NCBI GenBank assembly: GCA_949128115.1
Contig: OX421962.1
Span: 56,089,787 to 56,153,786 of the forward strand
Reading direction: 5' to 3'
From: Anaspis maculata
Taxonomy: Eukaryota > Arthropoda > Insecta > Coleoptera > Scraptiidae
Length of the DNA: 64,000 bases
The notes under the pieces: generated by a model
What the model was told of the DNA's origin: nothing
Databases searched by the model: none
Seen by the model: only the letters and a program-made list of their open reading frames with translations
Program-made: the position numbers and the translations under genes
Part shown: piece after piece, positions 1-64,000 of the stretch
Layout of the letters: every line of letters begins with the position of its first letter
How positions within the stretch are numbered: the first letter of the stretch is position 1

Positions 1-11
1 CTCAGTTGAAT

Positions 12-153
12 AGAAGGGCTTGGTTGAAAAAAAAAATTCAGAGCTGACAATTTTTTTTTATGACAAAATCGAGAGCGAAACCAAAATTAGACTCGATTTG
101 ATCGTCAAAAAAAAATTTCGGCTATGGAATTTTTCTTACTACCAAGCCCTTCT
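12..153. repeat. short fold-back MITE
   Basis: Inverted ends AGAAGGGCTTGGT and ACCAAGCCCTTCT enclose an A/T-run-rich middle, 142 bp in all. Confidence 0.6.
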
Positions 154-670
154 GTTCCACAGAGACAAGCTAAAAAATGAATTTTGATGAATTCAATCAA
201 ACAATGAGTCGATTATGTCCGGTCAAAAATGGAAACTTACCCACAAATATTACTTTTAATTTTTTTGTCGAAACGGTCTAGGTGTGCCATCTAAATTGAA
301 GAGTGATTCTTGAAGCATTTTTCCTTAGCTTTTCGAATCCGATAACAGTTTTTCAGAAAAGCGGTCAGAAAATGTACTTTTTGATCAAATAAAAAAGGGG
401 CACATTTTTTTAATTCCGGGCCTGGATTTTGACTCACCCGGTATGACTTCTGGATAAGTTCCAGCAGAGAAATATTACTGGTAAATTTCAACACAATATC
501 TTCAGCCGTTTCAGAAATATCGCTGATCAAAGTTTCACACGAAACACACAAAACACCCTGTATCTTCGTAACCGATGGAGAAAACAAAATTTCCTCAGTG
601 GATCCTGACTCGCCTCGAAGTCGTCTATCTCCCATTAGCCTATGTAAGGTCACTCATGAATCACCCTGTA
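154..670. other. no gene seen; diverged repeat fragments
   Basis: AT-rich DNA. ACACCCTGTATC near 550-562 and CACCCTGTATG near 662-672 are terminal motifs of the CAGGGTG transposon family seen elsewhere in the window, so part of 154-670 is probably an old, degraded copy. A 120-codon open frame on the minus strand has no recognisable domain. Confidence 0.4.
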
Positions 671-1007
671 TGACCAGGAAAACAAAAAGAATCACCTAGC
701 CGAGCTCCGCCCCTCCCACGACTCCCCCTCAACAATAATCGACACTTTTTGTGCCAAAATGGTATCAACGAGATATGATGCGTCAAATTGAGATGTATTT
801 GCATTCAATGGATAACCGGGTTTCATCCCCTCCATTTTGAGTTGCAACTGATCACCCCCCCTCCAATAACTCAAAACCCAGGGGTGGGATTTCTGTCAAT
901 TTTAGGTATGTAGTAGGGCATTCAAGTCTGAACAGAATATAAAATTTTCAGGACGTCCATATTTTTTTCAAGGTTTTAGCGATTTTTTTTACTATTTTCC
1001 TGTATCA
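671..1007. repeat. fragment of the 1651-bp fold-back family (family A)
   Basis: Only the outer part of one arm is present. It matches 9520-9838 and 27770-28105, including the CCCCTCCATTTT and CAGGACGTCCATATTTTT blocks and a diverged CCTGTA end. It is more diverged than the complete copies and so looks older. Confidence 0.65.
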
Positions 1008-1580
1008 TATACATTTGACAGAAAAAATCAAAATATTCCAATAGAACTATAAAATTTTCCATCGTGTTTGGTTCAGAATTGTTCATATGTTCATTGTCAA
1101 CATTTGCAGTCTCCACATAACTGTGTATACTTGAAATCCCATGGAAAATTGAGCTTAATTTGAAATTGTCCAGAATTATCAGTCTTCAGACTTTTGACAG
1201 CTCTAAAAAAAAGCCTCCGCTGGGATTTTTCTGAAACCCAAAAATTTAGAAAGAGCACAAAATTCTGAACAAAACCTGTGATTTTCACGACTACAGTATT
1301 TATTTTGAGGTTGAAGTGATATTTAGGCTAAAATTCCTGTACTACTGTAAAATTTCGCCGTTTTCGACAGCATGCCACGAACATTCTGGTAATAGCACAC
1401 AACCCCACCCCCATCCGCCACCGACTCACCGTTACAATCCCGACAGAGCTGTAGGGTGTTTCTGTCTCCATGTGATCACTCACAGGAGTCAGAGCTCCGT
1501 GGTGACTGTTCAAAGGTACACTCACCCGGGGAGGACAATAGGGATGGACCAACGCCCCGCGAAATGTCAACCTGTAATTG
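1008..1580. other. no gene seen; possibly residual LINE sequence
   Basis: The stretch 1330-1580 is GC-richer and continues from the ORF1 C-terminus. It is open in several frames on both strands, but no ORF2 endonuclease motif is present. 1008-1330 is AT-rich without features. Confidence 0.3.
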
Positions 1581-4264
1581 CTACTCAGAGGCACCATCCG
1601 GCCCCAGAATCTCACGCTCCAACTTACCTCGGTGCATCCTATATGTATCGCATTTTTCCACCTCCCAAACCGCGTGATCGACATGTGGTGCTTTGGCAGC
1701 TCCCACTCTTACACAATTTGAACATCTAAGAGCCTCCGACTTACAATCCTCAACACGATGAGGCGCACCACAGCGGGGACATGACTGACTCTCACGGCAT
1801 GACGAAGACAAATGATTATACCCATTGCAGCGATAACACCTTATTATATCTATCGCGTTAAACACACGACATCTGTCAAGTCCAACAAGAACGTGCCGTG
1901 CTGCCACAGCCCTTCTGAAAGATACAACATCAAGCTGAATTGTTGCCTGATAAACACCAATATTCTTTTTTGTGGGATTATATTTGATTTTGATAACATG
2001 ACAACTGGATTCGCTCTCAAATATAAACTGCTAAACGAAAAATAAGGATATTGAAAATTGTTTCTCAAGTTCAAATAGAGATAACTCAAGGAAAAATTAC
2101 CCAATTCGAAAAAAAATCAACATTGCCTGATAGGACCATTCTTTGGCTACAAGGTGGTTTTATTAGTTTAATCATCCATTGCATTTTGCAAGATATACAG
2201 GGTGCCAAAGGAAGAGGTGAAAATCGGTGAATTTTCGAAGTCATCTACCTGCTTCAGAAAAAATGTCAGTTTTTTTCTGAGTCAATTTTTGGAAAGTCTG
2301 CGTCAAAATCTGTCGACTTATAGTAATTTTTTTATTCAGTTTTCTTTTTTTCAAAAATTTTAGAATTTTTTCATGAAATCGAAAAAATTCGATGTCGATT
2401 CTGCAAACGGCTTCTACTGAAATTTGGTAATAAGGTATTATTTCACTTATGTTTGTTTGAGAAATCTATAGCTGAAGAACACATGGGCCTAGAATCCAAA
2501 TTTGTTTTGAATCACAGGACAGAAGGCGCATACCCATATTCTCATAGCAAGGATGTTTCTCAGAGCAAACCCAACTGGGATGGAGGATGGTTTGGACATT
2601 TTCAATCAACAAACATTCTTATGCGTGCTGTCCAAAGGACAAGACAAATATGTCAAAAATTATACTGGTGATGGTTGAGAAGAAATTTATTGCAACAATA
2701 AACCCATACAATGAAAGAACATCAAACAATTAATAACTTGCATAATCGACTTCTCAAAATCGTAGCATTTTCGAAGGGATTTATTCGAGCACTGAACGAT
2801 AGAACGATTGCCTTGCAGTGCAGTTGTCTTTTGTCTTTGACTTGAGCCAGGTCTTCTAGCGACACCAGCAGTGTCCATGTTGTACTTCCATAAAAGTCTA
2901 GAACTAGAATCTAGAATCAGGCTTTGTGATGTTTCTCTGTCCTAACTATCCTGATCTGATAAATCCAACATGTAACAAAGTATTGACGGATACCTCCTTG
3001 GGAAGTCACTTGCATCGGTTGGTTTAATGATTCAATGAGACGGTTTGTGAAGTGAAATCATACTTTACTATCAAATTTCAGTAGAAGCCGTTTACAGAAT
3101 CGACATCAATTTTTATTTGATTTCATGAAAAAAAATCAAAACTTTTTGAAAAAAAAACCTGATTCAAAAAATTCACTATTTAGTTGACAGATTGATGCAG
3201 GCTTTCAAAAAATGAACTGAGAAAAAATCTGACATTTTTTCTAAAACAGGTAGACCACTTCGAAAATTCACTAATTTTCACCTCTTCCCTTGGCACCCTG
3301 TATATCTTGCAAAATGCGATGTATGATCAAACTAAGGACAGCACCTTGTAGCCAAAGAATAGTTCTATCAGGCAGTGTTGATTTTTTTCAAATTGGTCAA
3401 TTTTTCCTTCAGTTATCTTTATTTAAACTTGAGCGATAATTTTCAATATCCTTATTTTTCGTTGAGCAGTTTAGTTGGATTAGCCTTGACCAAGTAGGGA
3501 ATGACAAGGCTCTTATCAACGTCGCTGGACATGCCAACAACACGGATTCTTGGATGGAACTTTTTGGCCTCAGCAACATCATACTTCTCCGACAGCTTCT
3601 CAACAGCGATCTCTCTAAAGACTTTGGAATTTTGGCAATCCAGCACAAGTCCACCACTTCCTATCTCTCTAGCTGCCATAACCACTGCGCCCGATCCCAA
3701 TGTGTCAACGCTCTTCATTATTTCCGTTTTTGTGGTTGCATTGGACTGAGTCACATCTTTCGGCCTTATTATAATCTTTCCAGCAGTTTTACTGGGAGCA
3801 GCCCTTTCCGCGTAAGAAGCTGAAGGTGTCGTAACAGAAGTCGAACAAACCCGATTATCGGCTAGTAACGCACTAAGTTTTTCAATGTTATTCCGGAGCT
3901 CGCGATTTTCATCCCTCAACAACCGAAGTTCAGTCGCCAACGCCGAAGACTCAAAGTTACGCTCACTCTCGCACTTATTTGCAAAAAGTCGCTCAATCCT
4001 TACCTCAAGACTATCCTGCAAGTCTTTTTTCAGACTTTCAATTTTCTCGTCAAACAGGGAAACCCACTCGTTCTTCAGACCAACAGCGCATCGCACACGA
4101 CAAATGTCACACAAGTACAAGAAGCTCTTACGCCCGCTAATCAGCTTGTACTCAGCCTCACCAACCCCAACGCAGTTGTGGTGAAAGGAATCCCCACACG
4201 TGCCTTTGCACTGAATCATAGCCCCCTTGCTTCTACTAGTCCGGCACTTGGCGCAACTAGCCAT
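1581..4264 (-). pseudogene. non-LTR retrotransposon ORF1 (PHD-like finger, coiled coil, CCHC), split by an insertion
   Basis: The reading frame starts at ATG 4264. The first 60 residues hold a PHD-like zinc finger: CAKC, then CKGTC, FHHNC and CDIC. A long glutamate- and lysine-rich coiled coil follows (ESLKKDLQDSLEV, LRDENRELRNNIEKL), then the hinge SYAERAAPSKTAGKI and an RNA-binding-like segment. At 3471 the frame is cut by a 1446-bp inverted-repeat element. It resumes at 2023 and runs into gag-type knuckles: CYRCNGYNHLSSSC (C-x2-C-x4-H-x4-C) and CPRCGAPHRVEDC. PHD-plus-knuckle ORF1 proteins are typical of Jockey/CR1-like LINEs, where they bind the element's RNA. Removing the insert with one TA keeps the frame. 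No ORF2 follows on the minus strand, so the copy is 3'-truncated. The C-terminal end near 1581 is uncertain. Confidence 0.75.
2026..3471. mobile_element. 1446-bp inverted-repeat DNA transposon, TA target duplication, inside the LINE ORF1
   Basis: The termini are inverted repeats of about 415 bp (2026-2445 and 3052-3471) beginning AACTGCTMAACGAAAAATAA, flanked by TA at 2024-2025 and 3472-3473. Each arm also contains an internal TATACAGGGTGCCAA motif. The 600-bp middle has a short open frame (2453-2671) with no recognisable domain. The TA duplication suggests mobilisation by a Tc1/mariner-type transposase. The copy is non-autonomous. Confidence 0.8.
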
Positions 4265-5660
4265 ATTCAATATAGGTACTTATCTATAATAATTTCTTTA
4301 ACATGTGCGCAGGCAAAAGGCAAAGTAGTAAACAAAATAGTCGCAACAATAAAAACAATTGGGACGAATCAATAAGATAAAATGATAACCAGTTTCAAAA
4401 TCATGAATTGAGAGTGACTCAAATACGACGCAAACAAAATAGGCAGTTGTTCAGTAAATGCAAATGAAACCCGTGTATAAATAAAAACAAAGATAAGAAC
4501 AAAACAGTCAAAAAAAAACGTGAGTGCGTGACCATAGTCACCCTCGGAAGAAGTGAAACTTCTATACATATGAATCAATCAGCAAACAACGTTCGAAGAG
4601 GTGTTCTTTACGTACTCCCCATTCCCGCTCCGCTCCCTCACGGTTTGTATCATCTTGTTTTTCTTATTATCAATCTTATTATTATTATTATTATTAGTCA
4701 CTCAAAGAGCAGAGTACTTTCGACATGATTTTTTTACGATAAGACTTCTTTTATTTCTTTTCTCGCTGCGCTCGGCAGTGGAGAGCCCCACCAAATGCGG
4801 AAATGAAAAGAATCCTTCGAAATTCAACTTAATTATTATATTACCGCCCCTATGACTTGCCGCCTGTTGTACTCGCCTGCGCGCCGGAACGCACTGTACG
4901 CCTGCTAGGCCCGGCCCTGAATATACCTCCCTATCCCTATAATAAATCACATCCGCTCGAATCTATTCAAGCCAAATCGAGAGCCATTCTTGTCGGGCCA
5001 ACAGTACGACAACACGAAGAGCAGTCCAGTGTCGGCGATTAGTAAAAAATAGAACCGAACGCGGCGAACGCTGCAACAGCTTATTCTTTCATTTCCTGGG
5101 ACGACGCTGGTCACCCCAAGGTCAGACAAGACAACGTTACAGCACATCGTTACAGGCGTTCGTTACAACCACTGATGCTGATGTGTGGTTCTGCGTTAGT
5201 GGTGTGTTGTGATCTAGGCGCGAGAATAGAAGTTTCACTTCAATAAAACTTAGACGAATAAACGGTCAATAATAAAACAGTGGATAAATAACCAGAATTT
5301 GGGCGATGCGTCCCGCGCCGTGATGCCCGCACCAGCCGCGCCGTGATGCCCGCACCAGCGGCACCACGGCACAAAATGTAAATATTACCTCTGGGTAAGT
5401 TCAGCGTTATCAGCCAGAGAACAAAAAGTGTGGCCGAACAAAAACAAAAACGAATACACGGAACGGACTCACCAGACAGCAACAAACAGCAGCAAACCGG
5501 ACGCATGGACCACGAGGGCCAGCAAATCAGAGGTCACAACCCCCAAGCAGCCCCTGGGATCCACAATCACAATTAAAAAATCAAAGAACACGGCATCAAA
5601 CCAGTCGAATCACGGAGCACAAAATTTCATCAACTTGTGTGCGACCTCGCCGCATGGCGA
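4265..5660 (-). other. probable 5' untranslated region of the LINE, no gene seen
   Basis: This lies directly upstream of ORF1. 4280-4750 is AT-rich and includes a (TTA)n tract near 4675-4697. 4850-5560 is GC-richer than its surroundings, with a tandem pair of about 20 bp (CGCGCCGTGATGCCCGCACC) near 5308-5360. The GC-rich block would suit a LINE internal promoter region. The element's 5' end is not clear. Confidence 0.35.
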
Positions 5661-6599
5661 ATATGGACGCCGTTTGAAAACAAACAATGTCTCTATTTCT
5701 TTTTCTTAATCAGGAAGTGCATATTTCAGAAAATTGGGCACAATTTTTTGAAAAAACAAGTTAGGGTAGAAATTCCTAAACCGTTTCGGCATAATGATAC
5801 AACTTCTCAAAATCAGGTGTTAGAAAAAATCTCGGACTTTTTTTTCGAAAGTTGTACAAAGTGAAAGATTGCCCATATCTGCACGCTCTCCGTTGGCACC
5901 CAGTATATGACAAAATGTGCAATCAAACTTATCATCAATACCAGCACTCGATAGTCAGAGAAATGACCTTTCCTCACATGCCTGAATTTCTGGAATCCGT
6001 CAAATATTTTTCGAGCTACCTCAATTTGAAAACGCACCTAATTTTTACGTGTTGCAGTTCAATTGTCAAGCAGTTTATTTTAGGAGTACTTGTAATACTT
6101 TGATAAACTATGATGAATTTTGAACACTATATAATTATTATCGAAGACTTCTGCATTATGTACTTCAGCGGAAAAAAGTTTTCCCTGTGATCTAATTGTT
6201 TTGAGAAGTGTAGGTAAATAAATGGTGAGTAGATCAATAAATATTATTTTGAAATTTTCTATAGATATCCATGACGGTACCTAGAGACTTCGTATAAACA
6301 ATATTTAAGTATAGGTAAAAGAAAACAGTCAAAAAAGAATCTCAAAAATTCCTTCTCTATTAAATTCCGATGTCAGAAAGATGAATGTAGGTATAGGTAC
6401 TACAGGATGATTTTACCATACCTAGTTATCAACATAACAATTCGTAACCTTCACTGCTTCAGGTTACATTGGTTCCGTCATTTTATATAATAGTAAAACA
6501 ATTGTAACATTAGACATAAAATGCTTTGTTGAAATTATAGAAACTTGAAAGGAGGGTCTTTAGAAATTTATTCGCCATATTATAATTTTAAAAGAATGG
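5661..6599. other. no gene seen
   Basis: AT-rich sequence. GTTGGCACCCAGTATATGAC near 5892-5911 looks like a worn terminus of the CAGGGTG transposon family. No convincing exon, tRNA or long inverted repeat was found. Confidence 0.4.
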
Positions 6600-6945
6600 T
6601 GTTGTATTGGTGAAATAGGGCGAATCAATTTCAGCGCCATCCAAAAGCCAAAAAAAAAAAAAAAAAAAAAAAATTCAGCGCCAGCGGGCTTATTCCTTTG
6701 ACAGAAACTTACCTTTTTTTAAGGTCTCTTGAAAGCTGCAGGGAGGTAACAATGAATTAAAAGTGTTTTTGTTTTGAAAATCCAAAAAAATTTAAATTCT
6801 GCAAAATTATCTTTGAATTTGGATAATGTTATTATGATCAGTTCATGGTACCTCCCTGTAAGTTTTGAAAGAGACCTGAAAGGGGTAAATTTCTGTCGAG
6901 GAATAAGCCCACTGGAATTGATTCCGGAACTGATTATCACCTGCC
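6600..6945. repeat. MITE of the CTTTCGAAAG family (family S), interrupted by a poly(A) insertion
   Basis: The arms match each other in inverse orientation (GGGCTTATTCCTTTGAC on the left, GAGGAATAAGCCCACTGG on the right, with GGAGGTA/TACCTCC inside). It is a relative of the copies at 47337-47800, 49200-49499 and 49516-49742. An A-rich 34-bp insertion sits in the left arm at 6640-6673. Confidence 0.7.
6640..6673 (+). mobile_element. tiny poly(A) retroposon-like insertion with 10-bp target duplication
   Basis: TCCAAAAGCC followed by more than 20 A is flanked by direct copies of TTCAGCGCCA at 6630-6639 and 6674-6683. This is what an extremely 5'-truncated, LINE-mobilised insertion looks like. 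Confidence 0.55.
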
Positions 6946-8187
6946 ACCTGAGCAAAAAAGTTCTATTTTCATAATTTTGAGTAGGTACTTTGAAGTTTTA
7001 CTTTTTTATTCTTGGCGTCTTACACTGACAGCCTATTTTTATGAACTATTCGAAACCAACTAATCAGATAAATATAAATAAAGTGATCTATCGTGTATAC
7101 TGAATGTTCTTGTTTTTCAGGGAAAACTGCAGATAGGACAGTCTCCGTAGTATTGTCGGCACAAAATTGCAGATAGGACTCTTGATATTCAAAAGAAACT
7201 GCATAATTTACAGTTCAATTTGATATTGCATGAACACAAAAAACAAAAGACAAGTGCCATACAATTGACAATAAATTGATTAATTCTTATATCAAGTGGA
7301 AATTTCAAAAATATTCCATTACCTGGTACATTCATGCATTTAGTGAAAACGCAGATAGGACATTTTATTTTTAAGATAGTATATTAAGCTGGATGGTCCT
7401 CTCTCCCAAAATTGAATGCAGATAGGACCTACTAGTCTAGGACAACATAGATAGGAGAATATTATTTTATTGTAAATAGGACACACAAGTTATCGTTTTT
7501 TTCTATGCTATTTTGGCACATATATGACTTCCAAGGCTTGGGGTAATTGCAAAACGTGTATCTTAATAAATAAAACAAAAAATGTAAAAACATCGAGAAG
7601 TCCATTTTGCAGCTAGGGCTCTATTTAGGGTTGGGGTTGGCGACGGCGCCAATATAAGTGAACCTGCGCCCCGAGGACCCCAGGTGAATGAGAATGGCTA
7701 TACTACTCCGCCGCGCTACCCACAGAGCCTAGCTTAGGTCACACCCACAGTATCAAATTTCACTACATCGCCCCTTCACCCTTGCCCTGCAGATCTTGCT
7801 CAACGATTGGAACATTACAACCTTTTAAAACCTGAATACAAAATCTCCGATGCTTCTTGACGCGTTGTGAAATGAATCAGACTCGGCAGCAAAATTACCG
7901 ACCTTTTTTTTTGACGGAATAACGATTATTCGTGATTGGCACTATTGATATTGATAAGTGCCGACAAGGACAGGACTCGTCATTTTGCACCACTATTATT
8001 GTACTTGGGACTGTTGTGGGACATTTTTATTGTTCAACAATCAAGCATACACATTGGAACCAAACACAAAGTATTTAAATATCGTTTCACTGTGGTGGTA
8101 GAAACAACACAAAAGGCCGTCGACGTCGACCCAACACTCCGTTTGCTAGCTGCAAGGGCGACATTGCTTTATTAATCTCGAGTATTA
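6946..8187. other. no gene seen; GCAGATAGGAC motif cluster and a GC-rich patch
   Basis: Four exact GCAGATAGGAC copies (near 7130, 7166, 7351 and 7418) and weaker relatives lie between 7120 and 7480. A GC-rich stretch at about 7620-7760 has no recognisable coding content. 7936-8175 is open on the plus strand but shows no domain. Confidence 0.45.
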
Positions 8188-9838
8188 TAGTACAGGGAAA
8201 ATAGTAAAAAAATCGGCAAAACCTCGGAATAAATATGGACGTCATGAAAATTTGATATTCTGTTCAGAATTGAGTGCTCTACAACATATCCAAAATCGCA
8301 AAAAAACGCACCCGGGGGTTTTGAGTTATTGGAGGGGGGGTGGAAAATTGCAGGTAAAAATGGAGGGGATGGAACCCGTCAATCCATTGGATGCGAGTAC
8401 ATTATAGTTCGACGTATCATATCCCCTTGATACCATTTTGGCACAAAAATTTTCCATCATTGTTGAAGGGGAGTAGTGGGAGGGCGAAGCCCTGCTAGGT
8501 GGTCTATTTTGTTTTTCCGGACATGTAGAACCGATCACGACTAGTTTGCTATCTTTTCCGACTAAATTCAATCTCCTGAACTCGTATTTGATGTGTAAAT
8601 TCGAATGAAAACAAGTTTGAACAAGTTAACTTTAGAAAACTTGTTTTTTCTTTGACAATTTTGACAAATTTCTGTTCTACTGTTGGAGGTGTTCATTTTC
8701 AGAAAATTTCCAGGGACTATTAAATTGAAGTGTATTCTCCACAAAAATCATCCACTCGATGTATAATTTTGTTTCTCGAGTTTAAAAAATCGATTTGAAC
8801 CTTAGCCGGCACGGCGTGTCGTCTACTACTGACCAGAACACTACAGCATGCACCTTTAAATGAAAACACCTCAAACTATTGAGGAAATAACAACTTATCT
8901 TTGAAAATTGGAGGATTTGTGCAGAACTGAATCCCCTATAACATGAACAAAATCGCCATAAATCGCAATGCAGGATTTTGAGTTATTCGAGGATGAGGAT
9001 AACACTTTGACAGGATTCATACTCTATGAGCTGTTACCTCTCCACTTAAATAACTCAAAACCCTGCAGTGCGACTCATGGCGATTTTGTTTATGTTATAG
9101 GAAATTCAATTCTCCACAGATCCTCCAATTTTCAAAGATGAGTTGTTATTTCTTCAATAGTTTGAGGTGTTTTTATTTAAAGGTGCATGCTGTAGTATTC
9201 TGGTCAGTAGTAGACGACGCGCCGCGCCGGCTCAAGTTCAAATCAATTTTTTAAACCCGAGAAACAAAATTAAACATCGAGTGCATGATTTTTGTGGAGA
9301 ATACACTTCAATTTAATGGCCCCTGAAAATTTTCTAAAAATGAACGCCTCCAACAGTGAAACAAAAATTCGTCAAAATTGTTGAAGAAAAAACAAGTTTT
9401 CTCAAGTTAACTTGTTCAAACTTGTTTTCATCCGAATTTACACATCGAATATGAGTTCAGGAGATTGAATTTAGTCGGAAAAGATACCAAACTTGTCGTG
9501 ATCGGTTCGACATGGCCAGAAAAACAAAATGGACCACCAAGCAGAGCTTCGCCCCCCCCACTACTCCCCTTCAACAATGATGGACACTTTTTGTGCCAAA
9601 ATAGTATCAATGGGATATGATACGTCGAACTATAATGTATTTGCATCCAATGGATTGACGGGTTCCATCCCCTCCATTTTTACCAGCAATTTTTTTCCCC
9701 CCTCCAATAACTCAAAACCCCCGGGTGCGATTTTTGGCGATTTTGGATATGTTGTAGAGCACTCAATTCTGAACAAAATATCAAATTTTCAGGACGTCCA
9801 TATTTTTTCCGAGGTTGAAATCTATCTTTCTTGTACTA
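8188..9838. mobile_element. family A fold-back element, 1651 bp, TTA target duplication
   Basis: The element is close to a perfect palindrome, with arms of about 800 bp meeting near 9010. It starts TAGTACAGGG and ends CTTGTACTA, flanked by TTA at 8185-8187 and 9839-9841. The arms contain the recurring blocks GGACGTCCATATTT, CCCGGGTGCGATTTTTGGCG and GTAGTAGACGACGCGCCG. No transposase is encoded. Another complete copy at 26455-28105 has exactly the same length. Confidence 0.85.
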
Positions 9839-10119
9839 TTAGGAGTATTATGATTAGCATACACTCAATGTTCCTCGTGCGATTGATCTCCGTGTCCTGT
9901 CTAAGAACCTAGTAGATCTGGAAAGTGTCGTCGAATTTGAATTCTTCCGCGGCATTTTGCCGACAAAGAGGAGTGTGTTTTATTCGGGAAACTTCATCCC
10001 CTACTTCGCAGATAAACTTTGAAAGTGGCAGAGACAACTTCGAAAAGTAGACGCGTTTGATGGTGATAAGACTGAAGCCGCACTGTTCCGGAAAGCCCCA
10101 CAATTGATTACCAACGGCA

Positions 10120-10720
10120 CAAGTAACTGTTTATGTCATTGGTCGCTAAATTCAGCGGTGGGAAACCGTCAAACAGGGGCAAAGGAGGCTCATACTCCTC
10201 TACAGAGTGGGGTGCAAGATCAGATTATTAACTTGGACCATCATGGCATCCGGTAGCAGTCAAAACAATGGCTGGCAGAAGCTCATCATCCACACCAGTG
10301 AAGTGAAGACAACTGCCGCCAGAAGAACGAAGAGGTTGGAGTGGACCAAAAACTTACTTTCTAAGCGACTGTTCCCAAAAAGAAAGTATAGGATAGAGAC
10401 GACCCAGGCTTTACAAAAAGTTTACGGTTAACGATGTGAAAAACCAGATCTGCCTGAAACAGAAGAAATGCGACGAATTTTTGAATAAGCTGAAAGTGTC
10501 GGTGGAAGAAAGGAAAGAAATTGAAAGAAAAAAGAAAGGACAAGCAGAAAACGAACAATGGTTTTTGGAAAAAAACAAAATCGTCTCACTGGCTCACTGC
10601 TTCGAATTTTGGCGAGATATGCAAGCGGCGAATTACGTCAAACTGAGCTCCTGTGGTAATGTGCCTCCTTTATAAAGAACCATTCATCATTCATAAGCAA
10701 GGCTATGTCCCTTGACCCTT
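10120..10720 (+). pseudogene. decayed YqaJ-type exonuclease gene (transposon- or virus-derived family)
   Basis: The stretch around 10465-10570 reads EERKEIERKKKGQAENEQWF, which matches the conserved lead-in of insect YqaJ-domain proteins. In those proteins a W-x-ER motif and a TAS-x-FG motif follow. Here the equivalent of TAS-x-FG is broken: the frame shifts several times between 10580 and 10700, and residues recognisable in one frame continue in another. Upstream, 10150-10200 contains remnants of the segment that precedes this domain in long family members. YqaJ proteins are related to lambda-type exonucleases. In insects they occur as repetitive, probably mobile, genes. Multiple frameshifts and stops make this copy non-functional. 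Family assignment is from recalled motif patterns, not a search. Confidence 0.5.
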
Positions 10721-12090
10721 GATAAACCCAAAAAAAGGTCGTAAATTTTTATTACATTTTTTTAAAATGCCTCGAAGGGTGTCTTACGACGTACTGGAGA
10801 GCTTTTCCGTCATTTTCTGGACACCTGTATATCTTCTTATTTTGTATTGCATCTTTGAGATATACACAATAACAATCAATGCGGTGGAGCCGACTCCCCA
10901 TCCATATTGTACAGCCCCCTGGCTGTTGTGGTCGGAGCGGGATCGCGGCTTTGATGAAAAGAAAATTTTCAAAATCGATTTTGGTCAATACTGTTCATGA
11001 TATCCATAGTCTGAAAAATTATTTGTGTTTTTGAAAACCTGAGTTTTTGAGAAACATTCAAAATTCATTATGAAATCAAGAAAAATAAAAACAAAAAGCT
11101 GTCATCAGAAAAGTAGCTTCATTTTTAGAGTACAATAGCGTTATTATTTTTTGAATTGTACCTACAACTGGTTGAATTTGCATTCCGGCATGTTCTTTCT
11201 CTGTCGCACACTTGGTAATCGATTTCAGTTCAATTTCGCCCCTTGTTGTCTTATCTTTCTCCAAAATAAAGGTAAGGTAGGCAGCCAATTAAACAAACTT
11301 TATTGAACAAAATGTAATACGCAATACACACTCAGGGTCTTGTGGTTTTTATTTCATTATTTCATTATAATATGCATTGAAGATGGGGATGTTTTCACTT
11401 ACACTTGCTCGATAAAGCAAGTTTTCACGAACACTTGCTCGGTCCATGATTAAAATTTATAATGATTCAATAGTAGGTAAGAAGTGCTAAACCCCACTTA
11501 ATTCACTTCTTGGAAATGGTCGGGATTGGAAACGTGTGTAGGTAGGTATTCGTATGATCACAAACCCATGACACTGGACTCTGGATCCACGCTTCTACAC
11601 CGTAGGTATGATACCTTTTTGACAAATATGTCCTGAAATAAGAAATAAATCCTGCAAAAAACTACTTTCTTGTGAGCTTGGCCGATGATGTGGATGTAGT
11701 TAAATATTTGATATTTAAAAACGACATCGATTAAATTAAAAATCTTCTTGATGTCTACTGTTTTATACTGTACTCCACCTGGCTTTCTTATATCATAAGC
11801 ATCCTATCGACAGTCCCACCGGGATGACCTTCCGTTTTTCTTCTAGTCCTTGACTTGAACACTTGGGGTTGGTTTCTAGGCTTAGCGACTCCAAACGACC
11901 ACCTCGAGCACCTCGCTTCAAATATGTAAATTTTCGTTGTTGAACATTTTTTAGTCAGTAGTTTTTCTCACGTCACATCATCTCTGGTCACTATCTCCAC
12001 CTCCAGATTCTCTGGTCACATCCAATCAACATGCTGCACTTCGAGCCAATTAGGAACTAATTGTGAACAAGACACATAGTGACCCGGCAT
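10721..12090. other. no gene seen
   Basis: AT-rich. It includes GGACACCTGTATATC near 10819-10833, which resembles a worn CAGGGTG-family terminus. No exon or RNA gene is convincing. Confidence 0.35.
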
Positions 12091-12350
12091 ACGATTTCGC
12101 GACGACTCCTAAAAAATCCTACACATTTCGCGTATAATTCTGCCGTGCTCTAGAGCCAGCGCCGCCGCCAAATAGACAGATGTGTCTTGATCGAGCGTTG
12201 GAGTCTTCCCATGTATTTTAATGCCAAGTCATCACGTATACTCTAGAAATGTCCAGGGCTCCGCATTTGTACACTGCAATGCAATGAAAGAGTCTAGAAT
12301 GATCGCGTGTTTACCAGAATGCACGGGAATCGCCGTTCATTACAATAGGA
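12091..12350 (+). repeat. dispersed repeat, copy 1 (family T)
   Basis: About 260 bp is shared in direct orientation with 37992-38260, including GACAGATGTGTCTTGATCGA and GATCGCGTGTTTACC. It is not palindromic and has no coding potential or visible Pol III box. It could be a SINE body or a fragment of a larger element. Confidence 0.6.
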
Positions 12351-12972
12351 TAAGAAAGAGCCCATATTTTATTTACCTGGTACACTGGCATTTGGAACAA
12401 TCAGAATTCCCATTAAAATACCTAATGCCTTTGTGATTGGACTGCTTGAATTCCCGAAATCTCCGTAATAAGTTAGTGTTTAAAACAACAATAAACTCCT
12501 GATTCCTGCCGATCGCTTCGCAGGACCTGCTCCTGTACTGTACAACGCGTATCTACATTCTACCTCGGTAGCGGCGCTATTTTATTACATGCATGGTTTG
12601 GTAGAGTTAGTCGAGGAATCCTTTACGTGCTCACTCTTGCTGTTGTAATTGCTTGAAGTTTCAAGCTAAACATGTAGCTAGGCTCTGAAATGGTATTGCT
12701 CACGTAATGATTGCACAAAGGAATCTAGGTGTAAGACGAGCACATCCCGATCGGGAAAGCTTTTTGATGGAAAATAAATATTGCTCGAGTTACCGCAACG
12801 TGACAGGTGGTAACTTGAACCGTCATCAAATATTCGCCTGACATTTTCAATAACTCTTGATGAAAGATATCTACGGCAACAAAACCGAAAGATATAAGCA
12901 CTAACGGAAATTGCCTTGGGTACATGATGTGCCTACATGAGCGACTACAGAAAACAAACTAAAGTTATTGAA
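12351..12972. other. region downstream of the takeout-like gene, no gene seen
   Basis: A stretch of mixed composition between the family T repeat and the takeout poly(A) signal. No exon, RNA gene or inverted repeat stood out. Confidence 0.4.
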
Positions 12973-12978
12973 TTTATT
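12973..12978 (-). terminator. poly(A) signal of the takeout-like gene
   Basis: AATAAA on the minus strand, 30 nt after the TGA stop at 13010-13008. It is the first canonical signal past the last exon, which implies a very short 3' UTR. Confidence 0.6.
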
Positions 12979-13007
12979 AACATAATCTACTGCATAAATC
13001 ACAATTT

Positions 13008-16000
13008 TCATTTTTGTTTTACTGGTACATTGAATAGTTCATTGTAGGAGACTTTTTCCAGGAATGCTTTCAGGATTGCCGTCACAATTGAATCGATTGT
13101 CTCTGAAATGGTCGGTCCCAGGTCCTTCGAAACTTCTTGGTGGTTTTCGTTCAAGAATTTGTTCATTTGATCACCTGAAATTCAACCATAATTTCAATCA
13201 ATACATGTAAGATTCGCGCAAACGAATAATATTATTGTCGCAAAAAGATTTCGACAGAGGGTTGATAATGTGTTATTGTGAAGGGTGGGTTCTGGAAACC
13301 CTGGCAAAGCTACGGACTGTAAACACAAGCTTATTGCTATGAATTAATCAAACCAATAGGGACTTCTGTTTTGAAAAATTCTATTTATATTTTGGGAAAT
13401 CATTTTATAAGTACTAGTGAACTCGTCATCAATAATTTTGTCCACTAAAAATGAAGTGCGCGTCAATTGAAATGGCCCACCCCAAAAATTCACTTGCATT
13501 TTAAGTATCATAAGGCACAATGGACTATTTGTCTTTGTGAACTGAATATTTTATTAACAGATTTTGTATTCCTTGAATAGCTCTTTCATCAGATTACAAC
13601 ATGCTGTGGGTCAATTTTCCTACAGGTTTACCATATTATAGGTACAATTATTATAGTACAAGAAAGATAGATTCCAACCTCGGAAAAAATATGGACGTCC
13701 TGAAAATTTGATATTTTGTTCAGAATTGAGTGCTCTACAACATATCCAAAATCGCCAAAAATCGCACCCGGGGGTTTTGAGTTATTGGAGGGGGGTAAAA
13801 AATTGCTGGTGAAAATGGAGGGGATGGAACCCGTCAACCCATTGGATGCGAATACATTATAGTTCGACGTATCATATCCCATTGATACCACTTTGGCACA
13901 AAAAGTGTCCATCATTGTTGAAGGGGAGTAGTGGGGGGGGGGGGGGGGCGAAGCTTTGCTAGGTGGTCTATTTTGTTTTTCTGGCTATGTAGAACCGATC
14001 ACGACAAGTTTGGTATCTTTTCCGACTAAATTCAATCTCCTGAACTCGTATCCGATGTGTAAATTCAGGTGAGAACAAGTTTGAACAAGTTAACTTAAGA
14101 AAACTTCTTATTTCTTTGACAGTTTTGACGATTTTTTTTTACTGTTGGAGGTGTTCATCCCTTAGAAAATTTTCAGGGACCATCAAATTGGAGTGTATTC
14201 TTCACGAAAATCATCCATTCGATGTATAGTTTTGTTTCTGAAGTTCAAAAAATCGATTTGAACTTGAGCCAGCGCGGCGCGTCGTCTACTACTGACCAGA
14301 ACACTACAGCATGCACCTTTAAATGAAAACACCTCAAACTATTGATGAAATAACAACTAATATTTGTGAATTGGAGGATCTGTGCAGAATTGAATTCCCT
14401 ATAACATGAACAAACTCGCCTTGAACGGCAATGCAGGATTTTGAGTTATTTGAGGAGGAGGATAACATTTTGGCAAGATTCATACTCTATGAACTGTTAC
14501 CTCTCTCCTTGAATAACTCAAAACCCTGCAGTGCGATTCATGGCGATTTTGTTTATGTTATAGGGAATTCAATTCTGCACAGATTTTTCAATTTTCAAAT
14601 ATGAGTTGTTATTTCCTTAATAGTTTGAGGTGTTTTCATTTGAAGGTGCACGCTGTAGTGTTCTGGTCAGTAGTAAACGACGCGCCGCGCCGGCTCAAGT
14701 TCAAATCGATTTTTTTCAACTCGAGAAACAAAATTATACATCGAGTGGATGATTCTCGTGAAAAATATACTTCAATCTAATCGCCTCTGAGATATTTTCA
14801 AAGATAAACACCTCTAACAGTGAAAAAAAAATTGTTAAAATTGTCAAAGAAAAAACAAGTTTTCCCAAGTTAACTTGTTCAAACTTGTTTTTATCCAAAT
14901 TTACACATCAAATTCGAGTTGAGGAGATTAAATTTAGTCGGAAAAGATACCAAACTTGTCGTGATCGGTTCTACATGGCCAGAAAAACAAAATGGTCCAC
15001 CTGGCAGAGCTTCCCCCCCCCCCCACGACCCCCCTTTAACAATGATTGACACTTTTTGTGCCAAAATGGTATCAGCGGGATATTATGTGTCGAATTATTT
15101 ATTTATTTATTTACGAATTAACGTATTTGCTTTCAATGGAGTGACGGGTTTCATCCCCTCCATTTTAAGTTGCAATTTTTTACCCCCCCTCCAATAACTC
15201 AAAATCTGTTGTGGGGCGACACAAAACTTTCCCGGCGGTATTCAGGGACGTCAGTAATGAGTTTGATTGAGGCGTCCCTTCGGGGAAGTTGGATTTAATT
15301 GAAAAGTTGATTGAAAAAGTTCTAGTAAGTTGTGCGTTATGCGATCATTCTGCATCCATTGTTGAGCCTACAAAATAAGTGACAGGTTCTTAGGTTTCCA
15401 TAGTGATAAAATACTTCGAAAGGTAGAACTAGGAAGACAATTGTTGCGAATTTGGAGAATGCAATGCTGCATCCAGACAAGCCCAGACCCAATGTGTCCC
15501 TTGAAGACTCCCGATCGAAATCATCTATCCAAAAACTAATCAGGTCATTCCAGGCTGACCTTATGTTTTCGTACCTGATTTCGATTTGATTGGAGCTACA
15601 GGTAGTTAACTGTTGTGATATCTCAAGAATGCAATGCTAGTTCCACACAAAGGGGTTTACGCAGCCCCAAACAACACCTGAAGACACAATTAATCGGGGC
15701 GCACTGTTGCCTTCAATGATGCAACCTAAATTATTGTTTGCAAAATAGCCGGTGAAAATCAGTCGCGGATTAAAAACCTGGGGCAGAGTTCTAATTGAGT
15801 GCAATTCAGGGCCCCCAAGTGGTGACCTCTGAAATGAGACTTCGAGCCCATCAAGAAGTTAGGTCCGAACCACACCTGAAGGCACGATAGTTCTGAAAAC
15901 TAAAAAAAGGGAGGGCTCAGTGGGGCTTCAAGAGACACCCGTAGACACCAGGAGCCTAGAGGGCTTCAACGAACCCAAGAAGACACAAGGCCGCAGTTTT

Positions 16001-16838
16001 GGCCTGAAACGGCAAAATCTGATAGACACAGATGGGGGCCCCATCAGGGCTTTGAACAGCAGACACCATGGGGATGGGGCCCTGGTACCGAATCAAATAA
16101 GGGAACTGCACACATTACAGTTTGTACATATACGTCAATGGAATGAGCATACTGGAGTTGCTAAAACTACAGAAAACACAAGGGGGTTTACGGAGCCCCA
16201 AACAACACAAAGGATCGGTTCGCACTGTTGCCCCAAATAATGCAAGAAGATACAAAAGAAAACACCGAGAACCTGCCGAGAACAGCGTTCATGTTGTCAC
16301 TTTGACATTGATACGATTCGTAACAAAAACGTAGTTAACTACCGGTTTGGTTGCTATGTTGCTAAAAAAATTCAATAGGCCAAAAATCGAGGAACAGGCA
16401 AGCCCGGCTGAATTCGGCCAGGCCAAACTTTGAAAATTCATAGCGCTTGTCCGGAAAACGGTGGGAAACTCCAACTTCAGCATTAGTTTGATTCTTTGGT
16501 AAGGTTGCTTCCTGCCGGGATTGGTTCACATCTGTCCTATAGATTTTGAATAATTAAATGGCAAAGTTCCAGACTTTGATATTTTTTATAATTTGACAGA
16601 CAACAGGTAGGAAAATACTTTTAACTGTTCTGAATAAAGTTCTTCAAGGGCTTTCAAATGACATATCGCAAGTCAAGTTCCGTGAGATGTAGCTTCTGTC
16701 ATTTGCTGATAGTGACACTTCTGTTTGACAGATGACAGCCAAAAACTAATCCGGTCATTCCAGGGCGAAACCATGTCTGCATATCAAATTTCAAATCGAT
16801 CGGATAAACGGTTCGGCAGTTATCGTGGAAGATCACAC

Positions 16839-16869
<31 letters not shown>

Positions 16870-19800
16870 CATACACACTCACAGACAGATATCATTCTGG
16901 AAATGGTCTTAATCGACTTGGGGGACCTCAAAATGGATATATCCGGTGAAATCTCAAAACTTTTTTTCTGCACGATTACAATACTTTCCCTCCATGTTGG
17001 TGGGGCCGGGAAAGTAAAACTCCCGGGTGCGATTTTTGGCGATTTTGGATATGTCGTAGAGCACTCAATTCTGAACAGAATATCAAATTTTCATGACGTC
17101 CATATTTATTCCGAGGTTTTGCCGATTTTTTTACTATTTTTCCTGTACTAAAGTGCTCGCCAATTGAAATGGTCCACCCAAAAAATACAGTCACATTCAA
17201 AGTGTCATATCTTTTGAATAAATGAACTATTTTGAATCGTTTTATGTTTTCTGATTAGCTCACGTATTGGACTACCACAAGTCATGGACAATTTTTGGTA
17301 CAAGTGTTTCGTATTAATTATACAGGGCCCTCAATCAGGTGCCGCAAAAATGGAAAAGTTTGAACAGGTCCCATTTCACAAAAAATAGTTTTTGGTTTTC
17401 TCCAAGTGTTTCAGGGGAGTTGTTGTAACCATAACTCGAATCGTTTTTAAAATTGTTTGCCTATCTGCTGAAATTACAGAGTGATCTCAAAAATGTAACC
17501 TTTTAGTTTTGCAGTAATAACTTTATTCGTTGTTGGCCGATTTTGGAAAATGAGGGCTCTTGTTGAAGCTAAAGGCTCAGGTCAGAAGGATCGAGGATCG
17601 GAATTGACTTCAGATGAAAATTCTGGAAAAGGGATTGAATCAAAAGTGACTCAAATGACAAACTTGCTACAGATCCGGTTTAGAGAAGATATTAAACAAA
17701 AAACAACTTCTCTTCTAACAAACCATTCTTTCTGAACATTTCAAGATGTTTCCCATTTGTATGGGGCAAAAATTGTGGCAATGAATCCAAATCAAAAATG
17801 GATGCTTCCGACAAAGAATACTGGACGTTTTTCACCTAAAAATAGACGTAACCTGGGTTACGAAGATCAGAACTGGTGCCTATCTTTTTAAATGTGAAGG
17901 AAACATTCGACAATACGAAGGTAACCTAGGTTATGTGCATTTTCAGTCGAGGAAGGTCCGGTATCATCTTCTGAAAAGTGAATTTGTAAAATGGATCCCG
18001 CATCGACCATTTTCATCACTTAATATCGGAAAATACCTCAAAATGTTCGGAAATAAAAGTCTGTTTGAAGGCAAGTTGATTTTTATTAGTTCTTCCCCTG
18101 AACCTGATTTCTAGGGTGCTTCATATTCAAGTTACTTTCGATTCCTTCGCTTTTTCAAAAATTGTGTCTCCAGTCAGTTCCAATACTTCAGCCTTCTCAT
18201 CTGAGTCTTGAGCTTCAACAAGAGTCCTTATTTTCCAGAATCGACCAACAATTGAAACAGATATAAATGCCAGACCAAAAAGTTGCATTTTTGAGATCAC
18301 TGTGTAATTGGAGAGGATAGACTCAAATTTTGAAAGCTACCCCAAGGTATAGGAACAACATCTTCCCTAAAACACTTGGAAAAAAACAAAAACCATTTTT
18401 TGTGAAATGGGACCAGTTCAAACTTTTCCATTTTTGCAGTACCTGATTGAGCACCCTGTATAATTGATACGAAACACCTGTACCAAAAACGGCCCATGAC
18501 ATGTTGTAATCCAATTCGTGAGCTAATCAGAAAACATAAAACGATTGAAAATAGTTTATTTATTCAAGAGTTATGTCACTTTGAATGTGACTACATTTTT
18601 TGGGTGGACTATTTCAATTGGCGAGCACTCTATTAGGCCCAATTCGCGATTTAAATTAATTTTTCCCGCCACAAAATGGCCGCGAAATGCGGAATTCAAC
18701 TGACAGCTCGAGGTGACATGAGATGTCATACTCACAACTCACAACCCCACTTTTATTGTATCAATCACCCACCTCTGTCAGTCTGTCACCCACCACTCAG
18801 TGTTTTCTGTTTACTCCAGTTTACTCCTTGCTTGGCTTCCTAGTGTGGTCCCAGTTAGAGATAGTGCGTCTGTTTGCTGTATTCGAGTTTTGCGAGTAAA
18901 TTTAAAGTGATTGTTGTGTTTAGTAGTATTACTGTATCCCATCGTTAGTCACAGAACGTGAACGAGGAAACTTTGGTGGACAAGAGAAATGGAAAGAAGA
19001 CTGGGCTCAACAAACTGTACCCGAATGAAACCAGCTCCTAAATGTCCATGAAGCAACTTCTGGATTTGAACTCCCCGGAACTTCAAGAGGGTTCGCACAG
19101 GTCCCGGACGATGTGCTGATTCGTTTTACACAACACAACAATCACTTTGAATTTACTCGCAAAACTGGAATACAGCAAACAGACGCACTATCTCTAACTG
19201 GGACCACACTAGGAAGCCAAGCAAGGAGTAAACTGGAGTAAACAGAAGACACTGAGTGGTGGGTGATTGATACTAAAAAACTGGGGTTGTGAGTTGTGCG
19301 TGTGACATCTCATGTCACCTCGAGCTGTCAGTTGAATTCCGCCTTTCGCGGCCATTTTGTGGCGGGAAAAATTAATTTAAATCGCGAATTAGCTACTACA
19401 AAAGTGAAAATTTTTGAATGGCTCCCATTAACGAAACATTGTTCTTATTCCTCCTCTTATGATTCAAAAAAATTAGAGGTATGGTAATCGCGAAAATAAA
19501 TTTTTTTTTTTATCAGTTATTTGGAATCCCCATGCTAAAACCTCGAGATCTGTCGAGAAATTATTTTTCCCATGTCACTCTGTCAGTCTGTCTGGACGTG
19601 TGTGTGTGTGGAAGTGTCTGTTTTTTTTTGTGCTTCCAATAAAGTGAGTAGCCAAAAGTTGGATGAACGGCTGTCCCGTGCTGTCGGCCAGGAAAATTTT
19701 GAAAATGTGTGGCGCCCAACAGGATAATGGTGAAAAACTCCGACTGAGAACCACATTTTATTCTTTGTTGTGTTTCTTTCTGTTGAATTTGGAACGATAT

Positions 19801-22800
19801 TATCCGGTTGTTTCTAAATTATTGAATTTCAAAGTTCTAGACTTTGATTTTGTTTTAAATTTGACATATAACAGATGTAGAAATACTCTCTACTGTTCTC
19901 ATCTGAATACAATTCTTCAGTGGCTTCCAAGTGAAATAATGCCAAATAATAATGATAGTGATAATTCGTTCAACAGATGACAGTCAATTTTCCAACAATT
20001 TTTTTCTCAGTTTCCCGGGAATCTCCCCATTGTAAATGTGAAATCAGCCTGGGCTATCGAGACCGAACTTGAATGATGGAGCTTGTAGCTGTATCTGTTG
20101 AATCCTTCACGCTTGAAAAAAATTCTTTAGTAGAGATCAAACATTTTAATTTTCTCCTGTTATGCAAAGAAACGCCCAATCACGAAGACAAATATTTTGC
20201 AAATACATTTTCCAAAGAAGTGGAATTTCAGTTCGTAGGTGAACCTGATGTTATGGCGAACTACTTGAGATAATTTTTGAATCGTCAAGTTGGATTATAC
20301 TCGTGAATAACAGAGCTATTATACAGGGTATTTGAACTTTTTATTACTTATTGGGGTGGAAAATTGAACTGAATATAAAGGCTCATGATAGAAATAGGCT
20401 CATAATTGCATGAATTTTATTTGAAGATGATTACTTAAACTTTATTCACGATAATGATAGCCCAATTTTTTTACTGCATTCGACTATTTGGTGTAGAGCA
20501 AAATAACCCTAAGACGCGTTTCCGTCATTCCGCACGAAGCCAGGCACATGGAAGTTGGATACCTTACAGTTTTCAAGTTTTAAATTTACGAAATTCAAAA
20601 AATCATGGAGATTTCCTTGATTCTCGGCCCTGTGTGGGTTCGAATCCTACTTCATCCATGGATATTTTGTGCTGTCCCCGAGGTTGCATGGTAGAGCAGC
20701 TTATAGCTGAATGCCGCCTCGTAAAATAAGACAATTAAATAAATAAATAAATAAAATTTTCGGGAAACCACTCCAGTTTATGATGTTGCGTGGCTACCAT
20801 AGCATCATTTGGGACAATTGAAAGAAATCGTGCAAGGATCCTACTGTTGAAAATTTGTATTTTTTAAATGAAGTTATCCGGTTTCAAAGTTCAACGTTTT
20901 CCGTTTTTTTTGAAAATTCGGATTTCGTGAACGGTCGAAGTAACTGACATCGTCTCTACTTTAGGTACCTGTGTGAAATTAAATGAAAAATCAACAAGTG
21001 GCCAGGGAGTTATGGAATTGAATTTATTTTAATTTTTTTTTCAATTGAAGTTTTTTGTGACTCTGCTGCCACTGATTAAATTTTGTTGAAATTGGACAGA
21101 CAATGTCCATTAGGTAAGTTATGGCAAGTTAAGGTCAGTTACTTCAACCGTCCACGAAATATACATTTTTAAAAATTGAAAAAGTTTTAACCGGATAATT
21201 CGTTTTGAAAATACAATCTTTCAAAAGCTATCATTGCTGGGACATTCCTTTATAACCTTTTATAACCAGACAACAAACACGCAAATAAAAATATTGCGCA
21301 TCTTTGGGCCATGAAGCGGGCACCTCGCATTTTGAATGAAACGAAGCTCTCCGACTACCACATCATTAGACAGTAGGACCGAAACTGCACAGACACGTGT
21401 TTCGCCCCTATTGTCGCCCCTATTGGGGGCTCATCAGTGTGAAGGCATTCAGTCAAACCATCCGATGCTGTGGCGGCCAGAGGCCAGAGATCTTATGGTA
21501 ATAGTCACCCAGGAGGACTCCTAATATGTGAGTCCTCCAAGCGGCGCCATCTATCAAAGGAATTCCGCAGATGCTATATTACAAGGCACCAGGCAGGCGA
21601 GGAAGTTGAACACAATTCCACGTAAAACCAACCGTCGCCAAGAGCATCAGTGGTAGGTGTACACATGTATACTCAAGCCGAGTAGAGCAATGTTAAAAGA
21701 CAACAAACACACAAATATAAATATTGCGCCTCTTTGGGCCATAAAGCGGGCACCTCGCATTTTTAATGTAACAAAGCTCTCCGACTACCACAACATCAGA
21801 CGGTCGGACCGAAACTGCACAGACACGTGTTTCGCCCCTATTGAGGGCTCATGAGTGCGCAGGCATTCAGTCAAACCATCTGATGCTGTGGCAGCTAGAG
21901 ATCTCATGGTAATATACTCCCAGGAGGACTCCTAACACCTTATAAGTACCTAGTACCTTTTATAACCAGTTTGACTTTTTACCCCAGGATTTCAAACACC
22001 TATATTATGGCTCGCACGAAGTTCATGAAACAATACATTTTTGTGTTTTCAGGTGGATTATCTTATCGGCAGGAAGCGTCTCGGTAAGCTACTTTGCGGG
22101 TTATTACGATGTCCCTGAGTTTGTATGTCAGACAGTTGTTCGGCAGTGAGTTGTCATGTCACTCCTGTCGTCCAAAGAGAGCCATAGACGATTTTTCTCC
22201 TACTAAAGTGCGCTGGCGTGGGTGAGGACCTCTAGGGATTTTATTTAGATTAACGTCCACCCAAGCTGAAAACTCGGTTGAAAAGTTTTGTCAATAACGG
22301 GTGTTTTTTTGAAATCTGGCGTCAAGCATGCTGTGCTCTGGCCGAATTAGGCTCTTTTCGGCTGGAGCATAGCATACTTGGACGCTAGATTTAAAAAAAA
22401 AAACACCCGTTACAGTCAAGTGTCATGATTGATTTGATTTTTTGATTTTTGAAATGACACTGACAGTGGGCTAGGTTGATAGGCTGATAAGAATGACAAG
22501 AGCTCGACGCCTGACGTAGTCCCTATAAGGTAACAGTGGTCCTTTGCCCATGTCGCGCCCTCTGCTATGGAACGCCGTCGTGGACATAATGAAATGTCAC
22601 CGAGAGATTACATTTTTGCACGCTTTGATGAAAATCACTCAACTTATTTATAAAATGTACAGATTTATAAACATATTTTGCGCTCATTTAAAACTATTCT
22701 GCACTTATTGACAGAAACAGAGGTAGTTTTGAAAGACTCGACGCAACAGCTATATAAAACCTCGACTGGAACGTTTCCATCAAATATTACTTGTGCCTGC

Positions 22801-25800
22801 CCGCCATTGCGGACAATATAAAAACCCTTGTGAAAAAATAATCCTCAATCTACTCTGATTGAAATTATTGGATTTATTTATACATTAGCCTTGTTATTTA
22901 TAGAAACTTTAGGACTTACTCTTTAAGTTACCCAAAACTTTTCACACTAACTCTAACCAAGTCATAAAAAAATAAATCTCTCAACATGCGACAAATAAAT
23001 CACTCACACGCACCGGTACACGTTGAGTGATTTATTTTCTAAGGAGCATCCGGCAACGCCGCAGGTTCGCATTGTTCTTTCAGTGCTTTCTCCTTCATTA
23101 CCCTTTTAGGGGAATTCTAAAATTCTTGCAGGTTTGTTGCTGTCACCTTCTTCGAGCATTTCCAGACAATTTTCGTGGTCCTCCAGGTCCTTGGACGTTT
23201 ACTACTGGCGACCAAAGTACGAAACTTTTGCAGGCCGGCTAAAATTGTTGCAACTCGGCACAACAGACCGTTACTATCACTTTCTTCGAGCATTTCCAGA
23301 CAAGTTTCGTGGTCCTCCAGGTCCTTGGAGGTTTGCTGCTGGCGACCAAAGTTCGAAACTTTTGCAGGTCGTTATACAGGCTGTTGCTGTCACCTTTTTC
23401 GAGCATTTCCAGACAATTTTCCTGGTTCTCCAGGTCCTTGGACGTTTGCTACTGGCGACCAAAGTACGAAACTTATGCAGGCCGGCAAAAACTCTTGCAG
23501 GTCGGTACACAGGCGTTGCTATCACCTACTTCGAGCATTTTCAGACAACTTTCGTGGTCCTCCAGGTACTTGGAGGTTTGCTGCTGGCGACCAAAGTACG
23601 AAACTTTTGCAGGTCGGCAAAAATGAACCATATAACGATAGCCCCCTGTACAGGATGTCCCGAAATTAATGCAACAAAATTTACAGGGAGGTAGAAAATT
23701 GAAAAATAAGGGGACTTCTTTAGTAAAAATACTCTCGCAAACGTAATAACGGAGATACAGGCCTTCAAGTTTGGTTTTTAAAAACAGTTTTTTTTCGCGT
23801 AACTTTTGAACCGTTGAGCCGATTTCATTCAAATTTAAACCGAAGTTTACTAAAATCTCTATCGAACAATGGTAACGCATTTCATCAAACATTTTCAGAA
23901 GCAAAGATAGTAGGGGGACCTTCCCCCTTTTTCCCCTCTTTTTACCCCCCTGAATAATTTTTAAAATGATTGCAATTTTTAAATTCTACGTTCAATTGAG
24001 AGAAAAAAGTTGCTCTTGCAAAATTTTGATTAAAGACTCCATTTTTGAGATATTTGGGTTTGAAACTTCGGAGAACATCTCGAAAACACCACTTCAAAGC
24101 CTTAAAAATTAAAATTCAAGAAAACTCAAGATTCTTCAACTGAAATGAATTTTCTAGGTGTTTTAAGTTGATAAACTACTATTTTTGCTAGAAAACATGG
24201 AGCTTTTCAGAAAAAAAAAATTTGGGCCCTGAAAAGTGGCGATTTTGAGATGTTTTCCCAAGTTTCAAACACAAATATCTCAAAAATGAAGCGTCTAGTC
24301 AAAATTTTGCAAGAGTAAATTTTTTCTTTCAATTGAACGTAGAATTCAAAAATTGCAACCATTTTGGAAATTATTCAGGAGGGTGAAAAATAGGGGGAAA
24401 AGGGGGAAAGTACCCCCTATTATCTTCGCCCCTGAAAATGTTCGATGAAATGCGTTATTATTCTTTAATAGAGACCTATTTTAGTAAACGTTGGTTCAAA
24501 TTTGAGTAAAATCAGTTCGAATGAAATTTGAAAAACGATTTTTGAAGGCCTGTATCTCCGCTATAACGTTTGCGAGGGTATTTTTATTGGAGAAGTACCC
24601 TTATTTTTCAATTGTCTACCTCCCTGTAAATTTTGTTGCATTAATTTCGAGACATCCTGTATACGTTTGAATCAAACTGTATTCAAATAGAAATGATCAC
24701 AGAGCAGTGAAATGTTCATACGTATTTTTTCAAACTAATAAGAAGATACGCTACAATCTATAGTTGAAACACTCCTAAGTTCACAAATTCAGATTTTTTT
24801 CTTTAATGTTTGCAGTTTTATTTCAGCATAAAGAGAAAATCGGAGGGGCCAGGCCAGGCCCCCCAAGGCTAAGATTGGGGGGGGGGGTATGACTTCCAAA
24901 TTTTAAATTGAATTATCACGTAAAACTACCCTTATTCTATGAGAGGGCGACTGGGATTTCTTGTGATAGATCATACACTCGCATACACTACTGTATGGGT
25001 ATACAATTTGCTATTGCTATCAAATCTTCAAGATTTCAGTGCCACTTCTTCTGCCTGGTCAGCAAGGAAATATGGTTGAATTATTGGAAAACAACGCCTT
25101 GTAGAGGAGGGTTGGAAAAATAGATCAATCAAAGGTTTTATTAATGCGTGGAATTCTACATTCATTGCACAATCGTCAGAAAAAGCGAGAGAGGTACTAT
25201 CAGATGTGGTAGTGAAGTGTCCAAGTCATCAAATTATTTTCTTCCACAGAATCTGAGGTATTACGAGCCCCGCCCCACATCAGTTGGCCCAGATGCGAAT
25301 ACTTCACTTTTACTTTTCACTTTTCACTTTTATCATCTAGATAAATACAGGGAGCCCCGGAGTTCAAGTGTGGAAACTTGTCAATCGATGAAGAATAAAA
25401 TAATAAGTAGAATGATCCGAAAACAATGTATTTCGGAAAAGTCAAATATCGGAGATACAGCCCTTCGAATTTGTGTTAGAAAATCGATTTTTTATCATAA
25501 CTTTGAAACTGTTCCACCGATAGTGCGGGAGCCCACTGCAAAATTCTGGGTCGATCGCTTTTATGAAGAATTTCTGTTTCAATCGATAGTGGGCAATACA
25601 ATGAATCTTCCGATACCCGACAGCCACCTTCCATCCCCTGCTATAAGAGTCGCCGCCGGTTTTAAAGATGCCCATTTTGAATCATTTTTTAACCTCTTGC
25701 TTATATAAAAAAATGTCACAATGATTGACAGAAGGCGAGATGGTCGAGTGGTCTAGGTAAAAGTAAACGAATTCAAAGGTCAGAGGTTCTAATCTCCGCG

Positions 25801-28800
25801 AATACTTTTTTTTTAATTCTTTTTTTTCGCATTTAAAAAGCTTGACTTACTTGAACTTTTCAAAATTGCGGAATTGAACGACGTTTCTTAATTTGGAGTA
25901 ACTTTCGTCGCTAAATTTATTAATGCTGCCGTTTTTTCCACACAAAAAATACGGCATTTCCTAGTATAGTGCTCTTTCTTCAAACGTGAGTGCCATGAAA
26001 ACCAGTGGAGTGTGGAGAATTGAAAAAAATAAGGGTTTCCTAAAATCAGGTGTGAAAATTTGTATCAGTATGTATTTCAAAATTTCAAAATCCGAAAAAC
26101 TCGATTTTTTTTTCAAAATTTTCATATATTTTTTGAAAAAAGACCCTCATTCTCTTGCCAGCTCAGATTTAAATGACTAATTTTTCTGTTACGTTTTTAG
26201 CTGCACAGATTTGGCAGTAACTCACGCCAAAAGAATCTATCTGTTGTTTCTCTTCCGCTCTGCAGCTGATCCGCAGTCTGTTTCAGCCGTTTTTTATGCT
26301 AGGAAATAACATCCTCAACTACTGAAAATGGTATCTTTGTATTAAACAGTGATATGTGTCTGTCAAGCTTTTAAAATGCAAAAAAAAAGAATAAAAAAAA
26401 AGGTATTCGCGGAGATTAGAACCTCTGACCTTTGAATTCGTTTACTTTTATCTATAGTACAAGAAAGATAGATTTCAACCTCGGAATAAATATGGACGTC
26501 GTGAAAATTTTATATTCTGTTCAGAATTGAGTGCTCTACAACATATCCAAAATCGCCAAAAATCGCACCCAGGGGTTTTGAGTTATTGGAAGGGGGGTAA
26601 AAAATTGTAACTTAAAATGGAGGGGATGAAGCCCGTCAATCAATTGGAAGCAAATACGTTATGATTCGACGCATCATATCCCGTTGATACCATTTTGGCA
26701 CAAAAAGTGTCGATTACTGTTGAAGGGGGGTCGTGGGGGGGCGAAGCTCTGCTAGGTGGTCCATTTTGTTTTTCTGGCCATGTAAAACCGATCACGACAA
26801 GTTTGGTATCTTTTCCAACTAAATTCAATCTCCTGAACTCGAATCCGATGTGTAAATTTTGATGAAAACAAGTTTGAAGAAGTTAACTTGAAAAAACTTG
26901 TTTTTTCTTTGACAATTTTGAAGAATTTTTTTTTCACTGTTAGAGGTATTCATCGTCCAAAAATTTTTAGGGGTCATTGGATTGAAGTGTATTCTTTACG
27001 AAAATCATCCACTTTATGTATAATTTTGATTCTCGAGTTCAAAAAATCGATTTAAACTCGAGCCGGCTCGGCGCGTCGTCTACTACTGACCAGAACACTA
27101 GAGCATGCACCTTTCAATGAAAATAGCTCAAACTTTCGAAGAGATAACAACTCATCTTTGGAAATTTGATTATATGTGCAGAATTGAATTCTCTATAACA
27201 TGAACAAAATCGCCATGAATCACACTGCAGGATTTTGAGTTATTCGAGGAGTAGGATAACATTTTCTCAAGATTCGTGCTCTATGAACTGTTAGCTCTCC
27301 CCTCAAATAACTCAAAACCCTGCAGTGCGATTCATGACGGTTTTGTTCATGTTATAGGGAACTCAATTCTGCACAGATAATCAAATTTTCAAAGATGAGT
27401 TGTTATCTCTTCTAAAGTTTGAGCTATTCTCATTTCAAGGTGCATGCTGTAGTGTTCTGGTCAGTAGTAGACAACGCGCCGAGCCGGCTCAAGTTCAAAT
27501 CGATTTTTTGAACTCGAGAAACAAAATTATACATTGAGTGGATGATTTTCGTGAAGAATACACTTCAATCTGATGACCCCTGGAAATTTTCCGAAGATGA
27601 ACACCTCTAACAGTAAAAAAAAAATCCGTCAAAATTGTCAAAGAAAAAACAAGTTTTTTCAAGTTAACTTGTTCAAACTTGTTTTCATCCAAATTTACAG
27701 ATCGGATTCGAGTTCAGGAGATTGAATTTAGTCGGAAAAGATACCAAACTTGTTGTGATCGGTTCTACATGGCCAGAAAAACAAAACGGACCACCTAGCA
27801 GAGCTTCGCCCCCCCACGACCCCCCTTCAACAGTAATTGACACTTTTTGTGTCAAAATGGTATCAACGGGATATAATGCGTCGAATCATAACGTATTTGC
27901 TTCTAATGGATTGACGAGTTTTATCCCCTCCATTCCAAGTTGCAATTTTTCACCCCCCCTCCAATAACTCAAAACCCCCGGGTGCGATTTTTGGCGATTT
28001 TGGATATGTTGTAGAGCACTCAATTCCGAACAGAATATCAAATTTTCAGGACGTCCATATTTTTTCCGAGGTTTTGCAGATTTTTTTACTATTTTTCCTG
28101 TACTACTAGACCACTCGACCATCTCGCCTTCTGTCAATCATTGTGACATTTTTTTATATAAGCAAGAGGTGTAAAAAATGATTCAAAATGGGCATCTTTA
28201 AAACCGGCGGCGACTCTTATAGCAGGGGATGGAAGGTGGCTGTCGGGTATCGGAAGATTCATCGTATTGCCCACTATCGATTGAAACAGAAATTCTTCAT
28301 AAAAGCGATCGACCCAGAATTTTGCAGTGGGCTCCCGGACTACGATTTTGCTCAACTCAAGAAGAGACATTTCTGACATAACCAACTATGCCTAGCATCC
28401 GAGTTAGCTGGAAAAAATCATTTGGGGAGGGGGTTCCATTTCATCACCAAATTCTCTACTGCGCAGGCGCCGGAGATTCAATCCTAGAATATGTTTAAAG
28501 GTACTTAGTCAGGGGGCATAGGGTCAAAAAAAGGTTGGCCGTGTGCAGCTTCGTGAAGATATATAGGGATATGTCCTAATCGATTTCTGGGCGATCAAGG
28601 ACCATGAAAAATTATGGTGGAATATTGACATCTGCTGCAAGCGAATATGGTGGAGGCGCCAAAATGGGCTCCATCTGATGATAAGAAACTGGCTGTAGCT
28701 CGTTTGTTTTTTAACGGATTTCAACATCTGAAACATCATTTTGTAGACAAAAAAATTCTCTTCTTATTTTATGCCTAAGTTTACAAACGTCATTCCGGGA

Positions 28801-31800
28801 AACTGTCAAAATTGTCTTCATAAGATATGCTAAATTCCGGCCTTTTTTCAAGGTTATCTGATATTTTTGAAACTTGGCAGTATTATAGATATTGAGGTGC
28901 CCTTTCCGAATTTTCACTTTTCCACTTCGTATATTTGCCGTTTTGGCCGCCATATTGGAAAGATGGCGCCCAAAAAACAGTTTTTTGTCAATATCTTCAT
29001 TTCAGTCAATGTGAGGTGGGAGCGTTTGTATGCGAATGAAAGCTTATTCAATTATCTACAATGTGACACCTTACTCGTGTACGTGCTATTTCCGGTTCTT
29101 GGGTTATGGCTTCCAGAGCTCCCTGAAGCATCAACTTTTGTCATCCAATCAGCATGTCAAGTTGAGCTTAGCTCCACGTGGCAGTCAAATTAACCATAAA
29201 TAATGATAAATTGTCAACCACAGACCATTAATATCCAGAAAATCAAGCATGGTAACGGTTGCTATGCAACTACAGGGTGAACTCTAAGGGAAAATTAACT
29301 TTGAGAAGGTATAGCTTGAGAACTGTAAGTCGCACATGAGTGATTCAGACGTCAAATTATAGACAATTTGATAGACCTTCACTTTTGATCTGAATTCTCA
29401 AGTTTTATGACAAATTTTCGAAAAAAAATCGAAAATATGTTTTTTTGGGCGCCATTTTTTCAAAATTATCGCCAGAACAGCAAAGATACGAAGTGGAACA
29501 GTGGATATTCTGAATGATGACCCCAAATCTCATCATAATAATAAGTTTCGAATGTATCTGATATCCTTCAAATGCTATTTCACTTTTATTTCTTTCTAAA
29601 GTCAGTTTGCTTTCACAGTTCACCCTGTAATTACACAAATAACATCACCATGATCGATTTTCTAAATTTTTATCAGCTATGATTAATGGCCAAGAGCTAT
29701 TGATGGGTTATTTGCCTACTACATGACGATGGTATCAATTTAACATGCTGATTGAATGCCGAAAGTTGATGCTTCCGGAAGTTCTGAAAGCTCTAACTCA
29801 AGAACCGTAAATTGCACAATAATGACTGATATGTCAAATTGTAGAGATTGGAATGGGCTTTTCTTCGCATACACACATTTCAATCTTGAGTCAGTTGAAT
29901 TCAAGATATTGACAAAAAACTGTTTTTTGGGCGCCATCTTTTCAATATGGCGGCCAAAACGGCAAAGATACGAAGTGGAAATGTAAAAATTCTAAAAGAG
30001 CACTTCAAGATCTATGATACTGCCAGGTTTCAAAAATATCGGATAACCTTCAAAAAAGGGCGGAATTTAGCATGACTTATAAATACAGATTTGACAGTTT
30101 CACGAAATGACGTTTGTAAATTTAGGTATGAAATCAGAAGAGAATTTTTTTGTCTACAAAATGACGTCCCAGATGTTGACATCCGTTGGAAAACAAACGA
30201 GCTACAGCCAGTTTCTTATCACCAGATGAAGCCCATTTTGGCGCCTCCACCATATTCGCCTGCAGTGGATACGAATATTCCACCATCATTTTTCATGGTC
30301 CTTGACCCCCCAGGAATCGACTAAGACATATCCCTATATATCTTCACGAAGCTGCACACGGCACGACCTATGCCCCCATACTAACTAACCTGTCGTGACA
30401 TGAACAAAAAACAATATTTAAAAAAATATTGACCGAGATATTGACATTCTGATCATTGATTTTCTAGAAATCGCATTTTTACTGATGGGCCAACTGATGT
30501 GGGACGGGGCTCGTATTCCCTTGAGCACATGTTGTAATTGTATTTTGCTTTGAGAAAATGGAATCTTCCTTTTAATGTGAGCCTGAAATAAGCTTTCGTT
30601 ATTTCTTATAAAAAGTGATCGACTTGAGTTCGATCTCGAATTCGATTATAGGCTATTCTAATTAAACAGCCAACTGAACCCGTGAGCCTGTATATTTGAA
30701 GACCTGCGCACAAGCTGCGAGCAAAAGGTATCGCCTATATGAGAGAGAGACGAACATTATGAACATTGCGGAGATTTTCCGTTAAGAACACTGCAAACAT
30801 TTTATTTCATTTGGAGTTATTGTGTTACACTAACTAATCCCGTTATTGGCTGTCAACCTAGGGGACATAAAAAGTTATCTGGAAGTGCTCGAAGTAGGTG
30901 ATAATAACGGCCTTTATACCGAACAGCACGAATTTTTGATGGCCTGCAAAAGTTTCGAGCTTTGGTCGCCAGCAGCAAGCCTCCAAGGACCTGGAGGACC
31001 ACGAAAGTTGTCTGGAAGTGCTCGAAGTAGGTGATAGTAACGGCCTGTATACCGACATGCAAAAGTTTCGTACTTTGGTCGCCAGCAGCAAACCTCCAAG
31101 GACCTGGAGGACCACGAAAATTGTCTGAAAATGCTTGAAGAAGGTGATAGTAACGGTCTGTTGTGCCGAGTTGCAAGAATTTTAGCCGGCCTGCAAAAGT
31201 TTCGTACTTTGGTCGCCAGTAGTGAACGTCCAAGGACCTGGAGGACCACGAAAATTGTCTGGAAATGCTCGAAGAAGGTGACAGCAACAAACCTGCAAGA
31301 ATTTTTGCCGACTTGAATTTTAGAATTCCCCTGGAAGGGTAATAAAGGAGAAATCACTAAACGAACAATGCGAACCTGCGGTGTTGCCGGATGCTCCTCA
31401 GAAAATAAATCACTCAACGTGTACCGGTGCGTGTGAGTGATTTATTTGTCGCATGTTGAGAGATTTATTTTTTTATGATTTGGTTAGAGTTGGTGTGAAA
31501 AGTTTTGGGTAACTTATAGAGTAAGTCCTAAAGTTTCTATAAATAACAAGGCAAATGTATAAATAAATCCAATAATTTCAATCAGAGTAGATCGAGGATT
31601 ATTATTTCATAGGGGTTTTTATATTGTCCGCAATGGCGCGCAGGCACAAGTAATATTTGATGGAAACGTTTCAGTCGAGGTTTGATATGGCTGTTGCGCC
31701 GAGTCTTTTAAAACTACCCCTGTTTCTGTCAATAAGTGCAGAATAGTTTTAAATAAGCGCAAAACATGTTTATAAATCTGTACATTTTATAAATAACTTG

Positions 31801-34800
31801 TGTGATTTTCATCAAAGTCTGCAAAAATTAAATCTCTCGGTGACATTTCATTATGTCCACGACGGCGTTCCATACTCTGCAATGTGGTTGTGAGAATATG
31901 TATCGTGGGTCGTAAAGTTGACTCTGAACTCCTCAAAGTACTTCTGCGGTAACGAAATTTTCTTTTAAATTACCATGGATACCCAAACCTATATTGTTTT
32001 CTTCAACTGGAAATTTTTCGTTTTCCAATCAGTTCTTGTTATGTAAATTAATATTGTTTGTGAATGAATGAATATTCTTCCGAATAAAAAAAATAATATA
32101 GTCGAACCTAAGTTTTTATCTCCGTTGAATAAATTCTCAAAATGGTAGTACGACCTCTGGATGTCGTACTCAATCTTTGGATTAACCAGCTCCAAATACT
32201 GCTCGCCTTTCTTGTCCACCAATTCGTAATCGAAAATATAGTCGAAGGTGCTGTCAACTGGAAGAATAAAAATAAATATTTGTTACTAGACAATTACAAC
32301 ATGATCAAGTATAGAAGATTTACCACACGTAATGTTTGCTGGACCTTTTCCCTGAATCGGTAAAACTAGGACTTTGCCGGAGATCTCGTAGTCGGCTAGA
32401 AGGACTATGTGATGACTGAAGACTACAACTCTTCCGTGCTTTTTTTCAAAGTCTAGGCTGGAATATTTTCGTGAGTAAGGTTTCCCTCGGGATCAAAAAA
32501 AAACTCACTCAATGTCCTTCACGATCATGGTTTCCAACCCTTCTAGTGTGCAGTCGGTCAGTTTCACATTCAAATTTTGGCTGGCGTGGATGTCGATTAG
32601 AGGCAATTTGAGGGGGTCCACTGAAGGTGTGTGGAACTGCCTATCCCCTGAAAAAAAAATCAAATCAAGGTGATTCTTCCATTCGGAAAATTTTCGAAGT
32701 CTCATCTTTGACATTTAAAGATATATCATCATAGGAAATGCAATACCCATTTACATAGTGTCAAGGTGAGCGTCTGTCTTTTATGTCTCTCGGTTTTTTA
32801 CATTTACTCAGAACTCTATACTTCTTACTCTATGGAAAATATAGAGGTATAGGAAATACTAATAACTTATTATGATTTTACAGACGAATGAGTTCCATGA
32901 AAAAATGGTCAAAATACTTTTTAGGAAAATATCCAGAAACGTAGGTGAGTTTTGGTTCAAGATAAGTATCCCTCTAGGATGAAGATCGGAGCCAGATTGA
33001 TCAACTGAAAAAAATAACTATCTAGTAGTTTGAGTATCCTGAAAGACGAACTTGCGTCTTTCTACCGTTATTAAAAAACGCCGTATCTACCAAAAAAGAA
33101 ATCATCGACTTTTACAACTTCCTCTTTTAATATTGGGTCTTATTACGGTGCCTTTTGTAAATAAGACAATATTGTAGCAACAACAATTTTGTCAAGGTGA
33201 CGAATCACAACAGCGCCGAAACCGGCAACCAGCAACCTGCTTTCATTGTGTTTTCGGCCTCACGCATGAAATGTGCATGTCCAAACTTCTACACTAACGT
33301 TAGCATTGCTATTAAAGTTCTATGTAAATGAACCATTAGCCTTTTACCAGTTGAACTAAAACTAATTCTTATCACCAACTTCAACTAGTATCTTGAGAAC
33401 TAAATCATGTTCCTATGTTAAAGTAATTACCAAATTTTACCGTGGGTTCCACAAAAGAGATAGTACGATAATACGAGATCAGTTGATTCGCGATTTTTGT
33501 TTGTCAATTTGTAGCTCAATGATCAATGGAAATGCTGGTTCATCTGTCAATAGTGAAAAGATAATGGGTCTAGTTTTAGGAATTTTTATGGTTAATCGAC
33601 TAGCATGCAGCAGAAAAAAGTTTAGTTAATCTGCAATCAGCCTGATTGCTGATCATCTTTTTTTTGTGGAACTGACGGTAAGTCATATTATTATAGTATC
33701 TTTTAATTTTTAATGTCTAAGGGGATCTAGGAAAATTATTCGCGGAGTAGGCTTAGAGGATGGGTCAGGTATTTAGATCTTTACATGTATTATATATATT
33801 TATATTCCATACCTTCTACACATTTTACATTATCCTTTATTCATTTTATATAATTTTGTAATTTCCTTCACGAATGAAAATTGTTGATTTGAAAAAAAAA
33901 TAATGTCTTCTTCCTCTTTATCCAACAAGAAATTTCAACATTATACATACATTACATACATACAAACATTCTGCTCACGAAAATACTTGACCATAGGTGG
34001 TATGAGTACCTACGTGCTAAAATTGTAATTGAGATTTGCGAGTTTGCGACTAGTCCCAGTTTGAAATAAAAATTAGGCTCCTAGCGAGGTATCGAACACC
34101 TAAGTCATGTAATGTACTAAGTTCACAAAAGATTGAGTATCAAAAACAGTACCTACCGATTTAATAATAAAAAAAAAAAAAAAAAAAATAAGGTTCAATT
34201 ATTCACACTACAATACTAACGCTAAGTAGTCGATCCACGTATGAAGAACACGTGCATCCAATCTGCCACGTAAAAAATATACTGCGTTCTTCTCTTCTCT
34301 GACCCACTGTGAATACACACAGAACACGTGATATTTTTATTGTTTCTAGTCCTTTAGTATTTTTTTTTTGTAATCACATGACTCACTAAGCTATCGATAA
34401 AAACATACTATGACTAGGACAGCAAGTAGTGAAAAAAGCACAATAATAGCACCGTTCAGTGAATTTTTTTTTGGCTCACGATAAATTTGAGAATAAATCG
34501 ACCGTATTCCCTTAATATTGAAAAGAAATTTGAGCATTGATGCTTTTGAAATGTTTTTCACTTACTAGAATACAATTTTACCAGTTCCAGCAACTGGACC
34601 CCTTCCCTAAAGTCCCTAAATTCGGGACTCTTCACTCTCTCCTCATGTCCTATGAAACTGCTAGTGACATATTACTGATGTAACTGATATAGTCCGGTGG
34701 ATTAGCGCCTAAACTATGCATTTTGCGATAAAGCAAAGGGTTTCTGGATTTACATTATCAAGACTTGACAATCCCAGAAATAGCGCCAATGAGCATTGGG

Positions 34801-37800
34801 TGCTTTCCATCTACACGGTACAAATACCACCAGACTGAACATGTTCCACGATTTGGTACACCTAGATGGAAAGCACCGGCATCGTTGACCGACGCGACAT
34901 CTCTGGTCTGGAGGCGACAGATAACATACGTAACTCAGAAACGAAGAAATGGCAGCGTAAATCGTAATCGATCGTACGTAATCCCTGCAAAGAAATGAAA
35001 TAAAACATGGATGCATGGATGAAACGACACAGAGAGAGACATATGACAACGGAGTGCTGGATAACAGCTGACGGTACGTCATTTTTTGCATCCGTTTCCT
35101 GTGTGCCTCTCGATGGCACAAAATTTCAGGTGATCCACGGGACGGCACAAAACCAGGTAAGAACACGTAGATGGAAAGCACCGTTTGGAACCCGCACATG
35201 CGCAAATGGCAGGTGTACCAAACTTGGAGCTAAGTGGAAAGCACCCATTATTCTTTTTCACTTTTGGATGATTCTTGAGGTCGCCTGTCACCTCAAACTC
35301 GTTGGCGCCACTTCTGGAATTGTCAAGTTCAGTATCAAGAACGTAAATGCAGAAGCTATTTTATTTGCTTCATCATAAAATGCATAGTCTATGCATTTTT
35401 GGCGCTAATCCACCGGACTAATATTTTAATTACTGATTTCAGCTCTACTTCTCATATTGTGAACTACTATGATGTAAACTACCACTATGACATGGCAAAT
35501 TTATTATTCCTTGCGATTAGTATGAATCCAACAAGTCAACAAAACCTATTCAAGCAAAATCTGGCTTGATTTCTTAAGGCCACTTTTAGAGTCCTCTAGT
35601 ATAAATCAGGCATAAGAAAAATGCCAGGTATAAACTCGGAACTTACATTTTACAGTTCCGGCATGGGCTATGTGCAATGTGCATGACCTTGAGCTATCAA
35701 CGCGTAGAAGACACAGAGCTCATGGTGGTGAAAATAAGACATTCTTGTTGGACTTCTTTGACAGCAGACAGCTTTGAATTAGTCGCATGGTTACTTGTTT
35801 TCACATTTATTTCTTGTGTATTTTTTTGTTGTGATGTAGCCGTCATATCGCCACCTAGTGAGATGTTCGCGGAGCAATCACAGCGCCACCTACTACTTGT
35901 ACACCTACTTTGTAATACATCAAAGTAAACAAATATGAATTCTCGTCCTAAAAAACCTTGAAATTTTTTCAAAACACCCTTCTTCTTCCAAAATTCTCCG
36001 AATATATGAATTATTGGGGGATGGGTTGGGAATTTTTGAAATCTCTGTTGAGTTCCCCTAATTTACCAATAATTAGTAAGAATACGTAGAGTAAGTGATA
36101 AACGAGGCGGCGAATCATTCGGTACTAGTGATAGGTAATGGTCATCATAGGCAATAGTCCGAATGTAAAAATAAACATTCTCAGCTGATAACTTTTTTTT
36201 ATTTGGTCTGGTCAAAAGTAGTGGTCGTTGGACCCATTTTTTCATGATTTTGAAATTTATGGCTTATTTTCATGCTGATGTTGTGGGGAATCCAAGAAGG
36301 TATGACACGTCAAGTCCCCAGGGTGGAAACCAAAATCGTGATTTTTGGCTCCTGGCTCATCGACTAAGTGAATAGCAACAGCCAATCACTATTTCAGAGG
36401 GATCGAAAGCTCCCCATTAGAAATGAAGAAATTCAAAATTATCTTCAGCTTGATTTTTTTCCCGTGTGTTGCTCAGCTAAATGTGTGTTGCTTGAGCACG
36501 CGAGCTACACACCTATCGCCGGCCCTGCCAATAAGTTCGTATAGGTAGTATCTTCCAGAATTTAGATACACCTAGCTATTCGACTATAGGTAAAAGAGGT
36601 TTTGAAACTATTGTTCAAAATACTTACTCACAAGATACGACGAAAAAACCTCGGAAAAAACCTTTCAGTGGCTGTGCAATGTGCATGTGCAAGTGTATGA
36701 ATGAGTAAATTAAGCATTGCGTTTTTTTTTCATCGACTCTTATTTCACCTGATAATTATGATGCGTGGTTTATTAAATACGATACGTACGCGATCGCGAT
36801 ACGTAACTAGACAAGCGTTTTCTGGCATTTTGCACTTAAAACGTAATTTTCATTTATAACAGTCTGAGTGACACGCCAAAGCCATTAGGTACCAGGATAA
36901 GTGCTTCTGCAAATAATTGAAAATGAAGTTGCAGAAACAAACCCAGCAGTGATATACAATGTAGTACCTACAATGACAAATGAGACGTGTTCCGTATTCC
37001 GTATAATTTTTATTTTGTTTCTGCTAGATGCACTGCGGATATTCACAAAGCCTTATAAGTCCTAGGTAGCTGATATACAGGGTCCTGTAACAGTGTATCA
37101 CGTTTTTCTAGCATCCTTTCCGTAGGAGATAAAAGAAAAAAGTTTGATGCATAAAATTGTTTGTTTGAAAGAATCTCTACGTGTCGTCAAATTATTTTCA
37201 GCTATACAGGTGCTCCATTTCTCCGCTACTCATATAATACAAAAGCAAAGGTTTTTCTCAAATGGATGCCTTACTAGATGCCAAATAGAAATTCTGTTTT
37301 GTTGTTCAGCTTTTCAAACTTCATTATTGGTTTAGTTTCCGTTTCTTTAATTTCTGGCAGTGATACTACACTAAACACTAATAATTGGAAATTTCAGCAA
37401 TTTCGAGGTTTACTTCGCAAAATTGTAAGGGACTTGTTTTACTTTCCCGACCCCCCACCAACATGGAAGGAGAAGTATTGTAATCGTGCAGGAAAAAAGT
37501 TTTGAGATTTCAACGGATATATCCGTTTTGAGGTCCCCCAAGACGATTCAGACCATTTTCAGAATGATGTCTACCTGTGTGTGTATCTGGCCGTCTGTGA
37601 TCTTCCACGATAACTGCCGAACCGTTGACTTGAAATTTAGCATGCGGACCCGTTTTTTTTTTTTGAAAGAACCCATTAGTGTTTGGCTTTCATCTGTCAA
37701 ACGGTAGTGTCACTGTCAACAAATGTCAAAAGATATATCTTAAGGAACTTGACTTGCAATATGACATTTGAAAGCCCCTAAAAAACTCTATTTAGAACAA

Positions 37801-40800
37801 TTAAAGTTATTGCCCTATCTGTCATCTGTCAAAGAATAGAAAATGTCAAAGTTTAAAACTCCACCAGTTAATTATTCAAAATCTATCAGACATTTCAATT
37901 AAATACTGACTGTCGCATTGAGGACGGTACTTTTATATGTCTCCAATTAGCGCTCCCGAGCATTCCATCATCCTCCAGCAATTTCCATAGTGGCCCGGCA
38001 TATGCGGTTTCTAGACGACTTCTGAATAATCACACACACCTTTCGCGTGCTTTCCGTGTGTTCTGGAATCTGCACCTCCGCCAAAATGGACAGATGTGTC
38101 TTGATCGAGCGTTGAAAGTTCCCAGTGCTAAGCCATCGCGTATGCTTCTGGAAACGTCCAGAGCACCCACTTGTATCTACACCGCTACATGATGGATGGA
38201 AGAATCCAGAAAGATCGCGTGTTTACCCGAATGCACGGGATCGCCACTCGTAACACTATTATTATATCTCGTGTAGGAAGGACGCTGGGAAAGCCCGACG
38301 TACTGTTGCAGGAACCTGTATATCTACGCTTTGATCAGCTTCAAGTATTTATTCTGTTCATTAGTCTCTATCTCAATAATTATCAACTATTTACATATTA
38401 ACTTTTTTTCAGCAATTTATAGTTGTACTTAACAGAGGTAAAAAAAATTAATAAGATAATTTATATAATTTCAATATACATTAAATTACTCTGCGTCCTC
38501 CTGCCAGTTCCATCACTGTAATACCCGTCGTCGTTCTCCCCTTCTCACCAGACCAATGCACTCTGTCATTCTGTGTTGTCAATCCATTGTAGATACATAA
38601 CTACATACCATAATAGTCCTCACAAATACATATACAGTTCATCATTTTCATGAACGTTATTTCGTTATAATCCATCTCAATGCAAAAAGATACAATTCGC
38701 GTAATGCATGGGCTTGTTGTATTTTCAGCTTTGGGGTTATAACTCATGATATAAAAAATATATATTTATGTATATATACAGGGTAATGAGCGATGATAGC
38801 AAAAAAATCAACTGTGGGTAGATCTCGTCAATTATGACGAAATCCTCTATACCATTTTGCAAAGTTCGGCCTAATGACAAAGATACAGCCCTTCAAAGCT
38901 CACTTTTTTCAGATTTCAAAAATGTGTAACTCAGGAACGTTTAAGCAAAATTAACCTAAATTCAGCACAGAGTGGTTTGTCGAAGCCATCTACCAACCTG
39001 CCAAATTGTGGAAGGATCCAATCAGTGGCGTAAGAGTTACGAGGGTCCATAATTTAGGAGCATCAGGAGAAAAGTTGATTTAAGGTGACCCCCCATAATT
39101 TCTACGCTACTTGTTGGATTCTTTCAAAATTTGGCAGGTTGATAGAAAATGTTGATAAACCGGCTTATGCTGAATTTGAGCTGATTTTGTTGAAGCGTTC
39201 CTAAGTTGAAAATTTTTGAAATCTGAACTTTCAAGGGCTGCATCTTTGTCATTAGGCCGAACATTGCAAAATGGTATGAAGGTTTTCGTCTTATTTGGAC
39301 GAGATCTACTCACAATTGAATTTATTGCTATTATCGCTGAAACATCCTGTATATCGACAATAATCGTACCACTCATTGTATCGCTATTCATAAATGAATA
39401 GATAGCGTGGTATCATTACTATAATTATCATACAGGGCATTTCAGGAATGTCTGTGCAAAAAAATATCGCATGTTCCCGACACCGAGCAAGCAGACCAAT
39501 TCAGTCAGATTCACCTACTTTATGCACAAATTAGTGCTTTCTGAGAAAACTTTACAGCTTTTCAAAAATAAAAGCCTAATAAAGCTGATTTTTTCAATAA
39601 ATTACCGGAGAACCGGGCACACCCCAGAGAGCAGGTAGTGCAAACGTATCATAAGATTCTATAATCTATAGATCTTCAATTCTGTAATTATGAAAATGAT
39701 TCTGTCTTTGATTGTTTTTGTGTTGTTTGTTTTCATCCTACACCTGGAGCTCTCAGGTGCTCATTAGTTTTCTTTATCGTGTATGCGATGGAAATGAATC
39801 ATTATTAAGTATCCTCATTAATTAGGTATGTATCCATAAAAAATCAGGCAACGTCCATTAGTGTACTGAACAACGCCTGTTTTGTTGACATTCTCTAAAG
39901 TTGAGATTTTGGAACATTGCGAATCGAATGAGTCTAAAATCTGTTCCCACAGACTTCCAGAAAATAATTATTAGTGAGTGAACATACAAGTTGATTTTCA
40001 GCTTGCTTATTGCAACATACAGGGTGTTTCACTTCTTTTGTCAATATTTTAGGAGATAATAGAGCATCGGAAAATAAGTACTTTCGCCAAAAACAAATCA
40101 AAAAAATTGAAAACACTAATAATTCAATAATAATTGAAAAAATCCAATTCTACAAATGTGACAAAAGTCAGTATGACCAGCTTGTAGACATGCATTAACT
40201 TACTTTGTGAACCAAATTTGGTCATAATCCAGTACTTCATCGAATTTGAAGTTATAACAAATTTTTTTTTTCAAATTTCAACTTTGAAAGCCTCTATTTC
40301 CGTTATAATTTTTTTTGAGAAAGTCCTCTTATGTTTTTATGGTCTATCATCTCTCAATATATTACTAAAAAAGTGCAACACCCTGTAGAACCATGTTTTT
40401 ATTCTAGTAGTTACTTAAAAATTACATCAGGTGGTCTTCATTGCGATTGAAACTTGTTTATTTTGTGCTCGGAGTAATATTGAATTTGTCGACACACTTG
40501 GACCAGTATCTCGACAATCATTTCTATAATCCAGATTATGAGGTTGGTTTTGATCAACGTAAGATTTATTGTAGAAGAAAAAAAATCTAGGACTGGAGGA
40601 CCTGAAGGCCAGAATTGATTTATTCGATTTGTTGGGATTTGCATGAGCTGCAAAAAATTTGAATTATGACCATGTGTTAGGCTATTACTGAATTTCAATT
40701 ATGTCATAAGGAAGCTAAAGTTCTATCCTTTTGTTTGAAAAAACACGCAAATCCGATGCTTAACATTGTTGTTATTTACGAATCAAAACAGGACTCAGTT

Positions 40801-42393
40801 TGTGACCCTTCATTCACTTTTAAAAATAACTTTTGGTTTGGGCTAACATTTTTAATGATCACGAGGCTGCAAGGATCACCTACATGAAGTACAATTTAAT
40901 TGGATGACATTCCGAACGGCTGTGAAATTCAACATTTGCTCTAGAAATAAAGCGTTTTCCAAATTGAATATAATTCACAATAAAAGCTTTTTATCAGTTT
41001 CATAATCATATACATATAATACAACAAGAGACTAAGGAATTACAGGAAATTTTTGAGCTGTATAATATGAGTGCCTGTTGGTAACTGAAATGATCACGAG
41101 CGCGAAGAGCGAGTGGTCATTTCTGTATCCAACAAGCACGAATTATTGAAAGCCAAAAATTTCCTGTAATTGCGAAGTCTCGAGCTGTATTCATCGTGAC
41201 AATTCGAACAAAACGATTTTCCATTTTCATCCCCCATAATTGTATTTCCGTACCGGAAATTACACTGAACAGTGCAAAAAATGTCGAAAGTGACAGCTGT
41301 CAGATTTTGTTGTCAACATCAATTTGATTCGGTTGCCCTTGCCAGCGGGAAATAGATCAGGGATCATCATCCTTGTAGGTCTAATAATCAAGGACATCGT
41401 ATGTAATAATCATCTAAAACTAACCCGGACTCCGAAAACACATTAGGTACTTCTAACGGGAATGTCAAATTCAACAGCCGTCCGAGATGTCATTCCATTT
41501 GAACAGTACTATAAGCTTGATCACACGGGTGACCTCAAACCTGTCATCAATTTGAAGGAGCAGTTCCTCAACTCATTCAAAGATGATAAAGTAAATATTT
41601 TTGGCAATTATTTTTTCAAGTTTCAGTTGTTTTATGACAAAAATTAAAATTCCTCTGCTTAGAAATATACAGGTACGAGATATTTAACCGCCTACCCAAA
41701 GTTTTGAATTGATATTATCTTATTTGTTTGCATTTGATTGGGAAAAACGAATTTTTGCCACCAACTGAATTTCCACCAGGGGCCCTATTTTCGGGAAACA
41801 TGTGATCCGTTCCTATGCGAAGTTGCTAGGCAACCAGGGCTGTGATTGGCTGTCACCTAGGCAACAGCACCTGATGATCTGTTCCCCGGTTCCGAAAATA
41901 GGGCCCCAGGTATCTTGAAAACGAGATCATTTGATGAAAGATAAAGAAACACTTCTTAAATTCAATGACAGGGATTACAGGTCTCCTATATTATATATAA
42001 TAAAAAAAAGACTTCAACTCTCTCGACTATGTTAATGAAGTCCTTGACCAAGAGACTTAATAAAAGATAGTAGGTATATAAATAAAAGTGAACTCAATTA
42101 AACTGTAACATTCAACTCACCGTTTGCTAAGTGCGGTATGGCTTTGTTAGCACTGTCTATGGCACATTTTCTGAATTCGGGATCGCCAGCTGTGCATCTA
42201 GTGATATACTTGGCTGAAAAATGCATCAAAATTATTGTTCGAAACTCAATAATTGGTAAACAATATTTGAACTACTTAAGTCGGTGCAAGCACAACTTAA
42301 TAACGCACAAAAAAAAACGAAATCCAACTTACGTAAGTGAAGAGCTTCGGCCGCTGCCAAAGCCGCGAGAAAGATAGCAATCCTGTGATACAT
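13008..42393 (-). CDS. takeout/JHBP-family secreted lipid-binding protein, six coding exons
   Basis: Coding exons are 42393-42333, 42213-42121, 32647-32509, 32457-32324, 32257-32108 and 13174-13008 (744 nt, 247 aa plus stop). Every intron is GT/AG and every phase agrees. Residues 1-18 are a signal peptide (MYHRIAIFLAALAAAEA), so the product should be secreted. The mature start has the family pattern LPKYI then C-x9-C around DPEF, which normally forms the N-terminal disulphide. Other family landmarks follow in order: SVDPLKLP, VKDIDLD, YEISGKVLVLPIQGKG, HFENLFNGDK and, in the last exon, MNKFLNEN. The length is typical of takeout proteins, which bind small hydrophobic ligands such as juvenile hormone and act in feeding, circadian and chemosensory physiology. 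The ligand here is unknown. The C-terminus ends NELFNVPVKQK rather than the common PYDELFP. Introns 2 and 5 (9.5 and 18.9 kb) are swollen by transposons. Exon structure is inferred from sequence only. Confidence 0.92.
15205..17015 (+). mobile_element. family B element, 1.8 kb, AAAA target duplication
   Basis: It starts TCTGTTGTGGGGCGACACAA, ends GGGCCGGGAAAGT, and is flanked by AAAA on both sides (15201-15204, 17016-17019). The 11-mer ACTTTCCCGGC near the 5' end is the inverse of the 3' end. The interior has GTTTACGSAGCCCCAAACAA twice (near 15654 and 16185), a (CA)n run at 16842-16879 and a conserved 3' block ending TTTCTGCACGATTACAATAC. No protein domain is visible. The other long copy is 55454-60659. 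The superfamily is unknown to me. Confidence 0.7.
16842..16879 (+). repeat. (CA)n microsatellite within family B element
   Basis: An ACAC run interrupted by AT, at the same place in the element as the longer tract at 60420-60530. Confidence 0.9.
17151..18630. mobile_element. fold-back element (family H), 1.48 kb
   Basis: The inverted ends AGTGCTCGCCAATTGAAAT and its inverse at 18629 have arms of about 330 bp. The inner arms hold TGTATAATTGATACGAAACA and the AAAAATGGAAAAGTTTGAAC block. The flanks are TA (17149-17150, 18631-18632) or, read as 3 bp, CTA. The element landed exactly at the right edge of the family A copy. The 1-kb interior has no recognisable transposase. Confidence 0.75.
18641..19390. 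repeat. fold-back element, 750 bp
   Basis: The ends are AATTCGCGATTTAAATTAAT and its inverse. Inverted arms of about 300 bp include CAACTGACAGCTCGAGGTGA and GGACCACACTAGGAAGCCAA. The target duplication is unclear. Confidence 0.8.
19391..20600. other. intronic DNA; degraded family B 3' sequence, no gene seen
   Basis: 19770-19985 resembles the 3' block of family B (compare 16540-16735 and 60110-60310), which suggests a third, older copy. 20073-20276 is open on the plus strand without a recognisable domain. TATACAGGGTATTTGAAC near 20320 is a lone family terminus. Confidence 0.4.
20600..20760 (+). repeat. SINE-like fragment with tRNA B box and (AAAT)n tail
   Basis: GGGTTCGAATCCTAC at about 20637-20651 is a good Pol III B box. 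The sequence ends in repeated AAAT units (20733-20757). No matching A box is evident at the usual spacing, so it is probably 5'-truncated. Confidence 0.5.
20870..21210. repeat. fold-back MITE, about 340 bp
   Basis: TTATCCGGTTTCAAAGTT on the left mirrors AGTTTTAACCGGATAAT on the right. GTGAACGGTCGAAGTAACTG mirrors CAGTTACTTCAACCGTCCAC. Confidence 0.7.
21382..21446 (-). ncRNA. type I hammerhead ribozyme, intact core with enlarged loop II
   Basis: On the minus strand CTGATGAG lies at 21437-21430. Stem II is GCCCC/GGGGC; a 12-nt duplication (GACAATAGGGGC) leaves a loop of about 17 nt. GAAA lies at 21403-21400. Stem III is the loopless palindrome ACACGTGT, and the cleavage C is at 21392. Stem I pairs CACA (21441-21438) with TGTG (21391-21388). 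All core bases of the hammerhead consensus are present. A self-complementary stem III of this kind is expected to act as a dimer, as reported for Penelope and retrozyme hammerheads. Confidence 0.8.
21812..21870 (-). ncRNA. hammerhead ribozyme copy with a core mutation
   Basis: It has the same architecture as the copy at 21382-21446 and a compact stem-loop II (CCCT/AGGG). The core reads CTCATGAG instead of CTGATGAG (21855-21848). The changed base is G5, which is essential in known hammerheads, so this copy is predicted inactive. GAAA is at 21833-21830, the palindromic ACACGTGT stem III is retained, and the would-be cleavage C is at 21822. Confidence 0.75.
22295..22412. repeat. short fold-back MITE
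   Basis: TAACGGGTGTTTTTTT mirrors AAAAAACACCCGTTA. The arms continue through GGCGTCAAGCATGCTGTGCT to a short loop near 22350. 118 bp. Confidence 0.75.
22565..23625 (+). repeat. 1-kb repeat D, copy 1, with four tandem units of about 125 bp
   Basis: It matches 30858-31876 in inverse orientation over nearly its whole length. 23148-23620 is a tandem array of four units of 115-135 bp, each with TTCGAGCATTTCCAGACAA, GGTCCTCCAGGTCCTTGG and GGCGACCAAAGTACGAAAC. A 14-bp inverted repeat AAATAAATCACTCA with a 17-nt loop lies at 22993-23037. No coding domain is recognised; open frames through the array arise because unit length allows it. Confidence 0.85.
23651..24659. mobile_element. fold-back DNA transposon (family C), 1009 bp, TA target duplication
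   Basis: It starts CAGGATGTCCCGAAATTAAT, ends with the inverse, and is flanked by TA at 23649-23650 and 24660-24661. The arms meet near 24150. Related sequence occurs at 56870-57800 and 58370-59150, where it abuts a Tc1/IS630-type transposase tail, so that superfamily is the likely driver. Confidence 0.85.
24662..25524. other. intronic DNA, no gene seen
   Basis: AT-rich apart from a G-run near 24880. ATAAATACAGGGAGCCCCGG near 25341 looks like a worn transposon terminus. Confidence 0.35.
25731..25815 (+). repeat. tRNA-derived sequence with A box, B box and T-run
   Basis: TGGTCGAGTGG (about 25740-25750) fits the Pol III A box and AGAGGTTCTAATCTC (about 25783-25797) the B box. A T-run follows at 25806-25815. 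The 5' and 3' ends do not pair as an acceptor stem, so this is a SINE head or tRNA relic, not a working tRNA gene. Confidence 0.55.
26402..26454 (-). repeat. 3' half of the inverse tRNA-like unit
   Basis: The inverse of 25758-25806 (B box AGAGGTTCTAATCTC on the minus strand). Its 5' half is at 28106-28137, displaced by the 1651-bp insertion. Confidence 0.6.
26455..28105. mobile_element. family A fold-back element, 1651 bp, CTA target duplication
   Basis: It starts TAGTACAAGAAAG and ends TTTTTCCTGTACTA, flanked by CTA at 26452-26454 and 28106-28108. Its length equals that of the 8188-9838 copy. The insertion splits the tRNA-like unit of repeat E. The uninterrupted arm at 25750-25765 reads GGTCTAGG, which fixes the 3-bp duplication. 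Confidence 0.9.
28106..28345. repeat. inverted repeat E, right arm
   Basis: The inverse of 25525-25757, including the TGGTCGAGTGG A box on the minus strand. Differences from the left arm are few, so the inversion is fairly recent. Confidence 0.75.
28505..30384. mobile_element. fold-back element (family G), 1.88 kb
   Basis: TTAGTCAGGGGGCATAGG on the left mirrors CCTATGCCCCCATACTAA on the right. Long arms include TCTTCACGAAGCTGCACAC and TGGCGCCTCCACCATATTCG and continue almost to the centre near 29440. The motif GGCGCCATCTTTTCAATATG occurs in both arms. No transposase. Confidence 0.85.
30385..30857. other. intronic DNA, no gene seen
   Basis: AT-rich. CTGATGTGGGACGGGGCTCG near 30493 resembles the inverse of CGAGCCCCGCCCCACATCAG near 25266, a further short inverted match around the E and G elements. 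Confidence 0.4.
30858..31876 (-). repeat. 1-kb repeat D, copy 2 (inverted)
   Basis: The inverse of 22565-23625, with about three and a half tandem units at 30886-31290. The 14-bp AAATAAATCACTCA inverted repeat is kept at 31403-31447. The two copies are 7.2 kb apart within one intron and could pair in the transcript. Confidence 0.85.
32648..34686. other. takeout intron 2, part 1, no nested gene seen
   Basis: AT-rich intronic DNA with a poly(A) run near 34170-34190. No convincing exon on either strand. Confidence 0.4.
34690..35420. mobile_element. fold-back element (family K), 731 bp, ATA target duplication
   Basis: The ends are TAGTCCGGTGGATTAGCGCC and its inverse, flanked by ATA at 34687-34689 and 35421-35423. 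GATGGAAAGCACC recurs in both orientations in the arms (34799, 34864, 35169, 35235). Confidence 0.85.
35424..37420. other. takeout intron 2, no nested gene seen
   Basis: AT-rich. 35677-35930 is open on both strands without recognisable domains. TGATATACAGGGTCCTGTAA near 37071 is a lone terminus of the CAGGGTG family. Confidence 0.35.
37425..37880 (-). repeat. 3' fragment of family B element
   Basis: The inverse of the family B 3' end: ACTTTCCCGACC, then GTATTGTAATCGTGCAGGAA, then sequence matching 16540-16980. The (CA)n tract is reduced to a short TGTG run. It is 5'-truncated. Confidence 0.75.
37992..38260 (+). repeat. dispersed repeat, copy 2 (family T)
   Basis: Direct repeat of 12091-12350, about 80% similar by eye, with the same GACAGATGTGTCTTGATCGA core. 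Confidence 0.6.
38779..39349. mobile_element. fold-back MITE, 571 bp, TA target duplication
   Basis: CAGGGTAATGAGCGATGATA on the left mirrors GCTATTATCGCTGAAACATCCTG on the right, flanked by TA (38777-38778, 39350-39351). The arms share TTTGTCATTAGGCCGAAC and CATTTTGCAAAGTTCGG. Confidence 0.8.
39352..40019. other. intronic DNA, no gene seen
   Basis: AT-rich; a lone CATACAGGGCATTTCAGG near 39430. Confidence 0.35.
40020..40385. mobile_element. MITE, 366 bp, CAGGGTGTT ends, TA target duplication
   Basis: It starts CAGGGTGTTTCACTTC and ends GCAACACCCTG, flanked by TA (40018-40019, 40386-40387). Only the ends are inverted; the middle is AT-rich. Confidence 0.7.
40388..41037. other. intronic DNA, no gene seen
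   Basis: AT-rich. A minus-strand open frame at 40438-40698 has no recognised domain. Confidence 0.35.
41038..41171. repeat. short fold-back MITE, 134 bp
   Basis: AATTACAGGAAATTTTTG mirrors CAAAAATTTCCTGTAATT. The loop region contains TCACGAGCGCGAAGAGCGAG. Confidence 0.8.
41462..41590 (+). CDS. possible first coding exon of an unknown gene, antisense to takeout intron 2
   Basis: ATG at 41462 opens 43 codons of balanced composition (MSNSTAVRDVIPFEQYYKLD and onward), ending at GATAAA with a donor-like GTAAAT at 41591. The upstream 200 bp is not a recognised repeat. I do not recognise the protein and did not find a matching next exon. It could be a real exon read antisense to the takeout intron, a relic, or chance. 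Confidence 0.25.
41779..41907. repeat. short fold-back MITE, 129 bp
   Basis: GGGGCCCTATTTTCGG mirrors CCGAAAATAGGGCCCC. Internally GTTGCTAGGCAACC and CACCTAGGCAACAG are further paired words. Confidence 0.8.
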
Positions 42394-42439
42394 GCTTTAC
42401 TTGAAATTTCCCGCACTAGAACTATTGGTGAACTAAAAG

Positions 42440-42468
42440 TGAGGATTGAAGACGGGACGATTTTTATA
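42440..42468 (-). promoter_or_regulatory. core promoter of the takeout-like gene (TATA box and initiator)
   Basis: On the minus strand TATAAAAA lies at 42468-42461. A TCACT initiator-like sequence follows, with its A at 42440, 28 nt downstream of the first T of the box. This is normal TATA-to-start spacing and leaves a 5' UTR of about 47 nt before the ATG at 42393. The transcription start itself is inferred. Confidence 0.6.
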
Positions 42469-42469
42469 G

Positions 42470-44668
42470 GTCTGATGATGCAAGCAACCTTGCTGCAACT
42501 TATTAGTTCTACATGGCCTGAACTGAAGTTTTCCATTATTTTAACCGCAAGTCAGCTCACAAGAGGAACCTGTTGTTTTCAAACTTGAAATTTTTTATGT
42601 GAAATATTAGCAATTTTAATTTTAGCCGGCACCAAACGTTTCTGTTGTTAGCAGAACGGAGTTGTTATATTTTTTCTGCTTTCCTGGCGGGAACCCCGGT
42701 TCCATTGACCTTTATTCGATGATCACAAGGTTTTTGGGAAAGGTCCTGGTTGTAGATACTGTGTCACTTCTGTTTTGTTTTTTTTTTGTTTTTTTTTTTG
42801 AGAAATTTGGAGTAGGTAGCAAGTACTATCTATTGTGTGATTGAGGGGCGTCCTCAAGCGTCGCGAGTGGTTCAGTTGTTGCTCGTTTACAACAAATTAA
42901 CTTACTTCTTGCAGTTAAGTTCGCCACTTTTAAATCTCAATAATCAACACCGAAAAACTGATACCTACCGGTAAACCTTGGACGGAACTGGTTAAATTTG
43001 CAACTTTTTTATTAACATCACCTAAACCGAGTTATAAATTCAACGGCTGAATATGATCTAATAAAAAAATGTTCCTAGTTACTAAAAGGTTTACATAAAA
43101 GAAGCTTCAGCTAAAGTGCACCATGGATCATTATTCAAGATTTATAAAGTATAGATCTTACCTAGCTCCAGCTTCTAACTCTTACATTGTCAGATTAGAG
43201 ATGAAGATACAAAGGCTTTGTTGTTATACTTTATGGCCAAAAGTAATGCACCTTCTAAGCAGTATTATTTATGGTTGTACATATTTCATTTTATTCTCTG
43301 CAAACTTGCGGCCATCTGAAATTTTTGTGTAGGAGTAGGCGTCTTGTTTTCAAAACGCAAGCTTTTTCCTTTTGTTTTTATTCAAACAAATAAAATATTA
43401 CCCCCTTCCCCAATAATTACATTTACAGTTTTGTAAAACAAGTATAAATCCACAATATTTACAATGCGTTAGGTACGTATTAAAAATGTCTATAAGTAAT
43501 TATTACAGTTTCACAATTTATTTGAATCGTTATTAGTCTATTCATAGCATACATTGTTGATATTTCAGTTCTTAATAAAAATATTGCTACACTAAACACA
43601 TCGTGGTGCACCATTAGGTTTTCGAAGCTTTTAGTTGGAGATTGATACATTCAAAGATCTTAGGACACCAAAATAAAATTCATAACAATGTCTCAAAATA
43701 ATTTTGTTCTTTTTTCATTCAATATTTTCTGAAATAAAAATATTCATCTATCACCTATCGAAGAAAGTAAATGACGTTATTATGGCATCAACTTGAGTTA
43801 TTCTGTACATAGTTAATTTTGCAATAACAATAACAATTAGGACAAGTCCTATATTAAGTACTGCAGTTTGCACTTTGAGTGATAAAAGACGGCTTTCAAA
43901 CGTCATAATTGGGTAAGGTTAAGGTGCTCTTAAAATAATAGTTATGCCCAATTATAATGTTATACATATACTCATGTACCTGCTAATTTTGGAATCACTT
44001 TGAAAACTGCCAATTTCGAGTTCAAATTATTCGCACTTCGTGAATGTGATGCTGATGAGATATGAGGAACGAGGAACCCAGGGCCGGCGCTAGGCATGAA
44101 TCGGTGAAGCCCCTGATTCAGGCGGCAAATTCCAGGGGTGGCAAATTCTAGAGACAAAATTTCCAAAATTTCATTTTCTATTTTTTTTTTATTCAAGAAG
44201 CCGTGGCGCCGCCCCTGTGCTAGCTTCCAGGCGTAATATGAGAAGTCCCAAAACTATCCGAACGCGGAAACGTCATGCACCAGTTTTCAAGTTTTATTAT
44301 TGGGATTGCACCCGGGATTGTATGAAGTGTAGTAAAATTCAAAATTTTTATGGGTATAGGTATATGTATAGACTTGACCATTGTTAGATCACGTTTTGCA
44401 CCACCCACCGCGAGGTCCAGTAGAATTATTGTAAAGGGAGGTGAAGGGACCCTTCTTTGCCCTTTCTTTGCCGAATATCGTCGGACAGGTTTTGTTGGCC
44501 CGAACGTCAGCAAATGAATTTTTTTTTGCATTAATATGAATACAGAATATCTTATTGTAATCGAATACGAATACCGTCGAAAGTACCTAACTTGAGTAGG
44601 ATTCAAGTCACTTCGAATACTACCCAAGTCTGAGGTCTAATCTGAGTTCCGAGGCAGTGTTGGGAGTA
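42470..44668. other. region upstream of the takeout-like promoter, no gene seen
   Basis: AT-rich with T-runs near 42780-42800. 43123-43332 is open but without a recognisable domain. This is where distal control elements of the takeout-like gene could lie; none can be identified by eye. Confidence 0.4.
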
Positions 44669-45313
44669 CAGGGTAATTCCTCGGGTAATTCAAAAGTGTC
44701 GGACCATCTCAACAGTGCGTAATATGGAGGTGTAGTAATAGAGGGACAAAAGTTGGTCCTTCGATTGCTTCTATTTCCGTTGTTTCAAACGTCAGTGTCT
44801 CAAACGATTTTAGTAAACTGTTTATGGCAAAAATTGAGTACAGAAATCAACCTCTGATCTGCATTGAATTTCTGTTTTCTATACAAGGTGGATCATGAAC
44901 TAAAAAAATTTAGTTCTCCTCAAAAACCAGAAGCAACAGAATTCTCAATAAATAAATTGTGTTTTATAGTTTTATTGTGCTATACATGGCTTATGGGACC
45001 AATGTGGCTGTTTGCAGGTACTTTGAAAAAAAAAATTTCTTAAGGATTCATGACTCACCCTGTATACAAAACAGAACTTCTTTGCAGATTCAGAGGTTGA
45101 TTTTTCGTGCTCATTCTTTTTCCATAAACTGTTTACTAAAATCTTTTGAAACAACGGAAACAGAAGCGATCGAAGGACCAACTTTTGTCCCTCCATAATT
45201 TCAAAATTAGAAGACATAGAATTTTCCAACAACTTTCCAGCACTTTACTACACTTCCATATTACGCACCTTCAAGATCGAGTTCAAGATGGTCCGACACT
45301 TTTGAATCACCTG
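44669..45313. mobile_element. fold-back MITE, 645 bp, TA target duplication
   Basis: CAGGGTAATTCCTCGGGTAA on the left mirrors TGAATCACCTG on the right. Inner arms share AAAAGTGTCGGACCATC and GGACAAAAGTTGGTCCTTCG. TA flanks lie at 44667-44668 and 45314-45315. Confidence 0.8.
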
Positions 45314-45315
45314 TA

Positions 45316-46706
45316 TCTCCAGTCCCAGATCTAAGTGCCCAATTTGAATTCGAAAACAGACAGGTTCTACAAGTGCTTCCAAGATTTTGGCCGCCACACC
45401 ATACACCCATGAGAACTGTTCCTCCTTATTCCAAACTTATTCCATTCGACAAGAGATTGTATTGTCAGTTGCGTCGGAAATTTTAGGCATGGCATAAAAT
45501 TTTGCTCGCGGATATACCTATTACCTGTTCACTTTGCAAATGCAGAACTAGGCCTTTTCAAAGAAAAAAATAAATTGATAAGCTGGGGTAACACCCTACT
45601 AAATGCAATGAAACATTGAGCCCAGCAATGACAATGACAATGAAAACGTACTCCATGTTAGATTTCATTATTATGTTAACACACTTTGCTTATCAGCAAT
45701 TAAAAATCTAGCCTTTTATTTTTCGAAGTTTTTTTACAATTGGAATTTAAATAAAAATGACTATATGAATACTAATTATTATTAGTTTGAGTAACAGCCC
45801 AAATAATGAAAATTTGATGCTGAGATGACGGGTTGTATTCTTGAGACGATTTTCTTGTTCGGTTGCACAAATAACATACAATGATTATTACTATCAAAGT
45901 ATATGTATTGAATGTAATGAAGGCTCCATAACAGAATAGCGTGGAAGGGCCAGATTTTCAAAAATCGTTTGTTGACTCATCAGGTTGCTTTGGCTAAAAA
46001 AATGGTAGTAATCGCATGACATATTTCAACGTAACTTTGCTTTAAATTTGACGTCTAAATCATATTGGGGGAGTTTGCGTGCACACGTATATGCCGATCA
46101 GCTTTTAAATTCAGCACTAGAACGGTAATTTTTGCACGCCAAGTTGGCAATTCTGCGATATTTGGGGATGCTCAAATTTGTAATGTTGGATCAATATTTC
46201 CCCAGATGACCTTGATTTCGTATTGTCAATCGAGTACACCGCTGTTGCAAGATTGTATATGAACGCTCAAGACGTCTTGATTTTGGTAGACTTTCTCCAG
46301 TTTAAATGGGCGACTGGTGAACAGTTTTTTTTGAATAAAATAGTGAATCATAATATACCATCATATTATATACTAGGTTGAGAAAACTGTTCTAATGTAT
46401 GGTCAGAAATGAAGGCCTAGTGTCTAAAACCTAGAACGGCTCGGCACTCTGACACTTACCTGCCATTCTGACAATATAACAGTCATAACAGCCAAGGCAA
46501 CACTGTAGCGGAATATGATGCAAGGAGACGTCAGAATTGGCATTTCATGTCAAAATTTCCTAACCTCACTGGACTTCGCCACAAAAAGCCCGTTTTCACG
46601 TAACTTGGTCTGTCAGCGTCCGTTAAACCCTAGGGAACATGGCTAACCGCGTTTTAATTTCTACTGAATTTTGAACGTGATATATAACATATATTGGCAT
46701 CATATA
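45316..46706. other. no gene seen
   Basis: AT-rich DNA without a clear repeat, exon or RNA gene. Confidence 0.35.
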
Positions 46707-46812
46707 CGTGAGACGTAACGTAACTTTCAACGTGAAAATTGGCGAGTTTGTTATCTGCAATTCATTAGTTACAGGGGAATTTTCACGTTCTACGTCGCGT
46801 TACGTCGTATGT
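46707..46812. repeat. short imperfect fold-back
   Basis: GACGTAACGTAACTTTCAACGTGAAAATT is mirrored imperfectly by AATTTTCACGTTCTACGTCG, with a 35-nt spacer. Confidence 0.55.
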
Positions 46813-47336
46813 TCAATGAAATCGCAAACTCCCTATTATGTACTTACACGTAACACCTTAGGTCATGCGTTCCATAAGCGTTCTCTTTTGACAGGGCATA
46901 TGAAAGTCCATTACTAAAACGTTACAGCTTTTTTTGTAGATTATAAGGTTTATTGGATGTTTCCGATAATGTTTCCTGTTCTCAGTTTTATGTTGTTTGG
47001 TTCATAGCATACGCCCTCACGCTCAATCAATGTAGGTAGTAAAAGGAACGCATGAACCGGAAATGACTATTAGGTTCTGACGTCTTAAGCGTAAGCCTCA
47101 CTTTTCATTTGATAATTGAAAAAAAAATAAGATGCGTTCTACATCCTACCTAGAATAATTTTTGAAAATGATTTGTCTAAATGAAGGTTTTAAACGTTTT
47201 TCTTGTTTGAGAAATTCATGTTTTGGGTTTGGCTCATATACCATATTCGTACGTCTCTCTGTTATGAGGCCCTCGATTTTAAACACTGAATTAAGGATGG
47301 AGTTGGTGGATTGATGAAATGAGGCGTTCCTCAATC
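46813..47336. other. no gene seen
   Basis: AT-rich; nothing recognisable. Confidence 0.35.
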
Positions 47337-47820
47337 AATTGTATAACAGGCTTATTCCTTGATAGAAATATACCATCTAGATTTCTTTCGAAAGCTACAG
47401 GGAGGTACTATAAATCGACCATAAAAACATTTTGATCCCGGCGGTAGCTCGGTGGGTTCCGTCTCTGGCTTCAAACTTGGAGGTCGAAATCCCATCGGGG
47501 CAGGTGACTTCTCTCTATGCGCTTACTAGTACTTTGGCGTGTACTAACAAGAAAAAGGGTGAAATGGAGGAGGTCACCGAAAAAAAGCGCTTATAAGCTA
47601 GTTCTTGATGCGCCCCTAAGCACCAAATTAAAACAAATTGAAAATCAAATAAATACATTGAAATTCCGAAAAAATGTTTTTTGAATTTAGAAAATGTTCT
47701 TATGATCAATTCATAGTACATCCTTTATCCTTGTAGCTTTCGAAAGAGACCTGAATGGTAAGTTTCTGCCAACAAATAAGCCCACAGGAGTTGATTTCGC
47801 AACGCCTTATTTTATCAATC
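47337..47820. repeat. family S MITE carrying a SINE insertion
   Basis: The left arm (GGCTTATTCCTTGATAG, CTTTCGAAAGCTACAGGGAG) and right arm (CTTGTAGCTTTCGAAAGAGA, AATAAGCCCACAGG) are separated by a tRNA-derived sequence at 47434-47665. Confidence 0.7.
47434..47665 (+). repeat. tRNA-derived SINE
   Basis: GATCCCGGCGGTAGCTCGGT at the start contains a good A box (TAGCTCGGTGGG), and GGTCGAAATCCC near 47483 is a B box at normal spacing. An unrelated body and an A-rich end (AATCAAATAAATACATTGAA) follow. The head resembles a tRNA, while the rest does not, as in SINEs. Confidence 0.7.
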
Positions 47821-49199
47821 CAACTCCATATCCTAGTGGTTCATCTAAAATCGTTTAGAATTATTTTGAAAAAAGTGTGTGAACAATATCACTACTGCAA
47901 GCTCTACCGCAAGCAAACCTATTTTATGATATGTGGAAAGGTAAGTTGATTTTCATCAGGATCAGGTTTTTTCCTTTTTAACAATGGGACGTCGCTTAAG
48001 TCATCAGTTTGGGTGTCTTGCAAAATATAATACAGGTCAGTGCTTATCACATTCTAGATATTAATGTGAAAAACCTAAAGGTCACAGTCGGAAAATTATA
48101 GTCATATTTTTTGACATCGTTTTTCATAAATATTGCCATTCCGGTTTTTTACTTGTTGACGCAAAAGTCTTAAAGTTAAGTAACTATCAAGTTTATATAT
48201 TTTCATTTATTTATGTATTAACCAGGTGCGAGCAACAATGTCAAATAAAATTGGGAATCCCTGTTACGGTACAAGTGTCTAAACCTAGTCAGTGAAAAAG
48301 TACCCTGCTTCTGATTTATCACGACTTGAAAATAAACGTTTATAGAGAAGTTCCAAAATTAGACAAATGCTAGGTGACTATGGAGACAATAGGCTTAATG
48401 CGGGTACTTTTTGACAGACTCCAATAAATTTATAATACGAATCATTTAGTATTCCTCATTTCATTTCAAGAACAGCAAGTAGGTAATATTTGAAATACGC
48501 CACAGTAATCCAAAATTAGATTAGTTGTTTTTCTTACACGAAGGTAGGTAGGTACCTATTCAGTTTTTTTTTTCAGTTTTGGTCAGCTTCGAAGCTTGGC
48601 GCGAGCCTGCACTTACATAAAACTTGAAAATTCCGTGCGGCTCGGCTGTGCTTTACTAGTTTTCTTTGATTGCTACTTTTATTTCCTGAAGTTTGAAGTC
48701 ATTGAATCAGTTTTTTTTTTAATTCGAAGTCTGTCTCATTGAGCTTTTCGTACTTATAAAACGAAGTATTTTCTAAGACTCCAAATTTGTAGGAGTTGCT
48801 ACTTTGAAATCGAGCATGAGCATAACTCTGTTTTATATATAAGGCCCATTGTCTTAGCCTCATACCTAATTATGCTCAAGGTGAAGTGGATAAACCTCAT
48901 CACCTGTGTGGAAATGAAAACGTATAGGATCGCTATTTGTCATCCAGTTTCCAAAATCGAAACATCAAATCAAATGGTTCAAAATCTAGCCTGACTTTGA
49001 ACTACAATTTTTAGCTTGAGAAGCTTCTGAGCCACAAAGATCAACTTTTGTCAACATATTTATTTATTTTTTTTTTACATATCTTCTTTCTATTATGAAG
49101 ATTTTATGTTCCCATTTCCAAAAAAATTGACCGTCGTGGCTCAGAAGCTTCTCTCCAGGCCATTGGTAGCGGGCTTCAAATAATTCAAAGACCGAGTCA
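47821..49199. other. no gene seen
   Basis: AT-rich; no supported feature. GTCGTGGCTCAGAAGCTTCTC near 49131 mirrors GAGAAGCTTCTGAGCCACAA near 49017, giving a small inverted repeat of about 140 bp (49017-49152). Confidence 0.45.
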
Positions 49200-49499
49200 T
49201 ATTGGTGAAATAAGCGTTGCAAAATCAATCCGTGTGGGTTTATTCCTTGACGGTTTCTCACCATTTTTGTCTCTTTCGAAAGCTACAAGGATGTACTTTG
49301 GTTTGAGCCCAATGGCATTTCCGAAATACAAAAAAATAAATAAATTTTGACATTTGAAAAAATTATTTTCGGATTTTGGAAATGCCAATGAGCTCAAACC
49401 AAAGTACATCCTTGTAGTTTTCGGAAGGACCAACATGCTAGGAATCCGTCAAAGAATAAACCCACACGGATTGATTTCGCAACGCTTATTTTACCAATT
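49200..49499. repeat. family S MITE, complete copy, 300 bp
   Basis: ATTGGTGAAATAAGCGTTGC mirrors GCAACGCTTATTTTACCAAT. Inner arms share GGGTTTATTCCTTGACGG and ACAAGGATGTACTTTGGTTT. Confidence 0.85.
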
Positions 49500-49515
49500 G
49501 AACTCCGTCCTTAAG

Positions 49516-49742
49516 GATCGTGTGGGTTTATTCCTTGACGGATTATTACCATTTTGGTCTCTTTCGAAAACTACAAGGATGTACTTTGGTTTGAGCCCAA
49601 TGGCATTTCCGAAATCTAGAAAAAATATTAAATTTTGACATTTGAAGAAATTATTTTTGGATTTTGGAAATGCCAATGGGCTCAAACCAAAGTACATCCT
49701 TGTAGCTTTCGAAAGAGACCAAAATGGTGGAAATCCGTCAAG
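49516..49742. repeat. family S MITE, second copy, truncated
   Basis: The same arms as 49200-49499 but lacking the outer GCGTTGC ends. It lies 16 bp downstream in tandem. Confidence 0.8.
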
Positions 49743-50493
49743 GTTTAGCTACATAATATCGTCACGATAGATATGCTATGTCTATGTATATAGTGACAGT
49801 TGTCACCGTCAGTCACCGTCTTGGCGACGTGGTAAAAGATATATAATCGTCTCTACTTGTTGGTGGCTCTTCGTTAATGCTGTTAGGTTGTCTTTGTCAC
49901 TGAAGAAAATGATACCGAGCGCGACAATACTCAAGAAAATGGAATGAAAGTGCCCACTGCCAAAGGTCCTATCAACAGCAGGTATGAAGAAGATATGTAC
50001 AATTGTACATACAGAGAATGGACGAGTTTCATGTGGAGAGAATCTTTCAACACAGTGCACTCACGAGCATCTCTTGCCTTATGCGATGGTGGTGACAAAA
50101 ATGTCACATCATACATAGCACATGTAGTCAACTAGCTGTCAAGATATTAGCATCGTACCATTTGTACATTGAGCACATTTTTTTTCCATAGCTTACTCTA
50201 ATGAAAAAAGGCATGAAACTGATAGTGATAGAACATCAAAATTTTTGTCATTTGAAAAAACAAAGCGACAGGGTCTTGCTTCATCGTGATTATGACCTGA
50301 TCGAATGGAAGGCTTGGTTGCTGGCTTCATGATCATTGTACATTGAAGACTCCTTGCTATGCCACTTTTTTTGAAATTACAGAAAATTGGGTGGTTCTCA
50401 CACTAACTGTGCTCCTGACAGTACATTCTCTCAGTCGTTCTGATTCAAGAAAATATGCATCATATGACTCTATCATGAATCGTGAAAAAGGTA
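49743..50493. other. no gene seen
   Basis: 49809-50135 is open on both strands for 60-80 codons, but no domain or splice-site pair is convincing. Confidence 0.35.
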
Positions 50494-50991
50494 CAGGGTG
50501 TTGAAATTTACTCGAAAAAAAGTTTTTTTTTGGTGATAACTTTCATAAAAAGGTCTGGATTCACACAAAATTACACAAAGGCACTCTTCTTCCTAAGCTT
50601 GATGTTATGGAGATCTTTTTGATTCCAGGAGAGGCGCACCAGTGGTGTGTAATAAGGTCACATCTCATTTATTTCAAAGCAAATTTATGTCACTGTCATA
50701 TGTTTCATGTTCTTTTGTTATTAAATCTGATTTCACAGATCACTGATTAGGGTCTTAGTTTGGGAGACTATAGCTTGGAAAAAAGTTCAAATTAAACTTG
50801 GCCAGAACAATTTTTCAGTTAGCCAGGGAATCACTGAAACAAATGTTGTAATTGGTTGTAATGGGTCATTTACTAAATGTAGTTGGTGTTATTGTAGAAA
50901 ACAATAACATAAAGTAAAAGTAGAAAAGATCGTCAAATTTTTTTGATCTTAGTTTAATCTTTATCTTTAGTGTGTAAATTTTGACACCCTG
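50494..50991. mobile_element. MITE, 498 bp, CAGGGTGTT ends, TA target duplication
   Basis: It starts CAGGGTGTTGAAATTTAC and ends TAAATTTTGACACCCTG, flanked by TA (50492-50493, 50992-50993). Only the terminal 20 bp or so are inverted. Confidence 0.65.
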
Positions 50992-50993
50992 TA

Positions 50994-52258
50994 TCTTTGT
51001 TAGAAAGCGAGTTGGAGGTATATTAAAATCTTTAATCGGGGCTAGATTATATCTAAAATACTTTGTATACAACCCAATACTGCTTTTTCTCGGCAATGCC
51101 TACGACACTGAAGTTGATCACTTCTTGTCCTGGCATTCTCCCGAAAATGGGTCTGTCGCAATTTTGACTTCATAAATGGACTAAACTAATGCGGAAATGT
51201 GGGAAAAGACATCAGGTACGCCAATTTTTCATGTTCTTATAGGTAAAAAAAAATTAAACAAATTTTTGCACCAGCCGAAGACTTTACTTTTTTTAACAGT
51301 GGAAAACGATAGCGACATGGTGACTAATGCTGTTATGGTTTGTGATAGGATCATACGTTTCCTTTTTATTAGGCATAACAGTATTAAAAAGTGGCTTCGT
51401 AGTAGCTTAAGTCCTTTTAAATTTCAAATGACCCCTCCCCCCCTCGGGCAGAAATTTTCGAGGCGCTCCTTATCAATCGAAAGAGCACGGTCGTCTGGGC
51501 TATTCTACCAATGCTCGTGCTTTTGTCACAAAGTGCAAGGTTCACTTGATTTTTCGTCACTAATGCTTTGATGCACTATGCACTAATGCACTTATGCTTT
51601 TCGCTTTGAATTATATTAACTGAAACCTTGAAACATCTCCAGTTTTCACTGGCGATTATAAGAAATACTGCAACTTTCTGAAAGATTTTTTTGATAGGTA
51701 ATTTTTTCATACTGGATCTGCTGCATCTGCTCCTGCACCCACAAACACCCAGCCAGATCTATGCTCTCTTCGTCTTATTCAAATATGTCTTACCCCGCCG
51801 CCGTTCTTTCCTTCAACCCACTAAAATTGGAAATGTAACGTATTTCGAACAATACTTTTTGTTGTGTATGAATAAGATATTTACTCGTATTAGAATACTG
51901 TGTTTACCTCAACTGTGAATGCTTTAAAAAGAACATAATTTCTGATTGGTCAGGTTATTTAGCCTTTTGTAGAGTTGGTGTGCGTTTATTCTTCAATTGT
52001 TCATCATCTCATTTTTGTTTTTGCGGGGAACTTTGTTTCAGTGAACACAGCATTATGTGTGTGGCTTACAGTTACTTTTTTTCGGAGGCTTCAGTGCATC
52101 AGTCGATCAGTCGAGGAATTAATAAAAGTCTTATTTAATACCTGTTACGAACATATCGCGAGTTTCGTATGTGTGATATTGTCCTTGCGTTGAAGTTGGA
52201 GTTGCTGCTTCTGTTGTGTTATAATTTATTACGTGCACATGATCAGAACCACACTAAA
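50994..52258. other. no gene seen
   Basis: AT-rich. An open frame at 51197-51571 (plus) lacks recognisable motifs. Confidence 0.35.
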
Positions 52259-53425
52259 TCATTTTGACAGGGTGGCAGTTTCACCGGAACTGCCCATGCT
52301 ATCGGGCGCCATTATGTCGAATGTCTGTGTGGTCTTGTCCAACTTTCATAAATCCGGCACTGCGGTGTCGAACACCTTCATCTCCTGTAGACCGTTGCAT
52401 CGCTCCATCCTCGGATAGGAGTACGCCCTTTGGAGCGCCTGCAGCGAACTTGAGGACAACGTCCGCTCCAGTATCTCACCCCAGTACTTTTCGGACAGCC
52501 CCTCGAGATCACAGCCTTGGGTGTGGGGCGGAATGCCAGAGCTGCTGTTCGAACAGCAGTGCTGCAGCTGGTGCGTCTTGGGCTCCTTGGGTTTCCTGCA
52601 AAAAAACTGAAATATTTCTAGTTAGAGAACGGATCTGCAGAACTACACTTCGTTAATATTTTAATGATATAGTGGGTCGTATTGGGTTCAAACTTTGAGA
52701 GCTGCCAAGTTTCCGTTGTTGCTTAAAAGTTTGTGAGAGGCAGCAAGTAGACTTCTTAATTAATTTGAAAATCAATGATGATTTGTATGGGAGGCAAAGT
52801 ATCTATACCTGCAGACGAGAACAAGTAGCAAAGTTTTTACAAGATGAGTAAATTAAACGCATTTTTTCGCGAGTAGCTAAAACCAAGTGGTAAATAAAAC
52901 TGGGAAAAGTTCTGAATGATCAGACATGAGTTAAGTTAGACACAAGTCTCGTTAAAATCAGTTGATTTGTGAGAAAGTCAATATGGCAAGCCAAGACGGC
53001 GGCGCGAATCGTAAATCCAACCCAAAATCATATGGTTAATTTAATAGGACCAGTATTATTGTAGTATGTTCCAATCTAAAATTTCAATAAATTTGGTTTC
53101 TATTATTTGTTGGAAAAAGTTGAATATGGTAGCTGGGCCAATAAGATCGTAAAACCAACCTAAAAATCATAAATCAATTCACATGATGTCCCAGAACTAA
53201 TCAGAAATTCGTCAAACATACAGTCGTTAGATGATGTTGAAAGCAGCTAGGAATTTTTTTCTGCTGAATATAGAAGTATAAAAAAATTTGTTGTTTTTTC
53301 AAAAAAGTTGTGGAGGTTCGAAAATTTACCTGTTCGCCACACCTTCCGCCCTCACTTTGTGAGTCAAGGTGCTTATGTGGATGATTTTTTTTTTGTTGTT
53401 GTTTTTGGCTACGAGCAGAGCTCAT
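52259..53425 (-). CDS. candidate two-exon transcript in a GC-rich island, unknown protein
   Basis: ATG at 53425 opens 32 codons (MSSARSQKQQQKKNHPHKHL and onward) and ends at a consensus donor CAG|GTAAAT (53330/53329). A strong acceptor, TTTTTTTGCAG, precedes 52595. Joined in phase 0 this gives a 60-aa product ending at PHPRL. The acceptor exon is much longer and more protein-like in another frame (52595-52349, with GCDLEGLSEKYWGEILERTL and a stop at 52348-52346), which would need a different upstream exon or one base less in the A10 run of exon 1. That frame stays open past the stop to 52261. It may be a real gene with an unseen exon, a pseudogene or a non-coding transcript. I do not recognise the protein. 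Confidence 0.3.
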
Positions 53426-53579
53426 TCAGCCACGACTTTGCTTGAATCTTTGAATGTTTTCTTTCCAAAAACATCTTGAAAAGAGAAAAAAAATCAAAAG
53501 TCAAATGAAGAAGTAAAAAGACGAAAAAAAAAACCGAAAACCAAACTAAACATCCTCTATGGTACTAAACTTTTGAAAC

Positions 53580-53924
53580 TTACACAACCAAATCTATTCT
53601 GTGACAAAAATCAATTATTTCCTTGGTGACGTCTCCGTTCTCCAAGGCGATAAGGAATAATGTTGTTGCATCGAGGGGAAGAGCTAGTCCATAACCTACC
53701 AAATTCGATAACATTCTGTTGGATTCAGCCTTGTGTTTGCCGCAGGAGAAGAAGATATGGTCCACATCAGCAATTGAAACATTATCACAGTCACAAAAAG
53801 GTGTATCTACCATTCCTAATTTATACAAATGTGCCGGAAATCGGCCGTGATTGAAAATAAGACGAATAGGTAATAAGAGTGTAGGATGCCCTAGATGTGG
53901 ATGATCGTCTGACCCATATGACAC
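53580..53924 (-). pseudogene. 3' fragment of a non-LTR retrotransposon ORF2 (C-terminal zinc-knuckle region)
   Basis: About 110 codons read IRLIFNHGRFPAHLYKLGMV, then DTPFCDCD, DVDHIFFSC and a leucine-rich tail ending in a TAA at 53580. The order nHGRFPaHL, D-x-P-x-C-x-C, H-x3-F-x-C is the C-terminal pattern downstream of reverse transcriptase in Jockey- and R1-like LINEs. The frame breaks upstream, where a different frame continues, and no reverse transcriptase core is present. No poly(A) tail is visible downstream. It may or may not belong to the same family as the ORF1 at 1581-4264. Confidence 0.8.
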
Positions 53925-55453
53925 TTTGTAGCCGAGAGATAATTATGTCGATAATTATTAGACGACGTAGGCCGCATTGAATCGGCAGCTTCGTTTTCGT
54001 GATACGATACCTATCATTGAATCGAATATTATACTATTGAGAAGGTACTATTATTGGAGCGAATGTAGGAATATACCCATTGTTCCTTGAGCAGTGAAGT
54101 TAGAATTTTGACCTTTATCTCAGAATTTCACCTCTAATCACAGAATTTCGAATTTGAACGCAGAACAATGGAAGAAAGATTTCCCTTGTGCATCATAGGT
54201 TAAAACCGATTCACCCTGTATAAACAGTTGGAAACACTGTTACAGTTGAAAACAATATAAATCAACAACTACTTGCTGAAAAAAACTAATTATCATTTAA
54301 GTATCTAATATGGAAATTTTCATTGTGAGATTCGGAAATTACCTTCCATTTTGATGATAGACTACTATTATTACGAGGATATAATTCTAGAACTGAACTG
54401 TTATTGCATAGTTTGATACACAACATAAATTTGAATTGAATTATTAATGAAGTAAACAAAACATCTTCAATTTTAAACAGTCAGGACTTTCGTCCTTAAT
54501 TTGCATAATTTGTTCATTTTTTTGATTGGTACCTATTTCAGTATAGGAGCGAATTGCTGGGACCTACTTACTCTTCGAGAATTTGGAGAGTCCGGACAAA
54601 TGGTAAATAACCTAAAATTGTATTATCGCCGAGAGTAAAATATAGAGATATTTTCAAGTAATAAAACCTCTTTTGAACGTTAAAATCTAATAAATATCAG
54701 AAAGGGATAGCCGAGATAGCACTTTGTAAAGAAAATATAAAACTTTCATGGGCATTCTTGACACTGTTCCAAGATCTATCCCAGAGGTTTTAAGGAATGC
54801 AACTTATCAGATATCTCCTCGGATATCTCGGATGTACGAGGAGCCACACGGGCTTGACTAAACGGAAAGGATTTGAATTAATATTTATGCCTTGGCATTG
54901 TTTTTTTTTACTTTGCAGCAAACATTGGACAAATCACAGTCTAATTAAAATAAAACTATTATCAAAAAAAATAAATGTGTTCAAAAAAATTCTCCAAGAT
55001 ATTCACTTGTTGAATGTCTATCTACAGAAGTAACAATAATACGAGGATGCATTTGAACTATGCGTGTAATAATCCTTGGAATTTGTCAGTAACGTGCTTC
55101 GAATTTTGAAGTACCAAACTTGGACACAGCTAGGTATATGTCTAGGGTAAAACTGAGATCATTCCCATACTTAGTAGGTACACAGCAAGATAGCTTGAGA
55201 ATAACTGATGTAATTGCCATAGATAGAAAAAAATGCAGCATCCATTTGAGACCCAACCATCCGCTTTGAAGCTTACTTAAGATCAACCAAATTTTGTCAG
55301 TGATGAAAAAAATCTAATCTCTAAGCCTACCATGCCTTATTATAAGGAAAGATTCAATGTCAAGTATAACCATTATTGGCTTACTTTTCCGTTCTCGCAG
55401 TACTTTAACAAAAATTACATAGAATTTCAGAAAACATTCAAACTACTAAAAAA
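53925..55453. other. no gene seen
   Basis: AT-rich. ATTCACCCTGTATAAAC near 54210 is a lone CAGGGTG-family terminus. Confidence 0.35.
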
Positions 55454-56454
55454 TCTGTTGTGGGGCGACACAAAACTTTCCCGGCGGTATCCAGAGACGT
55501 CAGTAATGATTTTGATCGAAGTGTCCCTTCGGGAGGGGGCGATTCGATTTGGAAATTGATGAAAAAATTCTATTTAGTCGAGCGTTTAGCGAGCATCCTG
55601 CATCCATTGTTGAGCGGACAGAAAAAATGACAGGTTAGGTCAGTTTTCCAAGGTGATGAAATGATCCAAAAGGTAGAACTAGGTAGCTAACTGTTGTGAT
55701 ATCTCAAAAATGCAATGCTGGTTCCTTATTGAAATTTTTGTTCCTACTTCAGATATGATGATGAAATTACAAAAACTTGATTGAAAACTTTCACTGCATC
55801 TTTGTGTCAAATTTCAACTCTATATTTTCAATTTAGAGCTTGGGCAGACAAACCCAGACCCAATGTGCCACCTGAGGGCTTCCGATCAAAATCATCCACC
55901 CAAAGTCTAATCAGAACATTCCAGGCTGAACTTAGGCCTCCGTACCTGATTTCGATTTGATCGGATCAATAATTCGGTAATTATCGTGACTGAACCGCTT
56001 AATTTGTACGATCGCATGAGTGGTTTTATATTTTCAGGAGGAAAATTTCCGGGAAATTGGAGAGAAATTATTGGAAAATGTTCAAGAACCAGTTATCTAT
56101 TCTCTAAAAGAAACATTCCAAGAAATCTGTTCACGGAATAAAAAGTTGGAAAATTTGCAGTTTTTCCAGAGAGGAAAACTCGGCAACTGTTGATCCGATT
56201 TCGAAACTTTTTCCTTCAAAAATTAGCTCAATCTTTTCTCTAACTTTTATTCACAGCATGTCTGCACCTAAAATTGATATTTCGTGGGGCTTACCGCATG
56301 TAGAAGTTTGCATTGCGTTTTTCTCAAATTCACGGAATGTGCAAATTTCATTTTGAAAAAATTACATTCGGGAAACCGAAACCGTGTCAACTCTGAAAAT
56401 AGACCTGCACGAGGGGCGAACCGCAGGAAGAATTTTGTACACCAAAACTTCCAT

Positions 56455-56625
56455 TTGCATTGACTTCTACTAACTTCCACTGACTTCCACCAACTTCCGG
56501 AAGACTTCCACTGACTTCCGCTGACTTCCACCAACTTCCACTAACTTCCAGAAGACTTCCACTGACTTCCACGAACTTCCAAGACTTCCATGAACTTCTA
56601 CGCACTTCCGCGAACTTCCATTTTT
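56455..56625 (+). repeat. minisatellite, unit about 10-11 bp (ACTTCCACTG)
   Basis: About 15 imperfect units of ACTTCCRCTG/ACTTCCACGA with occasional GAAG spacers. Open frames through it (VEVSGS-type repeats on the minus strand) are a by-product of the repeat. Confidence 0.9.
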
Positions 56626-56869
56626 ACAAATTTTCTCAATTTTCAAAGACTTATGAAATGTGAGCAATGAGGACATTCCTTATTAAGTAAGTGGAGTCAG
56701 GTCGTGCGATGAGCTATTTGAAAAAGCAAAATCCAAGGAATCTACGCCAACTTGAGGAATTTACTTGCTCATACTTGTTCACACTTAATCTTCCTTGGAC
56801 TGTGGAAATGATACTTGAGGAGTATGTAGTGGGTAGGTTCGATAAGAATGAAGTACTCAAGTTCCGAAA

Positions 56870-57800
56870 TTATTGCAACAAAATTCGAAGAAACATAGGA
56901 AATTGAAAAATAAGGGGACTTTCTTGATAAACATACCCTCGCAAGCGTCTAATAACGGAGATAGGTACAGGCCTTCGAAGTTTTTTTTAGAACAGTTTTT
57001 TGCATAACTTTTGAACCGTCGAACCGATTTTATTCCAATTTGAACCAAAGTTTACTAAAACAAGTCTTTGCTGAACAGTAGTAATGCATCTCATCAAACA
57101 TTTCTAGGGGCGAAGATAATAGGAGCTTCCCTCTCCCTTTTCCCTCCCTTTTTTTCACCTTCTTCAATATTTTTGGAAATGGTTCCAATTTTTAAATTGG
57201 ACGTTTAATTTAGAGAAAAAAGTTACTTGTGCAAAATTTCGATTCGGCGCTTCATTTTCGAGGTATTTGGGTTTGAAAACTTTAAAAAACATCTCAAAAT
57301 CGCCATGTATTTTTCCAGGGCCCAAATTTTATTTTTTGAAAAAATTCATGTTTCTCGTCAAAAAATGGTGGTACATCAACTTGAAACGCCTAGAAAAATG
57401 TATTTCAGTTGAAGAATCATGAGTTTTCTTGAATTTTAATTTTTAAGGCCTTTGAAAGTGGCGATTCCGAGATGTTTTCCGAAGTTTCAAACTCAAATAT
57501 CTCAAAAATGGTGCAACTTTCAGCAATGAACAAAATTTCAAAACTTGGAACCATTTCTGAAAATATTCAGGAAGTAAAAAATAGGGGAAAAGAGAAAGGG
57601 TACCTTCTATTATCTTCGCCCTTGAAAGTGTTTGATGAAATAAGTCGCAATTCTTCAATAGAGACCTGTTTCAGTAAAGTTTGGTTTAAATTTGAATAAA
57701 ATCGGTTGAATAACGGTCCAGAAGTTTTTCAAAGAAATATATCTGATTTCAAAAAAACCACTTTAAAGGCCTGTATCTCCGTTAACCGTTAATAGTTATT
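56870..57800. repeat. diverged family C fold-back sequence
   Basis: It follows 23670-24600 through both arms (AATAAGGGGACTT, AGATATTTGGGTTTGAAAC-type blocks, AGGCCTGTATCTCCGTTA) but lacks the outer CAGGATGTC ends. Confidence 0.75.
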
Positions 57801-58369
57801 TACATAATGAGGCAGAAAAGTGAATCTTCACAGGGATAGTAGGCATATTCAAGGACGAGCGTGAGCGAGGCCTAGAAGTCTACGTGCCCTGTAAAGACAC
57901 TTTCCTGGCGTATTATGTATAACGTTTTACCCGAAACTACCTCGATAAACCACAAAGAAAGAAATTATTCTGGCACAATTTGGCAAACATCACGTTGCTG
58001 GGTCCGGTTTCCAACAGTTTCCAGCAAACAAAACGTTTTTGACGCAGGAAAATCTCAGTTTCCTGCGTCAAAAGACGCTTGTAATGGACACTTTACCTGT
58101 CAGTTTCGGGTAATATACGTTTATCTACAAGCGGTAAATAATACCCGCCACTTTTAACACGTCGTCATGGGCGACGTGCTGAAAGTGATGATCCTGCGCG
58201 TTCCTGTCATATTCTCAATAAATTCTGACATTATTTACCAAACATTTCAAAGACCAGTGTAGATAACATCTTGTACGATACACGCGTTAAAAGTATCTTA
58301 TTTTGTGAGCGGGGTTGCTCCATACTCGCTTCTTGTATCGTAAATAGCTATTATGAGGGTATGTTTATT
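57801..58369. other. interior of the composite element, no gene seen
   Basis: It contains AACGTTTTTGACGCAGGAAA with a local inverted pair (TTTGACGCAGGAAA and TTTCCTGCGTCAAA, 58037-58071). Nothing coding is recognised. Confidence 0.4.
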
Positions 58370-59151
58370 CAGAAAGTCCCATTATTTTTTCAATCTTTTA
58401 TCTCCTTGTGCATTTTGTTGCATCAATTTCGGCACACCTGTATACAGGTGTTTCGCAATTACGGTTACAAACTTTTAGGGGAGATTCCCCATCAAAAATG
58501 GACTAGAAAAAAAAATAACTTCGATGTCCTAAAATGCTCCGTTGAAAAGTTACAGGGTTCAAGTTCAAGTTGAATTTTTAAAATCGATTTTTTCACATAA
58601 CTTTTGAATGGTGTGACCGATTTTGTTCAAATTTGAACCAGAGTTCATTGAAATAGGTTTCTATCGAACAATATAAAGTGTTGCAAAAAAAAAGATCAGG
58701 CGTGGATAATGGGGGGGTGTTTCTATTTTTCACCCCCTATTTTTTACCCCACTGGTTATTTTTCTAAATTATTCTTATTTTTTATTCTACTCTCAATTTA
58801 AAGAAAAAAAATTCCTTCAGCAAAATTTTGATCAGAGGCTTCATTGTCGAGATATTTGGGTTTGAAACTTTTGAAAACATCTCGAAATCACCACTTTCCA
58901 GAGCCCAATTTGTTTTTTTTTTTTTGAAGGCTCCTTGTTTCTGAGCAAAAAAAACTGTGGTTTATCGACATAAAAAAATCTATTCAACTTTTCAGTTGAA
59001 GAATCATGAGTTTTCTTGATTTCTAATTTTTAGGTCTTGAAAAGTGGTGATTTCGAGATGTTTTTCTAAGTTCCAATTAAACCCAAATGTATCGAAAATG
59101 AAGCCTCTATCAAAATTTTGCAGGATTAACTTTTTTTTCTAAAATGAGTTT
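58370..59151. repeat. second family C-like segment, leading to the transposase tail
   Basis: GCATCAATTTCGGCACACCTGTATACAGGTGTTTCGC at 58420-58456 is two transposon ends head to head. Diverged arm sequence (GATATTTGGGTTTGAAAC, CATCTCGAAATCACCACTTT) continues to 59150. Confidence 0.65.
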
Positions 59152-59310
59152 AAAATTCAGCCGAAGTCGATTGAAGAACTGCGGCGGAGAATTACCGAAG
59201 AATGTCGCGCGCTTTCAAGAGAAATCTTCGAAAATGTTCGACAAGAGTTCGAGAACAGACTTTATTATTGCCTTGAGAACAACGGCAATCATTTTGAACA
59301 TTTGTTGTGA
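59152..59310 (+). pseudogene. C-terminal tail of a Tc1/IS630-type transposase
   Basis: 52 codons before a TGA, with SIEELRRRITEECRAL, NVRQEFENRL and the ending GNHFEHLL. The block [SIEELRxRI]-[EFENRLxxC]-[GGHFEHLL] closes many insect Tc1/IS630-related transposases, after the DDE catalytic domain. Here the catalytic domain is missing and only the tail is left, so it cannot be active. It adjoins family C-like arm sequence and so hints at which transposase moved that family. Assignment is by remembered motif, without a search. Confidence 0.65.
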
Positions 59311-59629
59311 ACATTCGGTTTTTTTTACGACACCTAAATATTTTTCATGTACTATCTACCTATCTTCCTACCTATGTGTTCAGGCTGTTTTTACCGAGAA
59401 AGATGTGCCTTAATCGGAAAACAAAATCACTGGAGTTTGCATGGCTTGGCACCAAGCTCGGCACTCTTCAGCGTACAATATTCTACAATATTTTTCTTTA
59501 CATGCGCCAGCCGCTGGTGCTTGTACTTGCAGTTACACTCAAGTACTTATTGTTGTACACCAAATGTTGATTATTGTCAACAACGAGGTCAACAGTGTGC
59601 AAAATAACATAGCCGCGCATGCCCAGTTC

Positions 59630-59800
59630 TCCAAAGACTTCCACTAACTTCCAGTAACTTCCACGCACTTCCGAAAGACTTCCATTGACTTCCACTGACT
59701 TCCACGAACTTCCTCTGACTTCCACTAACTTCCATCAACTTCCTCGCACTTCCAAAAGACTTCCATTGACTTCCACGGACTTCCACGAACTTCTGAGCAT
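59630..59800 (+). repeat. second minisatellite of the ACTTCCACTG type
   Basis: About 15 units related to 56455-56625, in the same orientation. TTTGTACACCAAACTTCC lies beside both arrays and GCGGTTCGCCCCTCG flanks them in opposite orientation. Confidence 0.9.
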
Positions 59801-60419
59801 TTGTACACCAAACTTCCTCAGCGGTTCGCCCCTCGGACCTGCACGACGCTCAATACAATCTACTTTCGATATCAGTTGAAATTTCCAAAAAAAAGTCGAT
59901 CCCCGAGCAGGAATAAATTTTTGAGTGGAGTCCTGCTACAAAAGCGAGTCGTGCTGGTCGAAACACCGGCGAGAGCCCCTCCTGAGTGGCAACGGCCAGG
60001 AGAAATTTCGAAAATTCATTACGCTCAACTGGAGAATGGTGGAAAACTGCAACTGCGGCCTCAATTTGACTCTTTTGTTGTGTTGCTTCCTGCCAAATCT
60101 GGTTCCAATCCATCGGATAGATTTTGAATAATCAATTGGTAAAGTTTTGAACTTTAACATTTTTTATTATTTGACAGATGACAGATAGGGCAATGTTTCC
60201 AACTGTTCTGAATACAGTTTTTCAAGGGCTTTCAAATGACATATTGCAAGTTGAGTTCCGTGAGATATAGCTTCTGACATTTGATGATAGTGACAGTTGG
60301 GTTTGACAGATGACAGCCAAAAACTAATGGGCTCTTTTCAGGAAACAACCATGTTTGTATACCAAATATCAAGTCGATCCAGTCAACGTTACGGCAGTTA
60401 TCGTGGAAGATCACAGACA

Positions 60420-60445
60420 GACACACATACACACACACATACACA

Positions 60446-60529
<84 letters not shown>

Positions 60530-60530
60530 G
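60420..60530 (+). repeat. (CA)n microsatellite, about 110 bp
   Basis: Nearly pure ACACAC with early ACAT interruptions. It is at the same site in the family B element as 16842-16879. Confidence 0.95.
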
Positions 60531-60815
60531 ACATCATTCTGAAAATGGTCTTAATCGTCTTGGAGGACCTCAAAACGGATATATCCGGTGAAATCTCGAA
60601 ACTTTTTTCTGCACGATTACAATACTTTCCCTCCGTGTTCGTGGGTGGGCCGGGAAAGTAAAAATAGATAATGAAATCCGACTCCTCGATGAAATCGTTT
60701 TGAAAATTCTCAAATCGTCGATATACATTCCACGTAATCATTCATTTTGCCCCCCAAAAAATTTAAGAAAAAACTTAATATTTAGTAATTTTTCGTAATC
60801 TTCCATAGATACATA

Positions 60816-63688
60816 TAGTCCAGGACCGATTTGAAATGAGGTAGACATCTTTGATATAAAGCTGAGTTTTTGCAGAGACATTCGGAAGCATGTTCTTATT
60901 GACTAAAAAAAAGTCCCCAAGTGTCCCGTTGGCGCTAGCCGAGTTATGGGGTGAAAACCAACCCTAAAAGTGACACGGTGCTGGTTTTTCTCATTTTTCT
61001 GCCAAACGGTCACTCGCACGTGAAATAAATATGGGACTCAAAATATTCCTCACTAAAGTCTGCATCGAAGAGGTCTTATCAACCACATCCCTAGGTCCCA
61101 CCCAATTCGCGTAAACGACGGTTGAAGAGGGGGGTAGTTTCAAGCGCGCCACGAGAAATTTATGTAACGCTGTGTTTCAAGGTAGATATCTGATACATGG
61201 CTGATCTGACAACAAAACCGTTGGGAACGAAATTGTTCATCATCATGTTCTGCATACGATGCATGAGTTGTCAATCCCTTTGGAATTTTTTTTTTGGGTT
61301 ATATCACGAAAAAGTGCCCCATATGCAATGCAGAAATTTCAAATAAATTGAAATTTCACAATCGCTTTTGGTCCTAAAAGGCCGGTCTTTGACACGGGTC
61401 ATCACTGATATATTCTTAGTCAAATAAAAAAAGTCCCGGTCCATCCTCCCCACATTAACCAAGTTTTGAGGGGGTAAACCACCCTTAAAGTGACTTCCAA
61501 CTGGTTTTTCTTAATTTCCGGCTAAACGGTTGCTCAAATGCAAAAGTAGTAAGTGACCGAAAATATTCCTGAGTAAATTTTGCATCGAAAAGGTTGCATA
61601 CATTAATCAGCTAACTCCCACCCAGCTCTTGCAATCACCGTTCGAAGTTCTACAAGTTCGAAGAGCGCGATCTAGACACCCGCTCCGACGCTGCTTAACA
61701 GCGGATATCTCAAAAACGGCTTGTTGTAGAATAAAAATGGAAGAGGTTCAATTTATAGGGCGAAACATGTTTTATGAGGTGCGGGTAATGATTTTCAGTT
61801 TTACAGGTGATATGAATGAGTTTCAGCGGTTCCTAAATCGTCTCCCAAATAAGAAAAATTAAAAATTTCATGGTTATGTGCCTGTTAAACACAGATTTTT
61901 TTGCAACTGATCAATATATAAATTTTAAATTGCCCATCGCTGAATTGGCAAGGAATTGTGCATCGAATGAAGTTTTGTTCATTTGACTGGTCCCCACCTA
62001 AGCTGTGCAAAACACGTACAAAATTGAGAGTAATTCCGAACACGCAGGGAAAATCTCGTATAACTCCGTCTATAGAAGCGTGTATCTCAAAACTGGCTGG
62101 TTTAACAGAAAAATGCGCCGAGAAAGAATTGATAGAGTGAAGTGTCCTCTATAAGAGGCAGTCCTTGTTTTTTCTCTAACTAAAAAACTATATGAGCTAC
62201 GATTGTTTTTCATAAGAGTCTCGACGGAAATAAAGATTTCCGGCTGGGTTTCGCACAGTGCCCTTTTACAATGAATTATATATTTTTAAAATGTCCTGAA
62301 CAATATTTTTTATTATGAGTATCAAAAAAATGGTGACTAGCAATGTATAAGTATAATGATAATAATAATAATAATAATAATGATAGTAATGGATTCTGTG
62401 GTAATGGTAACAACACAAATTAAAAAAAAACGAGTAGGTAATGTACCTACACTATTTATTCAATAACACGTTCACGTCATTGTCCTTCGAATGAAATATA
62501 CAGCCTTGGATGCTGTACTCGGTGGACTTGAGAAAACCAGTTTTTTTTTAATTTGTGTTGTTACCATTACTATCATTATTATTATTATTATTATTATTAT
62601 CATTATACATTGCTAGTCACCATTTTTGTGATACCCATAATGGAAATTATTGTTCAGGACATTTTAAAAATATATAATTCATTGTCAAAGGGCACTGTGC
62701 AAAACCCAGCCGGAAATCTTTATTTCCCTCGAGACTCTTATGAAAAATGAGCGTAGCTCATACAATTTTTTAGTTAGAGAAAAAACAAGGACTGCCTCTT
62801 ATAGAGGACATTTCACTCTATCAATTCTTTTTCGGCGTATTTTTCTGTTAAACTTGCCAGTTTTGAGATAAACGCTTCTATAGACGGAGTTATACGAGAT
62901 TTTCCCTGCGTGTTCGGAATTACCCTCAATTTTGTTACCCTCAAGAGCTGGGTGGGAGTTAGCTGATTAGTGTATTCGACCTTTTCGATGCAAAATTTAC
63001 TCAGGAATATTTTCGGTAACCTACTAATTTTGCATTTGAGCAACTGTTTAGCCGGAAATTGAGAAAAACCAGTTGAAAGTCAATTTAAGGGTGGTTTACC
63101 CCCTCAAAACTTAGTTAATGTGGGGAGGACGGACGGGGACTTTTTTTATTCGACTAAGAATATATCAGTGATGACCAGTGTCAAAGACCGGCCTTTTAGG
63201 ACCAAAAGCGATTGTGAAATTTCAATTTATTTGAAATTTCTGCATTGCATATGGGGCACTTTTTCGTGATATAACCCAAAAAAAAATTTCTAAAGGGATT
63301 GAAAACGTATCGCATCGCATCGTATGCAGAACATGATGATGAACAATTTCGTTCCCAACGGTTTTGTTGTCAGATCAGCCATGTATCAGATATCTACCTT
63401 GAAACACAGCGTGATAAGACCTTTTCGATGCAGATTTTAGTGGGGAATATTTTGAGTTTTATACTTATTTTACGTTCAAGTGACCGTTTGGCAGAAAAAT
63501 GAGGAAAACCAGCACCGTGTCACTTTCAAGGGCGGTTTTCACCCCATAACTCGGCTAGCGCCAACGGGACACTTGGGGACTTTTTTTTAGTCAATAAGAA
63601 CATGCTTCCGAATGTCTCTGCAAAAACTCAGCTTTATATCAAAGATGTCTACCTCTACCATATAAAATTATCAAACGGTCCTGGACTA
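60816..63688. mobile_element. long fold-back element (family J), 2873 bp, ATA target duplication
   Basis: TAGTCCAGGACCG on the left mirrors CGGTCCTGGACTA on the right, flanked by ATA (60813-60815, 63689-63691). Arms of about 1.5 kb pair to the centre near 62480, including TCCCGTTGGCGCTAGCCGAG and AACAACACAAATT(A)n. (ATA)n/(TTA)n tracts face each other at 62358-62382 and 62574-62602. No transposase domain is visible. Confidence 0.9.
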
Positions 63689-63691
63689 ATA

Positions 63692-63830
63692 ACGCGCAAA
63701 GTAAGACATTATCAAAATATAAGTTTTGCAATTTATGTATCTAGCTTGACATTTTTGTCAAAGTAGTGTCAAAATTCACAATAAATTCGAGTTTTCTCTC
63801 GATTTGAGAAACGATTACCTACGAGAAACG
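63692..63830. other. short spacer, nothing seen
   Basis: AT-rich DNA between two fold-backs. Confidence 0.4.
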
Positions 63831-63943
63831 TTCGACACACGAGCGCTGTGCTTTTTCAGGCCCTCAGCCTCTTTTGCAGCATTGGGCTGTGCCTAATGAT
63901 GGCAAACAAGGCTTCGGGCCAGAAAACGCGCTCTTGTGTCGAA
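63831..63943. repeat. short fold-back MITE, 113 bp
   Basis: TTCGACACACGAGCGC mirrors GCGCTCTTGTGTCGAA. The arms continue through TTTTCAGGCCC and GGGCCAGAAAA. Confidence 0.75.
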
Positions 63944-64000
63944 AAATACAATTTTCTTGGCTATAAGTTTTTCACATGGTATAACAACCGTATGATTGTT

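Follow-up and report, generated by a model that had tools for sequence, protein, structure and literature searches.

Background

The closest described systems are the non-LTR retrozymes of metazoans, which are non-coding tandem repeats of a few hundred bp (ca. 150-450) that carry a type I hammerhead ribozyme, have a GC content below 50% and are flanked by target-site duplications (TSDs) of more than 4 bp (Cervera and de la Pena 2020, PMC7229834). Their expression and their circles have been shown in other animals, retrozyme-like repeats have been reported for insects in general, and the helper is left open among LINEs, Penelope elements and others, with Penelope elements as a strong candidate (PMC7229834). 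According to a review, retrozyme repeats hold no motif that would reveal this helper (PMC7761336). Plant LTR retrozymes are likewise non-coding, non-autonomous and equipped with a hammerhead (PMC4918200), and differ by a type III ribozyme, by LTR, PBS and PPT and by a 4-bp TSD (PMC7229834, PMC7761336). Another insect tandem repeat with a hammerhead, pDo500 of Dolichopoda crickets, has been described as a satellite (PMC2837043) and is compared here by its description only.

Penelope-like elements form the second point of comparison. In Anolis, the Penelope protein was found to cut the two strands of the target, to extend each of them and to use two adjacent internal start sites, the interval between these corresponding to the genomic "tail"; in vitro, no difference in start site was seen between the strands and ribozyme cutting was not needed (Frangieh et al. 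2024, PMC11167929). In Adineta, head-to-head copies with a 31-bp tail, optionally present on one inverted pLTR, were described in 2013, with self-priming as the proposed origin, the formation of such inverted copies being still given as unsettled (PMC3846280).

The element described here was found in a 64,000-nt stretch of Anaspis maculata DNA (hereafter the window). Contig C50 of the genome (16,310 bp) is taken to be mitochondrial, as its first 2,500 bases code for COX3 and, in our own reading, for ATP6 and ND3-like proteins; its COX3 shows 96% identity to Anaspis sp. and 95% to Scraptia sp., Anaspis being a genus of scraptiid beetles. By the sequence features tested it fits with the metazoan non-LTR retrozymes, and we consider it highly probable that it is an old insertion of this kind, integrated by a Penelope-like machinery combining GIY-YIG and reverse transcriptase (RT) domains. 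The present retrozyme family forms head-to-head arrays with one end of each of two kinds (A and B, see below), which are not described for metazoan retrozymes in the main text of PMC7229834. A search of main texts, with most subscription papers and supplements lying outside it, returned no report of head-to-head retrozyme arrays, nor did we find literature combining "Penelope-like element" with "twin priming"; the insertion signature is, as far as found, new. The review and the study of metazoan retrozymes cited above are, we take it, of overlapping authorship. Dozens of insertions, many of them young and TSD-flanked, are available, and their end structure joins the question of the retrozyme helper to that of the inverted Penelope copies.

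A tandem hammerhead insertion in the window

A perfect direct repeat flanks the insertion (Table 1) and sets its two ends where the sequence-only reading had placed them. That reading had also described two tandem direct units of ca. 430 bp on the minus strand, and direct-repeat alignment confirms them: between 21268 and 21935, repeat blocks show 92% identity over 146 nt at a spacing of 430, 90% over 69 nt at 418 and 88% over 42 nt at 411. Since the units lie ca. 8-12% apart over the aligned blocks, the insertion is old. It is a non-coding retroelement, as had been proposed: a TSD is present and, in the ORF list of the window, no frame of at least 130 aa overlaps it, so that no ORF with RT and GIY-YIG occurs there. 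The filler at the 5' junction is similar, by eye, to the neighbouring target sequence, and among the matches listed in a genome search with the element no other reached query positions 1-18. On these comparisons, and on those with the other sites given below, the window copy is an old, decaying member of an abundant family that also has young copies.

Table 1. Positions of the features of the insertion and of the Penelope-type pairs
Feature	Position	Strand	Description and basis
Whole retrozyme insertion	21270..21954	minus	685 bp, ca. 1.55 units, non-coding; direct repeats, flanking TSD, genome matches
Target-site duplication, 15 bp, ACCTTTTATAACCAG	left 21255..21269, right 21955..21969		perfect repeat
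Unit copy A, full	21270..21697	minus	direct-repeat comparison
Unit copy B, 5'-truncated	21698..21935	minus	direct-repeat comparison
Filler at 5' junction, 19 nt, outside repeat unit	21936..21954	minus	unit similarity stops at 21935
Insertion 3' terminus, "B" end, unit phase ca. 127	21270..21275	minus	
Type I hammerhead, copy A, intact core	21382..21446	minus	predicted cleavage 3' of C at 21392; sequence, Rfam sub-threshold
Type I hammerhead, copy B, broken core	21812..21870	minus	G5>C at 21853; sequence, Rfam sub-threshold
Tandem 12-nt duplication, stem II/loop II region of copy A	21402..21425	minus	sequence
L065-type head-to-head pairs	C5:2421863, C3:86438355, C3:33626699, C6:7878013, C4:38351625		one end of each kind

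Hammerhead ribozymes of the two units

Read on the minus strand, each unit displays in order stem I, core, stem II, GAAA, stem III and a GUC cleavage triplet. This is the type I layout expected from the sequence-only reading, including a palindromic stem III, which in the window units is a loopless ACAC/GTGT (ACAC/GUGU in RNA). Copy A has every core base, as had been stated, with CTGATGAG at 21430-21437, GAAA at 21400-21403 and the cleavage C at 21392. The core of copy B (21848-21855) reads CTCATGAG and indeed departs by the single G5>C change, which in an insertion of this age is most simply explained by decay. The core of another site, L009, is broken by the same change, either by chance or as an inherited dead variant.

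Copy A further carries a tandem duplication of 12 nt (Table 1), found in only one of the 157 ribozyme units tabulated, which yields two competing stem II pairings. The stem II initially described for this copy, GCCCC/GGGGC closing an enlarged loop, corresponds to one of these two folds, whereas the minimum-energy fold pairs the nearer GGGGC into a short hairpin. Because of this insertion in stem II, the activity of the "intact" ribozyme of copy A is doubtful.

At gathering thresholds, Rfam detected no hammerhead in the window. Both copies were matched below these thresholds in an 801-base search, copy A by Hammerhead_1 (25.2 bits, gathering 34, E 0.0011) and copy B by HH9 (25.9 bits, gathering 52, E 4.8e-4), so that the lack of a covariance-model hit, which had been named as an argument against the reading, holds only formally. 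A canonical unit from elsewhere in the genome also remained under the gathering score of 34 for Hammerhead_1, with 25.6 bits, and 27 kb from six family loci gave no Rfam hammerhead at E up to 0.01. Minimum-energy folding of three stretches did not return the full hammerhead junction. Strong folding was computed for a rod of ca. 40 bp by which stem I would be lengthened (-60.7 kcal/mol in one copy), with a z of -6.69 for copy B but of -1.21 for copy A and -0.21 for a 65-nt canonical stretch, and the covariation of this rod among 65 distinct copies was not above that of shuffles (pairing 2218 vs a shuffle mean of 2213.5 and maximum of 2224).

A dispersed family in the genome

The genome (757.8 Mb, 50 contigs) was searched with the window element, and the best 40 of 1602 candidates, once scored, gave at least 119 matches (the element included) at at least 40 sites, in agreement with the further tandem copies that had been anticipated. 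The DNA of all 40 sites was analysed; these are the best-scoring sites rather than a random sample and are dispersed over seven of the 50 contigs. Among their 157 full units, 148 have a ribozyme that is intact by pattern and 123 are identical. The reference unit, taken from L033, measures 419 nt with a GC content of 0.484 (48.4%). The sequence-only reading had raised the possibility of an undescribed retrozyme family: the sequence family is indeed unreported in the literature searched, but since retrozyme-like insect repeats are already known (PMC7229834), it is the family that is new and not its kind.

Genome-wide, the core pattern occurs 1,309 times (661 + 648, a count in which a small number of matches overlap and some others are unlikely) vs 6 times (3 + 3) for the reversed pattern, which indicates that the hammerhead core is present more often than by chance. 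About 100 of these places, all on contig C1, were listed and fall into several families, which differ in the arms of stem II (e.g. GCCCC/GGGGC, GACC/GGTC and GTCCC/GGGAC). Compensation in stem II was seen for 62 distinct strings from this C1 listing, a set mixing several related families, with 3.42 of 4 positions paired vs 2.94 on average, and 3.18 at most, when partners were shuffled 1000 times; a set reduced by hand to 54 strings gave 3.54 vs 3.01. For nine old sites, conservation of the ribozyme was not significant when measured by majority differences (1/47 vs 31/372, p 0.24), and private changes amounted to 4.9% vs 8.4% (p 0.0008).

A second dispersed hammerhead family, older and with a GACC/GGTC stem II, was observed at positions 209-401 of L070 (C1:22915350-22915850). 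It includes several head-to-head pairs, and an upstream edge 34 nt before the core is common to many of its 51 matches, its ends being blurred by divergence.

Insertion ends and array structure

Phases were counted from the first base 3' of the cleavage site in the 419-nt unit. The 40 sites comprise 26 head-to-head arrays and 14 one-sided insertions, the head-to-head order being always minus-sense then plus-sense (reverse order in 0/40 sites). When outer ends were classified by hand into bins chosen after seeing the data, 59 of 66 fell into two of them, 30 at phase 50-70 (A) and 29 at phase 118-148 (B), with 7 elsewhere; the preferred end points lie 59 nt and ca. 132 nt past the cleavage site, 73 nt apart. 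All 20 head-to-head arrays with both ends binned have one A and one B (two-sided binomial 1.9e-6), the other six (L031, L043, L045, L047, L049 and L060) having at least one end outside the bins. A second search with a canonical query, for which the best 40 of 1565 candidates were scored, added at least 10 sites whose ends were taken from coordinates. Five of the six head-to-head arrays among these 10 have both ends binned and are all A/B (5/5), the sixth has an end outside the bins, and the four apparently one-sided sites are all B-ended. We read these two-ended head-to-head arrays, which are invisible from one window, as the signature of Penelope integration.

Repeats of at least 10 bp flank 26 of the 40 sites, vs 6 of 1560 mismatched flank pairs. 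The 25 TSDs tabulated range from 10 to 15 bp, with 23 of 12-15 bp and 12 of exactly 12 bp, and average 80% AT vs 57% in the loci; an AT-rich target is also reported for Penelope-like elements (PMC11167929, PMC3846280). The 15 sites left out of this table are 13 without a clear repeat and two (L055 and L059) set aside for repetitive sequence, although L059 and possibly L055 count among the 26 sites with flank repeats.

In 17 of the 26 head-to-head arrays, 1-35 nt of filler separate the two arms. Arms reach 5,176 nt and up to ca. 12 units, without coding sequence. Arms were compared by their majority sequences in 22 arrays (L031, L043, L047 and L049 omitted; the differences in L035 and L061 lying mainly at alignment edges). 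In 10 of these arrays the two arms do not differ over the stretch they share; in 13 neither arm has a closer match than its partner, and in 9 another arm comes closer than the partner does. The clearest arrays are homogeneous, with 0.06% difference within arms vs 1.04% to the nearest other site in L033 and 0.13% vs 0.63% in L045. When the mean difference within arms was set against the difference to the nearest other site, 16 of 38 sites had the smaller value within arms, 3 had equal values and 19 had the larger value within arms, with old and recent insertions among them. Given this mixed identity within arrays, a single template per insertion is supported for the clearest arrays only; the data fit one RNA template copied through many rounds in some insertions, with which a linear multimer would also be compatible.

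In the largest array, L045, ca. 750 nt of the left arm (2533-3280) are unlike the unit and perhaps correspond to a later insertion. A near-palindromic head-to-head junction (L037, 2311-2432) scores in Rfam, below gathering, as microRNA-precursor-like hairpins, and head-to-head arrays could give double-stranded RNA.

A resident Penelope-like element

A GIY-YIG search of the genome gave 29 matches. At one locus, L065, an uninterrupted frame of 848 aa has a GIY-YIG domain above the Pfam cut-off and an RVT_1 match below it (E 4.3e-5), lies between direct repeats of 112 bp (pLTRs, 97%) and is preceded by a head-to-head piece; based on this domain order and structure, it is called Penelope-like. Its pLTR contains GAAACGTT without a standard core (by eye), perhaps a ribozyme relic, and no hammerhead was among the Rfam matches.

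The pLTR and ORF start of L065 were used to search the genome, and the best 40 of 197 candidates scored gave at least 45 matches. Among the 45 listed, 36 end at query positions 165-178, 5 at 123-128 and 4 continue to 398 or 401, so that copies of this element have two end points 40 nt apart. Each of the five head-to-head pairs listed (5/5; Table 1) has one end of each kind. On this evidence the Penelope tail, here of 40 nt, follows the same one-A-one-B rule as the retrozyme; the interval is 73 nt in the latter and 30-40 nt in the literature. The layout of two start sites downstream of a hammerhead is shared with Poseidon of Anolis (PMC11167929), while the one-end tail in head-to-head copies, the tandem copies and the TSD are shared with Adineta Penelope (PMC3846280). 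Unlike Penelope-like elements, the retrozyme unit has no ORF.

Proposed integration and alternatives

Starting from what is read directly (the unit, its core, the TSDs, the two ends, the A/B pairing, the rule for the resident element and arms that exceed one unit), we infer RNA cleavage, circularisation, the enzyme, the use of a single circle as template and a partner among Penelope families. A non-autonomous element of ca. 420-430 nt would be transcribed and cut at every unit by its type I hammerhead, probably as dimers because stem III is loopless and palindromic, and would then circularise. Both strands of an AT-rich target would be cut ca. 12-15 bp apart, and each free 3' end would prime reverse transcription inside the RNA, one at A (ca. 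59 nt past the cut) and the other at B (ca. 132). The polymerase would proceed round a circular or multimeric template, sometimes for many units, and the two antisense cDNAs would be joined at random 5' ends, often with a short filler, producing head-to-head arrays; one-sided events would leave tandem inserts like the window copy. In this model a Penelope-type machinery would prime on both target strands. Points against it are the unequal A-B intervals, the head-to-head arrays with an end outside the bins, the mixed identity within arrays, the sub-threshold covariance scores, the lack of covariation above shuffles in the rod, and the Anolis results on start sites and ribozyme cutting (PMC11167929).

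Alternatively, a single cDNA or antisense template might fold back and prime itself, so that head-to-head arrays would form without two primers; this mechanism has been put forward for the Adineta Penelope elements (PMC3846280). Such a process predicts equal phases at the junction of the two arms. The phases do lie within 15 nt of each other at 3 of 26 junctions, but 1.9 such near matches are expected by chance and the other 23 differ by more than 15 nt, which argues against self-priming for this retrozyme family; one-A/one-B outer ends would also be left unexplained, and we regard fold-back as quite unlikely. Twin priming, in which inverted 5' parts are produced, is the variant to be considered if the units were mobilised by LINEs through ordinary target-primed reverse transcription. 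LINEs are probably present, as two window ORFs (1581-4279) resemble, in our own reading, LINE ORF1. This explanation nevertheless appears very unlikely: the 66 outer ends, inspected by eye, as a rule bear no poly(A) or simple-repeat tail, both outer ends of head-to-head arrays are 3' ends of the element at two internal sites, and the resident Penelope-like element obeys the same end rule. A DNA transposon with inverted ends built of repeats was also considered and is disfavoured because the outer ends are asymmetric.

The units might also derive from the pLTR of an autonomous Penelope element as 5'-truncated fragments, in which case no independent retrozyme family would exist. The shared layout, a ribozyme followed by two start sites, and the occurrence of such a ribozyme in a Penelope element (PMC11167929) speak for this possibility, which we hold to be unlikely: none of the 40 retrozyme sites lies within 487 kb of any of the 69 Penelope matches listed, the long arms lack coding sequence, and the retrozyme unit showed no sequence similarity to the Penelope stretches compared, namely a locus of 4 kb and four 3' flanks of 501 bp (L066 and L067 belonging to a common family, L068 and L069 giving no information). 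The distance and the lack of similarity also count against the Penelope model itself, as they point to no partner family. Ordinary satellite DNA that expanded through unequal exchange or via circular DNA and carried the hammerhead as a passenger would agree with units that are tandem and partly homogeneous, and cave crickets are known to have hammerhead satellites (PMC2837043); set against dispersed sites, TSDs, preferred 3' ends and variable 5' ends, this origin seems scarcely credible.

For the preferred reading, integration by Penelope-type enzymes, a broader version can be formulated on which we are evenly divided. One-A-one-B would be a general law of Penelope-type integration, in which the complex offers a pair of neighbouring start sites on a single RNA circle to the cut strands of the target, one site for each, leaving a tail on exactly one end of every two-sided insertion; retrozymes would be minimal RNA circles that keep a ribozyme and two docking sites and use Penelope enzymes in trans. 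If true, each target strand would receive one start site, which is a sharp prediction.

Neighbourhood of the insertion

Beside the retrozyme, window positions 20844-21227 hold imperfect inverted repeats (42 nt at 83% and 29 nt at 79%), possibly a MITE. Further on, a stretch of ca. 9.3 kb (22566-31874) has at its borders inverted repeats, one of 560 nt (94%) and one of 396 nt (92%), which contain tandem repeats of ca. 113-132 bp; with nested inverted repeats at 26477-28073 and 28538-30362, the stretch resembles a large transposon of the fold-back or long-TIR kind. The two ORFs at 1581-4279, on the minus strand, differ in their motifs, one having a zinc-knuckle-like motif (by eye) and the other a PHD finger, the sole Pfam match over cut-off for this pair; the PHD-finger ORF has only two database relatives. 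Finally, two arrays of a ca. 10-bp GACTTCCACT-like repeat occur on the same strand ca. 3 kb apart, at 56461-56620 and 59636-59793.
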